From assembly GCA_947258795.1 (NCBI GenBank), contig CAMYJU010000012.1, forward strand, positions 1 to 63,439: DNA of 63,439 nucleotides. Direction: 5' to 3'. Source of the DNA: an uncultured Gammaproteobacteria bacterium. GTDB taxonomy: Bacteria > Pseudomonadota > Gammaproteobacteria > DRJJ01. Every line of letters begins with the position of its first letter. The stretch's first letter is position 1. The notes beneath the pieces are model-generated. The model saw only the letters and a list, made by a program, of their open reading frames with translations, was not told the DNA's origin and made no database searches. Of the stretch, positions 1 to 63,439 are shown piece after piece. Both the position numbers and the translations under genes were made by a program.

Positions 1-1
1 T

Positions 2-202
<201 letters not shown>

Positions 203-207
203 ATATT

Positions 208-525
208 ATGGCAACTGATAAACAAAAAATTCGCATTCGTCTGAAGGCTTTTGATCATGGTCTGATCGACAAGTCGGCGAAGGAAATCTCTGAGACGGCC
301 AAGCGCACCGGTGCGCAGGTTGTGGGTCCAATCCCGCTGCCGACCAAGAGAGAGCGTTTTACGGTGCTGATCTCTCCGCATGTCAACAAGGATGCGCGTG
401 ACCAATACGAAATCCGCACCCACAAGCGCATGCTGGATATTATCGAGCCAACAGACAAGACAGTAGATGCGTTAATGAAGCTTGATCTGGCTGCCGGCGT
501 CGACGTGCAGATCAAATTGGGTTAA
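208..525 (+). CDS. rpsJ: 30S ribosomal protein S10
   Basis: S10 is a 30S head protein that also acts as NusE in transcription antitermination. The ORF is 105 aa, close to the usual 103. It carries the family strings [23 protein letters not shown] and THKRMLDI. It begins 5 nt after the tuf stop. The usual long leader before rpsJ, where L4 regulates the S10 operon in E. coli, is therefore absent. It is the first gene of the S10 cluster. Confidence 0.98.
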
Positions 526-569
526 GAAAACAGAGCCGCCTGGCCGGCTAGTGTGACTGGAGTACAACA

Positions 570-1211
570 ATGACTATTGGTGTAGTCGGAAAAAAAGTAG
601 GCATGACGCGCGTCTTCACTGAAGATGGCGCATCGGTGCCTGTATCAGTGATTGAGGTTGAGCCCAATCGCGTTACGCAGGTACGTAGCCTGGAAAATGA
701 TGGTTACCGTGCATTGCAGGTAACCACCGGGTCTGTCAAGGCCTCCCGGGTGAGCAAGCCTGAAGCCGGACATTTTAGCAAGTCTGGTGTCGAGGCAGGT
801 CGTGGTCTGTGGGAGTTTCGCCTGAACGAAGGTGAGGGTGAGGACCTGGAAGTCGGTGGGCAGGTGCATGTCGATATCTTCGAGGCTGGCCAGAAAGTAG
901 ACGTGACCGGTACCTCTATCGGTAAGGGTTTTGCCGGAGCGGTCAAGCGTCACAACTTCCGCATGCAGGACGCGACTCACGGTAACTCGATCTCGCATCG
1001 TGCACCGGGTTCGATCGGTCAGTGTCAGACACCGGGTCGCGTATTCAAGGGCAAGAAGATGTCCGGCCACATGGGTGACGCCCGCGTTACCACGCAGAAC
1101 CTTGAAGTGGTTCGTGTGGACGCCGAGCGCAACATGTTGTTGATCAAGGGTGCTGTTCCTGGTTCCAGGGGTGGTGATGTCATTATCTGTTCGGCCGTGA
1201 AAGCCCGATAG
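570..1211 (+). CDS. rplC: 50S ribosomal protein L3
   Basis: L3 is an early 23S rRNA-binding protein near the peptidyl transferase centre. The ORF is 213 aa, within the usual length. It starts [16 protein letters not shown], and the conserved loop [20 protein letters not shown] is intact, including the glutamine that PrmB methylates in E. coli. A GGAG-like site precedes the start. It lies between rpsJ and rplD, as expected. Confidence 0.98.
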
Positions 1212-1220
1212 GAGTAGAAC

Positions 1221-1829
1221 ATGGATCTGCAAATGAAAGGTGGGTCTTCCGGAACCCTGACAGTTTCCGATGCGGCTTTCGACAAAGAATTCAACGAAGG
1301 CCTGATTCATCAGGTGGTTACCGCCTATCTGGCGGCTGGCCGTGCCGGTACCAAGGCCCAGAAGAATCGTTCGGCTGTACGGGGTGGCGGTGTAAAACCC
1401 TGGAGACAAAAGGGGACAGGGCGTGCCAGAGCTGGTACAATACGCAGCCCGATTTGGCGTGGGGGTGGTCGTGCATTCGCTGCAAGCCCGCGTAATTACG
1501 AGCAAAAGGTCAATCGCAAGATGTATCGCGTTGCCATGCAGGGCATCCTGTCCGAGCTGGCTCGCCAGGACCGGATATACGTGGTCGAGGAATTCAAGGC
1601 GGATACGCCCAAGACCAGGGATATCGCCGGCAAGCTGAACGGCCTGGGTCTGGAGCAGGCCCTGATCGTGACCGAAGATGCAGACGACAACCTGTTTCTG
1701 GCAGTGCGCAACCTGTACAGGGTAGAGGTAGAGGATGTGGCTGGTCTGAACCCGGCCAATCTGGTTGATGCTGAAAACGTCGTGATTACCGTTGCGGCCA
1801 TGAAGAAAATTGAGGAGCTCTGGGGATGA
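1221..1829 (+). CDS. rplD: 50S ribosomal protein L4
   Basis: L4 is an exit-tunnel protein and, in E. coli, the repressor of the S10 operon. The ORF is 202 aa. The RNA-binding loop [19 protein letters not shown] is clear. The C-terminus overlaps rplW by 4 nt (ATGA), which suggests translational coupling. Autoregulation is doubtful because no S10 leader is present upstream. Confidence 0.98.
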
Positions 1830-2128
1830 ACCAGGAAAGACTTTTACAGGTGCTCATGTCTCCGCATATTTCGGAAAAGAGTGCGCGTCTGGCTGATGGT
1901 AGTAACCAGATTGCGTTCAAGGTGGCGATCGACGCTACCAAGCCTGAAGTCAAGGCGGCTGTTGAAAAGCTGTTCGACGTCAATGTTGAAAGCGTTCAGA
2001 TGATGGTCGTCAAGGGTAAGCGCAAGCGTCATGGACACACTCAGGGGCGTCGCAAGGACTGGAAAAAGGCCTACGTCAGGCTGCAGGAAGGACAGGACAT
2101 CGATTTTGTCGGTGCAGAGACTGCGTAA
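1826..2128 (+). CDS. rplW: 50S ribosomal protein L23
   Basis: L23 sits at the tunnel exit and docks trigger factor and SRP. The ORF is 100 aa, the normal length. Recognisable strings are [33 protein letters not shown] and KGKRKRHG. It overlaps the end of rplD by 4 nt. Confidence 0.97.
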
Positions 2129-2165
2129 GTCAGGATAAACAGTAACAGATAACGGCAATAGTAGA

Positions 2166-2993
2166 ATGGCAATTATAAAGGTAAAACCGACATCACCGGG
2201 GCAACGCGGTACGGTACGTATCAAGACCGAAGGTCTGCACAAGGGTGCGCCATACGGTCCGCTGCTTGACGCCAAGAAGAAAAGTGGTGGCAGGAACAGC
2301 AATGGCCGCATAACCACACGTCATCGTGGTGGTGGTCACAAGCAACGTTACCGTATTGTTGATTTTAAGCGTGACAAGGATGGTATAGCTGCACGCGTAG
2401 AACGAATTGAATACGACCCGAATCGTACAGCAAATCTTCTGCTGTTACTGTTTGCGGATGGCGAGCGTCGTTACATCCTGGCACCCAAGGGTGTCAAGGT
2501 TGGTGACGAGCTGCAGTCCGGTCAGGATGCGGCCATTCGTCCGGGCAACTGCCTGCCGATGCGCAACATCCCGGTGGGTACGCTGATTCACAATATTGAA
2601 ATGAAGCCTGGCAAAGGCGGCCAACTGGTCCGTACCGCCGGCGGTAGTGCACAACTGGTTGCACGCGAAGGCGGTTATGCAAGCCTGCGTATGCGCTCGG
2701 GTGAAATGCGCAAGGTGCTGTCCGAATGTCGCGCGACCATCGGTGAGGTCGGGAACTCCGAGCATAACCTGCGCAAGCTGGGCAAGGCCGGTGCGAAACG
2801 CTGGCGTGGTGTACGTCCGACCGTACGCGGTGTCGCGATGAACCCGGTAGATCATCCGCATGGTGGTGGTGAAGGTCGTACATCAGGTGGTCGTCACCCG
2901 GTAACCCCGTGGGGAGTGCCGACCAAGGGATATAAAACACGTAGTAACAAACGTACGGACAACATGATTGTTCGTCGTCGCAAATCGAGATAA
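2166..2993 (+). CDS. rplB: 50S ribosomal protein L2
   Basis: L2 is a 23S rRNA-binding protein needed for subunit association and peptidyl transfer. The ORF is 275 aa. Signatures are [11 protein letters not shown] near the N-terminus, [12 protein letters not shown], and the C-terminal [13 protein letters not shown] containing the conserved histidine. It ends in the basic tail usual for the family. Confidence 0.98.
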
Positions 2994-3010
2994 GAACCGA
3001 GGATAGCCAA

Positions 3011-3283
3011 GTGCCACGTTCTGTAAGTAAAGGTCCATTTATCGACCATCATCTGCTGAAAAAGGTGGAAGATGCCGTTGCCAGCAACAGTCGCAAACCG
3101 ATCAAGACCTGGTCGCGACGTTCGATGATCATCCCGGATATGGTTGGTCTGACCATTGCGGTGCATAACGGGCGTCAGCACGTTCCGGTGCTTGTTTCAG
3201 AGAACATGGTCGGGCATAAACTCGGTGAGTTTGCAATAACCCGTACATTCCGCGGACACGCGGGTGATCGCAAGTCCAAATAA
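3011..3283 (+). CDS. rpsS: 30S ribosomal protein S19
   Basis: S19 is a 30S head protein that contacts the A-site finger. The ORF is 90 aa with a GTG start; the next residues [15 protein letters not shown] match the family start, so GTG is accepted. The strings [13 protein letters not shown] and GHKLGEF are also diagnostic. Confidence 0.97.
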
Positions 3284-3295
3284 CGGAGCAGAATG

Positions 3296-3625
3296 ATGGC
3301 AACTGCAAAGATGAAACATGCAAGGCTTTCGGCGCAAAAGGGCCGACTGGTTGCAAATCAGATTCGCAATGAACCTGTTGAAAAGGCGCTGGATACACTC
3401 GGTTTCAGCACCAAGAAAGGTGCGGGCATTATCAAGAAGGTTCTTGAGTCAGCGATTGCCAATGCAGAGCACAATGACGGCGCAGATATCGATGAACTGG
3501 TTGTTCAGACGATCTGCATAGACGAAGGGCCAACACTGAAGCGTTTCAGAGCGCGTGCGAAAGGTCGCGGCACCCGTATTCTTAAAAGAACCTGTCACGT
3601 TACCGTGACGGTGGCTGAAGCATAA
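3296..3625 (+). CDS. rplV: 50S ribosomal protein L22
   Basis: L22 lines the nascent-peptide tunnel, with its long beta-hairpin near the constriction. There are two adjacent ATG codons, at 3293 and 3296. The second lies 7 nt after a GGAG and is preferred. It gives 109 aa, close to the usual 110. The strings [16 protein letters not shown] and [18 protein letters not shown] identify it. Confidence 0.96.
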
Positions 3626-3638
3626 GAAGGGGACCGGA

Positions 3639-4310
3639 ATGGGTCAAAAAGTACATCCAACAGGCTTTCGCCTAGGTATCTCTAAGGACTGGACTTCCAA
3701 ATGGTATGCCAGTTCGAAAGATTTTGCTGATACGCTGCTGCAGGACCTGAAGGTTCGTGATTACCTGAAGAAGAGGCTGTTCCAGTCTTCAGTCAGTCGC
3801 ATCCAGATCGATCGTCCGGCCCGCAGTGCGCATATCGTTATACACACTGCACGTCCCGGCATGGTGATCGGCAAGAAAGGTGAGGATATCGAGGCCCTGC
3901 GCAAGGAGCTGACCGGCATGATGAATGTTCCGGTTACCCTGAATATTGAGGAAATCCGCAAGCCTGAGCTGGAAGCGCAGCTGGTGGCTGAAAGTGTTGC
4001 CCAGCAGCTCGAAAGACGTATTATGTTCCGTCGCGCGATGAAGCGTGCGGTTCAAAACGCCATGCGCCTGGGTGCGCTGGGTATCAAGATCAAGGTATCC
4101 GGTCGCCTGAATGGCGCGGAAATCGCGCGCAGCGAGTGGTATCGCGAAGGTCGTGTGCCTCTGCACACCCTGCGTGCAGACATTGATTATGGTGTTACCG
4201 AAGCCAGCACCACTTATGGTGTGCTCGGTATCAAGGTATGGATTTACAAGGGCGAAGTGTTTGAGCTGGAAAGCCAGCCAGCGCAGGCGCCAGCCAAGGC
4301 CGCCAGCTAA
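3639..4310 (+). CDS. rpsC: 30S ribosomal protein S3
   Basis: S3 lies at the mRNA entry channel and contributes to helicase activity. The ORF is 223 aa. It has [14 protein letters not shown] at the start, the KH motif [12 protein letters not shown] around residues 70-82, and [13 protein letters not shown] near the end. The alanine/proline-rich tail is usual for gammaproteobacteria. Confidence 0.98.
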
Positions 4311-4322
4311 CGGGATAGAGTA

Positions 4323-4736
4323 ATGTTACAGCCAAAACGTACCAAGTTCAGAAAACAACACAAGGGTCGCAACCGCGGTCTGGCATTGCGAGGCAGTGAT
4401 GTCAGCTTTGGCGAATACGGCTTGAAGGCTACGGGTCGTGGCCGCATTACTGCGCGCCAGATCGAGGCGGCACGTCGTGCGATGACGCGTCATATCAAGC
4501 GTGGCGGCAAGATCTGGATTCGTATCTTTCCGGATGTCCCTGTTACCAAGAAACCGCTGGAAGTACGTCAGGGTAAAGGTAAGGGTAATGTTGAATACTG
4601 GGTATGCAAGATCCAGCCTGGCAAGGTCCTTTATGAGATGGAAGGTGTGTCTGAAGAGATAGCGCGTGAGGCATTCAAGCTGGCCAGTGCCAAGCTGCCT
4701 ATCCCAACCGCCTTTGTAACGCGTACGGTGATGTGA
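4323..4736 (+). CDS. rplP: 50S ribosomal protein L16
   Basis: L16 helps position A-site tRNA. The ORF is 137 aa. It begins [19 protein letters not shown] and contains [18 protein letters not shown] and the R-Q-G-K-G-K-G loop, including the arginine hydroxylated by YcfD in E. coli. The stop codon overlaps the ATG of rpmC by one nucleotide (TGATG). Confidence 0.98.
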
Positions 4737-4939
4737 TGAAAGCAAGCGAATTAAAGGGTAAGAGCGTCGACGAGCTGAAGACTTCCCTGGTTGATTTATT
4801 GCGGGAACAGTTCAATTTGCGTATGCAACGCGGTAGCGGACAGATGGGTCGGCCGCACCAGTTCAAGCAGGTACGCAGGGACATAGCCCGGGTTAAAACA
4901 GTTATGAATGAAAAATTACGTTCAGGTGATGCATCATGA
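4736..4939 (+). CDS. rpmC: 50S ribosomal protein L29
   Basis: L29 is a small tunnel-exit protein. The start is set at the ATG that overlaps the rplP stop. A GTG one codon upstream is open but not needed. The product is 67 aa, [14 protein letters not shown] to the C-terminal KLRSGDAS, with the conserved [11 protein letters not shown] helix. It overlaps rpsQ by 4 nt. Confidence 0.95.
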
Positions 4940-5211
4940 GTGGTGAAAATACCGAAAAAGTAGCCCGTACCGCTACCGGTCGCGTTGTAAGCAACAAGAT
5001 GGATAAGTCCGTCACAATATTGCTGGAGCGCAGGGTAAAGCATCCCTTGTACGGAAAATTTATTCGTCGTTCTACCAAAGTGCATGCGCATGATGAGAAC
5101 AACGAGTGCAACGAAGGCGATACCGTTGTGATTGAGCAGTGCCGTCCGATCTCCAAGTCAAAGACCTGGAGGCTGATTAAGGTTGTTGAGCAGTCAGACG
5201 CGGTCAAGTAA
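4936..5211 (+). CDS. rpsQ: 30S ribosomal protein S17
   Basis: S17 is a primary 16S rRNA-binding OB-fold protein. The ORF is 91 aa. The strings [19 protein letters not shown] and [13 protein letters not shown] are diagnostic, and the ECRPIS-like turn appears as [12 protein letters not shown]. It is coupled to rpmC by ATGA. Confidence 0.97.
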
Positions 5212-5257
5212 CAGCACAAAAGACAGATTGAATTAACGAACGAACCGGATTTAAACC

Positions 5258-5626
5258 ATGATACAGATGCAATCCACGCTGGAAGCTGCAGACAACAGCG
5301 GAGCACGAAAGGTCCAGTGCATAAAGGTACTGGGTGGTTCCAAGCGCCGCTATGCTGGTATAGGTGACATTATCAAGGTCAGCATTAAGGAAGCGATTCC
5401 GCGTGGCAAGGTCAAGAAGGGCGAAGTGTACAACGCGGTGGTTGTGCGTACACGCAAGGGTGTTCGTCGTCCTGACGGGTCGCTGATTCGTTTTGACGGT
5501 AATGCGGCGGTTTTGCTGAATACACAGCTGCAGCCGATTGGTACTCGTATTTTTGGTCCGGTGACACGTGAGCTGCGTACCGAGCAGTTCATGAAGATTA
5601 TTTCACTGGCGCCAGAAGTACTTTAA
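5258..5626 (+). CDS. rplN: 50S ribosomal protein L14
   Basis: L14 lies at the subunit interface and is the docking site for the silencing factor RsfS, which is also encoded in this window. The ORF is 122 aa and begins [18 protein letters not shown]. It contains [15 protein letters not shown] and ends [10 protein letters not shown], as in E. coli. It opens the spc-type gene order. Confidence 0.98.
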
Positions 5627-5641
5627 GACGAGAGAACGGCA

Positions 5642-5959
5642 ATGCGCAAGATCAAGAAAGGTGATGAAGTCATCATAATCGCAGGCAAGGACAAGGGTCG
5701 TACCGGCACTGTCTTGCGTGTATACGATGACGATCGCGTTCTGGTGGAAAATGCCAACATCGCGAAGAGACATGTAAAGGCTAACCCTAACGCGGGCGTG
5801 GCCGGCGGGATTATTGACAAGGAAATGCCTATGCATCTCTCCAATGTCATGATGTACAACCCGCAAACCAAGAAGGGTGATCGTGTGGGCATTAAAACCC
5901 TGGACGATAATCGCAAGGTACGTTACTTCAAGTCTAACGATGAAGTGATTGACGTTTAA
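5642..5959 (+). CDS. rplX: 50S ribosomal protein L24
   Basis: L24 is an assembly-initiator protein with a KOW motif. The ORF is 105 aa. The KOW region [19 protein letters not shown] is at residues 7-25, and KRHVKANPN and [11 protein letters not shown] follow. A good Shine-Dalgarno (GACGAGAG) precedes the start. Confidence 0.97.
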
Positions 5960-5972
5960 TGGGTCATTAGAA

Positions 5973-6512
5973 ATGTCTAGATTGCAAGATATATACAAAG
6001 ACAAGGTAGTTGGGCAGCTCATGGAGCAGTTCAAGTACAAGAGTGTTATGCAGGTTCCGAAGATCACCATGATCACGCTGAACATGGGTGTAGGCGAGGC
6101 CGTCGGTGATAAGAAAATCCTGGAGCATGCCACTGGGGACATGGCCAAGATTGCAGGTCAGAAGCCAGTTATCTGCAAGGCGCGCATCTCGGAAGCCGGC
6201 TTCAAGATCCGTGCGGGTTGGCCTATCGGTTGCAAGGTCAACCTGCGTAGTGAGCGTATGTACGAATTTCTGGATCGTTTGATTACGATTGCGATACCAC
6301 GTATCCGTGATTTTCGTGGTTTGAATCCGAAGGCATTTGACGGGCGCGGTAACTACAGTATGGGTGTGGCCGAGCAGATTATCTTTCCGGAAATCGATTA
6401 CGACAAGATAGACAAGCTGCGTGGCATGGATATAACGATTACTACGACAGCTACGACAGATGAAGAAGGGCGCGCATTACTGTCAGCGTTTAACTTCCCG
6501 TTCAAGAACTGA
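5973..6512 (+). CDS. rplE: 50S ribosomal protein L5
   Basis: L5 binds 5S rRNA and contacts P-site tRNA. The ATG at 5973 gives 179 aa, the exact E. coli length, starting [13 protein letters not shown]. An in-frame TTG at 5949 would overlap rplX and add 8 non-conserved residues. Conserved strings are [25 protein letters not shown] and GRGNYSMGV. Confidence 0.97.
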
Positions 6513-6521
6513 GGTATAGAG

Positions 6522-6827
6522 ATGGCTAAACGTTCCATGGTCAATCGTGAAATCAAGCGTCAGCGTGCGCAGCAGAAATATGCCGCAAAACGTCTGGAGC
6601 TGAAAGCGATTATCAAAAATGCGAATACCAATGATGAAGATCGCGAAGCAGCCGTCATCAGGTTGCAGAAGCTGCCACGCAACAGCAGTGCCTGTCGTGG
6701 CCGTAACCGTTGCCGCCTGACCGGCCGTCCACACGGTTATTACCGCAAGTTCGGACTGGCACGTAACAAGTTGCGCGAAGCAGCGATGCGGGGTGATATC
6801 CCTGGTCTGCGCATGGCAAGTTGGTAA
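6522..6827 (+). CDS. rpsN: 30S ribosomal protein S14 (zinc-free form)
   Basis: S14 is a late-assembling 30S head protein. This is the long 101-aa form without the paired CxxC zinc knuckles. Conserved are [18 protein letters not shown] and the end [11 protein letters not shown]. The zinc-free S14 contrasts with the zinc-ligand-bearing S4 and L36 encoded nearby. Confidence 0.97.
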
Positions 6828-6860
6828 CGGCAGTAACCAGGAAATACAGGAATACAGACC

Positions 6861-7259
6861 ATGAGTATGAGTGATCCTATAGCTGATATGTTGACCCGGG
6901 TGCGTAATGCACAGTCAGCGCAAAAAGCAGAAGTAAGCATGCCTTCGTCCAAATTAAAGGTCGAGATTGCGCGCGTACTGAAAGAAGAAGGTTATGTCAA
7001 CGATTATCGCGTTGAAGGTGCCGCTGCGGCCATGCCCGTACTGATTATCACCCTGCGCTACTATGAGGGTCGTCCGGTCATCGATGCTATTGATCGCGTC
7101 AGCCGTCCGGGTCTGCGTATATTCAAGCCCACGTCCGACTTGCCTAAAATCAACGGCGGACTGGGAATAGCAATTGTCTCCACCTCCAAGGGTGTGATGA
7201 CAGACCGCGCTGCCCGCAAGGCCGGCCAGGGCGGTGAAATCATTTGCACGGTTTCTTAA
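6861..7259 (+). CDS. rpsH: 30S ribosomal protein S8
   Basis: S8 binds the central domain of 16S rRNA and in E. coli represses the spc operon at the rplE mRNA. The ORF is 132 aa, starting [16 protein letters not shown], which parallels the E. coli start. The C-terminal [20 protein letters not shown] is diagnostic. I did not establish an S8 target structure before rplE. Confidence 0.97.
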
Positions 7260-7274
7260 GGCAGGTAGAGCAAG

Positions 7275-7808
7275 ATGTCCAGAATCGCAAGCAGTCCGGT
7301 CAGCATACCTTCAGGTGTAGAGGTTAAGCTGGACGGCCAGAATGTGGAAGTAAAGGGTCCGAAAGGCAATATGTCCATGTCCCTGCATACGGATGTGGCT
7401 GTCGAGCAGAATGACAATATTCTGCAGTTCAGCAATGTTGCCAAGTCCAAGGAATCGGTCGCCATGGCCGGCACCATGCGTTCACTGGTGAACAACATGG
7501 TTACCGGTGTCAGTCAGGGTTTCGAAAAGAAGCTGCTGCTGGTCGGTGTCGGTTACAGGGCGCAGGCGAAGGGTTCGGTACTGAACCTGGCGTTGGGTTT
7601 TTCCCATCCGATCGATTACAGCCTGCCTGAGGGTGTAACGGTAGAGACGCCCAGTCAGACCGAGGTTGTGCTGAAAAGCTGTGACAAGCAGAAGCTTGGC
7701 CAGGTGGCGGCAGAGATCAGGGCGTTTCGTCCGCCCGAGCCTTACAAGGGCAAAGGTGTTAAATACGCGGATGAGCTTATCGTTCGTAAAGAAGCGAAGA
7801 AGAAGTAA
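7275..7808 (+). CDS. rplF: 50S ribosomal protein L6
   Basis: L6 lies near the factor-binding site and sarcin-ricin loop. The ORF is 177 aa, the family norm. It has [17 protein letters not shown] at the N-terminus, [10 protein letters not shown] in the middle, and [16 protein letters not shown] at the C-terminus. Confidence 0.98.
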
Positions 7809-7817
7809 GGTATGGCT

Positions 7818-8171
7818 ATGGATAAGAAAAAGGCACGTATGCGTCGCGCGCGTCGCACTCGCATGAAAATCCGTGAAATGGGTGTACCCCGTCTTTGCGT
7901 ACATCGCACTTCCAGGCATATCTATGCACAGGTGATCGAGCCGAATGGCAGCAAGGTGGTTGCCAGTGCGTCGACACTGGACAGCGATGTAAAGGGCGAC
8001 GTCAAGTACAGCGGTAACGTTGACGCGGCCGCCGCTGTCGGTAAGGCAATTGCAGAGCGTAGTCAGAAAGCCGGTGTAACCGAAGTGGCTTTCGACCGTT
8101 CAGGTTATCGTTATCACGGTCGTGTAAAAGCGCTCGCTGATTCAGCACGTGAAAGTGGACTGAAGTTCTAA
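7818..8171 (+). CDS. rplR: 50S ribosomal protein L18
   Basis: L18 brings 5S rRNA to the 50S subunit. ATG codons occur at 7812 and 7818. TAAGG ends only 1 nt before the first but 7 nt before the second, and the second gives the family start [15 protein letters not shown] with 117 aa. The C-terminal [19 protein letters not shown] matches the family. Confidence 0.95.
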
Positions 8172-8181
8172 GGGTTGAGAT

Positions 8182-8688
8182 ATGGCTAAAAGAGAGAGTA
8201 CCAATCAGGGTGATGGGCTGCTTGAGAAGCTGGTCAACGTCAATCGCGTAGCCAAGGTGGTCAAGGGTGGCCGTCAGTTTGGTTTTACCGCGTTGACAGT
8301 GGTCGGTGACGGCAACGGCTCAGTCGGCTTCGGTTATGGCAAGGCCCGTGAAGTGCCTATTGCGATCCAGAAGGCAATGGAAAAAGCGCGCAAGAACATG
8401 CGCAAGGTCGATCTGGACAATAACACCCTGCAGTATTCGATTACCTCACGCCACGGTGCAAGCAAGGTGTACATGCAGCCGGCATCTGAAGGTACCGGTA
8501 TTATCGCCGGTGGTGCGATGCGTGCCGTATTCGAGGTGGTCGGTGTGAGTAACGTACTGGCCAAGTGTGTCGGATCACGTAATCCGATCAATGTGGTTCG
8601 GGCGACCATTCGTGGCCTGACCGATATGGCATCACCTGAATCCACTGCGGCCAAGCGTGGAAAGAAAGTTGAAGAAATACTGGATTAA
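8182..8688 (+). CDS. rpsE: 30S ribosomal protein S5
   Basis: S5 controls decoding accuracy at the mRNA entry side. The ORF is 168 aa. The double-stranded RNA-binding region [19 protein letters not shown] and the stretch [11 protein letters not shown] are clear, as is [13 protein letters not shown]. It has the usual place between rplR and rpmD. Confidence 0.98.
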
Positions 8689-8691
8689 GCC

Positions 8692-8877
8692 ATGGCAAAT
8701 CAGAAACTCAAGGTAACACTGGTTAAAAGTCTTAGTGGTCGTCTGAAAAACCATCAGGCCAGCGTGCGTGGCCTGGGGATACGCCGGATCAACCAGAGTG
8801 TGGTTGTCGATGCGACCCCCGAGAATCGCGGCATGATCAACAAGGCCTACTATATGCTTAAGGTTGAGGAAGTCTAA
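8692..8877 (+). CDS. rpmD: 50S ribosomal protein L30
   Basis: L30 is a small 50S protein of a short ferredoxin-like fold. The ORF is 61 aa. Characteristic are [12 protein letters not shown], the [11 protein letters not shown] hairpin and the end [13 protein letters not shown]. It starts 3 nt after the rpsE stop. Confidence 0.96.
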
Positions 8878-8878
8878 G

Positions 8879-9313
8879 ATGCATCTTAATACACTGAAAC
8901 CGGCAGAAGGCAGTCGCAAGACGGCACGCCGTGTGGGCCGTGGTATCGGTTCCGGTCTGGGCAAGACCTGTGGCCGTGGCCATAAGGGTCAGAAGAGTCG
9001 CTCCGGTGGTTCGACCAAGATCGGCTTCGAAGGTGGTCAGATGCCTTTGCAGCGCCGTCTGCCCAAGGTCGGCTTCCGTTCGGCCCGTGCGAAACTCGTC
9101 GCCGAGGTGCGTTTGCATGAACTGGCTCTGGTCGAAGCGGATGTGGTCGACATGCTGGAGCTGAAGAAGGCACGCCTGATTCCGCAGAACACCAAGAAGG
9201 CTAAAGTGATTGCCTCCGGTGAACTGAGCAAGGCAGTTACGGTTCGTGGCCTGTCTGTGACCAAGGGTGCACAGGCAGCAATCGAGTCTGCCGGCGGCAA
9301 GGTCGAGGCGTAA
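8879..9313 (+). CDS. rplO: 50S ribosomal protein L15
   Basis: L15 is a late-binding 50S protein. The ATG at 8879 gives 144 aa, the E. coli length, beginning [14 protein letters not shown]. The glycine-rich RNA-binding part [20 protein letters not shown] is at residues 20-39. An earlier in-frame start would overlap rpmD and is not supported. Confidence 0.97.
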
Positions 9314-10651
9314 ATGGCACAGTCGCCCGCCAATATGGCTGCCGGTATGGCCAAGTCCGGCAGGTTCACAGAGTTGCGTAATCGTCTGCTCTTTGTTATC
9401 GGCGCGCTATTTGTTTACCGTGTCGGTACCTTTATACCGGTACCTGGCATTGATCCGGCAGAGTTGGCGCGGCTGTTCGAGAGTCAGCGTGGCACCATCC
9501 TGGATATGTTCAACATGTTCTCGGGCGGTGCGCTGGAACGCCTGTCGCTGTTTGCACTCGGAATCATGCCGTATATCTCGGCATCGATTATCATGCAGCT
9601 GCTGACCGTAGTGGTGCCGACCCTGGAGCAGCTGAAGAAGGAAGGTGAGGCCGGGCGTCGCAAGATTACCCAGTACACCCGTTACGGCACTGTGGTGCTG
9701 GCGACCTTCCAGGCGCTGGGTGTGTCAATCGGGCTTTATGGACAACCGGGACTGGTCACCATCGGTGAATATCAGTTCTATTTCACCACCGTGGTGACCC
9801 TGCTGACCGGGACCATGTTCCTGATGTGGCTCGGGGAACAGATTACCGAACGTGGGATTGGCAATGGTATCTCGCTGATTATCTTTGCCGGTATCGTCGC
9901 GGGTTTGCCGCGTGCTGTTGCTGGTACGCTGGAACTGGCGCGTACCGGTGAAATGACCATTTTCACCGTGATCATCCTGTTCCTGCTGGTGCTCGCAGTA
10001 ACCGCTTTCGTGGTATTTGTCGAACGAGGCCAGCGCCGCATAACGGTTAACTATGCCAAACGTCAGCAGGGCAGAAAGATGTACGCGGCGCAGAGCTCGC
10101 ACCTACCGCTGAAACTGAACATGTCAGGTGTGATACCGCCCATTTTCGCGTCCAGTCTGATCCTGTTCCCGTCTACGCTGGGTAAATGGGCGGGCAGTGG
10201 TTCAGAGTGGATCAGCGAGTTGGTGACCATGATGTCGCCTGGGCAGCCGCTATACGTGCTGACCTATGCGATGCTGATTATATTTTTCTGCTTTTTCTAC
10301 ACGGCATTGGTGTTCAATTCCCGTGAGACCGCAGAAAACCTGAAAAAATCAGGGGCTTTTATCCCGGGCATACGTCCAGGTGAACAGACCGCCCGCTATG
10401 TCGATGGCGTGCTGTCCAGGCTGACGACAGCCGGTGCTATTTACATCACCAGTGTCTGTCTGTTGCCGGAATTCCTGATTTTGTACTGGAATGTGCCGTT
10501 CTACTTTGGTGGTACGTCCCTGCTGATCATCGTGGTGGTGATTATGGACTTCCTGGCCCAGGTGCAGGCGCATATGATGTCGCATCAGTATGAGGGCCTG
10601 ATGAAAAAGGCCAATATCAAGGGCTACGGCGGTACCGGCCTGTTACGTTAA
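9314..10651 (+). CDS. secY: Protein translocase subunit SecY
   Basis: SecY is the pore of the Sec translocon, working with SecE and SecG in the inner membrane. The ORF is 445 aa with ten predicted membrane segments. Conserved are FIPVPGIDP near the start, [17 protein letters not shown], the loop [20 protein letters not shown] and [11 protein letters not shown]. The start ATG follows the rplO stop directly, and SecY is encoded within the spc cluster as usual. Confidence 0.98.
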
Positions 10652-10690
10652 TTGTCTGCCAGCGTCACGGCAGGACATAGGAGTTGGAAA

Positions 10691-10804
10691 ATGAAAGTTC
10701 GCGCTTCAGTCAAGAAGATGTGCCGAAATTGCAAGATTATCCGCCGCAACGGTGTGGTTCGGGTTATCTGCAAGGAACCGAAGCATAAACAGCGCCAGGG
10801 TTGA
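10691..10804 (+). CDS. rpmJ: 50S ribosomal protein L36, zinc-binding form
   Basis: This is a 37-codon ORF starting [19 protein letters not shown] and ending [10 protein letters not shown]. It is the canonical short L36. The zinc ligands C11, C14, C27 and H32 are all present, so this is the zinc-dependent (C+) form. The Shine-Dalgarno AGGAG lies at 10678-10682. Its place between secY and rpsM is the standard one. Confidence 0.96.
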
Positions 10805-10813
10805 TTCTGGCAG

Positions 10814-10843
10814 GTGACTTTACGCCGGTGGATGGGGTATAAT
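10814..10843 (+). promoter_or_regulatory. Candidate sigma-70 promoter before the alpha gene group
   Basis: GTGACT at 10814-10819 (four matches to TTGACA) is followed by an 18-nt spacer and a perfect TATAAT at 10838-10843. Transcription would start near 10850, about 40 nt before rpsM. An internal promoter here would let rpsM-rpsK-rpsD-rpoA-rplQ be expressed apart from the upstream cluster. This is a pattern match only. Confidence 0.6.
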
Positions 10844-10889
10844 CCCTCGTTTGCCCCGGCCAGTAAGATTTTTTTGGGAGATTTGGTAA

Positions 10890-11243
10890 ATGGCTCGAAT
10901 TGCAGGTATTAATATTCCTGATCACAAGCATGCGGTGATATCGCTGACATCGATCTACGGGATTGGCCGCACACGCGCGCAGCATATTTGCGCGGAAGTA
11001 GGTATAGAGCAGAGCACCAAGATCAAGGATCTGACCGAGGAAGAGCTGGACAAGCTGCGTAACGCGATCAAGAACATCACGGTCGAAGGCGACCTGCGTC
11101 GTGAAATAAACATGAATATCAAGCGTCTGATGGACCTGGGTACTTATCGTGGTATCCGCCATCGTCGTGGTCTTCCTTTGCGGGGCCAGAAAACCAAGAC
11201 CAATGCGCGTACGCGTAAGGGTCCACGTAAGATGGTGAGATGA
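10890..11243 (+). CDS. rpsM: 30S ribosomal protein S13
   Basis: S13 sits in the 30S head and contacts P-site tRNA and L5. The ORF is 117 aa. It starts [19 protein letters not shown] and has [14 protein letters not shown] and the C-terminal [20 protein letters not shown] good GGGAG site precedes it. Confidence 0.98.
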
Positions 11244-11294
11244 TCCGGCACCGGATGACACCGAAACTGTAAAAGAGATTATCAGGTAAAGATT

Positions 11295-11684
11295 ATGGCC
11301 AAAGCGGAAACACGCTCAAAGAAGAAGGTGAAAAAGAATGTTGTGGATGGTATTGCGCACATCCATGCCTCTTTCAACAACACCATCGTAACCATCACTG
11401 ATCGTCAGGGTAATGCTCTGGCGTGGGCGACAGCCGGTGGTTCCGGCTTCCGCGGTTCGCGTAAGAGCACGCCTTTTGCCGCCCAGGTGGCTGCCGAGCG
11501 TGCCGGCAAGGCGGTTCAGGAATATGGCATGAAGAACATTGAAGTCAACGTCAAGGGACCGGGTCCCGGTCGTGAGTCTGCAGTCCGCGCGCTGTATGCA
11601 GCCGGTCTGAATGTGACCAATATTGTTGACGTAACCCCTATCCCACACAACGGTTGCCGCCCACCTAAGCGGCGTCGCGTGTAA
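11295..11684 (+). CDS. rpsK: 30S ribosomal protein S11
   Basis: S11 lies on the 30S platform. The ORF is 129 aa. It shows [19 protein letters not shown], the [15 protein letters not shown] loop and the C-terminal [15 protein letters not shown]. Length and context match the family exactly. Confidence 0.98.
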
Positions 11685-11702
11685 GTCTGGAGAGCATAGA
11701 GC

Positions 11703-12329
11703 GTGGCTAAGTATACTGGTGCAAAATGTCGTCTGTGTCGCCGTGAAGGCACAAAGCTGTTTCTGAAGGGCGAGAAATGCTTTTCGTCCAAATGTTCCAT
11801 TGAAAACCGTCCTGTCGTGCCAGGTCAGCATGGCGCCCGTCGCGCCCGTCTGTCTGACTATGCCACACAGCTGCGTGAGAAACAGAAGCTGCGTCGTACC
11901 TATGGCGTACTGGAAAAGCAGTTCCGTAGCTACTACAAGGAAGCGGCCCGTCTCAAGGGCTCAACCGGTGAAAACCTGTTGCAGTTGCTGGAATGTCGCC
12001 TGGATAACGTCGTTTATCGCATGGGCTTTGCCGCATCACGCGCCGAAGCACGTCAGCTGGTCAGGCACAAAGGTGTGATGGTTAATGGCATCCGTGTGAA
12101 TATCCCTGCATTCCAGGTCAAGGCCAGTGACGCGATCAGCGTATACGAAGGCAGCAAGAAACAGGCGCGCGTCCAGTCAGCAATGGAAATGGCGCAGCAG
12201 CGCGGTGTTGCCGACTGGGTCGATGTCGACGCCAAGAAACTGGAAGGCGTGTTCAAGTCAGTACCGGAACGCGGTGAGCTCCCGCCAGACATCAACGAAC
12301 ATCTCGTTGTCGAACTGTATTCCAAGTAA
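11703..12329 (+). CDS. rpsD: 30S ribosomal protein S4, zinc-ligand form
   Basis: S4 nucleates 30S assembly. The ORF is 208 aa with a GTG start followed by [15 protein letters not shown]. Four cysteines, C9, C12, C26 and C31, form a complete zinc-knuckle set as in Bacillus-type S4. E. coli S4 has lost part of this set. The S4 RNA-binding domain [19 protein letters not shown] is at about residues 100-118. In E. coli S4 represses the alpha operon; I did not establish the target structure here. Confidence 0.98.
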
Positions 12330-12350
12330 ACAGACTGAAGAGGACAGGAA

Positions 12351-13340
12351 ATGGCATCTGTTTCAGAATTCCTAAAACCCCGTGTCGTAGACGTTCAGGT
12401 CAAAGACGAACGCCATGCCAAGGTAACCCTTGAGCCGCTGGAGCGTGGTTTCGGCCACACACTGGGTAATTCTCTTCGTCGTATTCTGCTGTCTTCCCTG
12501 CCGGGTTGCGCAGTAGTTGAAGTCGAGATTGATGGTGTGTTGCATGAATACACCAGCCTCGAAGGTGTCCAGGAAGACGTAATCGATATCCTGATGAACC
12601 TGAAAGGCCTGGCCATCAACATGCATGCGCGTGACGAGGCCGAGCTGACCCTGAAAAAAAGCGGCAGGGGCCCGGTACTGGCCAGCGATATCACCCTGGA
12701 CCATGACGTTGAAATCATCAATCCGGAGCATGTGATCGCCAACCTTAACGATGGCGAACTGAACATGAAGCTGAAGATTGAACGTGGTCGTGGTTATGTA
12801 CCGGCACCACAGCGTGAGGCCGCCAGTGATGAGAACCGCGCAATCGGTCACCTGTTGCTGGACGCAACCTACAGCCCGGTTTACCGTGTTGCCTACAGCG
12901 TCGAGAGCGCGCGTGTCGAGCAGCGCACTGACCTGGACAAGCTGATTATCGATCTGGAAACCAACGGTACCGTTGATCCGGAAGACGCGATCCGCCAGGC
13001 CGCCGGTATCCTGCAGGAGCAGCTGTCTGTGTTCGTTGACCTGAAGAGCAAGGAAGAAGAAAAACCTGAAGAGGCCGAATCCGAGATCGATCCGATTCTG
13101 CTGCGTCCGGTTGATGACCTGGAGCTGACCGTTCGCTCCGCGAACTGCCTGAAGGCAGAAAGTATTTACTACATCGGTGACCTGATCCAGCGCACCGAGG
13201 TTGAGCTGCTGAAAACCCCGAACCTGGGCAAGAAGTCACTCACCGAAATCAAGGACGTCCTGGCATCCCATGGCCTGTCCCTGGGTATGCGTCTTGAAAA
13301 CTGGCCACCAGCCGGTTTCAAGGACAAGGCGTCAGCTTAA
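12351..13340 (+). CDS. rpoA: DNA-directed RNA polymerase subunit alpha
   Basis: Alpha forms the dimeric platform for RNA polymerase assembly, and its C-terminal domain binds UP elements and activators. The ORF is 329 aa, identical to E. coli in length. The N-terminal domain spans about 1-235 ([20 protein letters not shown] at 27-46). An acidic linker ([11 protein letters not shown]) leads to the C-terminal domain, with [20 protein letters not shown] and [16 protein letters not shown]. Confidence 0.99.
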
Positions 13341-13375
13341 GTATTGTTTAAAGAATTGAATTAAGGGCTAACACG

Positions 13376-13768
13376 ATGCGACATCGTAAATCAGGTAGAC
13401 AGTTAAATCGCAATAGCAGTCATCGTAAGGCTATGTTCCAGAACATGGCTAATTCGCTGTTCGAACACGAAGTAATCAAGACCACCTTGCCCAAGGCCAA
13501 GGAACTGCGTCGCGTTGCCGAACCGCTGATCACCCTGGCCAAGAACGACAGCGTGGCCAATCGCCGCCTGGCATTCAGCCGTCTGCGTGACAAGGTTGCC
13601 GTTGGCAAACTGTTCAGCGACCTGGGTCCACGTTACAAGGAACGCCCCGGTGGTTACCTGCGTATCCTGAAGTGCGGCTACCGTACCGGTGATGCAGCGC
13701 CGATGTGTTTTGTCGAGCTGGTCGATCGTCCGATTGCCGAAGAGGCAGTGGAAGAAGCCGCTGAGTAA
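13376..13768 (+). CDS. rplQ: 50S ribosomal protein L17
   Basis: L17 is a tunnel-exit protein. The ORF is 130 aa, [19 protein letters not shown] at the start and an acidic alanine-rich end. It is the last gene of the ribosomal supercluster and is followed within 25 nt by a strong terminator. Confidence 0.97.
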
Positions 13769-13791
13769 GCTGGGCTTATAAAGCATCTGAA

Positions 13792-13820
13792 AAGGCTGGT
13801 CATAGACCGGCCTTTTTTTT
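13792..13820 (+). terminator. Rho-independent terminator after rplQ
   Basis: The stem AAGGCTGGTC pairs with GACCGGCCTT across an ATA loop, with a single T-G wobble. A run of eight T residues overlaps and follows the stem. It closes the ribosomal protein transcript. Confidence 0.92.
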
Positions 13821-13890
13821 GGATGCAATAGCTGTCATTGCGAGCTGTGTTAGCGGCGCGGCAATCCAAGAAATGTATAGTCAGATTCAT

Positions 13891-14006
13891 GAGAGTGACG
13901 CCTACCAGAAGGTCTGCTAAAGACACGCTGTAAATACATCCGTGTAAGCTCGACGGCCGCGTCCATGCGGCCGACGGTCTTTACCAGACCTTCTGATAGT
14001 CCTCTC
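13891..14006. repeat. Palindromic intergenic element
   Basis: A perfect 11-bp inverted repeat, CAGAAGGTCTG at 13906-13916 and CAGACCTTCTG at 13985-13995, encloses a nested GC palindrome around 13955 (CGACGGCCGC / GCGGCCGACGG). A flanking GAGAG / CTCTC pair lies at 13891 and 14002. The whole could fold into a long imperfect hairpin. It looks like a dispersed repeat rather than a gene; an ORF of about 60 codons through it is dismissed. It lies between converging rplQ and the acetyltransferase gene. Confidence 0.6.
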
Positions 14007-14028
14007 GATTGAGTGTTGGCCGCCATGT

Positions 14029-14580
14029 TCATTCCCGCCAATATTTTTGATCGTTGAGTTCATCAGCGCATATTACTTGTCCACAAACATGCCCGATTAC
14101 GCCGGGTTGGAGTTCCTGAACCATCCATGCATCAGAATTCTCAGGCGAGATTGGGTACGGTGCTTCAAATTTCTTTATCCCGGCGGGGGAAAAGCCGTGC
14201 TTCGGGTAATAACCAGGATGGCCGAGCACAAATACCAGTTCAACACCCGCTGTCTTCAGTTGTTTTAGTCCTTCCCTGACAAGTCGACCGCCGATTCCCT
14301 GATTCTGATATTCCGGCTGTACTGCTAGCGGAGCAAGAATGGACGCAGAAATTATTCGCTGAGAATGCTTGATCTGTACGTTCGTGAAAAGAATATGCCC
14401 AATGACACTATCATCGGCAGTCATGACCAGTGATAACACTGGCTGTGCACTCGGGTCTGCCAACAGGTCAGTAACTAAATCCGCAATTTCCTGTCCTTCC
14501 ACTTCGCCAAATGCGGCAATGACAACATCCGATATTGCCTGCTTATCTGATTTGATTGCCTTACGCACCTGCAGATTCAT
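14029..14580 (-). CDS. GNAT-family N-acetyltransferase (YhbS-like)
   Basis: The protein is 183 aa and starts MNLQVRKAIKSDKQAISDVV. The acetyl-CoA binding motif appears as LAVQPEYQNQGIGGRLVREG at about residues 86-105. It is followed by FVLGHPGYYPKHGFSPA, the pattern typical of the YhbS/COG3153 subgroup. It presumably transfers an acetyl group to an amine; the substrate is unknown. It is a single gene transcribed towards the ribosomal cluster. Confidence 0.85.
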   Translation of the reverse strand: MNLQVRKAIKSDKQAISDVVIAAFGEVEGQEIADLVTDLLADPSAQPVLSLVMTADDSVIGHILFTNVQIKHSQRIISASILAPLAVQPEYQNQGIGGRLVREGLKQLKTAGVELVFVLGHPGYYPKHGFSPAGIKKFEAPYPISPENSDAWMVQELQPGVIGHVCGQVICADELNDQKYWRE

Positions 14581-14666
14581 AATGGCTGGCCTAGTTGATA
14601 ATTATGGGTAAAGCATAGTATTCAATAATATTTGCGAGAATTGGTCTCAGGCCACCATTGCCTCGA

Positions 14667-15353
14667 CTAATGCGATAGGTGGCTTATTTCGTTTTCTATA
14701 ATTTCCGAACAAGCCTTTGGATTTGTTTGTAGTATAAAGTGAGAGCCTTTAACACGAAATACATTTATATTTTTAAAAGCTAGTTTAAATGCCTCAATGC
14801 ATGAATCTGGAACCAGCACATCATTAGTAGCTTGTATGTATATAGCTTTTAAATCACAAGGCTCATGACTTCCGGAAAGATTACTTATTTCATTTAATCT
14901 GTACGAAAGAACGCTTGGTGATCTCATTTTTATGGTTTGTTTGTATAACTCAATAATATTCGCATCAGCAGACGGACCCAATATAAAATATTTAACAATG
15001 AAATCTGGTATAGGCATACCCAGTATAAGTTTCTTGGGTATTAATCTGGACAAATTTAGTAAATAGCGACGAGGGTTGTCGAGAAAGGTTGCTACGAAAA
15101 TTATCGATTTAAGAAACTTTGGTTTACGTAGTGCTATCTGATAGGCAATAGGCCCTGAAAATGACTCCCCGACCAGTATGAATTCTCCTTTCGGGAGTCG
15201 TTTCAAAACATATTCTACTAATTCCTGATAACTCAGGTTTTGATCTTTGGGGTATGAAATAACCAGGGCATCAATATCTTTTGATAGCGCATCAGTTAAT
15301 GGCTTAAATAAAATCCCTGTTCCATCTAAACCTGGTAGTAAGACAAGTTTCAT
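14667..15353 (-). CDS. Small alpha/beta hydrolase
   Basis: The protein is 228 aa. It has the oxyanion region LPGLDGTGILF at 6-16, the nucleophile elbow GESFSG around residue 83, an aspartate in ATNDVLVPDS, and a late histidine in VKGSHFILQTNP. This is a complete Ser-Asp-His set for an esterase/lipase-like hydrolase; the substrate is unknown. The gene is AT-rich compared with the ribosomal cluster. A REP-like repeat copy lies directly upstream of its start (15367-15422), possibly within its 5' untranslated region. It may be horizontally acquired. Confidence 0.75.
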   Translation of the reverse strand: MKLVLLPGLDGTGILFKPLTDALSKDIDALVISYPKDQNLSYQELVEYVLKRLPKGEFILVGESFSGPIAYQIALRKPKFLKSIIFVATFLDNPRRYLLNLSRLIPKKLILGMPIPDFIVKYFILGPSADANIIELYKQTIKMRSPSVLSYRLNEISNLSGSHEPCDLKAIYIQATNDVLVPDSCIEAFKLAFKNINVFRVKGSHFILQTNPKACSEIIENEISHLSH

Positions 15354-15366
15354 TATTAATCCATGT

Positions 15367-15422
15367 TTGGGTTCAGGACACAGTTTTCACAAATATTAGT
15401 AGAAAATACTCTCTGATCCCAA
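15367..15422. repeat. REP-like palindromic repeat, copy A
   Basis: This is a 56-bp element with inverted ends TTGGGTTCAGG...CTCTGATCCCAA. The interior shares AGTTTTCAC and AATATTAG with copy C at 18455. It lies just upstream of the small hydrolase start, so it may be in its promoter or leader. It is one of three copies in the same orientation. Confidence 0.7.
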
Positions 15423-15451
15423 CTGTTCTGTGTATGGGATTCCACCGGTTA

Positions 15452-15715
15452 TCACCCTTTCTTTTTCCGTTCCCTAAACATGAAGGAAATATAAGACTTA
15501 AGAAAATAGACGAGTAGAAAAAGATGCAGGATAAGGGAAGCCCAGAAGGCGTTCCGTACTGATGAAATGCCGGCTATTCCCAGGATAACAACAGTGATAA
15601 GAGCGGGAATCAGTAGCATGTTTATCCAGGACCTCCCTGCTGCGATCAATAGTCCCATCAATATACCCCAGAAAATCCAGGGGACGATCAATGCGACGGC
15701 CATGGTAATACTCAT
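15452..15715 (-). CDS. Small membrane protein of unknown function
   Basis: The ATG at 15715 is preceded by GGAG at 8 nt and gives 87 aa. An earlier in-frame ATG at 15793 begins inside repeat copy B and is less likely. The product has about three hydrophobic segments (MAVALIVPWIFWGILMGLL, LLIPALITVVILGIAGI, FWASLILHLFLLVYFL) and a basic tail RERKKKG, so it is probably an inner-membrane protein. I do not recognise a family. Confidence 0.55.
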   Translation of the reverse strand: MSITMAVALIVPWIFWGILMGLLIAAGRSWINMLLIPALITVVILGIAGISSVRNAFWASLILHLFLLVYFLKSYISFMFRERKKKG

Positions 15716-15776
15716 CTTCTCTCCGCATAGTCCTGATCGATAAGCCTGTAAACTATATCGATGATACGGTTGGAAA

Positions 15777-15831
15777 TTGGGGTTAGAGAACAATATTCTC
15801 TAATATTAGCAATAATTGCTTACTGACTTCC
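15777..15831. repeat. REP-like palindromic repeat, copy B
   Basis: This copy has TTGGGGTTAGAG at the left end and a decayed right end TACTGACTTCC. The interior CTAATATTAGCAA.AATTG matches copy C almost fully. It sits directly after the stop of the GDYXXLXY gene, where it might act as a 3' stem-loop. Confidence 0.7.
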
Positions 15832-15836
15832 TTTAA

Positions 15837-16370
15837 TTAATCTGGTATGTCTACTGGTACTTCCAGTTTTTTCAAATCCTTGTCATACATGGCAGCCAGT
15901 AATAACTCACCTTTATCATCGACACGAAACTGGCCGTATCGTGCGGGTTCATAGTATTGCGCATGACCTTCCTGGAAGAAGAATGCATTGGTGGCAAACT
16001 TGACGGCGCCATTGCGTACACGATAGCGCATCAGGATTTCGTTTTCGGCCAGGACCTGATCTTTGTAGATAGCTTTGAATGTAGCTATATTCTTTTCATC
16101 AATTTTAACGACAGCGTAACCATCCGAGGCATCTGCACGATGTCGCCAGCGTCGGTATTCCTCGGTTTTTGGTAAAGCTCTGTATACTTCATCGCCAATA
16201 CGAAAACGCAAGGCCATGTAATCGCCTTGCATCAGTGATCGTGGGTCTATCGGCGCAAGATCCAGGTACACAATTTTGCCATTGGCCAGGTGGCCTTCTT
16301 TTTGGGCGATTGACCAGTTAACCAGGCCGAGCACCAGTACAAGGGACAGAATTGCGATGGTTTTAAACAT
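15837..16370 (-). CDS. GDYXXLXY-domain protein
   Basis: The start at 16370 gives 177 aa and overlaps the end of the upstream gene by 8 nt. A single N-terminal membrane anchor or signal (FKTIAILSLVLVLGLVNW) is followed by a periplasmic-type domain with the motif MQGDYMALRFRI at about residues 68-79, which defines the GDYXXLXY family. Such proteins occur with DUF2157 and DUF4401 membrane proteins, exactly as here. The molecular function is unknown. Confidence 0.85.
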   Translation of the reverse strand: MFKTIAILSLVLVLGLVNWSIAQKEGHLANGKIVYLDLAPIDPRSLMQGDYMALRFRIGDEVYRALPKTEEYRRWRHRADASDGYAVVKIDEKNIATFKAIYKDQVLAENEILMRYRVRNGAVKFATNAFFFQEGHAQYYEPARYGQFRVDDKGELLLAAMYDKDLKKLEVPVDIPD

Positions 16371-17427
16371 GATCTGCCTCCTTATGAGTGGGAGCGATAC
16401 GTAATAGCAGCCAGCGTGCTGCCAGCAATACCAAACCAACAATCAGCAAGGTCTGTGATTTGGCCAACAGGGTCGTATTGAGCAAGTAGTAATAAGAGGA
16501 AATATAAAACAGCAATGAGATGATACCCAGTCCCATCAATACTCGATTGCTGACAGCAAAGCCCAGTAACAGTATTAACATGCCAACGGTAATACCGCGT
16601 GCCTCCATGGAGACAATGGTTAATAGAACTGTGCCTGATAAAGCCACAATGGTGATGGGGTCTGATAATGCATGTCCGAGGCGTTTAAGGATAGTCCAGA
16701 CTACATATAGTGTGACGGCACCAGTGAGTACTTCACCCATCCAGGGTTGCACCCAAAGCATCAGGTCGGCTTCAGCAGCACGCCAGCCGAGCGTGCTTAA
16801 ACCGAACAGTGCGCTACCCTTGATTTGAATTAGTCCCAGCACAAGTCCATAGCCGATCGCTTTTTGCTTACGCATGTGTTCAGGGTAGTTGAATTCATGT
16901 AGCCACAGCCATGCCGCAGTAAACATGACAATACTGCCCGCGATATACGGAACACCTGATGCGGCAAGTCCTGCGGAAAAACAAAAGGCTGATACGAAGG
17001 ACGAAATCACGCGGTGAACAAAATTAGGCATCACAGCAGCAAGTCCAAGCTGCAATATAGCTGTCACTAACCAACTCGTCGTGCTATTGGTGCTATCAAA
17101 AATAACCCAGATGAGTAATGCCTGACCGGCAAGACTGACTGCCAGGGCAATATGTTCAACAAAGTCATTTTTCGGGACACGTAAAAGCGCAAACGCTGCG
17201 CAGATCATAATGCTGCCGACGATAAGAGATGTAGCGGCATTGCGAAAGACAAAGTCAAAACCGGCGCCTAAAAATCCAAGCAGAAACAGGGCGGCAAGCC
17301 AGCCGGAAATCGCCAGCAGTAATTTAATATACCAGGGCGAGTCTTGCTGGTTGGACTCAGGTGCAGAGCCCTGTACCAGCCCGGCCTGTTGTAATGTGCT
17401 CCACACGTTTCCGGTTTGTGTGCTCAT
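16363..17427 (-). CDS. DUF4401 polytopic membrane protein
   Basis: The start at 17427 overlaps the stop of the DUF2157 gene by ATGA and gives 354 aa. About ten hydrophobic segments follow a soluble N-terminus of some 35 residues. Family assignment rests on membrane architecture and on its position between DUF2157 and GDYXXLXY genes. The three overlapping genes form a translationally coupled operon. Function is unknown; an envelope role is inferred. Confidence 0.8.
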   Translation of the reverse strand: MSTQTGNVWSTLQQAGLVQGSAPESNQQDSPWYIKLLLAISGWLAALFLLGFLGAGFDFVFRNAATSLIVGSIMICAAFALLRVPKNDFVEHIALAVSLAGQALLIWVIFDSTNSTTSWLVTAILQLGLAAVMPNFVHRVISSFVSAFCFSAGLAASGVPYIAGSIVMFTAAWLWLHEFNYPEHMRKQKAIGYGLVLGLIQIKGSALFGLSTLGWRAAEADLMLWVQPWMGEVLTGAVTLYVVWTILKRLGHALSDPITIVALSGTVLLTIVSMEARGITVGMLILLLGFAVSNRVLMGLGIISLLFYISSYYYLLNTTLLAKSQTLLIVGLVLLAARWLLLRIAPTHKEADHV

Positions 17428-18395
17428 GACTGCCACTCCCGGTGAATGTTGCGCAGCCAGACCGCAGCACCTGCACCCATGCCAATGATCATGAAGGCAA
17501 TTAACAACAAGCCACCTGCCTCAAGACCATCGAGGAGATGCCTGGCCATGAAGGTGATGGCAACGACGATGCCTGATAGGGCTATACCTGCCAGCATGAA
17601 AAGGTCATGCCTGATGTTTCTGTATACGTAGTACATACCACCCAGCCACGCAAGCCAGACTATTCCGGCAATCGAATCTGTATCTCGGTAATCAATAATG
17701 GAGAATATCGTCAGCCAGCTGATAGATACACCGCTCCCGATGGCCAGCAGACGCACGGCCCAACGTTCTGCCAACCATTGCCACTTGTGGCTCAGTAATT
17801 CCCAGATGGTTAGGGCAACAGTGTTAAAGGCAAACAGTGCCCAAAGCATGCCGGCATCGGATCCAAAAATGAATCCGAAGGCACTAGCGAATGTCGTGTA
17901 ATACAACACAATGGAAAGATTGATCAGTGCAATCCATAGTATCCAGATGGCCGGAAATAGTCCAATAACGGTCCATGGCAGCATCAGTAGTGCCCAGTTA
18001 AAAAACAGCTGCCAGGGATCAGCGCCGGTCTGGTAGGTTTGACCGTACAGGGCCAGTAACACGCCAAGAAATATGGCGGCCATCAGTAAAGCGACTTTGG
18101 CTGCCATATTGTGTTGATCCAGCTTCCAGTATGCCAGAACGGCAAGCACAATTAGCGCCTCAACCATACCGAATTTGGCGAAACGGCCAAGCTCATCCCA
18201 GTTGTAGGCTATAAAGAACATGGCCGAGAAGGCCAGTGCTAGTCCACCGAGCCACAACAATAGATGATCGATAAACTTCAGCCAGGTCTTGCCGTCAGGT
18301 GATATTCCGGTTGTATTCAGTGCCCGTTCAATATTTTCACGCGGAATATACTCCTGTTCGATAAGTCGAATAAGCTGGTTACGGGTTGAGTCCAT
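17424..18395 (-). CDS. DUF2157 polytopic membrane protein
   Basis: The protein is 323 aa. A soluble N-terminal helix region (about 1-35, LIRLIEQEYIPRENIERAL) is followed by a series of hydrophobic segments with the early motif FFIAYNWDELGRFAKF, characteristic of DUF2157. It is the first gene of the three-gene membrane operon. A second DUF2157-like protein is encoded at 58769-59809. Confidence 0.85.
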   Translation of the reverse strand: MDSTRNQLIRLIEQEYIPRENIERALNTTGISPDGKTWLKFIDHLLLWLGGLALAFSAMFFIAYNWDELGRFAKFGMVEALIVLAVLAYWKLDQHNMAAKVALLMAAIFLGVLLALYGQTYQTGADPWQLFFNWALLMLPWTVIGLFPAIWILWIALINLSIVLYYTTFASAFGFIFGSDAGMLWALFAFNTVALTIWELLSHKWQWLAERWAVRLLAIGSGVSISWLTIFSIIDYRDTDSIAGIVWLAWLGGMYYVYRNIRHDLFMLAGIALSGIVVAITFMARHLLDGLEAGGLLLIAFMIIGMGAGAAVWLRNIHREWQS

Positions 18396-18454
18396 AGTGG
18401 TTATATTCTGGCTGTATTCTCTACTCTTTTCAGGTACATTTGATTATATAAAAT

Positions 18455-18508
18455 TTGGGTCAGAGCATAGTTTTCACTAATATTAGCAACAATTGTTCTC
18501 TGACCCCA
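18455..18508. repeat. REP-like palindromic repeat, copy C
   Basis: This is the best-preserved copy: TTTGGGTCAGAG at the left and CTCTGACCCCA at the right form a near-perfect terminal inverted repeat around AATATTAGCAACAATTG. Its right half overlaps the 3' end of the next gene and supplies that protein's last residues and stop codon. Confidence 0.75.
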
Positions 18509-19430
18509 TTTTTTTAAGCCAATGAATAGCAAGATTTGGTATCACCGGTGCGACAGGTTTCTTGATTAATGCTGTATAGCGAAAAATAGAAGATTGTTGT
18601 TTATCCACTCTCAAGATATGCGTCAGGTCCTTGATAATATGTGCTTCAACTGTACCTTCTGTAAGTTTAGCTATATGACCAACATCATCTGGATCACATT
18701 GTATATCTTTCTCTCCGCCAATCAGTAATGTAGGGCGTGTTACTTGTTTGAATATTCCGTGTGGATCGATTTTTAATAGCTCTCGAAGCCAGTTAGCAGG
18801 AATTTTTCTGAACCAGTATCTGATAGTTGGAGCGGATGACGACTTTAGCTTTTTTATCAGTTTTTTTTGGGATGCAACCTGATTGCCCATCAGTTTTGAA
18901 ATCAATCTATAAATTACCCCTTTGATTCCTTTCAAGTTATTTATTGCTTGCTGGATGTGTTTGGCTTGATTATAGAGGATTGTCTCCATGTCCTGAACAA
19001 AAGGACAAAGCAGAATAATACCTGCGATTGATGGTTGTCTAACACTCATCTGTGCAGCGATTATTGTGCCCTCACTATGCCCTAAAATAAAAATTTCGTT
19101 TTTCTTGCAATTTACTAATTGTTCCAGTGTGCCCAGACACTTAATTGCATCTTCAACCAGATCCATATGTGTAGCCGTATAATAATCCCCAGAGCTTTTT
19201 CCACATCCTCGCTTATCATAGCGCAGGCTCGCTATTCCTTCCCTGGCGAGATGATGTGCGAGTGTGTTGAATATGTTTAGCTTTTGTCCAGATATGTTCT
19301 CATTGCGATCGAGAGGACCGCTTCCATGGATCATTAAAACAAAGGGATAGCATCCTTTGTCATCAGGCAAACAAATTGTAGCTGACAACCTGTTTCGGCC
19401 TGTATCAATCTCAATTTCTTTCTCTATCAC
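18483..19430 (-). CDS. Alpha/beta hydrolase with repeat-derived C-terminus
   Basis: The protein is 315 aa. It shows LMIHGSGPLDRNEN, RYDKRGCGKSSG, the nucleophile elbow GHSEGT, GGEKDIQCDPDD with the acid residue, and DLTHILR with the histidine. It resembles serine aminopeptidase-like esterases; the substrate is unknown. The last residues MGSENNCC are encoded inside repeat copy C, so the original C-terminus was probably replaced when the element inserted. The gene is AT-rich and stands alone. Confidence 0.75.
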   Translation of the reverse strand: MIEKEIEIDTGRNRLSATICLPDDKGCYPFVLMIHGSGPLDRNENISGQKLNIFNTLAHHLAREGIASLRYDKRGCGKSSGDYYTATHMDLVEDAIKCLGTLEQLVNCKKNEIFILGHSEGTIIAAQMSVRQPSIAGIILLCPFVQDMETILYNQAKHIQQAINNLKGIKGVIYRLISKLMGNQVASQKKLIKKLKSSSAPTIRYWFRKIPANWLRELLKIDPHGIFKQVTRPTLLIGGEKDIQCDPDDVGHIAKLTEGTVEAHIIKDLTHILRVDKQQSSIFRYTALIKKPVAPVIPNLAIHWLKKMGSENNCC

Positions 19431-19706
19431 GACGATATCATTTGGGAATAGCTAACAGTTTGGTTGCCAAGGTCGTATTTTACGTAAATGTCTTGTTATG
19501 TGAAATAGGTGTTAGTTTACAAGTTGCATATCTAATCAGACTTAAAGCCGATAGTTTTATGCGTTCCATCACAAAAAGGTTTGTTTTTCGAAGCGCCGCG
19601 GCTACTGCTAGCTTTAATCGTGACATTTCCGTGCCTTTAATATTTAGGGTAATTGCCTAAAAAATCGAGCTGACTCTATTTTACGTGTGCCAGAGTTTGT
19701 GGAGAG

Positions 19707-20774
19707 TTAGTGGCCATTCCCTAATGGTAGTTTAACCCAAAAAGTCGTTCCAGTATTTTCATTATTGTGGGCGCCAATTTCTCCTTCGAGTTGGCTGACT
19801 AATTCTTTACATAGCACCAGTCCAACGCCCGTACTGGTTTCATTACCAGTTGGCTTGTTACTCAGCTTTGCACGCTTGTTAAAGAGCTCTTTCATATCTT
19901 CATTGGTGAGTCCTGGTCCCTGGTCTTTTACTGATACGACTATATTGGAATTGTTCAATCTGGTCGATATTGTTGTACTGGAGCCAGCAGGGCTAAACTT
20001 AATGGCGTTTCCGATCAGGTTATCAATTACTTGCTTAAACCTAAATGAATCTATATGGATTCCTGGCAGATCGTCTTTAATTATACAGGTAAGCTTATGT
20101 TGCTTCTGCCGTGCATAATATTGATTGGATTTTATAGATTCTTGAATCAACGTGTTGATATTTATTCGCGCTTTATACGACTCTTGCAGAATATCATTAT
20201 TACCCTTTTCAAGAAAGCCAGTGATGACTGACTCCATATAGTTACATGTTTCCATAATAAATTTTATATCATTGTCAAAACCTTTATTATTAACGATATT
20301 TGAGTAGTCTTGTTTGAAAACTTCTGCAATATCATTAATAAACATTAAGGGTTTCTTAAGGTCATGGCTTGCAAAGGATAAGAAGTCATCTTTTAGTTTG
20401 GCAAACTTCGTCAAAGTCAGCTGTGTCTTGATACGAGCTGCAGCAACATCTATATTGATGGGTTTTACTAGATAGTCATTCGCGCCAAGATTCATGGCTG
20501 AGATCAGGCTCTTGTCCTGGTTATTAGCTGTAATCATGATAATGGGTAGCGTTAATAAACTATAATGTTGTCTGATTTTCTTAAGAACCTCTATGCCGTT
20601 CATATTGGGCATTTCAATATCGAGTAAAACAACATCATAGGTATATTGTGCCAGCATCTTCAAACCGCTTGCCCCGTCGTCAGCTTCATCCACTTCGAAA
20701 CCAAAATCCGCCATTTCTAAAGCAATGTAGTTGCGGTTTAGTGCATGATCGTCAATATAGAGTAAGCGAGCCAT
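19707..20774 (-). CDS. Receiver-histidine kinase hybrid protein
   Basis: The protein is 355 aa with the order receiver-kinase. The receiver (1-120) has D7/D8, the phospho-acceptor D52 in LLDIEMPNMNG, T82 and K104. The HisKA helix SFASHDLKKPL has H137. The ATPase domain has the N-box DNLIGNAIKF (251-260), DQGPGL and GVGLVLCK. No membrane segment or sensor domain is seen, so input probably comes through the receiver from another kinase. No output regulator is adjacent, so it is an orphan. Confidence 0.9.
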   Translation of the reverse strand: MARLLYIDDHALNRNYIALEMADFGFEVDEADDGASGLKMLAQYTYDVVLLDIEMPNMNGIEVLKKIRQHYSLLTLPIIMITANNQDKSLISAMNLGANDYLVKPINIDVAAARIKTQLTLTKFAKLKDDFLSFASHDLKKPLMFINDIAEVFKQDYSNIVNNKGFDNDIKFIMETCNYMESVITGFLEKGNNDILQESYKARININTLIQESIKSNQYYARQKQHKLTCIIKDDLPGIHIDSFRFKQVIDNLIGNAIKFSPAGSSTTISTRLNNSNIVVSVKDQGPGLTNEDMKELFNKRAKLSNKPTGNETSTGVGLVLCKELVSQLEGEIGAHNNENTGTTFWVKLPLGNGH

Positions 20775-21064
20775 ACTGCCCCTGAATTTTGTTGTAGCTG
20801 AATATACCTGGCCTTCTTCTAGTATCGATCTTATTGGTTGATGTCTTTAATACATTTTTGTAAATATTTGTGACAAACCAAACTAAATGTCCTGAAAATG
20901 GGCTCGGAGAGCAAAATTACTTATTTTTTTAAGAGGGCAATTTGGCTGTATAGACGCGGTAATCGAGTATACAGGGATGCATTCACAGCATGACTTGGGA
21001 AGGTTTACTGGTAGCCGTTTTCACACAGCTCTACAAGTTGAGTCCAGGTGTATTAGGGTGATTT
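20775..21064. other. Intergenic region with possible decayed repeat
   Basis: This is an AT-rich gap upstream of the receiver-kinase gene and downstream of the SAM-hydroxide adenosyltransferase family gene. I see no gene. ATGGGCTCGGAGAGCAAAA near 20898 resembles the left end of the REP-like family (GGGGTCAGAGAACAA), but no matching right end is present, so it is at best a fragment. Confidence 0.3.
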
Positions 21065-21787
21065 CTAAACAATAGAGCAGGCATCACCAATCTTGACTCC
21101 CAACACATCAACCGAGCGTCCGCTATTCACTGCGATCTCGACCAGATCATTTGAATTGACATACCAGAATGCCTCTCCCGGCTGCATATCGGAGAAGGTG
21201 TTGGCGTTAGTCAGTTCGTGACCGTTAACGGACAGGACTACGGAGTCGGGTAGTGTTCCAGCGCGGATACCGATCATGGCATTGCCGTAGTGGTCGATGT
21301 ACACGATCTCGAACAGGTCGTCCGGGTAGCCGGGTTGATAGGTCGGTGCCTTGATTCTTTGTGCTGCCGGCATTTGCCCTTTAACAAGCATCGCGGCGAC
21401 CGGCGCAAACAGGTCACGGCCATGAAAGCTGTTGGAAAGCTGCTGCGGTCGCCAGTTAATTCGCCAGCATTTGGAATCACTGGCGCGGCGGTTAATGATC
21501 TCGAACAGGCCGTTGTCCGGCCCGACAAACCAGTGCTGGTCGGCATGGACTATCAGTGCATCGCGTTCACCACCGACACCCGGGTCGACCACACACAGAA
21601 ACACGGTGCCTGGCTCGAAGCCCTTGCAGTAGGCCGGTAACAGATAGGCTGCTGCCTTTGGATTGTGCACGGGCAGGTCGCTGAACAGGTCGATCACCGG
21701 TACATCGGGTACCTGTTGTTGTAATACTGCCTTGACCTGGCCGGTGTACGGTCCTTCGAGGCCAAAATCGGTACACAGTACGATCAT
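21065..21787 (-). CDS. SAM hydroxide adenosyltransferase (DUF62 family)
   Basis: The protein is 240 aa. The family hydrolyses S-adenosylmethionine to adenosine and methionine, and is related to fluorinase and chlorinase. Signatures are LCTDFGLEGPYTGQVKAVL at the N-terminus, VVDPGVGG, FVGPDNGLF and FHGRDLFAPVAA, followed by a C-terminal beta domain with YIDHYGNAMIGI. It lies 8 nt downstream of uvrA and is probably co-transcribed with it. Confidence 0.88.
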   Translation of the reverse strand: MIVLCTDFGLEGPYTGQVKAVLQQQVPDVPVIDLFSDLPVHNPKAAAYLLPAYCKGFEPGTVFLCVVDPGVGGERDALIVHADQHWFVGPDNGLFEIINRRASDSKCWRINWRPQQLSNSFHGRDLFAPVAAMLVKGQMPAAQRIKAPTYQPGYPDDLFEIVYIDHYGNAMIGIRAGTLPDSVVLSVNGHELTNANTFSDMQPGEAFWYVNSNDLVEIAVNSGRSVDVLGVKIGDACSIV

Positions 21788-21795
21788 AGTGGTGC

Positions 21796-24630
<2,835 letters not shown>

Positions 24631-24751
24631 CTTGTTTCCTGCAACAGGGTCAACCTGTTAATATACGCTGTCTACGCCTTTTTTGGCAATCAGCCATGGA
24701 TCAGTATTGAAGCCTACAAAAACAACGACACAACAGGCCCCATCGCGCGTG

Positions 24752-26116
24752 ATGACCGCTACCGAAAAACGCGCCACCACAGCATTGGCGGCGATCTACA
24801 GCCTGCGCATGCTGGGCCTGTTCCTGATCTTCCCGTTGTTTGCGCTGTACCAGGACCGTATAGAAGGTGCCACGCCGGTGCTGATCGGGCTGGCGCTGGG
24901 CATCTATGGCCTCGGCCAGGGTATTTTGCAGATCCCATTCGGGCTGTTGTCCGATCGTTTCGGTCGCAAGCCGGTAATCCTGGCCGGACTGGCCATATTC
25001 GCACTGGGCAGCGTGATCGCGGCCATGGCCACGGATATCTACGGGGTGATTATCGGCCGCGCCTTGCAGGGCTGCGGGGCGATCGCCGCCGCGGTGATGG
25101 CGCTGACCGCCGATCTGACCCGCGAGGAGCAACGTACCAAGGCCATGGCCATGATCGGCATGAGTATCGGTGCGTCGTTTATGCTGGCGCTGGTATTGAG
25201 CCCGATTCTGGACAGCTGGCTGGGCCTGAGTGGCATCTTCTGGCTGACCGCGATCCTGGCCGCCTGCGGTATGCTGGTGGTGGTCTGGGTGGTGCCGACC
25301 CCGGTGCGCAGCCAGACGCATGGTGACGCCGAGCCGGTACCGGCACAGTTCCGCCGCATTCTGGCCAACACCCAGCTGTTGCGCCTGAATGGCGGTATCC
25401 ACCTGTTGCACCTGATTATTACCGCGACCTTCCTGGCCCTGCCACTGGTGTTGCAGGACACCCATGGTATGGCCAGCGCAAGCCACTGGTGGGTCTATCT
25501 GCTGGTGCTGGCCTGCTCCATCCTGCTGATGGTGCCGTTTATTATTATCGCGGAACGCAAGCAACGCATGAAGGCCGTGTTTATCGGCGCGATCGCGACT
25601 ATCGCGCTGACCCAGGCCGGTATGTGGCTGTGGCGTGACTCTTTCTGGCTGTTCATGTTGCTGTTAACGCTGTTCTTTGCTGCGTTTAACCTGCTCGAGG
25701 CCAGCCTGCCGTCGCTGGTGTCGAAAACCGCGCCGCCGGAGGCCAAGGGCACGGCGATGGGTTTTTATTCCAGCAGCCAGTTTCTGGGTGCGTTTATCGG
25801 CGGCAGCCTGGGTGGCTGGATCCTGAAGGACTACGGCTATTTTGCGCTGTTTCAGGGCGCGGCGGTGATGGCGCTACTGTGGCTGCTGTTTGCGGCCAGC
25901 ATGCAGGCGCCGCGCCATTTGACCAGCCGGCTGCTCAATGTCGGCCGGCCCAGTGCGGACGAGGCCGGCCAGATCGCGACGGAGTTGATGAAAATTCAAG
26001 GGGTTGCCGAGGCGGTGGTGATCGCGGAAGAGGGTGTGGCCTATCTGCGCGTCAATCGCAAACAACTCGATGAACGGGCCTTGTTGGCATACGCGGCAGA
26101 CAGTGATACCTTGTGA
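24752..26116 (+). CDS. yajR: MFS transporter with C-terminal YAM-type domain
   Basis: The start ATG at 24752 gives MTATEKRATTALAAIYSLRM, matching the E. coli YajR start, and 454 aa. A TTG at 24683 is the alternative. Twelve hydrophobic segments carry the MFS motif A FGLLSDRFGRKP (about residues 64-75) and RALQGCGAIAAAVMAL. After the last segment a soluble domain of about 70 residues (LMKIQGVAEAVVIAEEGVAY) matches the ferredoxin-like YAM domain of YajR. The substrate is unknown. It is divergent from uvrA and precedes ssb. Confidence 0.85.
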   Translation: MTATEKRATTALAAIYSLRMLGLFLIFPLFALYQDRIEGATPVLIGLALGIYGLGQGILQIPFGLLSDRFGRKPVILAGLAIFALGSVIAAMATDIYGVIIGRALQGCGAIAAAVMALTADLTREEQRTKAMAMIGMSIGASFMLALVLSPILDSWLGLSGIFWLTAILAACGMLVVVWVVPTPVRSQTHGDAEPVPAQFRRILANTQLLRLNGGIHLLHLIITATFLALPLVLQDTHGMASASHWWVYLLVLACSILLMVPFIIIAERKQRMKAVFIGAIATIALTQAGMWLWRDSFWLFMLLLTLFFAAFNLLEASLPSLVSKTAPPEAKGTAMGFYSSSQFLGAFIGGSLGGWILKDYGYFALFQGAAVMALLWLLFAASMQAPRHLTSRLLNVGRPSADEAGQIATELMKIQGVAEAVVIAEEGVAYLRVNRKQLDERALLAYAADSDTL

Positions 26117-26191
26117 CGCTGGTTACAGCGGATCCATATTAGGGCTGCCTGATTAACGAAAGTAAAATACATAATAGACGAGGAAAGCAAC

Positions 26192-26629
26192 ATGGCACGT
26201 GGTGTAAATAAAGTCATTCTGGTAGGCAATCTGGGCAAAGACCCCGAGATCCGTTACATGCCCAGCGGTGGTGCAGCGGCGAATATCACCATCGCAACAT
26301 CCGAGCAGTGGAAAGACAAACAGACCGGTGAGCAGAAAGAGCGTACCGAATGGCACCGGGTGGTGTTCTTCGGCCGCCTGGCCGAGATTGTCGGTGAGTA
26401 TCTGAAGAAGGGTTCGCAGATTTATGTCGAGGGTAGCCTGCGTACCAATAAATGGCAGGACAAGAGCGGTAACGACCGTTACACCACCGAGATCATCGCC
26501 AACGAAATGCAGATGCTCGGCAGCCGCAGCGGTGGCAGTGCCAGCTATCAGCCCGATAACTCTGCCCAGCCTGCGGCGGCGCCTGCCGCGGCTGCACCGG
26601 ATAGCTTCGATGATGATATCCCGTTCTAA
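26192..26629 (+). CDS. ssb: Single-stranded DNA-binding protein
   Basis: SSB coats single-stranded DNA in replication and repair. The protein is 145 aa. An OB-fold covers about 1-105 ([33 protein letters not shown]). A short Gly/Ala/Pro linker leads to the acidic tip DSFDDDIPF used to recruit partners. The linker is short compared with E. coli (178 aa). A terminator follows. Confidence 0.98.
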
Positions 26630-26666
26630 AAAGTACCTAAGACTATAAATGTTAATTATTTAACAT

Positions 26667-26694
26667 AAGCCCCTATTACTAGGGGCTTTTTATT
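26667..26694 (+). terminator. Rho-independent terminator after ssb
   Basis: The stem AAGCCCCTA / TAGGGGCTT (9 bp) with a TTAC loop is followed by TTTTATTT. It may also serve the converging - strand immunity-like gene through the A-rich left flank. Confidence 0.88.
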
Positions 26695-26787
26695 TGTGTA
26701 TTGAAAACTAATTTAAATTCAGTTTAAGAACATCAGTGAGCCGGGGGGAGGTGGGCGTATGTTATCACTGTCCATAGGGCGCCCTGA

Positions 26788-27270
26788 CTAATAGATGCGG
26801 GCTTCATTACGAATTGATTGCTGCTCTTCAGCGCAAGGTAACGTTTTCGTATAGACAATAGTGACTACATGTAGCCATCGTGTAGATTTTTCCTCACATA
26901 CCTGGTAACCCTCATTTTCCAGGTGGTTGGCTGCTGAAAAATGGATAATTTGCGGTATTATAAATGTGAGCGCCAACGCGCCTATCAGTAGGTAAGCATA
27001 TAGTTTATCATTTGAGTTAGATATTTCTTTTTTGAATATCCTGGTATGAATCAGTCCTGTTGCAAATATAATAAATATTAAACCAACGCCAAATAAGTAA
27101 TAAGCGCCTTTATCAATGGCAATCAATTCGTTTAGACTCGATATTTCAGTTGTTAATGTTATCAGTACATTAACGACATAATATAGCGTCACGATCCCTA
27201 TGGTGGAAAAAATGACGGTAATACCTGAAATATACCAAATAGAAGGTTTTGGCACAGCTGTTATGTCCAT
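26788..27270 (-). CDS. Putative immunity membrane protein 2 (paralog)
   Basis: The protein is 160 aa with about four hydrophobic segments and a C-terminal soluble part. It is clearly paralogous to the 159-aa protein at 27422-27901. They share DKGAYYLFG, the pattern LPQIIH / IPQIIH, YQVC.EKST.WLH, VTIVYTK.LPC and the end RIY. Similarity is strongest in the last 60 residues and weak at the N-terminus. Its ATG overlaps the stop of an orphan toxin fragment (TAATG), implying translational coupling to a former toxin gene. Role as immunity protein is inferred from this arrangement. Confidence 0.6.
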   Translation of the reverse strand: MDITAVPKPSIWYISGITVIFSTIGIVTLYYVVNVLITLTTEISSLNELIAIDKGAYYLFGVGLIFIIFATGLIHTRIFKKEISNSNDKLYAYLLIGALALTFIIPQIIHFSAANHLENEGYQVCEEKSTRWLHVVTIVYTKTLPCAEEQQSIRNEARIY

Positions 27271-27421
27271 TACATTTGAGGTGAGACTGATCGTCTAAGT
27301 AGTCTACTGATAGTGTTCATCAGAGCTTGCTGGGCAACATCAATTGCATAATCAATTACACTCTCTGCAGTATCACTTGCTATTTCCTTTTCTATGACAT
27401 CAAATGGGAAAGACAGTATGT
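27270..27421 (-). pseudogene. Orphan C-terminal fragment of a toxin-like gene
   Basis: Between the two immunity-like genes an open frame encodes about 50 residues whose last 40 (EKEIASDTAESVIDYA onward to RRSVSPQM) align without gaps with the C-terminus of the 307-aa protein at 27898-28821 (GKDLANDAAESIVNYT to RKMVSPSIR). I count 12 identities with many conservative changes. No ATG or GTG start precedes the aligned part, and an in-frame stop lies near 27440. It is therefore a remnant of a second toxin copy, not an independent gene. Its stop overlaps the ATG of the downstream gene. Confidence 0.75.
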
Positions 27422-27901
27422 CTAGTAGATGCGCGTATCACTACGAATTGGCTGCCTCTCTTCATCTGTGCAAGGTAGCTTTTTTGTATAGACAATGGTA
27501 ACAGCATGCAACCATTGAGTAGATTTTTCCACACATACCTGATAATTTTTGTTTTCCAGGTTGTTTTCTACTGAAATATGGATAATTTGTGGCAGTGTGA
27601 ATGTGAGTATTAAGCTTAGAGCCATTATGGCAACAAATATTTTTTGAAACTTGTCGCTTACCTTAAGTTTTTTTACAATAAAAAATCCAAGTACTAATAG
27701 TACGAAAAACAGGCCACCTCCGAACAGATAATAAGCACCTTTATCAAAAATTATTTGCTCTCTGCTATGAAAAATCTGCGATAGCAAATCAATAAAAGAG
27801 CTAATTGATATGAATATAGACACAAGTCCTATAGAAGCAAAAACGATCAGTATGCTATATATCTTAAGTGTAGATGGTTGGGTTTCTACTTGGATGTTCA
27901 T
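27422..27901 (-). CDS. Putative immunity membrane protein 1
   Basis: The protein is 159 aa. Hydrophobic segments lie at about 14-37, 57-75 and 85-105, and a polar C-terminus contains YQVCVEKSTQWLHAVTIVYTK. Its ATG overlaps the stop of the toxin-like gene by ATGA, so the two are translated together. It is paralogous to the protein at 26788-27270. A small multi-pass membrane protein directly downstream of a membrane-active toxin candidate is the classical place of a cognate immunity protein; this is inference. I do not recognise a named family. Confidence 0.65.
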   Translation of the reverse strand: MNIQVETQPSTLKIYSILIVFASIGLVSIFISISSFIDLLSQIFHSREQIIFDKGAYYLFGGGLFFVLLVLGFFIVKKLKVSDKFQKIFVAIMALSLILTFTLPQIIHISVENNLENKNYQVCVEKSTQWLHAVTIVYTKKLPCTDEERQPIRSDTRIY

Positions 27902-28821
27902 CTGATGCTTGGACTAACCATTTTTCGGAATATATCATTTAATGATTTTAATAAAATTTTCTTGGTATTCTCTAAAGTATAATTAACAATTGACTCTGCT
28001 GCATCGTTTGCCAGATCTTTGCCTTTGTTAACAATGGCCTGTTTCTTCTCATTTATTATTCCCTGTATTCCTTTTTCTTCAATTTCATCCAGTACGGCAA
28101 TAACATTCTCAGTTATACGAAATTCTTCGTCTGCATAGGATAAGGCATATGATGTAATCAGGCCTACAACGATAACGGCGGCTAGAGGGCCAATTGCAAC
28201 TATGCCGCCAACTATCGCACCTGTAGCAGTTCCGCTCGATAATGCGACACCAAGTGCTGCCACTGATGATCCGGCAAGCACTGAAGCACCTGTAGCCAAA
28301 CCGACTTTTACGACATCTGTTGCTAGAGTGCCGACCAACTGGTTTAATGTGGAATTATCTTTCAGAAAGTAATCTATTACTCTGTAAGTGGACAAAAGAA
28401 TAATAGTGAGTACGCCGCCGACCTTAGCTGCATTTACAGCACCATATTTCCCTAACCCCATTTTTATAACCTTGGCGTTTTGTATGCCATATTTTGTACC
28501 TGTAAGTATTTTACGCAAACCAGGGTAACCTTTTAATATGATATGTGTATTTCCACCGTATCGTTTAAGATAAGCTTTTGTGCCTCCGTAGCCTAAATCA
28601 CCTATCAGTTTTGCCAGTAACACGGTATCCTTACCAGCAGCGGTGTAATTGGCTGAAAACTCGACCTTATTCTTTAGCTTTACCCATTGGTCCTTAACGT
28701 ATTTGCCAGAGGCGTTACACTTAAATACATTATCTATTTCTTCCAGAGAAAGAATATAAACTTCATGTTTATTGCGCTTGATGGTTCGTCGCATCTCCTG
28801 TTTTTCAGCTACCGTTCTCAT
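27898..28821 (-). CDS. Putative membrane-active (pore-forming-like) toxin
   Basis: The ATG at 28821 has GGAG 6 nt upstream and gives 307 aa; the ATG at 28833 is an alternative. A basic, polar N-terminal half (VYILSLEEIDNVFKCNASGK, then AKLIGDLGYGGTKAYLKRYG and LKGYPGLRKILTGTKYG) is followed by a glycine/alanine-rich hydrophobic core at about 135-230 (GGVLTIILLSTYRVIDYF, VGLATGASVLAGSSVAALGV, GAIVGGIVAIGPLAAVIVVG). An amphipathic C-terminus follows. There is no signal peptide, Rhs or VgrG domain. The hydrophobic hairpin plus adjacent membrane immunity genes suggest an inner-membrane toxin. I cannot assign a named family. Confidence 0.6.
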   Translation of the reverse strand: MRTVAEKQEMRRTIKRNKHEVYILSLEEIDNVFKCNASGKYVKDQWVKLKNKVEFSANYTAAGKDTVLLAKLIGDLGYGGTKAYLKRYGGNTHIILKGYPGLRKILTGTKYGIQNAKVIKMGLGKYGAVNAAKVGGVLTIILLSTYRVIDYFLKDNSTLNQLVGTLATDVVKVGLATGASVLAGSSVAALGVALSSGTATGAIVGGIVAIGPLAAVIVVGLITSYALSYADEEFRITENVIAVLDEIEEKGIQGIINEKKQAIVNKGKDLANDAAESIVNYTLENTKKILLKSLNDIFRKMVSPSIR

Positions 28822-28833
28822 GTCATGCTCCAT

Positions 28834-29378
28834 TGTGTTTATTAGTACTGAAAATTTGTTGGTGAGATGGCCATTGATCAGTATGGTTTAAGTGATAATG
28901 CGACGCCTCAAAAAAGAGGAATCGATATCCTGCGGTCAGCATAGTGTGTTGCCAGGTGGGTTCGGGCAAAGAGATTTAGATTAGTTTCTGGCATGGTCAC
29001 TTCTTCCGTAAAGTATAGATTTTGCCTTTTAAGCCAGAATAATGACTTTTTTCCGTGATTTAATCAATAGACGACAGTTGGTTGTGTGATTGACAACCTG
29101 TATGGTCGCGCAGGTTTAGCCCTAGATGCCCACGTCATCTCAGCTTGGGTAGTAAGGGTATTCATATCCGGCGCTATGCCGATCGGGCCTTCTCTCGAAT
29201 GGATTGAAGGGATGGCCTGATAGTCAGTACACCCACTGGGATATCAAGCCATTGAAATTATTGAGAATATCATATTTCTTGGTGGTCGATCCCGGTTCGA
29301 CACAAACAGCCAGAAATGGAAATTTTTCTGAAAAAGTAGTATCTTACGCGGTCCGTTTTACCGAATAATGTGGCTGTG
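28834..29378. other. 545-bp gene-free region between toxin locus and miaB
   Basis: No ORF with a credible start and family match is visible on either strand. A 25-codon frame at 28867-28944 (+) has a poorly placed ribosome site and is not supported. A short GGTTCGA-containing stretch near 29290 does not fold as a tRNA. The promoters of miaB (+) and of the toxin-like gene (-) should lie here, but I see no convincing -35/-10 pair. Confidence 0.4.
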
Positions 29379-30725
29379 ATGCAGAAGCTGTATATCAAAA
29401 CCTTTGGTTGTCAGATGAATGAGTATGATTCGTCCAAGATGGCGGATGTGCTGAATGTGGTACACGGTATGGAGGTGACCGATACGCCCGAGCAGGCGGA
29501 CGTGCTGCTGCTCAATACCTGCTCGATTCGCGAGAAGGCCCAGGAGAAGGTGTTTTCCCAGCTTGGCGTGTGGAAGGCGATCAAGGAACAACGTCCGGGC
29601 GTGATCATCGGTGTGGGCGGCTGTGTGGCCAGTCAAGAGGGCGAGGCCCTGCGCGAACGTGCACCGTTTGTCGATATGGTATTCGGTCCGCAGACCCTGC
29701 ATCGTCTGCCGGAAATGGTCGAAACGGTGCGGCGCGAACGGGCCGCGGTGATCGATATCAGTTTCCCGGAAATTGAAAAATTCGACTGCCTGCCGCCGCC
29801 GCGCGCGGAGGGTCCCAGTGCCTTCGTATCGATCATGGAAGGCTGCAGCAAGTACTGTACGTTCTGTGTCGTACCCTATACCCGCGGCGAGGAAGTCAGC
29901 CGTCCGTTTGACGATATCCTCGCCGAGGTCGCACAACTGGCCGAGCAGGGCGTGCGCGAGATCAACCTGCTCGGGCAGAACGTCAACGCCTACCGCGGTG
30001 TGACCGATGACGTTGAACAGGCCGATCTGGCCTTGCTGATTCATTACCTGGCCGCGATCAACGGTATCGACCGGCTACGTTATACCACTTCACATCCGGT
30101 CGAGATGACCGACAGCCTGATCCAGGCATACGCCGAGGTGCCGGAGCTGGTCAGTCACCTGCACCTGCCGGTACAGAGTGGTTCCAACCGCATCCTTGCG
30201 TTGATGAAACGCGGCCACCAGGCCAGTCAATACGAACAGACCATTGCGCACCTGCGCGAATTGCGTCCGGACATGTCCATGTCATCCGATTTTATCATCG
30301 GCTTTCCCGGTGAAAGCGATGTGGATTTCGAGCAAACCATGGAGTTGATCGAACGCGTCGGTTTTGATCATTCGTTCAGTTTTATTTACAGCGCCCGTCC
30401 CGGGACCCCGGCGGCCAGTTTGCCGGATGACGTCCCGCTGGCGGTGAAGAAAGAACGTTTGGCTATATTGCAGTCACGCATCCAGGCGATGGCCGATGCA
30501 ATCAGCCAGTCCATGGTAGGCACTACCCAGCGGGTGCTGATCGAACGCGCCGCACGCAAGGGCGAAGGCGAAGTGGCTGGACGTTGCGAGAATAACCGTG
30601 TCGTCAACCTGCCTGGTTCTACCGAACTGATCGGCCGGTTTGTCGATGTGCAGATCACCGATGCCTACCCAAATTCCCTCAGGGGGGTGTTGCTCGATGA
30701 GCAACGCAAGGCTTCAAGTTACTGA
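29379..30725 (+). CDS. miaB: tRNA-2-methylthio-N6-isopentenyladenosine synthase
   Basis: MiaB is a radical-SAM enzyme that adds the methylthio group to i6A37 in tRNA. The ATG at 29379 gives 448 aa, beginning [20 protein letters not shown]; a GTG at 29370 is also open. The N-terminal cluster cysteines are in [18 protein letters not shown] and VGGCVASQ. The radical-SAM CxxxCxxC is [10 protein letters not shown]-terminal TRAM domain follows ([18 protein letters not shown]). It leads the phoH-ybeY-corC-lnt block, as in E. coli. Confidence 0.97.
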
Positions 30726-30874
30726 ATTAAAAATGGAAAGAATCCTGCTATCGGTGCACGATCGGGGGCCTGCTTGCAGGCCTGACGGCTCTCGGCCATA
30801 CTCGTACTGTGGTCTGCGATGATGATTCCCCTGTTCGAAATCCTGGTCTTCTGATCTGAGGTTGTTAACCTAGC

Positions 30875-31855
30875 TTGAACGCGCTCTCAAATACCTACGA
30901 GCTTACCCTCGAACCTAACGATAACCTGCGTCTGGCCAATCTGTGTGGTCAGTTTGACGAACATTTACGTCAACTGGAACGCCGTCTGGGCGTGGAAATC
31001 AATAATCGCGGTAACCAGTTCCAGGTAATCGGCGAAAAGCAGTCCGCGCGCGCTGCCGGGCATCTGCTGGAAGAACTGTTCGATGTGACTGAAGAGGAGC
31101 AGTTGTCACCGGAACGCGTGCACCTGTACCTGCAGGAATCGGGCGTCGACCGACTGGTACAGCAGCAGGCCAGCGACCAGGATCCGGTGGTCGAGTTGCA
31201 TCGGCACAAGATACGCGGACGCGGTGCCAACCAGGCGCAGTATCTGAGCCATATCCTGAATGGTGATCTGACCTTCGGTATCGGACCGGCCGGTACCGGC
31301 AAGACTTACCTGGCCGTGGCCTGTGCGGTCGCCGCGCTGGAACAGGACCAGGTGCGACGCATGATCCTGGTGCGGCCGGCGGTGGAAGCGGGCGAGCGCC
31401 TCGGCTTTTTGCCCGGTGACCTGGCACAGAAGATTGACCCGTATTTGCGGCCACTGTTTGACGCGCTGTATGAAATGCTCGGCTTTGACCGGGTCAGCAA
31501 GCTGATTGAACAGAACGTGATCGAGGTCGCGCCACTGGCCTATATGCGTGGCCGTACCCTGAATGAATCCTTCATTATTCTGGATGAGGCGCAGAACACC
31601 ACCCGTGAACAAATGAAGATGTTCCTTACCCGCATCGGTTTCGGTTCGACCGCGGTGATCACTGGTGATATTACCCAGGTCGACCTGCCGGCCAACCAGC
31701 AGTCCGGGCTGCGCCATGCGATCGAGGTGCTGCAAAAGCTGGACGACATCCACTTTACGTTTTTTACCTCCCGGGATGTGGTGCGTCACCCGCTGGTGCA
31801 ACGCATTGTCAATGCTTATGACCTGCATGACCAGCAGAAGGAGAAAGGCCGATGA
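30875..31855 (+). CDS. ybeZ: PhoH-family ATPase (PhoL/YbeZ)
   Basis: The protein is 326 aa. It has an N-terminal KH-like region (1-100), then Walker A GPAGTGKTYLAVACAVAALE (about 136-155), RPAVEAGERLGFLPGDL, Walker B FIILDEAQNTT, and GDITQVDLP. It is an RNA-linked ATPase that works with the endoribonuclease YbeY. The start is a TTG; no ATG is available upstream in frame before a stop, and the residues after it (ALSNTYELTLEPNDN) match the family. It overlaps ybeY by 4 nt. Confidence 0.94.
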   Translation: MNALSNTYELTLEPNDNLRLANLCGQFDEHLRQLERRLGVEINNRGNQFQVIGEKQSARAAGHLLEELFDVTEEEQLSPERVHLYLQESGVDRLVQQQASDQDPVVELHRHKIRGRGANQAQYLSHILNGDLTFGIGPAGTGKTYLAVACAVAALEQDQVRRMILVRPAVEAGERLGFLPGDLAQKIDPYLRPLFDALYEMLGFDRVSKLIEQNVIEVAPLAYMRGRTLNESFIILDEAQNTTREQMKMFLTRIGFGSTAVITGDITQVDLPANQQSGLRHAIEVLQKLDDIHFTFFTSRDVVRHPLVQRIVNAYDLHDQQKEKGR

Positions 31856-32334
31856 GCGTATCGATGGATTGTCAGCTGGTCTCGGCGAACCCGGATACTC
31901 CGCAGCCTGAGCAGATGCAACGCTGGCTGGATGCGGCACTGAAGGATCTGCGGCCGGACGCGGAAGTGGTGGTGCGCATCGTCGATGAAGCGGAAAGCCG
32001 GGAACTGAACCGGCAATATCGACATATAAACAGACCGACCAATGTGCTGTCTTTTCCATTTGAAATACCGGCCGGTATGCCGGCCGATGCGGAGCTGGAT
32101 TTGTTGGGCGACCTGGTGGTGTGTGCACCGGTAGTGGCCACTGAGGCAGTGCAGCAGGGCAAGCCAGTCGACGCGCACTGGGCGCATATGCTGGTTCATG
32201 GCGCCCTGCATCTGTGCGGCTATGATCATCAGAATGAACAGCAGGCCAGCGAGATGGAAGCCCTGGAAACCGATATCCTGACTGGCCTGGGCTATGCGGC
32301 ACCCTATGAAACCGACTCGCTGGCGTCGGCCTGA
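31852..32334 (+). CDS. ybeY: Endoribonuclease YbeY
   Basis: YbeY is a metal-dependent RNase in 16S rRNA 3' maturation and ribosome quality control. The protein is 160 aa. The zinc-binding motif is HGALHLCGYDHQNEQ, with three histidines of the HxxxHxxxxxH pattern. RPTNVLSFPFE and LLGDLVV precede it. It is translationally coupled to phoH by ATGA. Confidence 0.96.
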   Translation: MSVSMDCQLVSANPDTPQPEQMQRWLDAALKDLRPDAEVVVRIVDEAESRELNRQYRHINRPTNVLSFPFEIPAGMPADAELDLLGDLVVCAPVVATEAVQQGKPVDAHWAHMLVHGALHLCGYDHQNEQQASEMEALETDILTGLGYAAPYETDSLASA

Positions 32335-32400
32335 CACCAGTCACAGAATCGAACTGACCGAACAGATGCTCGCAGGCAACACGGAGACACAAAACCCCAT

Positions 32401-33267
32401 ATGAATGAAGACGCACATAGTACCAACGGTTCCGGGTCCCGAACCTGGCTGGACCGGCTGAGCCAGGTTCTGCAGGGCGACCCCCGGGACCGCGAAGAAC
32501 TGCTTACCTTATTACGTGATGCACAGCAGCGTGGCCTGTTCGGGGTCGATGCGCTGACCATGATCGAGGGTGTGCTGCAGGTGTCGGAAATGCAGGTGCG
32601 TGATATTATGGTACCGCGTTCGCGCATGGTGGTGCTGGAGCGCGACGCCCAGCCCGATGAAATGATCCCGTCTATCGTTGCCTCCGGTCATTCACGTTTT
32701 CCGGTGATTGGCGACAGTCGTGATGAAGTAGTCGGTATTCTGCTGGCCAAGGACCTGTTACGTGCCTATGCCGAAGACAGTACCGAGCACTTCCGGGTCA
32801 AGGAATGCCTGCGCCCGCCGGTGTTTGTACCAGAGAGCAAGCGCCTGAACGTGTTGCTGAAGGAATTTCGTTCCAGTCGGAATCACCTGGCCGTGGTGGT
32901 CAATGAATATGGCGGGGTGGCCGGCATGGTCACCATCGAGGACGTACTTGAGCAGATCGTCGGTGAGATCGAGGACGAGCATGATATTGACGAGGGCAGT
33001 TACATCCTCGAACACGACGGCCAGTATACGGTCAAGGCCATAACACCGGTCGAAGAAATCAATGAAGTGCTGATGACCAGCTTTGACGAAGAGGAATTCG
33101 ACACCATTGGTGGTGTGGTCATGAACGCATTCGGGCACATGCCCAAGCGTGATGAATCCATTGTCGTGGACGGGTTGATATTCACCGTGCTGCGTTCGGA
33201 TAATCGCCGTATCTATCTGTTGCGTATCAGCCGCAAACAGGAACAGGAAGAATCATTATCAGGGTGA
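32401..33267 (+). CDS. corC: CorC/YbeX transporter-associated CBS protein
   Basis: The protein is 288 aa. An N-terminal linker is followed by two CBS domains (VRDIMVPRSRMVVLE and VVNEYGGVAGMVTIEDVLEQ). The C-terminal CorC_HlyC domain is at about 205-280 (FDTIGGVVMNAFGHMPKRDE). In E. coli CorC is linked to magnesium/cobalt efflux and ribosome stress. It lies between ybeY and lnt. Confidence 0.94.
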   Translation: MNEDAHSTNGSGSRTWLDRLSQVLQGDPRDREELLTLLRDAQQRGLFGVDALTMIEGVLQVSEMQVRDIMVPRSRMVVLERDAQPDEMIPSIVASGHSRFPVIGDSRDEVVGILLAKDLLRAYAEDSTEHFRVKECLRPPVFVPESKRLNVLLKEFRSSRNHLAVVVNEYGGVAGMVTIEDVLEQIVGEIEDEHDIDEGSYILEHDGQYTVKAITPVEEINEVLMTSFDEEEFDTIGGVVMNAFGHMPKRDESIVVDGLIFTVLRSDNRRIYLLRISRKQEQEESLSG

Positions 33268-33270
33268 TGG

Positions 33271-34800
33271 GTGAATCGGTTTATCAGGCGGCTGTACCAT
33301 AATATAAGCATCAGAAAAACGGGGTTGCTGTGCCTGCTGGCCGGGCTGCTGTTGCCGTTTGCGTTTGCGCCGGCCGGTCTGGGTCTGCTGGCCATGCTGT
33401 TGCTGGCATGGCTGTTCTATGCCTGGTTTGATGCCGGTCCACGCGAGGCCTTCCGTTACGGTTTCCTGTTTGGCCTGGGCCAGTTTACTGCCGGGGTTTA
33501 CTGGATTTATCACAGTCTGCACGTGTTCGGTCATATCCCGTCGCCGTTGTCCATGCTGCTGGTGGTGGTGCTGGCGGCCGGGCTGGCACTCTACCCGGCG
33601 ATCACCGGCTACCTCGCCAACCGCTTCAGTGTAGCGGCATCACCGTTGCGCCTGCTGCTGATCTATCCGGCCATCTGGTTGCTGTTTGAATGGCTGCGCG
33701 GCATATTGTTAACCGGGTTCCCGTGGCTGAACCTCGGGGCCACACAGACCGATACCTGGCTGGCCGGCTGGCTGCCGCTTGCCGGCGAGTACGGGGTAAG
33801 CCTGCTGGTCGGTCTCAGCGCGGCGGCGCTGGTCTGGCTGTTGCTGTGTTACTCACGAGAGCATATCCGCTCTGTGTCCGGGCTGGCCATCGCGGTCGTG
33901 TTGTTGCTGTCAGTCTGGTTATCCGGCCTCGGCCTGCAACAGCAGGACTGGACCGAACCCCGTGGCTCGCTGTCGGTCACCCTGGTGCAGGGCAACACCC
34001 CGCAGGAGATCAAATGGAGCCCGTCGGCCCGTGACGGCATATTGGATACCTACCTGGGACTAAGCAAGGATGCCTGGAAACGGGATCTGATTATCTGGCC
34101 GGAGACCGCGATACCGGCCTACCCGGAGGATGTGCACGCATTTGTGCAGGACCTGGATACACGCGCCAAGCAGAGTGGTACCGATGTACTGACCGGTATC
34201 CCGATCTATAACCAGGGGCGTTATTACAATGCCATTGTTTCACTGGGTAGCAAGATCGCGTTTTACTACAAGCGTCACCTGGTGCCGTTCGGTGAATACA
34301 TCCCGTTACGCTCGGCGTTCGGCAGTATGCTGGACCTGTTGCAGGTGCCGATGTCGGATTTTTCCACTGGTAAGCTGGATCAGCCGCCATTAACCGTCGC
34401 GGGCTATCCGGTTGGCCTGGGTATTTGCTACGAGATCGCGTTTTCATCCGTGGTCAGGGCGCAGTTGCCGCAGGCCGGCTTGCTGGTCAATCTCAGTAAC
34501 AATGCCTGGTTCGGTGATTCGATTGCGCCACACCAGATCCTGCAGTTGGCCCGGGTGCGGGCGATGGAAGCCGGGCGTGCGGTACTGAGCAGTACCAATA
34601 ATGGTATTACCGCGGCCGTTGATCACAAAGGGCGGGTCATTGCTCAGGCGCCGCAATTTGTCGAGACCGTGCTGGATGCAGAGATCGAGGTGCAAGGTGG
34701 TGCGACGCCATTTGTGCTCTGGGGAGAATGGCCGGCGCTCGGGTTGGCGCTGCTGATGCTGCTGGCCGGGGTGATATTGCCCCGGTTAACCCGGGTTTAG
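33271..34800 (+). CDS. lnt: Apolipoprotein N-acyltransferase
   Basis: Lnt adds the third acyl chain to lipoproteins in the inner membrane. The protein is 509 aa. About seven N-terminal membrane segments are followed by the nitrilase-type domain with the catalytic triad E278 (WPETAIP), K334 (YYKRHLVPFGEYIP) and C386 (GICYEIAF). NLSNNAWFGDS is the usual family string. It starts with GTG 3 nt after the corC stop. A repeat with terminator-like hairpins follows. Confidence 0.96.
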   Translation: MNRFIRRLYHNISIRKTGLLCLLAGLLLPFAFAPAGLGLLAMLLLAWLFYAWFDAGPREAFRYGFLFGLGQFTAGVYWIYHSLHVFGHIPSPLSMLLVVVLAAGLALYPAITGYLANRFSVAASPLRLLLIYPAIWLLFEWLRGILLTGFPWLNLGATQTDTWLAGWLPLAGEYGVSLLVGLSAAALVWLLLCYSREHIRSVSGLAIAVVLLLSVWLSGLGLQQQDWTEPRGSLSVTLVQGNTPQEIKWSPSARDGILDTYLGLSKDAWKRDLIIWPETAIPAYPEDVHAFVQDLDTRAKQSGTDVLTGIPIYNQGRYYNAIVSLGSKIAFYYKRHLVPFGEYIPLRSAFGSMLDLLQVPMSDFSTGKLDQPPLTVAGYPVGLGICYEIAFSSVVRAQLPQAGLLVNLSNNAWFGDSIAPHQILQLARVRAMEAGRAVLSSTNNGITAAVDHKGRVIAQAPQFVETVLDAEIEVQGGATPFVLWGEWPALGLALLMLLAGVILPRLTRV

Positions 34801-34918
34801 TCTTCACTGTTGCAACAGAAATATTATTGCAATAAAGAGTAATCCCTTAGTTTTATGGAAACCATACAGGTTATAGGTATCAAGGATATGGTATTTTGGT
34901 ACAGCGATTTCAGGAGCA

Positions 34919-35032
34919 ATCCCTTCTCCCACAGGGAGAAGGACAGGATGAGGGGATGAATTAACAAAAAGTATAAATTTTTGATCCCTTCACCCCAATC
35001 CTCTCCCTAAGGGAGAGGGAGTTAGTGGGGAA
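34919..35032. repeat. Double-hairpin intergenic repeat
   Basis: Two perfect hairpins, CCTTCTCCC-ACA-GGGAGAAGG (34922-34942) and CCTCTCCC-TAA-GGGAGAGG (35000-35018), flank an AT-rich centre. The segments between them, AGGATGAGGGG and CACCCCAATCCT, also pair imperfectly, so the whole element is a long interrupted palindrome. It resembles a CCCTCTCCC-type dispersed repeat. It lies between the converging lnt and zinc-ribbon genes and could end both transcripts. Confidence 0.65.
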
Positions 35033-35039
35033 GTAGTAG

Positions 35040-35555
35040 CTAGTCTTCTTTCGACAATCGGCTGTAGCGGCTGCCATGGCATTTCGGGCAGGGCGGGATG
35101 TGACCGCTGTGCTTGAAATGCAGTTGCTCGCCACAGTTGTCACACACCAGCGTACCAGGCCCGGTAATTTCCCCGGTCTGGTAATGGCTGGCCTGCTCGG
35201 CCAGTTCAGCAAGCCTGGTCAGTTCCACCCGGGTGCGATCCGCGACCGACAAGAACATGTCGATGAGTGACCATTCGATCAGTTCCAGGTCCATATGCAA
35301 CCAGTCGCCGAGTTCCTTGCGCGTGCGTTGCAGGTAAGAGCCGGCATCCTGCAGGTCACGCTGCAGGAAATCACTGGCGCGCTCAGCCTCTTCACGCGTG
35401 TATTCGCCCATTTCAACCACGGTCTCGACCGCTTCCTGCAGTGCCTTGACCAGGTTTTCGCCACCTTCCTGGCCGCGTTCGACGATCTCGTGTGCCTTTT
35501 CCATCAGCGTGTCATAGAGCTGGGTTAAACGTTGCTGGTCGTGTTCGGTAGGCAT
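35040..35555 (-). CDS. ybeL: Zinc ribbon-containing protein (DUF1451, YbeL-like)
   Basis: The start MPTEHDQQRLTQLYDTLMEK at 35555 gives 171 aa. An upstream in-frame ATG at 35624 would add 23 unrelated residues. A long helical region (about 1-125, acidic, with coiled-coil character) precedes a C-terminal zinc ribbon with CDNC and CPKC pairs. The family sits beside leuS in E. coli (ybeL). Function is unknown. Confidence 0.88.
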   Translation of the reverse strand: MPTEHDQQRLTQLYDTLMEKAHEIVERGQEGGENLVKALQEAVETVVEMGEYTREEAERASDFLQRDLQDAGSYLQRTRKELGDWLHMDLELIEWSLIDMFLSVADRTRVELTRLAELAEQASHYQTGEITGPGTLVCDNCGEQLHFKHSGHIPPCPKCHGSRYSRLSKED

Positions 35556-35747
35556 AACTGGCTCCTCGTATATCCCTAAGTCAAGTATGACACGAAAACA
35601 GAAAAAAATACTGACCAGACTCAAGGGTTCTGCACCTGATCGTGCTGACAGGCCAGATCAGGACTTGCCTGTATACTATAGCTTAAAGCTTCATGAAACA
35701 GGCCTGTTAGGGTATCCTTACAGGCTTGTTCAGTTTCAATATATTAA

Positions 35748-38210
<2,463 letters not shown>

Positions 38211-38217
38211 GATCACC

Positions 38218-38733
38218 ATGCATCAGGCAAGCGGTCAAATAAAAAACAAACTGTTTACGCTACTGGCATTGCTGATGCTGGCTACGCTGTCTGGCTGTGG
38301 TTACCAGCTGCGTGGCGCGGTAAACCTGCCGGCCGGGATGCAAACCACCTGGATACAGGCCAGGGGCAACACCGAGCTGGAGCGTGACCTGCGCCGTAAA
38401 CTGAAGGCATCAGGTGTCCGGCTGGTAGATGAAAAGACCGAGGGCGCGGCGATCCTGTCGATCCGGCGGGACCGCATCACGCGTCGTGTGCTGGCCATCG
38501 GCAGTGATGGCAAGGCGCGTGAATTCATGTTGCTGTATGAAGTGGACTACACGCTGATAGGCAAGGACGGCAAGCCGTTACATGACTTGCAAAAGGTGCG
38601 CTTGCAACGCAGTTTCCTGTTCGATCCGAATGATGTGCTCGCCGGTGGCCAGGAAGAGGCCACACTGCGTCGCGAGATGCATCGGGATATGGCCGATTTG
38701 ATACTGAGACGTCTGTCGGCGCAGGCCTCCTGA
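38218..38733 (+). CDS. lptE: LPS-assembly lipoprotein LptE
   Basis: LptE plugs the LptD barrel in the outer membrane. The ATG at 38218 gives 171 aa with a signal peptide and the lipobox LSGC (Cys about residue 24). It is followed by GYQLRGAVNLPAGMQTTWI, typical of the family. Its position between leuS and holA is the standard one. Sequence conservation in this family is low, so the context counts heavily. Confidence 0.93.
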   Translation: MHQASGQIKNKLFTLLALLMLATLSGCGYQLRGAVNLPAGMQTTWIQARGNTELERDLRRKLKASGVRLVDEKTEGAAILSIRRDRITRRVLAIGSDGKAREFMLLYEVDYTLIGKDGKPLHDLQKVRLQRSFLFDPNDVLAGGQEEATLRREMHRDMADLILRRLSAQAS

Positions 38734-38736
38734 GCC

Positions 38737-39762
38737 ATGCAGCTGCGTGTTGAACAACTGGCATCGCACTTGCAGGACAGCATGGCGCCCGTGTATCTGG
38801 TCAGTGGCGATGAACCCCTGCAAAAACAGGAAGCCGTTGATGCGATACGCCAGCGCGCGCGCGATAATGGTTTTGATGAGCGTATCGTGTTTGAGGCGGA
38901 CAGAAGTTTCGATTGGAATGAGCTGCTGCAGGAAGCCGACGCGATGTCGCTGTTTGGCGAACGCAAAATCCTGGAGCTGCGACTGCCGTCCGGCAAACCG
39001 GGTGACGGATCGAAGGTGCTGACTGAATATGCGGCCCGTGCACCGGAAGACCGGGTGCTGCTGATCAGCAGTGGCAAGATCGACAAGAGCGGGCAGTCCA
39101 CCAAATGGTACAAGGCGCTGGCGTCCGCCGGGGTGACGATCGCGGTCTGGCCCAAGGAGCGTGAGCAACTGGGTGACTGGATCGCGAACCGCATGCACCG
39201 GCTCGGGCTGGAACCCACCCCGGGTGCGGTCGGCCTGCTGGTCGAGCGGGTGGAAGGTAATCTGCTGGCGGCCAAACAGGAAATCGACAAGATCGCCTTG
39301 CTGTATGACCAGGGGCGTATCGACGAGGATATCATCGCCGCGGTGGTATCCGACAGTGCCCGTTATAACCTGTTTGGCATGGTGGACGTGGTGCTGGCCG
39401 GTGAAATGAGCCGCGTCATCCGCATGCTCAACGGCTTGCAGGGTGAGGGCGTCGAGCCGGTACTGATCAACTGGGCGTTGTCACGTGAATTACGTACGCT
39501 GATCAGCCTGTTACAGGAGGCCAGGGCCGGGCGAAAACCGGCAGAGCTATTTCGTGAATACCGCATCTGGGACAAGCGCCAGCCGATCATGCGCGCGGCA
39601 CTGCGACGCCACCGGGTACCGGAACTTATGAGCATGTTGCGCCGTTCCGCCCATATCGACCGGGTGATCAAGGGTCGCGCGACGGGCAAGGTCTGGGATG
39701 AACTGGTACAATTGGCTATAGAGATGGCGGGTGGACGGTCATACCGGCTGCAACAGTCATAA
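38737..39762 (+). CDS. holA: DNA polymerase III subunit delta
   Basis: Delta opens the beta clamp within the clamp loader. The protein is 341 aa. The N-terminal region (VYLVSGDEPLQKQEAVDAIR) and WPKEREQLGDWIANRM, then LLVERVEGNLLAAKQEIDKI and the domain III helices, fit the family. It starts 3 nt after lptE. Confidence 0.95.
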   Translation: MQLRVEQLASHLQDSMAPVYLVSGDEPLQKQEAVDAIRQRARDNGFDERIVFEADRSFDWNELLQEADAMSLFGERKILELRLPSGKPGDGSKVLTEYAARAPEDRVLLISSGKIDKSGQSTKWYKALASAGVTIAVWPKEREQLGDWIANRMHRLGLEPTPGAVGLLVERVEGNLLAAKQEIDKIALLYDQGRIDEDIIAAVVSDSARYNLFGMVDVVLAGEMSRVIRMLNGLQGEGVEPVLINWALSRELRTLISLLQEARAGRKPAELFREYRIWDKRQPIMRAALRRHRVPELMSMLRRSAHIDRVIKGRATGKVWDELVQLAIEMAGGRSYRLQQS

Positions 39763-39787
39763 AAGCGGATAAATCCCAGGGTGATAA

Positions 39788-41071
39788 ATGAGCGCTACAG
39801 CAGACAGCATGGAACATGATGTACAGGCCTATATGCAGCAGGTCGGCCGCCAGGCGCGTGCGGCTGCACGGCTGGTGGCTGCGGCAACACCAGGCGCCAA
39901 GAACAAGGCCTTACTGGAGATGGCCGCTGCGATCGAGGCGGCGGCAGCGCAGCTGGCCGATGCGAATCGCAAGGATCTGGACGCAGGCCGCAACAATGGC
40001 CTGAGTGATGCCTTGCTGGACCGGCTGGAACTGACACCGGCCCGTATCGAGGCCATGGCAGCCGGATTGCGCCAGGTCGCCAGTCTGCCGGATCCGGTCG
40101 GACAGATCAGTGATATGGCGATCCAGGACAATGGATTGCAAATCGGCCGCATGCGGGTACCGCTGGGCGTGATTGGCATTATCTACGAGTCGCGTCCGAA
40201 TGTTACCGCGGATGCCGCCGCACTGTGCCTGAAATCGGGTAATGCGGCGATCCTGCGCGGGGGGTCGGAAGCGATCCATTCCAACCGCGCGATAGCGCAG
40301 TGTATCCAGTCAGGACTGGATGCGGCCGGTTTACCGGTGCATGCGATTCAGGTCGTCGATACCACGGACCGTGCTGCGGTGGGTCAGATGATCACCATGC
40401 CGGAGTACGTCGATGTGATCATCCCGCGCGGTGGCAAGGGCCTGATCGAACGCATCAGTAATGAAGCGCGCGTACCGGTGATCAAGCACCTGGACGGTAT
40501 TTGTCATATTTACATTGACGAACATGCCGACCAGGACAAGGCCAGCCGTGTCAGTTACAATGCCAAGACCCAGCGATACGGCACCTGTAACACGCTGGAG
40601 ACCCTGCTGGTGCACCAGTCCATTGCGGCAGAGGTGTTACCCGGATTACTGCAACAATACCGCGATGCAGGTGTCGAGTTGCGTGGCTGCGAACGCACCT
40701 GTGCGCTGGATGGCGGTGTGACCCCGGCAACTGCCGAGGATTGGGATACCGAGTATCTGGCGCCGGTGTTATCCATACGCCTGGTCGACAACCTGGATCA
40801 GGCGATAGACCACATCGAGGGGCATGGATCGCATCATACCGACGCGATCATTACCGAGGACCTGCACAACAGCCAGCGTTTTCTGCGTGAGGTGGATTCC
40901 AGCTCGGTCATGGTCAATGCCTCGACCCGGTTTTCGGATGGTTTCGAATATGGGCTGGGTGCTGAAATCGGCATCAGCACTGACAAACTGCATGCGCGTG
41001 GACCGGTCGGGCTGGAAGGTTTGACTTCGTTGAAATATATCGTTCTGGGTGATGGCCATACCCGCAGCTGA
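39788..41071 (+). CDS. proA: Gamma-glutamyl phosphate reductase
   Basis: ProA makes glutamate-5-semialdehyde in proline synthesis. The protein is 427 aa. Characteristic are [56 protein letters not shown] and the catalytic cysteine in [15 protein letters not shown]. It lies between holA and nadD; proB is not in the window. Confidence 0.98.
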
Positions 41072-41090
41072 GCAAACACGCTGCAATGAT

Positions 41091-41729
41091 ATGATTGGTA
41101 TCTTTGGTGGTACATTTGATCCGGTGCATTTCGGACACCTCAGACCGGCGCTGGAAGTCCTGGAGCGCATGGCGCTGGACCAGATACGCTTTATTCCTGC
41201 GCGACAACCTCCTCACCGTGATCAGCCGCTGGCCAGTGCGGAACATCGTCTGGCCATGCTGAAACTGGCGTTGGCCGATCAGCCCGGGTTTGTAATGGAT
41301 GACCGTGAGCTCAGACGATCCGGGCCGTCCTACATGATCGATACACTGCATTCGCTGCGTGAAGACTACGGTGTGGACAGGCCATTCTGCCTGATACTGG
41401 GTCTGGATGCGTTTTCGGGTCTGGAATCCTGGCATCGCTGGCAGGAGATACTGGATGCTACCCACATCGTTATCGCACAGCGACCGCTTGCGGACCAGCG
41501 GGTCGGCTTGTCGCCGGGATTACAGGCCTTGCTCGATCAGCGACGGGTGCGGCAGTTGAGTGAACTGGAAACCCGTCCGGCCGGTCACCTGTACCAGGTG
41601 GAGGTGACGCAGTTGGCGATTTCCGCAACCGCAATACGTGATTATTGCAGACAGGATAAATCCTGTCGTTTTCTATTGCCGGACACGGTGTATGAATACA
41701 TACAGCGTAGCGGGCTGTACAAATTTTAG
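41091..41729 (+). CDS. nadD: Nicotinate-nucleotide adenylyltransferase
   Basis: NadD forms deamido-NAD from nicotinate mononucleotide and ATP. The ATG at 41091 gives 212 aa and starts MIGIFGGTFDPVHFGHLRPA with the nucleotidyltransferase HxGH motif. LSELETRPAGH and ISATAIRDYCRQ are also family features. An upstream start at 41049 would overlap proA and is rejected. It is followed by rsfS after 14 nt. Confidence 0.97.
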   Translation: MIGIFGGTFDPVHFGHLRPALEVLERMALDQIRFIPARQPPHRDQPLASAEHRLAMLKLALADQPGFVMDDRELRRSGPSYMIDTLHSLREDYGVDRPFCLILGLDAFSGLESWHRWQEILDATHIVIAQRPLADQRVGLSPGLQALLDQRRVRQLSELETRPAGHLYQVEVTQLAISATAIRDYCRQDKSCRFLLPDTVYEYIQRSGLYKF

Positions 41730-41743
41730 AACTGGAATACACA

Positions 41744-42106
41744 ATGCTTGACACTGAACAACTCAGAAAGCTGGTCATTGATGCGATAGAGGAAATGAAA
41801 GGCAATGATATCCATGATATCGATGTCAGCATCAAAAGCACCTTCACCGACCATATGGTCATTGCCAGTGGCACCTCTACCCGCCACGTGAAGTCGATCA
41901 GCGATAATATCATCAAGAAGGCCAAGCAGGCCGGCATACCGCCATTGGGCGTCGAGGGAGAACAGATGGCCGACTGGGTGCTGGTTGATCTGGGTGATGT
42001 TGTCGCCCATATCATGCTGCCGGATGTCAGGGATTTTTATGCCCTGGAAAAACTCTGGAGTGTGTCATCAGAGGGCCAGGCGGGCGGCGGCGAGTCGCAG
42101 GTCTGA
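41744..42106 (+). CDS. rsfS: Ribosomal silencing factor RsfS
   Basis: RsfS binds L14 and blocks subunit joining in starvation or stationary phase. The protein is 120 aa. DHMVIASGTSTRHVKSISDN, GVEGEQMADWVLVDLGDVV and FYALEKLW mark the family. The C-terminal tail EGQAGGGESQV is slightly longer than in E. coli (105 aa). Confidence 0.96.
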   Translation: MLDTEQLRKLVIDAIEEMKGNDIHDIDVSIKSTFTDHMVIASGTSTRHVKSISDNIIKKAKQAGIPPLGVEGEQMADWVLVDLGDVVAHIMLPDVRDFYALEKLWSVSSEGQAGGGESQV

Positions 42107-42115
42107 CCTGGGCCG

Positions 42116-42583
42116 ATGCAGATCCACCTGATTGCCGTTGGTCAACGTATGCCAGACTGGGTGCAGGCCGGGTTTAAGGAATATGCCGGCCGCATGCCAC
42201 CGGAATGCCGCATCCGTCTGGTCGAGATCGCGGCGCTCAAGCGTACGCGTAATGCCGACCTGGGGCGTATCAGGGAAAAGGAGGGCGAGCGTATCCTCGC
42301 AGCAATCCCGGACGATTGTCACGTCATTGCAATGGAGGTCGATGGCCTGCGCTGGGATACCGTCAAACTGTCGAAACAGCTGGACCAGTGGTTGCATGGT
42401 GGGCGTGATGTGGCCATGCTGGTCGGTGGTCCGGAAGGCCTGTCGGATGCCTGTCGTCAGCGCGCGGACCAGCAATGGTCGCTGTCGGCACTGACCCTGC
42501 CGCACCCGCTGGTGCGCATCGTGCTGGCCGAGCAGATCTATCGTGCCTGGACGATCCTGAAAAACCACCCCTATCACCGCTAG
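42116..42583 (+). CDS. rlmH: 23S rRNA (pseudouridine1915-N3)-methyltransferase
   Basis: RlmH is a SPOUT methyltransferase acting on 70S ribosomes. The protein is 155 aa, the family length. The knotted SAM site shows VIAMEVDG, VAMLVGGPEGLSDACR, and the C-terminal LPHPLVRIVLAEQIYRAW. It follows rsfS as in E. coli. Confidence 0.97.
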   Translation: MQIHLIAVGQRMPDWVQAGFKEYAGRMPPECRIRLVEIAALKRTRNADLGRIREKEGERILAAIPDDCHVIAMEVDGLRWDTVKLSKQLDQWLHGGRDVAMLVGGPEGLSDACRQRADQQWSLSALTLPHPLVRIVLAEQIYRAWTILKNHPYHR

Positions 42584-42588
42584 CTAGT

Positions 42589-43164
42589 ATGCACGATTTT
42601 CTCTACCTGGCCTCACAATCACCGCGCCGCAGGGAGTTGCTTGAACAAATCGGTGTGCACTACCGGACCTTGCCGATTGATATCGAAGAAATACCGCAGC
42701 CTGGTGAATCCGCCGGGGCCTATGTGCAGCGTGTCGCCCGGGACAAGGCCATCGCCGGCCTGCAACTGCGCAGTGAAGACAGGCTGGTGCTGGCCGCGGA
42801 TACCGAGGTGGTGCTGGATGGGGTCGTGCTCGGTAAGCCCGACGACCTGGACCATGCGCAGCTGATCCTGCAGTCCCTGTCCGGGCGCACCCACCAGGTA
42901 TTGAGCGCGGTCGCGATACATGACGGACAGAAACTGGATGTCAGGCTCAGTCGCAACACGGTCACCATGCGCGAACTCAGTGCCGCCGAGATCAGGCGCT
43001 ACTGGGAAAGTGGCGAGCCGGATGGCAAGGCCGGTGCCTATGCGGTCCAGGGGCGGGGGGCGGCTTTCATCGAACGTCTGGAAGGCAGTTATTCAGCCGT
43101 GATGGGGCTACCATTATATGAAACGGCAGCGTTATTAGCCGAATTTGGCTGGAACATCGTGTAA
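42589..43164 (+). CDS. maf: Maf-family nucleotide pyrophosphatase (YhdE type)
   Basis: The ATG at 42589, 5 nt after rlmH, gives 191 aa beginning MHDFLYLASQSPRRRELLEQ. The family hydrolyses non-canonical or excess NTPs; the LAADTEVVLDG motif suggests the dTTP/UTP (YhdE) subgroup. GAYAVQGRGAAFIERLEGSY is the conserved C-terminal region. A longer frame from 42475 runs through rlmH and is dismissed. Confidence 0.95.
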   Translation: MHDFLYLASQSPRRRELLEQIGVHYRTLPIDIEEIPQPGESAGAYVQRVARDKAIAGLQLRSEDRLVLAADTEVVLDGVVLGKPDDLDHAQLILQSLSGRTHQVLSAVAIHDGQKLDVRLSRNTVTMRELSAAEIRRYWESGEPDGKAGAYAVQGRGAAFIERLEGSYSAVMGLPLYETAALLAEFGWNIV

Positions 43165-43169
43165 GATGA

Positions 43170-43193
43170 ATTTTGTGAGCTTACTCACAAAAT
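43170..43193. promoter_or_regulatory. Perfect hairpin between maf and rng
   Basis: ATTTTGTGAG and CTCACAAAAT form a perfect 10-bp stem with a CTTA loop, 5 nt after the maf stop. No T-run follows on either strand, so it is not a standard terminator. It may end maf mRNA by processing or belong to the leader of rng. Confidence 0.5.
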
Positions 43194-43296
43194 CAGCAAC
43201 TAGATCAAGCCCATAGTAGAAATACGTGAATAATATATAAGCCGAATAATCAATAATAATAAAAGGAATGGAGACTTCGATGCTCCAGGTAAAAAT

Positions 43297-44778
43297 ATGA
43301 GTGAAGAAATCCTGATCAATATTACCCCGCGTGAAACGCGTGTCGCGCTGGTCGAGAACGGTGTCCTGCAGGAGGTCCTGATCGAGCGGACACGGCGCAG
43401 GGGTCTGGTCGGAAATATTTACAAAGGCAAGGTGTCCCGGGTGCTGCCCGGTATGCAGGCGGCCTTTGTCGAGATCGGCCTGGAGCGCGCCGCGTTTATC
43501 CATGCATCGGATATCGCACAGCGTAGTAACGGTGAAGAGGAAACCGACCTGGCTGAAAAGCCGGCGCAAACCAATAATATTACTGATCTGCTACGTGAGG
43601 GGCAGGAGCTGATCGTCCAGGTAATCAAGGATCCGCTGGGTAGCAAGGGCGCGCGACTGACTACCTATATTACCGTGCCTTCACGTTATCTGGTGCTATT
43701 GCCCGAGGATACGAATATCGGGGTGTCGACCAAGATTGATGACGAGCAGGAGCGCAAGCGCCTGAAATCCATCATCGGGGGCCTGTCTGAAGGGGATGAC
43801 GACAAGGGCTATATCGTACGTACGGTCGCCGAGGATGTCGACGAGCAGTCCCTGCTGGCAGACCGTGAATACCTGTCCAAGCTCTGGTCTTCCATCGTCG
43901 AGAGTATGGAGGCAACCAGGATCGGGCAGCTGGTCTATGGTGACCTGCCGCTGGCAGTACGAACATTGCGCGATTATGTCAGTGCCGATGTGGAACGTGT
44001 CAAATGTGATTCCCGCGAGACCTTCCAGGTGTTGAAAGAGTTCTCCGAGAAGTTTGTGCCGGCGCTGAAAGACAGGTTGGAATACTATCCCGGTGAACGG
44101 CCTATATTTGACATTTACAATATCGAGGATGAGATCCAGCGCGCTATCGAAAGCAAGGTGCCGCTGAAGTCTGGCGGTTACCTGATTATTGACCAGACCG
44201 AGGCGATGACCACGATTGATGTCAATACCGGCGCCTATGTTGGCAGCCGTAACCTGGAAGAAACCATCTATAAAACCAATCTCGAGGCTGCTCAATCCAT
44301 ATCCCGGCAACTGCGTCTGCGCAACCTGGGTGGCATTATTATTATCGATTTTATCGATATGCAGGAAGAGGAGCATAAACGGCAGGTGCTCAACGCGCTG
44401 GAGAAAAGCCTGGAGAGGGATCACGCGCGCAGTCATATCACCGAGGTTTCGGTACTGGGCCTGGTCGAGATGACACGAAAGCGGACCAGGGAAAGCCTCG
44501 AGCATATTTTGTGCGAGAGTTGTCCAACCTGTTCGGGCAGGGGTTCAATCAAAACGGCGGAAACCGTTTGTTATGAAATCTTCAGGGAGATCATCCGCGA
44601 GGCCCGCCAGTTCGATGCCAGTCAGTTGCTGGTGCTGGCCTCGCAGGAAGTCGTTGATCTATTTCTGGATGAAGAGTCTGACAGCCTGGCCGATCTGGAA
44701 GGCTTTATCGGCAAACCTATCAAGTTTCAGGTGGAGTCGCTTTATACACAGGAACAGTATGATGTTGTTTTGATGTAA
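43297..44778 (+). CDS. rng: Ribonuclease G
   Basis: RNase G matures the 5' end of 16S rRNA and degrades some mRNAs. The protein is 493 aa, near E. coli (489). An S1 domain covers about 38-128. The catalytic aspartates lie in TTIDVNTGAYVG and IIIIDFIDMQEEEHKRQVL. The zinc-link CxxC is CPTCSGRGS. The RNase E-type C-terminal scaffold is missing, so this is RNase G. The 5' untranslated region is about 130 nt. Confidence 0.96.
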   Translation: MSEEILINITPRETRVALVENGVLQEVLIERTRRRGLVGNIYKGKVSRVLPGMQAAFVEIGLERAAFIHASDIAQRSNGEEETDLAEKPAQTNNITDLLREGQELIVQVIKDPLGSKGARLTTYITVPSRYLVLLPEDTNIGVSTKIDDEQERKRLKSIIGGLSEGDDDKGYIVRTVAEDVDEQSLLADREYLSKLWSSIVESMEATRIGQLVYGDLPLAVRTLRDYVSADVERVKCDSRETFQVLKEFSEKFVPALKDRLEYYPGERPIFDIYNIEDEIQRAIESKVPLKSGGYLIIDQTEAMTTIDVNTGAYVGSRNLEETIYKTNLEAAQSISRQLRLRNLGGIIIIDFIDMQEEEHKRQVLNALEKSLERDHARSHITEVSVLGLVEMTRKRTRESLEHILCESCPTCSGRGSIKTAETVCYEIFREIIREARQFDASQLLVLASQEVVDLFLDEESDSLADLEGFIGKPIKFQVESLYTQEQYDVVLM

Positions 44779-44811
44779 CACCATGCGTTTATTCTATTGT
44801 TATAACAGGGC

Positions 44812-47800
44812 TTGAATATACTGGTTACTATGCCGGCCTTTACTCGATATATTTTGAACTTCGTTTTTTATGGCCTGGCAGCAGGGGTAATTGCGGTCGC
44901 CTTTCTGGTTAGTGCGACACGCATGCTGCTGCCACTGGCAGACCAGTATCGTGATGAATTTCAGGCGCTGATCAGTGATTCACTGGGTTACCCGGTACAT
45001 ATCGGAAAACTGAATGCCAAGTGGCGTGGAGTATATCCCTCGATCGCACTGGAGGATATCGTTATCCATGATCTGGACATGGCCGATAGTGACTGGATAC
45101 GCTTGCAGCAGATGGAGGCATGGTTCAGCCCCTATCAGCTCCTGCTTGGGCAGAATATACCTTTCAACCGTTTCAGACTAAGTGGCGCGGCAGTCGACCT
45201 GGAACAGGGCAAGGATGGGTTGTTCAAGCTGAATGGCAAAACCATTTCATCGGAAGGCGAGCTGTCACTCAGGTATCTGCGTGACTTGATCGCGAATATA
45301 AAAAGTATTGACCTGGAAAAGGTGGAGCTTTCGGTAAAAGGCATCGGTGGTCAGCCTGGTGATGTCAGGGTCAGGGCACAAAGACTGGAGTTTCACCAAC
45401 AGGGTGATCAGATACGTCTTTCGGGTCTGTTGCAGCGCCCGGAAGATGACCAGGGCTATGCATCATTCATTGCGTTGCTGCCGGATACCGCGGAAACATT
45501 TGAGACGGCGAATCTTACTTTTCACCTGAAAGTGGACACCGGCCTGGGCATATGGCTTAAGCCATGGCTGCCAGATGGCTTGAGTGTCAAAACAGGTCAT
45601 GCCGCGGTGCAGGCCTGGGGCAACACCACGGGTTTGCTGCTGCAGGATCTGGACGTGCAATCGGTAGTTACGGACCTGAGCTGGCAGCGCACACTGGTCA
45701 GTAGTGGCGAGCCCTTGTTGCCCGGCAAGATCAAGGGCTTCAGTAATCATGTGCGCTGGCAGCGTACCGGTCAGGGCTGGTCACTGGTCGCTTCGCCGTT
45801 ACTGGTTGCATCGCAAACAAACAACTGGGAGCCGGGGAGATTGGTTCTGGTTCATCAAGACGCCGTAAATGGCGAGCAACAAAGACTCTCCGGTACGATG
45901 GATTTTCTGAATCTGCAGGACATGGCGACCTGGGCCAGTACCTGGGTGGATGATTTTGTGTTACGGGAAAAACTGCACGAATTATCGCTACAGGGCAAAC
46001 TTGAATCAGTTGTCTTTACCATTGCGGGCCCGGTCACGCATCCACAGCAATATACCATCAACGCAAAGGTGGAAGACCTGGCATTCAGAGGGGTGGATGG
46101 CTTGCCCGGAGTCTCTGGCATGGATGGTCTTGCCCGGTTTACCCAGGCGGATGGCGAGATCGTGCTGGATAGCCGAGAGTTTCAGTTAATGTTTCCGGTA
46201 CTGTTCAGGCGTGACCTGTATGCGGAACAGATATCAGGTGTAGTGCGTTGGCATCGCAGCGAAGATTTGTGGCAGCTCGGCACCGATGAACTGATCCTGC
46301 AAAACCGGGATATCGAGACCCGTACCCGATTCCGTCTCAGCCAGACAGTGGACGATGCCCTGCCGGTACTCGACCTGCAGTCACATTTCCGCAACGGGAA
46401 TATTGAAAACGCATGGAAATATCTGCCCACGGGTATCATGGCTACCAATGTCGTATCCTGGCTGGACCGCGCACTGGTAACCGGTCGCGTACCCCATGGC
46501 AGTATGATTTATTTTGGCTCGCTTCAGGATTTTCCATATGACCGGCATGAAGGCATATTTGAAGTTCGATTCGCGGTTGAGGATGGCATTCTGGACTATG
46601 GAGAGGGTTGGCCGCGAGTTGATGATTTTGCCGCTGATGTGGGCTTTATTGGCAGTGGTTTCGAGACGCAGGTAGTAAAAGGCATTATTCATGGTCTGAA
46701 TATCCGGGGGGCACGAGTGAGTATCAGTGATCTGATTGACTCCAGCGACCTTGTTATAGACGGGTATCTGAATGGCGCCATGTCAGAGGCGTTGAACTTT
46801 ATAGCTGATGTCTCTGCAAATGAACAGGTGAGCGCTGCTGTTCGGGATATACAGGCGGCCGGCTCAACCGGGCTTGCACTGAATCTGGTGTTGCCACTGG
46901 ATGACCTGAGTAAGTATCGGCTGGAAGGGGCTATTGATCTGTCCGGCAATGCCATACATATGTCGAAGTGGTCCGCTGACCTTGAACAACTGGACGGCAA
47001 GCTGCATTACCGGGTTAGTGATAGCGGCGGTTTCTTCAACAGTGACGGAATTACCGGGAAGTTCAATGACCGTGATGCAAGTATCCGGGTGGCGTCTTCC
47101 CGGACCCGGGATGGTGGTGTGCGCAACTCGGTATACATCGACTCAGTGCTGGATATCCGGAAAACAGTCAGCACCTATACATCGCAGACGATACCGATAG
47201 AAGGGATAACGCCTGTCCTCATCAGGATTGATACGGACCGTTTCCGGGACCGGCCAGACCGGATCAGTCTGAACCTGCGCAGCAATCTGAAAGGCGTCGA
47301 GCTCAATTTGCCTGATGGCTTTGGTAAAACGGCCAGCGAGGAGCGCTCGTTTGCGCTCGACTGGGACCTGGTGTCAGCCGCCTCAATACGGGAACTGTCT
47401 CTGGCGTATGGTGAGGATGTCAAGGCAGAGTTCAATATCCGTCTCGGCGACCAGGGTGTATCCCTGGTGAATGGGGTGTTGAATATCGGTTACACCTATA
47501 CGAAGAAACCGGAGACAGGCCTGAGTGTTTTTGTAGACCGGAAGAGCCTGCATCTTGATCACTGGTGGGAACTACTGGAAAACAGCCCCGAGTATACCGG
47601 CACCGGCGGACAGGGGCTGATCCAGGAGGCCCATATCAGGCTTGATGAACTGATATACAGTGGCAATCATTACAAGAACTTCACGTTACTGGCCGAGCAG
47701 GGTGAAAAGCTGTGGGGGCTCAATATTTCGAGCGACAGTCTGAAGGGTAAGGTGCGTATTCCGGTTGATTTCAGCAAGTCCCGTTTTATCGAGGCAGAGC

Positions 47801-48732
47801 TGGAGAAATTTTCCTGGGACACACCGGAATCAGGCAACAACACCCAATATCGAGACCCGCGTAAACTGCCGCCATTCAGTATCAATAGTAAACAGTTCTT
47901 CTTTAACGGCAAGGATATGGGTGGGCTGGCCGTGCGGGCAAGCACGGTTGAGAATGGCCTGGTTATTGATTCTGTGCAGCTGAGTGGAGAAGTGTTCTCA
48001 GTCAAGGGTTCTGGTGCCTGGTTGTATGAAGATAACTGGCACCATTCCCGTTTCAATGTCGATTTGTTGACTGTAGATCTCGGGCGGGCACTCCGCCACT
48101 TTGGTTTTGAAGACAGCATGGAAGGAGGTGAGGCAGAGGCCAAGGTCAATGCCGAGTGGGTAGGCACACCAGCAGAATTTGAACTGTCACGACTGGATGG
48201 CGACATTCAGGTGGCGGTTCATGAGGGTCGTTTAAAGGATCTGGACGCAGGGGGCGGACGGATTTTCGGCCTGTTGAGTATCAGTCGCTTGCCGCGGCGT
48301 TTGTTGTTGGACTTCAGTGACCTGTTTGGCGAGGGGTTCAAGTTTGACAGAATTTCCGGGGGATTTTCGATTGCAGATGGCGATGCCTATACCAATGACC
48401 TGAGCCTGACCAGCTCTGCCGCAAATATCGAGATTTCCGGGCGTATTGGACTGGCCAACAAGGATTATGACCAGGTGGCGGTGGTGTCACCTAAAATGGC
48501 ATCCAGCCTGACCCTGATCGGAGGGCTGGCCGGAGGACCCGGAGTGGCCCTGGGCATGTGGGTGGCAGACCGTCTGATTGGTAAACAGATCGATGCCCTG
48601 GGTAGTGTGAGCTATAGTATCACCGGGCCCTGGAGTGATCCGGAGGTAGTCAAGGTCTCTGACGCTGGAACGGATGATTCCACAGATACAGACGCGGATG
48701 ATATATATGAATCAGAGAGCGATGAATTCTAG
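44812..48732 (+). CDS. yhdP: YhdP-family AsmA-like envelope protein
   Basis: The protein is 1306 aa. One N-terminal membrane anchor (about 12-36, LNFVFYGLAAGVIAVAFLVS) is followed by a very long periplasmic beta-rich domain (DUF3971/AsmA-like) with the family end LTLIGGLAGGPGVALGMWVA. E. coli YhdP helps move phospholipid to the outer membrane. The start is a TTG at 44812; the ATG at 44830 is an equally possible start. The acidic tail DDSTDTDADDIYESESDE is unusual. It follows rng, as in E. coli. Confidence 0.9.
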   Translation: MNILVTMPAFTRYILNFVFYGLAAGVIAVAFLVSATRMLLPLADQYRDEFQALISDSLGYPVHIGKLNAKWRGVYPSIALEDIVIHDLDMADSDWIRLQQMEAWFSPYQLLLGQNIPFNRFRLSGAAVDLEQGKDGLFKLNGKTISSEGELSLRYLRDLIANIKSIDLEKVELSVKGIGGQPGDVRVRAQRLEFHQQGDQIRLSGLLQRPEDDQGYASFIALLPDTAETFETANLTFHLKVDTGLGIWLKPWLPDGLSVKTGHAAVQAWGNTTGLLLQDLDVQSVVTDLSWQRTLVSSGEPLLPGKIKGFSNHVRWQRTGQGWSLVASPLLVASQTNNWEPGRLVLVHQDAVNGEQQRLSGTMDFLNLQDMATWASTWVDDFVLREKLHELSLQGKLESVVFTIAGPVTHPQQYTINAKVEDLAFRGVDGLPGVSGMDGLARFTQADGEIVLDSREFQLMFPVLFRRDLYAEQISGVVRWHRSEDLWQLGTDELILQNRDIETRTRFRLSQTVDDALPVLDLQSHFRNGNIENAWKYLPTGIMATNVVSWLDRALVTGRVPHGSMIYFGSLQDFPYDRHEGIFEVRFAVEDGILDYGEGWPRVDDFAADVGFIGSGFETQVVKGIIHGLNIRGARVSISDLIDSSDLVIDGYLNGAMSEALNFIADVSANEQVSAAVRDIQAAGSTGLALNLVLPLDDLSKYRLEGAIDLSGNAIHMSKWSADLEQLDGKLHYRVSDSGGFFNSDGITGKFNDRDASIRVASSRTRDGGVRNSVYIDSVLDIRKTVSTYTSQTIPIEGITPVLIRIDTDRFRDRPDRISLNLRSNLKGVELNLPDGFGKTASEERSFALDWDLVSAASIRELSLAYGEDVKAEFNIRLGDQGVSLVNGVLNIGYTYTKKPETGLSVFVDRKSLHLDHWWELLENSPEYTGTGGQGLIQEAHIRLDELIYSGNHYKNFTLLAEQGEKLWGLNISSDSLKGKVRIPVDFSKSRFIEAELEKFSWDTPESGNNTQYRDPRKLPPFSINSKQFFFNGKDMGGLAVRASTVENGLVIDSVQLSGEVFSVKGSGAWLYEDNWHHSRFNVDLLTVDLGRALRHFGFEDSMEGGEAEAKVNAEWVGTPAEFELSRLDGDIQVAVHEGRLKDLDAGGGRIFGLLSISRLPRRLLLDFSDLFGEGFKFDRISGGFSIADGDAYTNDLSLTSSAANIEISGRIGLANKDYDQVAVVSPKMASSLTLIGGLAGGPGVALGMWVADRLIGKQIDALGSVSYSITGPWSDPEVVKVSDAGTDDSTDTDADDIYESESDEF

Positions 48733-48759
48733 ACACGAAACAGAATCATGCGTGATGCC

Positions 48760-49302
48760 CTAGTGCGGGTATTTCTGCAGAATTTTCAGTACCAGGTTGT
48801 TGATGCGTAATTCCCGCTTCTCCGGGGTCGCATAATCCTCATACAGTGTCTCTGCCGAGCCACGCCACACAGTCTGTTTGCTGGCAGGTGAAATCAGATC
48901 GATATACAGGCGATTATATGTGAATTCCTGTATATCAGTGCCATAGCCATACCCATAGCCATGGCTCCATGGGTGGTACGCATGGCTATAGATAAAGGTG
49001 CTGGGGAAACTTTCGATGCGCGTCTCAAGCGACTGGTAAAAGGCCAGATAGAGGTCTGCCTGAGCCGGGTGGGCCCGACGGAAACCGATGGTATGCATGG
49101 CATATTCCAGGGCATTGCGAATGCGATTGTTCAGCAGGTCATCATCGAGCGCCGGGTTGCCGGTTTTGATCGGAATGCCTGGCAGCCAGGCATAGGTTCT
49201 GAATGCGCTGAAGTTGGTACCAGGCTGGTAATCTGTCCTGATAATTGCATCGGAACAGGAAATGATGGCCAGGCTGGCGATTACTATGATGATAGAACGC
49301 AT
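48760..49302 (-). CDS. DUF4136 lipoprotein
   Basis: The protein is 180 aa with a signal peptide ending in the lipobox AIISC (Cys 16). It contains TNFSAFRTYAWLPG, ADLYLAFYQSLETRIES, a Tyr/Gly/His-rich stretch (HPWSHGYGYGYGTD), and IDLISPASKQTVWRGSAE. This pattern is typical of DUF4136. It is probably an outer-membrane lipoprotein; function is unknown. It converges with yhdP. Confidence 0.82.
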   Translation of the reverse strand: MRSIIIVIASLAIISCSDAIIRTDYQPGTNFSAFRTYAWLPGIPIKTGNPALDDDLLNNRIRNALEYAMHTIGFRRAHPAQADLYLAFYQSLETRIESFPSTFIYSHAYHPWSHGYGYGYGTDIQEFTYNRLYIDLISPASKQTVWRGSAETLYEDYATPEKRELRINNLVLKILQKYPH

Positions 49303-49431
49303 GATTGATTCAGTAGTGCCCGTTTTTTAACGATTCCTGTATAAAAAGTCTAGCACTGATGATAAGGCTTTTCTGCATCTGATCATATTCAGGAGGTAAA
49401 CCCGGTCGCCTTACTGTGGTATGCTGTTAAT

Positions 49432-49767
49432 ATGCGTATGATCATGATATTGATGTTATTTCTCGCCAGTGGAGCAGTCCTGGCGGCAGACTGGGTGGTC
49501 AGTGCCGAGTTATGGTCACGCCCGCGCAGTGGCCAGGAACTGATGTCCATGGAGCCTGTTCAGCAGGCGGTGGCTGACTGGCGCGCTGCGCCGGGCAGCC
49601 GTATGATCATCAATTATCCGGGCGGCGAGTCCGGTACTTTATGGGCCGAAGAACTGCGGGACTGGCTGGTAGCCCTGGGTATCCCTTCGAAAGACATTGA
49701 TTTACAGGCCGGGGGCACCGATGTAGACAAGGTGATCTTGCATATTGAAAAGCAGAAGGAATTTTAA
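49432..49767 (+). CDS. Small secreted protein of unknown function
   Basis: The protein is 111 aa with a clear signal peptide (MRMIMILMLFLASGAVLA, cleavage after VLA). The mature part contains ADWVVSAELWSRPRSGQEL and NYPGGESGTLWAEELRDWLV and ends KVILHIEKQKEF. It looks like a short OmpA-like or BON-like fold, but I do not assign a family. It sits 2 nt before the amidase gene and is probably co-transcribed with it. Confidence 0.7.
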   Translation: MRMIMILMLFLASGAVLAADWVVSAELWSRPRSGQELMSMEPVQQAVADWRAAPGSRMIINYPGGESGTLWAEELRDWLVALGIPSKDIDLQAGGTDVDKVILHIEKQKEF

Positions 49768-49769
49768 CA

Positions 49770-50597
49770 ATGCCGAAACTGGCAGCAATTCAAATGGCTT
49801 CGGGCCCCAATCTTAATGCCAATCTTATCGAGGCTGAACGGCTGATTGGCGAGGCCGCAGCAGCAGGAGCGGAACTGATTGTATTACCGGAAAACTTTGG
49901 CCTGATGGGGCTGAAGGAAAGCGATTTGCTCGGTATTGCAGAACAGGATGGTGAAGGGCCATTACAGGAATTCCTGTCACAACAGGCACAGCGTAACAAT
50001 ATCTGGCTGGTCGGCGGAACCATACCAATGAAGGCGTCTGTACCAGGCAAAGTGATGTCTACCTGTTTGCTGATTGATAATAACGGCGAACGGGTTGCGC
50101 GTTATGACAAGATGCACCTGTTTGATGTTGAGTTGACGGATAGCAACGAACAATATGCCGAGTCCGAGACCCTGGAATCCGGCAACGAGGTTGTGGTGGT
50201 GGATAGTCCGTTCGGCAAGCTGGGGCTGGCAGTTTGCTATGATCTGCGCTTTCCGGAACTATTCCGCGAAATGATCGATGAGGGTGTCGAGATTGTATTA
50301 ATACCGGCTGCCTTTACCGCGATTACCGGCAAGGCACATTGGGAAACGCTGTTGCGTGCGCGTGCTATCGAGAACCTCTGTTATATTGTAGCATCGGCAC
50401 AGGGCGGCTATCATGCCAGTGGTCGTGAAACGCATGGAGACAGTATGATTGTTGAACCCTGGGGTACCGTGATTGCCCGGCAACCCAGTGGAGCGGGTTT
50501 TGTGCTGGCTGATGTTGAACGTGAACGGCTGATGCGTCTACGCGAAACCTTTCCGGTGCTGTTACACCGGCGCCTGCATTGCAATATCAGTAACTAG
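49770..50597 (+). CDS. Carbon-nitrogen hydrolase (Nit1-like)
   Basis: The protein is 275 aa. The nitrilase triad is E41 (VLPENFGL), K114 ([11 protein letters not shown]) and C156 ([13 protein letters not shown]). The strings [14 protein letters not shown] and [12 protein letters not shown] match the Nit1/YbeM group, which hydrolyses deaminated glutathione; that substrate is an inference from the subgroup. It is followed by tldD after 17 nt. Confidence 0.9.
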
Positions 50598-50614
50598 AAG
50601 GCCGGGACACACAC

Positions 50615-52057
50615 ATGAGTGATAATCTGGAGTTGGCCCGTCAGCATCTACTTGAACCGACAGGCCTGGTTGATGATGACCTGAACAAGGTGCTTGATCA
50701 GGTGATGGGTCATGCCGTTGATAACGCAGACCTGTACTTTCAGCTAAGTCGGAATGAATCATGGGTGCTGGAAGACGGCATCGTCAAGGAAGGATCGCAT
50801 AACATCGACCAGGGCGTCGGGGTGCGTGCGATCAGTGGTGAGAAAACCGGTTTTGCCTATTCCGATGAGATCGTCATGCCGGCGCTGCTGGAGGCGTCCC
50901 GGGCCGCCCGCGCGATCGCCCGCGATGGTCGCCAACAAAGCCTGCAGGCGTGGAAGCAGCATGCACCACCCGTCCTGTACCCGGTCGATGACCCGCTTTC
51001 GTCTATAGAGGAAAAGGCCAAGATTGAATTATTGCGCCAGGTTGACGCCGAGGCGCGCAGGCAGGATACCCGGGTCAAACAGGTGATCGTCAGCCTGTCC
51101 GGTACGCATGACATAATCCTGGTCGCGAACAGCGATGGCACGCTGGCCGGTGATATCAGGCCGTTGGTGCGTATGAGTGTCAGCGTGCTGGTTGAACATA
51201 AGGGCAAGCGTGAACAGGGCGTGTCCGGTGGTGGGGCGCGCCTGGATTACCGCTATTTCCAGACCGATGAACGCGCGTTGGACTATGCCCGTGAAGCGGT
51301 ACGTCAGGCGCTGGTCAATCTGGATGCGGTGGATGCGCCAGCGGGTAGCATGACGGTGGTGCTTGGCCCGGGCTGGCCGGGCGTGCTTCTGCATGAGGCG
51401 ATCGGTCATGGGCTGGAAGGAGATTTCAATCGCAAGGGCACCTCGGCCTTTAGCGGCCGCATCGGTGAGCAGGTGGCCACTACAAAATGTACGGTAGTGG
51501 ATGATGCGACCATTGCCCAGCGGCGTGGATCATTGACCGTCGATGATGAGGGTACGCCGGCACAAAATACCGTGCTGATAGAAAATGGCATACTGACGGG
51601 CTATATGCAGGATAAAATGAATGCCAGGCTGATGAACCAGGCATCTACCGGAAATGGCCGGCGCGAGTCGTTTGCACATATACCGATGCCGCGCATGACC
51701 AATACCTATATGTTACCAGGTGAGGATGATCCGGAAGAGATTATCGCGTCAGTCGACAAGGGTCTGTACGCAGTAAACTTTGGTGGCGGGCAGGTTGATA
51801 TCACCTCGGGCAAGTTTGTGTTTTCTGCCAGTGAGGCGTACCTGATTGAGCATGGCAAATTGACGCGATCGGTCAAGGGGGCAACCCTGATCGGCAATGG
51901 TCCAGATGTGCTGACGCGCGTGTCTATGGTCGGCAATGACCTGGAACTGGATTCCGGCGTCGGTGTTTGCGGCAAGGACGGACAGAGTGTTCCGGTTGGC
52001 GTCGGGCAGCCCACCCTGCGGGTGGATGGCTTGACGGTCGGTGGTACCAACGTATAG
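50615..52057 (+). CDS. tldD: Metalloprotease TldD
   Basis: TldD is the catalytic half of the TldD/TldE (PmbA) protease used in peptide maturation and CcdA turnover. The protein is 480 aa. The zinc motif [12 protein letters not shown] (HExxxH) is at about 264-275. [17 protein letters not shown] and [20 protein letters not shown] are conserved. The partner gene pmbA is 0.6 kb downstream, separated by darP on the other strand. Confidence 0.97.
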
Positions 52058-52061
52058 AGAG

Positions 52062-52586
52062 TTATTCGGGATTGCTGGTTTCATTATCCAGTTCGCGCAG
52101 ATAACGAAACAGCTCACGTGCTGACCGGTGTGGCTTGTTGGCCCTGATTTCGTGGTTGGCACTACGCATCATTTGTCGCAGATGTTGGCGATCAGCGTGA
52201 GGGTAGTGAGCCAGTACCTCACCCAGTGCGACATCACCCTGTTCGATCAATGCATCACGCATGGACTCGAGGCGGTGTAGCGTGGCGGTTGCCTGCACCG
52301 AGACGTTCAGCACCCTGTCCACTGCACACTGTATCGCGTCGGCATCGGCTGAACGCATCAGTTTGGCAATATACAGAAGCTGCCGTTTGCGCCCGCCATG
52401 TTGTTTGATTTGCTGGTAGGTCAATACGGCATCACGCAGATCTTCAGACAGCGACAGACTGTCAATCTGGTCGTGATTGAATCGGGTGATGGTTTCACCA
52501 AGCTTTTTGAGCGCCTCGGCCTCGCGTTTGAGCTGGGACTTGCTGGGTTGCTCTTCACCGGTATTATTATCATCATGATCAAACAT
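52062..52586 (-). CDS. darP: Dual-action ribosomal maturation protein DarP (YjgA)
   Basis: The protein is 174 aa. It matches the DUF615/YjgA family, with EEQPSKSQLKREAEALKKLG near the start, RDAVLTYQQIKQHGGRKRQLLYIAKLM and the C-terminal SARELFRYLREL. E. coli DarP helps 50S assembly. It ends 4 nt from the tldD stop and is divergent from pmbA, as in E. coli. Confidence 0.93.
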   Translation of the reverse strand: MFDHDDNNTGEEQPSKSQLKREAEALKKLGETITRFNHDQIDSLSLSEDLRDAVLTYQQIKQHGGRKRQLLYIAKLMRSADADAIQCAVDRVLNVSVQATATLHRLESMRDALIEQGDVALGEVLAHYPHADRQHLRQMMRSANHEIRANKPHRSARELFRYLRELDNETSNPE

Positions 52587-52661
52587 GGTGATATCAGTAT
52601 AGCACCATCAAGCTGTTGATCCTGTACAATGACGACAACAGAAACAGGGGTAGATCACATT

Positions 52662-54017
52662 ATGAGTCACTTGGCACCTGAGCAGAAATCCGGTTTACCG
52701 GATATAGCATTGTTGAATGGCATGGTTAACGAAGTGTTGTTGCTGGCCAGGCAGCAAGGTGCCACGGCCTCTGAAGCCAGTATCAGTTATGGCGATGGCT
52801 TGTCGGTGAGTGTGCGTATGGGCGAGGTCGAGACACTGGAATTTAACCGAGACCGGGGTATGAGTGTTACGGTTTACTTTGGCCAGAGCAAGGGCTCGGC
52901 CAGTACCTCGGACTGGTCGAAGGCCGCGCTGGAAGAATCAGTACGCGCCGCATGCACCATTGCACGTCACACCAGTGAAGACGAATACGCCGGCCTGGCG
53001 GATGTCGATTTGCTGGCTCGTGATATACCGGATCTGGATTTGTATCATCCCTGGGGTATACCGGCCGAGCAGGCCATAGTACTGGCCAGAAACTGTGAAC
53101 TGGCGGCCCGTGACGAGGACACTCGTATCAGTAACTCGGATGGCGCTACGGTATCGAGCTATCAGGGCCTGTCGGCGTATGGCAACAGTAATGATTTCAT
53201 TGGCGGCTATGCCGGTTCACGGCATAGTATCAGTTGCGCCGTAATTGCCGGTGAAGGTGATGAGATGCAACGTGATTACTGGTATGACGTATCACGTAAC
53301 AGTGCACAGCTTCAGTCGGCGGAGGTCATAGGCAGGATGGCTGCGCAGCGTACCGTCAGAAGGTTGAACAGCAGGCGTCTGGGTACACGTACCGCTTCAG
53401 TCCTGTATGTACCGGAACTAGCCAGGGGCTTGCTGGGTCATTTCAGCAGTGCGATACGTGGCAGCCGTTTGTACCGGAAATCATCATTCCTGTTGGATAA
53501 ACTGGATCAGCGGGTGTTTCCGGAACATGTCAATATTTACGAGCGTCCACATATACCCCAGGCACTGGCCAGTGCGCCATTTGATAACGAAGGCGTACAG
53601 ACCAAAGACAAGGATATCGTCAGCGACGGTATCCTGCGCAGTTACATACTGGGCAGTTATGCTGCGCGCAAGCTGGGCATGCAGACCACCGGGAATGCAG
53701 GGGGTCTACACAATATGTGTATCGAGCCCGGGCAGTACGGCTTTGACGACCTGGTTCGGAATATGGGGACCGGGCTGGTCGTTACCGAGCTGATGGGGCA
53801 GGGAGTGAATTACGTGACCGGCGATTACTCGCGTGGCGCCGCCGGATTCTGGATAGAGGGTGGCGAGATTCAGTATCCGGTCGAAGAAATTACCATTGCC
53901 GGCAAGCTGGGCGAAATGTTCATGAATATGCAGAAACCCGGAAACGATGTCGACGCGCGCGGCAGTATCCGTTGCGGTTCCATTCTGGTTGAAGGTATGA
54001 CGGTTGCCGGGGAGTAA
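52662..54017 (+). CDS. pmbA: Metalloprotease partner PmbA/TldE
   Basis: TldE is the non-catalytic partner of TldD. The ATG at 52662 is preceded by AGGGG and gives 451 aa, close to E. coli PmbA (450). An ATG at 52629 would add 11 residues. There is no HExxxH. GMSVTVYFGQSKGSASTSDW, GLHNMCIEPG and GQGVNYVTGDYSRGAAGFWI match the family. Confidence 0.96.
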   Translation: MSHLAPEQKSGLPDIALLNGMVNEVLLLARQQGATASEASISYGDGLSVSVRMGEVETLEFNRDRGMSVTVYFGQSKGSASTSDWSKAALEESVRAACTIARHTSEDEYAGLADVDLLARDIPDLDLYHPWGIPAEQAIVLARNCELAARDEDTRISNSDGATVSSYQGLSAYGNSNDFIGGYAGSRHSISCAVIAGEGDEMQRDYWYDVSRNSAQLQSAEVIGRMAAQRTVRRLNSRRLGTRTASVLYVPELARGLLGHFSSAIRGSRLYRKSSFLLDKLDQRVFPEHVNIYERPHIPQALASAPFDNEGVQTKDKDIVSDGILRSYILGSYAARKLGMQTTGNAGGLHNMCIEPGQYGFDDLVRNMGTGLVVTELMGQGVNYVTGDYSRGAAGFWIEGGEIQYPVEEITIAGKLGEMFMNMQKPGNDVDARGSIRCGSILVEGMTVAGE

Positions 54018-54105
54018 GCTGCTGGTATTGGTAGATTGGCCCCATTCGGGTTGTGGTATAGAGGATAGATTGTGGACCTTTTGGTATGTATTTTTGAAAC
54101 AAGTG

Positions 54106-54133
54106 TTTACAATATCAGAAGAAGCATTATGGT
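54106..54133 (+). promoter_or_regulatory. Candidate promoter of the OmpA-like gene
   Basis: TTTACA (54106-54111, 5/6 match), a 16-nt spacer and TATGGT (54128-54133, 4/6 match) lie 37 nt before the start codon. This is a pattern match only. Confidence 0.4.
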
Positions 54134-54170
54134 AGATTTCACTCAATGACAATAATCAAGGTGAACAACA

Positions 54171-54827
54171 ATGAAAATCCGCCAAAGTATTGATATGACC
54201 AAGCTGTCTGTTGCGGCGACGATTTCCTGCGTGATGCTGCTGACGGCACAGACAGGTATGGCCAAGGGCTATTGTGGCTATGTGCACTCAGGCTCAGGTG
54301 AACTGGCGCGTGACAGTGACGGCCACTGTATCCGGGCAGGATCCTGGGAGCCGAAGTATGCCATCGAAGAATGTGATCCCGAGTATGTTAAAAAGGCGGC
54401 ACCCAAACCGAAACCGAAGCCGGCCCCGGTAGTCAAGGCACCGCCCAAGCCGAAACCGGCCCCGGTTATGCAGACCATCGAACTGAAAGCCGGTGCGCTG
54501 TTTGATACCAACAGTGCCAAAATCAAATCAGGCGCCTATGGCGAGCTCGACGCGCTGGCCAGCGAGCTGCGTGGCAACCCGAATTTTGAAAGCTTCAAGG
54601 TTGTGGGTCATACCGATAGCCGGGGCAAGGCCAGTTACAATCTTTCCTTGTCCAGAAAACGGGCCAATGCGGTACGTGACTACCTGGTAGGTAAAGGCGT
54701 CGATGGTAATCGCATCTCTGCAGTCGGCATGGGTGAGACACAACCTATCGCAGACAACAACACAGCGGGTGGACGCGCGCAAAATCGTCGAGTCGAAATC
54801 CAGGTCCAGGTGACCCGTACACAATAG
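54171..54827 (+). CDS. OmpA-family protein
   Basis: The protein is 218 aa. A signal peptide (about 1-33, ending GMAKG) is followed by a cysteine-containing region (GYCGYVHSGSGE, EECDPEYVKK), then a Pro/Lys repeat linker (PKPKPKPAPVVKAPPKPKPA). A C-terminal OmpA peptidoglycan-binding domain comes last (GHTDSRGKASYNLSLSRKRA, GMGETQPIADN, NRRVEI). The beta-barrel is missing, so it is a periplasmic or outer-membrane-associated anchor protein. It is monocistronic. Confidence 0.9.
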   Translation: MKIRQSIDMTKLSVAATISCVMLLTAQTGMAKGYCGYVHSGSGELARDSDGHCIRAGSWEPKYAIEECDPEYVKKAAPKPKPKPAPVVKAPPKPKPAPVMQTIELKAGALFDTNSAKIKSGAYGELDALASELRGNPNFESFKVVGHTDSRGKASYNLSLSRKRANAVRDYLVGKGVDGNRISAVGMGETQPIADNNTAGGRAQNRRVEIQVQVTRTQ

Positions 54828-54973
54828 ATTCGTTCTTAAATTATGGTAATGTATGGGTCGCTAATCGATCCATATAAGCCGATCAGTACAGGGATGTTTC
54901 TGTTTTCTATAGCCTGTTGGGACTAGTTTCAGGGGCAGAGTTGGTAGAACGTCATACCAGTCCAGATTTCCGT

Positions 54974-55001
54974 TTGTCAGAATGTGCATTATAGTTATAG
55001 A
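54974..55001 (+). promoter_or_regulatory. Candidate promoter of the dnaK-dnaJ pair
   Basis: TTGTCA (54974-54979), a 16-nt spacer and TATAGA (54996-55001) lie about 60 nt before the dnaK-like start. No sigma-32-type sequence was found here, in contrast to hsp20 downstream. Confidence 0.4.
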
Positions 55002-55063
55002 TATACCACGCGACATGCTCGCTCTTGGTTGTTTGGTCTTTTGCGTGCATCAGGAGGCGTATC

Positions 55064-56941
55064 ATGGCTATCATCGGCATAGATCTGGGAACCTCAAATT
55101 CAGCGGCTGCTGTATTGCGCGGCGGTCGACCGGTGATCATACCCAGCGCCGAGGGCGTCAGTCTTGGCGGCAAGGCCTTTCCCAGCCATGTGGCGATCAC
55201 GGCCGACGGCCAGACCCTGGTTGGCGAACCGGCAAGGCGCCAGGCCGCGGCGAATCCCGAAGGAACCGCAACGGCCTTCAAACGACGTATGGGGCAGCGG
55301 GAACAAATCCAGCTGCGTGACAAACTGTTTTCACCTGAGCAACTCTCCGCTTTTTTGCTACAAAAGATCAAACGGGATGCCGAGGCCTTTCTGGGTGAGA
55401 CGGTTGAAAAGGCAGTGGTTACCGTACCCGCCTATTTCGATGATAACCAGCGCAGTGCGACCAAGGATGCCTGCCGCATAGCCGGTCTTGAGGTTGAACG
55501 GCTGGTCAATGAGCCGACAGCGGCATCACTCGCCTACGGTCTGGACCGTGCCGGTGAGGAATTGCGTATCGCCGTGATCGATTTCGGCGGCGGGACACTC
55601 GATGTCACCATTATGGAGTTTGGTAAAGGTGTGTTCGAGGTCAAGGCCACCAGTGGTGATACCCGGCTTGGCGGTACGGACATGGACCAGAAGCTGCTGG
55701 ATTACATCGCTGAAAGGTTCAAAACCGATATCGGTTTTGATGTACGCACCGATCTCAAGGCGGTGTCGCGACTGAAAGAGGCAGCGGAACTGGCCAAGAT
55801 CGATCTTTCAACCAGTACCACTACCCATATCAGTTTGCCATACCTGACGGCTGTTAATGGTGAACCCAAACATATGGAAATGGATCTGACCCGCACCGAA
55901 CTGGAAAGGCAGGTACGCGAAGTGGTTGAGCGTTGCCGGGGACCGATCGACCAGGCATTACATGATGCAGGGATTTCAACCGGTGATATCGATCGTATCG
56001 TGTTCGTCGGTGGTCCGACCCGAATGCCAATGGTGCGCCAGTATTTCGAGGAACTGTTTGGCCGCAAGGCCGAAATGGGCGTAGATCCAATGGAGTGCGT
56101 GGCCAGCGGTGCAGCGATTCAGGCCGGTGTGCTGAGTGGTGAGGTGGGGGATATTGTTCTGGTCGATGTGACGCCACTGACACTCGGTGTCGAGACCCTA
56201 GGGGGTGTGGCCACTTCCCTTATTGCCCGTAATACACCTATTCCGGTCAAGCATACCGAGACCTTTACCACGGCGGCAGATATGCAAACAGCGGTAACGG
56301 TCCACGTCTATCAGGGCGAACGTCCGATGGCCCGTGACAACACCAGTCTGGGCGAGTTTAACCTTGAAGGATTGCCACCGGCACCAAGAGGAGTGCCCAA
56401 GGTCGATGTCACCTTTGATATCGACTCCAATGGTATTCTGAATGTGACAGCCAAGGACCAGGCAACCGCTAAATCACAATCGATCAGGATTAGCGGTTCG
56501 ACCCGGCTTTCAGAAAATGAGAAACAGCGCTTGATAGATGAGGCAGAGAAATACGCCGAAGCGGACAAGAAGCGCCGCGACGAGGCTGACCAGTTGAATA
56601 ATGCAGATAATATGTGTTATCAGGCTGAAAAAATACTGGCCGAATTCAGTGACAAGCTGACGGATGATTTGCGTAGCCGACTGACGGTGGCCATGCAGTC
56701 AACACGGGAAGCGGTAGACAAGCGAGATGCGGAGCTAGCAACCCGGCGCGCCGATGATCTGGAAAAGCTGGTCCGGGAAGCGGGTGTTTCCGTTTACGCA
56801 CAATCCCCAGGTGCACCGACATCCGGTCCCTATGCAACCCATCCCGGACCTGATGTTAGTGAGGCAGGAGGAGACGCCCGGCCATCCGGATCCGGAGAGC
56901 GGGGCAAGGTGGTCGACGCAGACTACAAGGAAACCGACTAG
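55064..56941 (+). CDS. DnaK-like Hsp70 chaperone (paralog)
   Basis: The ATG at 55064 has an AGGAGG site 7 nt upstream and gives 625 aa. The ATPase domain starts MAIIGIDLGTSNSAAAVLRG, contains VTVPAYFDDNQRSATKDA, IDFGGGTLDVT and VFVGGPTRMPMV. The substrate domain has FDIDSNGILNVTAKD. The end VVDADYKETD resembles the DnaK C-terminal acidic tip. The N-terminal GGRPVIIPSAEG with GKAFPSHVAI recalls archaeal/Gram-positive-type DnaK more than E. coli DnaK. grpE is not adjacent, so this is probably a second Hsp70, not the housekeeping one. Confidence 0.9.
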   Translation: MAIIGIDLGTSNSAAAVLRGGRPVIIPSAEGVSLGGKAFPSHVAITADGQTLVGEPARRQAAANPEGTATAFKRRMGQREQIQLRDKLFSPEQLSAFLLQKIKRDAEAFLGETVEKAVVTVPAYFDDNQRSATKDACRIAGLEVERLVNEPTAASLAYGLDRAGEELRIAVIDFGGGTLDVTIMEFGKGVFEVKATSGDTRLGGTDMDQKLLDYIAERFKTDIGFDVRTDLKAVSRLKEAAELAKIDLSTSTTTHISLPYLTAVNGEPKHMEMDLTRTELERQVREVVERCRGPIDQALHDAGISTGDIDRIVFVGGPTRMPMVRQYFEELFGRKAEMGVDPMECVASGAAIQAGVLSGEVGDIVLVDVTPLTLGVETLGGVATSLIARNTPIPVKHTETFTTAADMQTAVTVHVYQGERPMARDNTSLGEFNLEGLPPAPRGVPKVDVTFDIDSNGILNVTAKDQATAKSQSIRISGSTRLSENEKQRLIDEAEKYAEADKKRRDEADQLNNADNMCYQAEKILAEFSDKLTDDLRSRLTVAMQSTREAVDKRDAELATRRADDLEKLVREAGVSVYAQSPGAPTSGPYATHPGPDVSEAGGDARPSGSGERGKVVDADYKETD

Positions 56942-56955
56942 GGCTCCGGTGAGAA

Positions 56956-58095
56956 ATGCGGGCTAACGAACAGCGCGACTATTATGAGGTGCTGGGCGTA
57001 ACGCGTGACGCCGATCAAAAAGTGATCAAAAACGCTTTTCGTGATCTGGCCATGAAATATCATCCCGACCGGAACAAATCCCCCGATGCAGAGGCACGCT
57101 TCAAGGAAATCGCCGAGGCCTATGCCATCCTGTCTGACCCGAAGAAGCGTGCTGACTATGATGCCCGGGGCTTTGCGGGTGTAGCCGGTTTCTCAACCGA
57201 AGACCTGTTCTCGGGTATCGATTTCGGCGATATCTTTGGTGATGCCGGGTTCGGCTTTGCCTGGGCAGGCGGAGGTTTGTTCGGAGACCTGTTTGGCCGG
57301 CATCGAAGGGCCAGGGGGCCAGCCAAGGGCAGTGATCTCGAGGTCAGGCTGGTGATCCCGCTGGAAAAAGTCAATACCGGTGGAGAGGAGACTGTCCGTT
57401 TCAGCCGCCCGGTCAGCTGTCCGGAATGTCATGGTTCTGGTGCAAAAGCCGGGACGGAGCCGCGACCCTGCGAGGCCTGCAAAGGCAGTGGTCGCAAGGT
57501 CATTACCCACCAGGAAAAAAAAGATCAGGGCTCGGTCAGTTTTCAGCAGATTACGAGCTGTCCGGTATGTCATGGTCAAGGGACGTTTATTGATCACCCC
57601 TGTAAAACCTGCAAGGGTGTCGGCCAGATCGAGCAGGAAGATAATCTCAAGGTGACCATCCCGGCCGGCGTTGAAGAGGGGACGGCATTGCGCATTCCGG
57701 GTCATGGCCTGCCCAGCCCCGCAGGTGGACCGCCAGGTGATTTATATGTGCTGGTCCGTAGTCAGCCGGACCCGCGTTTTGAACGTCATGGCGCCGACCT
57801 GTGGCGCGCTGAAACCATCGAGGTCGCTGACGCAGTCCTGGGCTGCGAACTGAAGGTACCGACGCTGGAGGGTAGTGTCGAGGTCAAGGTCCCTGCAGGT
57901 TCACAACCCGATGAGGTGCTGCGCCTGAAAAACAAGGGTCTGCCTGTATTTGGGGCGAATATGCGGGGTGATCTGAATATCCGTTTGCTGATTCATATAC
58001 CGGAGCACCTGAGTGCTGAGGAGAAAAGCCTGTACGAGCAGCTGGCCGGTATTAACAAGGAAACCAAAAGGCATTGGTGGAAACAATCACATTAA
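56956..58095 (+). CDS. DnaJ-family co-chaperone
   Basis: The protein is 379 aa. The J domain (about 8-72) has YYEVLGVTRDADQK and the HPD motif in MKYHPDRNKSP. A Gly/Phe-rich stretch is followed by four CxxCxGxG repeats (CPECHGSG, CEACKGSG, CPVCHGQG, CKTCKGVG), making it a full type I DnaJ. The C-terminal substrate-binding domains follow. It starts 14 nt after the dnaK-like gene and presumably serves it. Confidence 0.93.
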   Translation: MRANEQRDYYEVLGVTRDADQKVIKNAFRDLAMKYHPDRNKSPDAEARFKEIAEAYAILSDPKKRADYDARGFAGVAGFSTEDLFSGIDFGDIFGDAGFGFAWAGGGLFGDLFGRHRRARGPAKGSDLEVRLVIPLEKVNTGGEETVRFSRPVSCPECHGSGAKAGTEPRPCEACKGSGRKVITHQEKKDQGSVSFQQITSCPVCHGQGTFIDHPCKTCKGVGQIEQEDNLKVTIPAGVEEGTALRIPGHGLPSPAGGPPGDLYVLVRSQPDPRFERHGADLWRAETIEVADAVLGCELKVPTLEGSVEVKVPAGSQPDEVLRLKNKGLPVFGANMRGDLNIRLLIHIPEHLSAEEKSLYEQLAGINKETKRHWWKQSH

Positions 58096-58113
58096 AAACA
58101 AGGTAGCTATGGA

Positions 58114-58142
58114 TTGAAAAAAGGAAATCAGGTACCCATATT
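58114..58142 (+). promoter_or_regulatory. Sigma-32-type heat-shock promoter before hsp20
   Basis: TTGAAA (58114-58119), a 15-nt spacer and CCCATATT (58135-58142) fit the heat-shock consensus CTTGAAA N11-16 CCCATnT well. The -10 element is 60 nt before the hsp20 start. It lies directly after the dnaJ stop, so hsp20 can be induced separately from the dnaK-dnaJ pair. Confidence 0.7.
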
Positions 58143-58202
58143 ATATATCATCATCAAACCTTAATTTGTTATCGAACTAGCTGTCTAACCAAGGAGATAG
58201 TC

Positions 58203-58700
58203 ATGGCAAAGGGTAAGAATGAAAAGAAGCAGGAAGTCGAGAAGGTGCAGCCCGCGCGCGCTTTAAATCCGTTTGAGGAAATGGAGCGCTTGTTCGAGTC
58301 CAGTTTCCCGCGAGGCTGGATGCATCCGTTCCAGCTAAACTGGCCGTCATGGAGTGAAAAAATGGCGCCGTTTGAAGGCAAGACACCATCTGTAGATGTG
58401 ATTGACCGCGAAAATGAGGTTGTGATCAAGGCTGAGTTGCCTGGGGTCGATAAGAAGGATCTGGAAATCTCGGTTACCCGAAACACGGTTGCCATCAACG
58501 GAACGACCAGTCACGAAGAGAAAGAGGAAAAGGGTGATTACTATCGCAGCGAAATCTCTCGCGGATCCTATTCCAGAAGACTGGCCCTGCCGGCAGATGT
58601 CGATGAAGACAAGGCCAAGGCACAGTTCAAGGACGGTGTCCTGACGCTCACCTTGCCCAAGGTCGAAAAGGCCAAGCGTAAGACAATTAAAGTAGAGTGA
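58203..58700 (+). CDS. Small heat-shock protein Hsp20
   Basis: The protein is 165 aa. A basic N-terminus and the stretch NPFEEMERLFESSFPRGWMH are followed by an alpha-crystallin domain (about 58-158) with VIKAELPGVDKKDLEISVT, GSYSRRLALPADVD and FKDGVLTLTLPKVEKAKR. It is a holdase that keeps unfolding proteins soluble. A strong Shine-Dalgarno AAGGAG precedes it. Confidence 0.94.
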   Translation: MAKGKNEKKQEVEKVQPARALNPFEEMERLFESSFPRGWMHPFQLNWPSWSEKMAPFEGKTPSVDVIDRENEVVIKAELPGVDKKDLEISVTRNTVAINGTTSHEEKEEKGDYYRSEISRGSYSRRLALPADVDEDKAKAQFKDGVLTLTLPKVEKAKRKTIKVE

Positions 58701-58712
58701 TATGGTAGATAG

Positions 58713-58763
58713 CTTGATAAGACTGGCAATCTGTAAATTCATACATAGCCAGTCTTATCAAGT
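58713..58763. terminator. Perfect inverted repeat between converging genes
   Basis: CTTGATAAGACTGGC (58713-58727) and GCCAGTCTTATCAAG (58749-58763) are exactly complementary, 15 bp, with a 21-nt loop. It lies between hsp20 (+) and a membrane protein gene (-). It probably acts as a bidirectional terminator, though the flanking T-runs are weak. Confidence 0.6.
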
Positions 58764-58768
58764 ACCTT

Positions 58769-59809
58769 TTATATATTTCTGGCCTCAAGTAGCTCCCTGA
58801 TCTGTGCGGGTAAAATGCTTCTTGCCCGCTCGGTAATGGCTTGCTCGTTCCGTTGCCAGAGGATACCCAGGTAGATGATGCCCAGACCGACTGCGGTCAG
58901 GATGATCGGGAACATCCAGCCGTCCCTGAATACGCTGGAGGCCAGGTGACCGAGGTAGATGCTGCCCCCGATTGCACCAAATACTACAAACACGCGTCTG
59001 ACCAGCAACACACCGATACCTATCAGTCCAAGATTGATACAGAAATAGATGAATCGTGACAGTTCACTGTCTGAATGCTGGGCGGTCATGCCGCCCCAGA
59101 ATGCGATCACACCAAACAGGTACAGCCAGAACGCGTAGTCCATGGTTTTCCGGGATCGAATGTCCACCCAGAATGCCAGCAGTGTTATCAGCAGGCCAAA
59201 GTACATTGATACCAGTGCCCTGAGCTCGAAGTCAGCGCGACCACCGACGAGCATTGCGGCAATGTCCATTGATAAATACCACAGTGTTACTGCAATCGGC
59301 ATCAGCAGGAACGGGTACTTGTAATGCCATGCCAGTATGGCGCCGACAGCCAGGGTGCCCAGCTCCATGTATAGCCAGTGCCACTTGATGTATTTGTGGT
59401 ACTCGCGATAGACACTGGCATCTGGCCACAATCCCAGCGCTTGTTGTAGTCCATAAATGGCAAGCGGGGTCAACACCACAACAAAAGTTGCGCAAATTCC
59501 GGCGGGTATTGCATGGCCTTTTTGTTGAAATTTACTGGTTAGCTTCAGGCCGATACCGGCATATAACAGTGAGATAAAGAATATGCCCCAGCCGCCAAAC
59601 GATTCCCAGCCCAGGTTCATGAACAGCGTCATCGCGCCGATCGCGATCATGCCGCCGAGATAGTAGAGCACGTGGGTAAAATCAAATCTTGGTCCGGCAT
59701 CAGGTCTGTTTTTCAGGAAATCAATCAGCCTGTCCGCCTGGTCCGGGCCAAGAATACTGTTGTTTATCGCTTCATCCAGAATTGTTCTGCTGATTTTCAT
59801 TTTTTTCAC
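58769..59809 (-). CDS. DUF2157-like polytopic membrane protein
   Basis: The protein is 346 aa. An N-terminal helical region (about 1-40, DEAINNSILGPDQADRLIDF) is followed by roughly ten membrane segments. The plan resembles DUF2157 proteins such as the one at 17424-18395, but the sequence is divergent. It is the last gene of a - strand group with DUF2145 and a small secreted protein. Function is unknown. Confidence 0.65.
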   Translation of the reverse strand: MKKMKISRTILDEAINNSILGPDQADRLIDFLKNRPDAGPRFDFTHVLYYLGGMIAIGAMTLFMNLGWESFGGWGIFFISLLYAGIGLKLTSKFQQKGHAIPAGICATFVVVLTPLAIYGLQQALGLWPDASVYREYHKYIKWHWLYMELGTLAVGAILAWHYKYPFLLMPIAVTLWYLSMDIAAMLVGGRADFELRALVSMYFGLLITLLAFWVDIRSRKTMDYAFWLYLFGVIAFWGGMTAQHSDSELSRFIYFCINLGLIGIGVLLVRRVFVVFGAIGGSIYLGHLASSVFRDGWMFPIILTAVGLGIIYLGILWQRNEQAITERARSILPAQIRELLEARNI

Positions 59810-59847
59810 CTATTATATATTTTTACAGTAATACTGTTGTCGGACAT

Positions 59848-60672
59848 CTAAATGTCCAGTCTGATATTTTCTGCCTTCAGTGTGAGCACGGCCCTGCTCA
59901 GCTCGTACTGTTGCAGATAGTTTACGATGGTTGTATATGTTGCAGTGTTGATCTGCTCATCCTGGTCACCGATTTTGACATCCGGGATAAACATGGAGCC
60001 AAACAGCAGTTTTATCGGACTGATGTTGATTTGTTGTGGTTTGAAGTAGGCACGGGTATTGGCCTTGATGGCTTTCTTGCTGTCAGTGTCATAGACCGCC
60101 GCCTGAATCACATCGAGCGTATGCTCGGTACAATTCTGGTACTTCGAATCACCCGGATTGGCCAGTACCGAGTAAGTCGGGTTATGTAGGTTACGGTAGG
60201 TCTCCGAAGTAATCACCTTCAGTAATCGTTTTTGTAGTGGAACGCTTGGGATGATGATACCGGTCTTGAGCTGCTCGGCACCGGCAAAAAAATCCACCGG
60301 ATAATCAACCACCAGGTTGCTGCGACCCGGATCCTGTTCATCCTGATACAGGTTGTAGATCGCATAGCCGGGTATGCTGCGGCCATCCTCGGTGCGTATG
60401 TTCGAGTAAACGGCGAATGCGACATGGGTGTAATTGATACCTTCGGGTAATTCCGAATCAGGTCTGCCCTGGCGAGCGAGAATGAATACGCGTGCGCCAT
60501 GGCTTGCCGCGGTGCGTTCCACCTTTTTCGAAAATGCCAGCAGCTCGGCCATATCGTATCTGGACTCGTTGGCATCATGTTGCCGGCTACCGGCCTCGGC
60601 CTGGCCCTGCATCAGCAGGGCAATCAGGCCGGCCATAATGATTTTATGAATATTACGGATTGAAGTGATCAT
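59848..60672 (-). CDS. DUF2145-family secreted protein
   Basis: The protein is 274 aa. A signal peptide (about 1-27, ending AEA) precedes FSKKVERTAASHGARVFILA, RQGRPDSELPEGINYTHVAFAVYS and YQDEQDPGRSNLVVDYPVDFF, the pattern of DUF2145. A later NCTEHTLDVI holds a cysteine-glutamate-histidine group, so an NlpC/P60-like or other peptidase-type fold is possible but unproven. It overlaps the upstream small gene by ATGA. Confidence 0.78.
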   Translation of the reverse strand: MITSIRNIHKIIMAGLIALLMQGQAEAGSRQHDANESRYDMAELLAFSKKVERTAASHGARVFILARQGRPDSELPEGINYTHVAFAVYSNIRTEDGRSIPGYAIYNLYQDEQDPGRSNLVVDYPVDFFAGAEQLKTGIIIPSVPLQKRLLKVITSETYRNLHNPTYSVLANPGDSKYQNCTEHTLDVIQAAVYDTDSKKAIKANTRAYFKPQQINISPIKLLFGSMFIPDVKIGDQDEQINTATYTTIVNYLQQYELSRAVLTLKAENIRLDI

Positions 60673-61019
60673 TGTTCTGCCCCCGTTTGCATCGCAGTTG
60701 TCGGGTTCGGACCGGCGGTGACGGTCTCATCACTGACCGGTAAACCGACTTCCCCGTCGCTGTTGGCCAGCTCCCACAGGTCTTCACTGGCGTGTGCACT
60801 GGCAGTACCTACACCCCCGACAATTGCCAGTGGTACTGCGACGACCCCGGCGGATAACTTGAGTCCGGCCTTGGCGGTATGGCTACCGGCCTGTACTGAA
60901 TGTTTCACGGCGTTGGCGCTATGCTGGACTGATCCGCCAGCCAGGGCTGGTTGTGCCAGTACACTAGCCATAGTGATGCCCAGAGCGATGGTCATGGTTT
61001 TAACGAATTTAGTTTTCAT
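60669..61019 (-). CDS. Small secreted Ala/Gly/Val-rich protein
   Basis: The protein is 116 aa with a signal peptide cleaved after QPALA (about residue 27). The mature N-terminus is rich in His/Ser/Ala (GGSVQHSANAVKHSVQAGSH), then a hydrophobic stretch (LKLSAGVVAVPLAIVGGVGT) that could insert in a membrane. Its stop overlaps the DUF2145 start by ATGA, so the two are co-translated. I recognise no named family. Confidence 0.65.
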   Translation of the reverse strand: MKTKFVKTMTIALGITMASVLAQPALAGGSVQHSANAVKHSVQAGSHTAKAGLKLSAGVVAVPLAIVGGVGTASAHASEDLWELANSDGEVGLPVSDETVTAGPNPTTAMQTGAEQ

Positions 61020-61122
61020 GTTCCTGTCCTCGTGTTGTTATTGATGTGTACGGTTATGAGTCTGGATCATGGTCGCTAATAAATAAACTAAAAGAGCAGG
61101 TGTCGCAAAATATTGCACATTA

Positions 61123-61141
61123 AGTATCAAATAGTGATACT
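61123..61141. promoter_or_regulatory. Palindromic candidate operator
   Basis: AGTATCA and TGATACT form a perfect 7-bp inverted repeat with a 5-nt centre, 35 nt before the regulator start and 103 nt before the divergent small gene. A second, imperfect palindrome (TGTCGCAA-AATA-TTGCACA) lies at 61101-61119. Such a pair between divergent genes suits binding by the adjacent helix-turn-helix protein. Confidence 0.5.
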
Positions 61142-61176
61142 ATTTTGGGAAATCAACAGAAAAGGCGAGGATTCCG

Positions 61177-61935
61177 ATGTCTCAATCAACGGAACTAGTC
61201 CAGCTTCTGAAACGCAATCTGAAGGCGAACGGGCTGACCTATGCCGATGTGGCCAGGGTCCTGTCGCTGAGCCAGGCCAGTATCAAGCGCATGTTTGCGA
61301 GCGGGCATTTTACACTCGAGCGACTGGAGCAGATTTGTGACATGGCCCATCTGAATCTGAGTGACCTGGTGCGTCAGCTGGATGAATCAAAATACCGCAT
61401 TACGCGTTTGACCGAGGAGCAGGAAAACGAACTGGTCTCGGATCTTAATCTGTTGCTGATTGCTGTATGCGCGCGCAGCCACTGGACACTGGAGGATATC
61501 GTACGTGTGTACGATATGACCGAACATGAGGCGATACGCTATCTTGCCCGTCTGGATCGCCTGGGCCTGATCGAGCTGCTGCCGGGTAACCGCTTGCGCC
61601 TGCTGGTTGCACGGGATTTCCAATGGATACCCGGTGGTCCGATCGAGCGCTTTTATGAAGAGCGCATCCAGAACGAATTTTTTGAATCGTCGTTTGCAGG
61701 CGCCAACGAATTCAGGGTGTTCAGCAGTGGGATGTTGTCCAAGGAATCCCAGGCCCTGTTATGCAGGCGTCTGCACAGCCTGGCAGGTGAGGTGGCTGCG
61801 ATGATGTCGGAAGATGCGAGTTTACCTTTACATCAACGTCACAGTATCGGCATGGTACTGGCGATGCGGCCATGGGAGCTATCGGTATTCAAGAAATTGC
61901 AGCGGGCATCAGTCGTCGCTGGTGATTCTGATTAG
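61177..61935 (+). CDS. Helix-turn-helix transcriptional regulator
   Basis: The protein is 252 aa. An XRE-type HTH covers about 8-60 (GLTYADVARVLSLSQASIKR). A second helix-turn-helix or winged region lies at about 95-145 (TLEDIVRVYDMTEHEAIRYL, RLDRLGLIELLPGNRLRLL). A C-terminal helical region of unknown role follows (FFESSFAGANEFRVFSSGML). It is divergent from the small-protein/DUF2145 operon and probably controls it and itself. Confidence 0.8.
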   Translation: MSQSTELVQLLKRNLKANGLTYADVARVLSLSQASIKRMFASGHFTLERLEQICDMAHLNLSDLVRQLDESKYRITRLTEEQENELVSDLNLLLIAVCARSHWTLEDIVRVYDMTEHEAIRYLARLDRLGLIELLPGNRLRLLVARDFQWIPGGPIERFYEERIQNEFFESSFAGANEFRVFSSGMLSKESQALLCRRLHSLAGEVAAMMSEDASLPLHQRHSIGMVLAMRPWELSVFKKLQRASVVAGDSD

Positions 61936-62257
61936 CCTGTGCATGGAACCATAGCGCGGCCATTATAGTAAGCATAATCTGGCTGGATTTGACCCGAAGC
62001 AGCCCGACATATAACTGAAAGTAGTCACTTAAACTCATCTAATGATAGACTGGAGCCGATAAAAAGAGGACGTTCAAAAATGGTCAGGATTTTTGATTTA
62101 TAACTGGAAGCCGCACTGGATTTTTTATAATAGGCTCGGAAAAAATTAATAAATCAATGATTTTATTAAAGCGAAATTGTTGCGGGTCTGAAAAGAGTGT
62201 TCTAGGCTCCCTAATAATAGTTATTAGAATAATTAAAGAGAAAATATATTTAATCGC
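61936..62257. other. 322-bp AT-rich intergenic region before dsbB
   Basis: No gene is seen. A short perfect palindrome, CTAATAA-TAG-TTATTAG, lies at 62211-62227, about 30 nt before the dsbB start, and may be an operator or promoter element. The base composition changes to AT-rich from about 62100 onward, which suggests that the dsbB-dsbA pair was acquired. Confidence 0.4.
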
Positions 62258-62701
62258 ATGACGCAAGATAAAATAAAAACAGAGAGTCAGGAGGGATGGA
62301 TGTTGATTTTCACCTGCTGGCTGATTGCTATGGCCGCCTTATTTGGCAGCCTATTCTTTAGTGAGGTCATGGATTTTAAACCCTGCATCCTATGCTGGTA
62401 TCAACGTATCTTTATCTATCCGTTAACGGTGCTCTTTTTTGTCGGTATGTTTCCACTAGATCGTTCCGTGGTACGTTATACCCTCCCGCTGGCTGTTATT
62501 GGCCTGGGGTTTGCCATCTATCACTATCTGTTGTACCTGGGTTATATTCCAGAATCTCTACAACCGTGTAGTGAAGATTTATCCTGTGCTGAAGTCAACC
62601 TGGAACTAATGGGGTTTGTCACCATTCCAATGCTCTCCATTTTCTCTTATAGTGCCATTATTATCCTTCTGCTTATTTTCCGAAAAAGGTTTTACCAATG
62701 A
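62258..62701 (+). CDS. DsbB/BdbC-like disulfide bond formation protein
   Basis: The protein is 147 aa with four membrane segments. The first cysteine pair is C43/C46 in KPCILCWYQR, and the second is C104/C110 in QPCSEDLSCAE. DsbB-type proteins re-oxidise DsbA with quinone. It is shorter than E. coli DsbB (176 aa) and nearer the BdbC length. It is translationally coupled to the DsbA-like gene by ATGA. Confidence 0.88.
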   Translation: MTQDKIKTESQEGWMLIFTCWLIAMAALFGSLFFSEVMDFKPCILCWYQRIFIYPLTVLFFVGMFPLDRSVVRYTLPLAVIGLGFAIYHYLLYLGYIPESLQPCSEDLSCAEVNLELMGFVTIPMLSIFSYSAIIILLLIFRKRFYQ

Positions 62702-63348
62702 AAAAAAATATTATTGTTGCCGCTACCACGATTCTGTTTGTCGTGCTCTTTGTAGTAGCAGCCACCATCTATAACAACCAGAAAAGTAGAGATCTAAGCA
62801 GTACTTCCCTGGAGAAAATTGAACATATACAACGCGATTACTCCCCAAAAATGGGCCCACATGATGCGAAGGTAACAATTGTTGAGTTCTTTGATCCGGC
62901 GTGTGGGACATGCAGTGCTTTCTATCCCTTTGTAAAGAAATTGATGGACGAAAATCCGGGGAAGGTTAATCTGGTTTTACGTTACTTACCGCTACACCAG
63001 AATTCAGATGTAATCGTCAGCATCTTTGAAGCTGCACGTTTGCAGAATCGCTTTTGGGAGACTCTCGAACTTGCCTACAAAACACGGGATACATGGATCG
63101 AACACCATGTCGCCAAACCGGAAAAGTTCTGGATGCAACTTGGCGGGACCGGCTTGGATATGCAGCAGTTAGAAGCGGATATGAAGAGCACCGAGATTGC
63201 CAGGCGAATTAAACAGGATGTACTGGATGCACAACAGCTCAAAGTTAGCAAAACCCCTGGTTTTTTTGTTAATGGTAAACCGCTGGTTCATTTCGGTTAT
63301 CAGCAACTCCAGCAATTAGTAGAGTCTGAGGTTACCGAAAACTACTAA
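62698..63348 (+). CDS. DsbA/BdbD-like thioredoxin-fold oxidoreductase
   Basis: The protein is 216 aa. One N-terminal membrane anchor (about 4-25) is followed by a thioredoxin fold with an inserted helical domain. The active site is C69-G-T-C72 in FFDPACGTCSAFYPF, and the cis-proline is in SKTPGFFVNGKPL. It is the natural partner of the DsbB-like protein encoded just upstream. Substrates are unknown. Confidence 0.9.
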   Translation: MKKNIIVAATTILFVVLFVVAATIYNNQKSRDLSSTSLEKIEHIQRDYSPKMGPHDAKVTIVEFFDPACGTCSAFYPFVKKLMDENPGKVNLVLRYLPLHQNSDVIVSIFEAARLQNRFWETLELAYKTRDTWIEHHVAKPEKFWMQLGGTGLDMQQLEADMKSTEIARRIKQDVLDAQQLKVSKTPGFFVNGKPLVHFGYQQLQQLVESEVTENY

Positions 63349-63367
63349 TCTGTCGACCAATATCTTA

Positions 63368-63392
63368 AATCGGGGACGTCATACCTATTTCC
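63368..63392. repeat. Possible dispersed-repeat end
   Basis: AATCGGGGACGTCATACC followed by TATTTCC resembles the CGGGGAC...-type ends that I recall near REP-associated transposases and their remnants. No transposase or opposite end is present before the window stops, so this is weak. Confidence 0.3.
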
Positions 63393-63439
63393 AATCAATG
63401 AGTAAATGACTATAAATAACAGAAATATTTGAAAAATAT

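Follow-up and report, generated by a model that had tools for sequence, protein, structure and literature searches.

The window, a stretch of 63,439 nucleotides from an uncultured gammaproteobacterium (GenBank assembly GCA_947258795.1, contig CAMYJU010000012.1), carries a regulator gene, REG, that diverges from an operon in which the gene for a small secreted protein, SEC, comes first and is followed by that of a DUF2145 protein (Table 1). The earlier open reading frame calls and strands for this region hold as stated. The ATGA coupling claimed for the secreted-protein and DUF2145 genes is present, and the same 4-base overlap occurs in a locus of the same genus (L034). SEC, previously described as small, Ala/Gly-rich, and secreted, has an Ala/Gly/Ser-rich composition and a signal-peptide-like start, while the DUF2145 assignment is borne out by a match to PF09916 over model positions 2-200 of 200 (178.6 bits versus a cut-off of 25, E 1.4e-52).

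Table 1. Features of the REG-SEC-DUF2145 locus (positions in the window)
Feature	Position	Strand	Description
REG	61177..61935	+	252-aa regulator; Cro/C1-type HTH at the N terminus (residues 1-74), then a probable second winged helix
REG C-terminal domain			without match
Likely operator	61123..61141		AGTATCA-AATAG-TGATACT; consensus AGTAT-N9-ATACT / GGTATC-N7-GATACC
SEC	60669..61019	-	116-aa predicted secreted Ala/Gly/Ser/His-rich protein
SEC/DUF2145 overlap	60669..60672	-	ATGA start-stop overlap
DUF2145 protein	59848..60672	-	274 aa; signal-peptide-like N-terminus; PF09916
MEM	58769..59809	-	multi-pass membrane protein; downstream of DUF2145 in this genome only

A further gene, MEM, had been assigned to the operon as a DUF2157-like membrane protein, and neither part of that claim was supported. 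No Pfam family matched MEM at E ≤ 1, two MEM relatives gave no DUF2157 match by HMM, and MEM was not listed when the DUF2157 model (PF09925) was run against its own genome at E ≤ 10; a real DUF2157 protein is encoded elsewhere in the window (17961-18365, minus strand, E 3.6e-29). MEM homologues, which start at an in-frame ATG (about 59800), were found in 17 of 299 genomes, away from the module. MEM was rejected as a module member, since none of the other 42 loci inspected has it, its homologues lie elsewhere, and it was not found in the same-genus genome G001 (81% complete). An analogy to envelope stress through DUF2157 was dropped as well, since the DUF2157 literature found concerns LiaF/PSP and MEM has no match to the DUF2157 model.

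Among 398 genomes sampled from this phylum, DUF2145 is present in 39 (about a tenth) and REG homologues in 35. Both occur in 23 genomes versus 3.4 expected, although the sampled genomes are related, so that hypergeometric values for this co-occurrence overstate its significance. The two genes lie within about 1.2 kb of each other in 15 of the 23 and at 10 kb or less in 21. A SEC profile matched 30 genomes, from which seven with E values of 5.9e-4 or worse were left out, giving 23 of 398 at E < 1e-15; DUF2145 is also found in 22 of these, a linkage count favored by the profile, which derives mostly from loci located by way of DUF2145. The original prediction hinged on whether the grouping is kept in other genomes, and REG, SEC, and DUF2145 are indeed found together across distant families, the membrane gene excepted. 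The two named loci related through DUF2145 are those of Marinomonas rhodophyticola, a culturable species that carries all three genes, and a Loktanella sp.

For closer comparison, 46 DUF2145 matches were available; wide stretches were taken from 40 places including G001, the remainder being mostly fragments or near-duplicates. Removal of one out-of-frame frame (L040, 6771-7295) from 43 clustered ORFs left a set of 42, and L049 has no clustered DUF2145 ORF. Several SEC-DUF2145 loci are without REG, and in some replicons REG stands among other neighbors. REG was found in 26 plasmid records, of which two annotated neighborhoods were examined and contained no annotated DUF2145; searching the plasmid records with the window protein returned no DUF2145. 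One genome, G104, has SEC and REG with no DUF2145 found, which indicates that SEC can exist in its absence. YiaA/B two-helix membrane proteins (PF05360) are also neighbors of DUF2145 in some loci, adjoining 10 of the 42 by sequence search with Pfam confirming the four checked, but the window's genome lacks them. In L053 and L054, Hsp70 genes close to the module were rejected as partners and put down to chance, since by gene order they lie in what looks like the isc/hsc region.

REG had been described as a two-domain helix-turn-helix protein. Its N-terminal HTH stands, with a PF13443 match over the cut-off (24.6 bits versus 22), but the second is a sub-threshold hint (HTH_IclR, 15.6 bits versus 22). 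XRE structures match the AlphaFold model (pLDDT 81.9, pTM 0.60) only within residues 1-74, with Z scores as high as 11.7; the model has helices and a beta hairpin at about 80-142, and beyond about residue 87 no structural neighbor was listed, which is a weak test. Both palindromes reported from the shared promoter region are perfect inverted repeats (61123-61129/61135-61141 and, overlapping it, 61129-61135/61139-61145), but just the first (61123-61141) keeps company with REG, and the second (61129-61145) is not retained in a same-genus relative.

The first palindrome was compared across SEC loci, 14 with REG linked and 10 without REG, hand-chosen among those with an identified SEC ORF. Upstream of SEC, AGTAT-N9-ATACT is present with at most two mismatches in all 14 REG-linked loci and with at most one in 13; in the loci without REG, the best sites carry three to four mismatches (10/10), as do shuffles. 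Thirty loci, 31 less L102, which has no REG, were surveyed upstream of REG itself: the palindrome occurs with at most one mismatch in 15, the shuffle fraction is 0.05 or below in 22, and L092 and L097 have no site. It also precedes REG where no DUF2145 was found, for instance with one mismatch in L103 and two in L101. In the 3.36-Mb genome, RGTATC-N7-GATACY has a single site, at this locus (control, 0), and a loose pattern with one mismatch, applied in a search for a wider regulon, gave 85 sites versus 88 in the reversed control and thus carries no information. A sigma-70 scan of the intergenic region returned no promoter-like site, with counts as in shuffles. The 61123-61141 palindrome is a likely operator of REG.

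The DUF2145 protein was modeled with a pLDDT of 91.2 and a pTM of 0.85. Realignment with VIA-align matched the model to YiiX (2if6, Z 11.9, 167 aligned, 3.6 Å), followed by 3kw0 (Z 9.0), 6v98 (Z 7.1), and a next row at 3.0; the YiiX match comes from this realignment, as Foldseek against the PDB gave no match at E ≤ 0.001, and a sequence search of the PDB had a best E of 1.1. In the model, His83 lies on strand 83-93 and Cys181 starts helix 181-194, placing the Cys helix after the His strand. Computation supports a permuted NlpC/P60 (YiiX-like) papain fold for this protein, with His83/Asn107/Tyr167/Cys181 as the candidate active site at the YiiX catalytic positions. The catalytic residues of YiiX are given as His49/Glu64/Tyr115/Cys128 (PMC3142127). 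In P0001 they occupy the same motif positions, and an alignment of YiiX with DUF2145 pairs Tyr115 with Tyr167 and Cys128 with Cys181, weakly so (hhalign probability 0.74%, E 0.076, a single YiiX sequence). DUF2145 resembles the YaeF/YiiX family (YiiX 2if6, BcPPNE 3kw0) in predicted fold and in the order His, polar, Tyr, Cys, but the sequence relation is barely detectable, the third residue is Asn, His, or Gln instead of Glu, and the protein is longer, has insertions, and lies with REG and SEC.

His83, Tyr167, and Gln179 are invariant in 42/42 DUF2145 members. Residues 107 and 181 are Asn and Cys in 25, Gln and Cys in 3, and His and Ser in 14, which gives 28 Cys-type members with Asn or Gln as the third residue and 14 Ser-type members in which it is always His. 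The nucleophile change is matched by a third-residue change in all 42, and because C/N versus S/H separates clades, few switch events are indicated rather than many.

A small secreted partner stands beside most members of the family. SEC has a predicted signal peptide, a His-Ser heptad repeat, a hydrophobic segment around AVPL, and an acidic tail with the conserved motif PV(S/T)DE.(V)TAGP.P. By sequence search it adjoins 22 of the 28 Cys-type proteins, leaving six without a match; two instances were additionally recognized by eye (L063 and L072). Directly before 10 of the 14 Ser-type genes lies a different small secreted family, the other four being without a related partner. Each main DUF2145 branch has its own small secreted partner.

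At a confidence somewhat short of even, we favor an autoregulated three-gene envelope module in which a secreted enzyme would act on acyl groups with, or on, SEC. We infer both dimer binding and the direction of regulation: REG, as an XRE-type dimer, would bind AGTAT-N9-ATACT between the divergent genes and control its own gene and the SEC-DUF2145 operon. SEC and DUF2145 would be exported, and DUF2145, a putative YiiX/LRAT-type member of the circularly permuted NlpC/P60 enzymes that combines a Cys-His-Asn triad with the family tyrosine, would most likely act on an acyl linkage in a membrane lipid, a lipoprotein, or a lipid-modified protein. SEC, in which a His-heptad helix runs into the hydrophobic segment, would be the dedicated membrane-associated partner or substrate of the enzyme. 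A shared fold does not by itself give the substrate; relatives include peptidases and deSUMOylases. Lipid chemistry is described for relatives: a fatty acid is present in YiiX, LnsAB carries out lipoprotein N-acylation in staphylococci (PMC7387801), and the relative Tox-Act1 is a phospholipase. LnsA/LnsB likewise joins a YiiX-like permuted NlpC/P60 enzyme to a second component at the envelope. By that account, however, LnsB is a CPBP-type membrane protein, whereas SEC is small and secreted, and the lns genes are unlinked in staphylococci. An envelope role, as in the original prediction, would fit the predicted export and the YiiX-like fold, and the uncharacterized process named there can be narrowed to an enzyme of permuted NlpC/P60 type that has a small partner dedicated to it. 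Overall, the earlier observations are partly confirmed and their interpretation is partly supported.

The foremost competitor, which we judge unlikely, is that DUF2145 is a peptidase cutting SEC as a pro-protein, for example at its acidic C-terminal tail, or cutting another envelope protein. The papain-like fold with Cys-His-Asn as in papain itself, the strongly conserved C-terminal motif of SEC, and the coupling of the two genes would all suit it; yet the enzymes closest in structure are permuted and have hydrophobic S1 pockets, a peptide at S1 was judged unlikely in YiiX (PMC3142127), and G104 has SEC with no DUF2145 found. We consider rather unlikely a further reading, an envelope acylation or deacylation system of one enzyme and one partner. 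SEC, inserted in the membrane, would be dedicated to DUF2145 as its acyl acceptor or substrate; the enzyme family would have switched nucleophile from Cys to Ser, and the third residue from Asn to His, along with its partner; and the regulator would read the state of the system.

We hold it improbable that DUF2145 has no catalytic activity or serves as a lipid-binding pseudo-enzyme in a structural module. A published survey treats DUF2145 as papain-like with Ser replacing Cys, a positively charged pocket, and speculative activity (PMC10318531), and 14 of our 42 members do have Ser. The window protein is a full-length member of the PF09916 family listed there, but in place of the conserved Ser stated in the survey its branch has Cys with Asn and keeps Cys, His, Asn, and Tyr; 28 of the 42 members are Cys-type. 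The paired nucleophile and third-residue change also fits retained chemistry better than decay.

Decidedly improbable, too, is SEC as an inhibitor or chaperone that silences a potentially harmful DUF2145 hydrolase in the envelope, with REG setting the ratio. This would accord with the leading place of SEC in the operon, with its translational coupling, and with each main enzyme branch having its own small partner, but PADLOC and PHROGs returned nothing for SEC; in PADLOC-DB, MEM and DUF2145 were also without a match, and REG had weak matches only (best E 0.002). Finally, a chance neighborhood without functional meaning is scarcely credible: REG is missing from several SEC-DUF2145 loci and has other neighbors in some replicons, and MEM is itself a chance neighbor, but the co-occurrence, the proximity in 21 of 23 genomes, and an operator found only where REG is already disfavor it.

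DUF2145 is present in 39/398 genomes and is named by a single paper in the literature searched. Regulation, a dedicated small secreted partner, and the intact Cys site of the window's branch would make this functionally uncharacterized domain part of an enzyme-partner system that can be tested, and the paired Cys/Asn versus Ser/His branches would offer a natural case for nucleophile change in papain-like enzymes.

The four open reading frames of the original prediction are present as described: a Cro/C1-type helix-turn-helix regulator (REG) and, divergent from it, genes for a small secreted Ala/Gly/Ser-rich protein (SEC), a DUF2145 protein, and a multi-pass membrane protein (MEM). The ATGA coupling of SEC to DUF2145 was also observed, and the DUF2145 assignment was borne out by Pfam. 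The proposed DUF2157-like nature of MEM did not hold, as an HMM search gave no DUF2157 match; no family matched MEM in the Pfam search, and the genuine DUF2157 (PF09925) of the window lies far away at 17961-18365 (-), E 3.6e-29. Abutting MEM are consecutive Hsp70-like, DnaJ-like, and Hsp20 genes (55025-58700, +), the first two identified by sequence inspection. Just past REG are DsbB-like and DsbA-like genes (62258-63348, +; ATGA overlap 62698-62701), and the position of this disulfide pair beside a module of exported proteins is probably due to chance.

Features of the divergent REG/SEC-DUF2145 region
Feature	Coordinates	Strand	Basis
REG	61177-61935	+	N-terminal Cro/C1 HTH above Pfam cut-off
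SEC	60669-61019	-	ORF
DUF2145	59848-60672	-	PF09916 match, full length
MEM, membrane protein	58769-59809	-	ORF; no Pfam match
ATGA overlap, SEC/DUF2145	60669-60672	-	ORF coordinates

DUF2145 is rare in the closest relatives (2/56 genomes, this one and its one genus-mate) but more widely, over the phylum, 39 of the 398 genomes carry it, and 35 of the 398 have a REG homologue. Both are present in 23 genomes against 3.4 expected under independence, although the associated p value is no true probability because the genomes are related. They lie less than about 1.2 kb apart in 15 of these 23 and within 10 kb in 21, the exceptions being genomes G073 (39.5 kb) and G345 (>1 Mb). A SEC profile matched 23/398 genomes at E<1e-15, 22 of them with DUF2145, a count favored by the origin of the profile, whose sequences came mostly from DUF2145 loci. 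In the exception, G104, SEC adjoins REG tail to tail, and a search of that genome for DUF2145 found none. MEM was absent from all other 42 loci examined and was not seen in the same-genus genome (81% complete). Its homologues occur in 17/299 genomes; in the four besides its own that also carry DUF2145 (G073, G141, G157, and G180), the two genes are on separate contigs or megabases apart, and two MEM homologue loci inspected had unrelated neighbors. The conserved unit is therefore almost certainly the trio of REG, SEC, and DUF2145, with MEM a local addition, and the original grouping holds for three of its four genes.

A structure prediction for DUF2145, built on a 37-sequence alignment, reached pLDDT 91.2 and pTM 0.85. 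Foldseek with this model returned nothing at E<=0.001; when the 1000 top chains were realigned, Escherichia coli YiiX (2if6) ranked first (Z 11.9, 167 residues), ahead of the enzyme 3kw0 from Bacillus cereus (Z 9.0) and of 6v98 (Z 7.1); the entry after these scored 3.0. Family comparison with YiiX by hhalign was weak (probability 0.74%), with Tyr and Cys paired in the alignment. YiiX is described as having an active site of His49, Glu64, Tyr115, and Cys128 and a pocket occupied by a fatty acid (PMC3142127). The DUF2145 counterparts His83 and Tyr167 are each conserved in 42/42 members, position 107 is Asn (25), His (14), or Gln (3), and position 181 is Cys (28) or Ser (14). Nucleophile and third residue covary without exception among the 42 (N/C 25, Q/C 3, H/S 14). 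A permuted papain-like fold is very probable, and it would make DUF2145 a variant of the permuted NlpC/P60 enzymes. In PMC10318531, DUF2145 is placed among the papain-like families and said to have Ser conserved where Cys would be expected; this fits one branch of the family, not that of the window.

SEC begins with a signal-peptide-like stretch, followed by His at 7-residue spacing and then by a hydrophobic segment, in which the mean hydropathy of 19 residues reaches 1.87; the tail is acidic and conserved. His pairs numbered 14 at spacing 7 (1.3 in shuffles) and 6 at spacing 14 (1.1 in shuffles), counted over related rows with a crudely guessed mature start. Three SEC proteins from another lineage (loci L033, L072, and L073) have a lipobox-like Cys, a motif recognized by eye. 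By sequence search, SEC adjoins 22/28 Cys-type DUF2145 genes, and L063 and L072 were added by eye. At L064:2818-3551 (-), a tandem pair of SEC genes precedes a single DUF2145 gene. For Ser-type DUF2145, another small secreted Ala/Val/Gly-rich family lies directly upstream in 10/14; since its profile weakly matches one SEC (L032, E 7.6e-5), the two families may be distant kin. The Gln/Cys sub-branch (L057 and L071) has a different secreted partner upstream, with a Ser/Ala/Gly-rich start. Genes for two-helix YiaA/B membrane proteins are repeatedly found in the vicinity of DUF2145 or REG (L036, L053, L068, and others); a search placed them near 10/42 DUF2145 genes, with Pfam confirmation in all four checked, and found none in the genome studied here. 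YiaA/B is a possible extra module member in other lineages.

Between REG and SEC, a perfect inverted repeat, AGTATCA-AATAG-TGATACT, occupies 61123-61141. Of two palindromes originally predicted, this one is kept with REG; the second, overlapping it, is not preserved in the relative from this genus. Upstream regions of REG homologues carry a site of the pattern AGTAT-N9-ATACT, which in some lineages is instead GGTATC-N7-GATACC, with <=1 mismatch in 15/30 and a shuffle fraction <=0.05 in 22/30; those of L092 and L097 showed no site of this type. SEC upstream regions give a sharper comparison: where REG is adjacent, they have the site at <=2 mismatches in 14/14 and <=1 in 13/14, whereas without REG the best site has 3-4 mismatches in 10/10, level with shuffles. 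The site therefore accompanies REG rather than SEC, and it is very likely the REG operator. The site also stands ahead of REG where the genome gave no DUF2145 match (e.g., L101 and L103), so self-control of REG is, judging from sequence, probably its older role. The strict form occurs once in the genome studied here, and a wide regulon using the exact site is thus not indicated. In L058, L067, and L069, TGTGATATGTATCACA or a one-base variant, which we take to resemble a CRP/FNR-type site, lies beside the REG operator between REG and SEC, suggesting a second regulatory input in this family.

We propose that REG would bind the palindrome and control both itself and the SEC-DUF2145 operon, as supported by the presence of the site in SEC promoters only beside REG. 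SEC and DUF2145, with signal peptides predicted by inspection, would both be exported. DUF2145 would act through Cys181/His83/Asn107 plus Tyr167 in a permuted NlpC/P60 fold, with SEC as its membrane-associated partner or substrate; the chances that SEC is such a direct partner or substrate are about even. Relatives of this fold are linked to acyl chemistry: YiiX, through its fatty acid; LnsA, which with LnsB N-acylates lipoproteins (PMC7387801); and Tox-Act1, a phospholipase (PMC12994826). By this analogy, the favored reading is a membrane-located enzyme that hydrolyzes or transfers acyl groups, with acyl chemistry itself a tentative assignment. DUF2145 may instead be a peptidase acting on SEC, SEC may be an inhibitor, or DUF2145 may be a pseudo-enzyme. 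Overall, REG-SEC-DUF2145 is a genuine envelope module, conserved and apparently little studied, that yields good, testable predictions.
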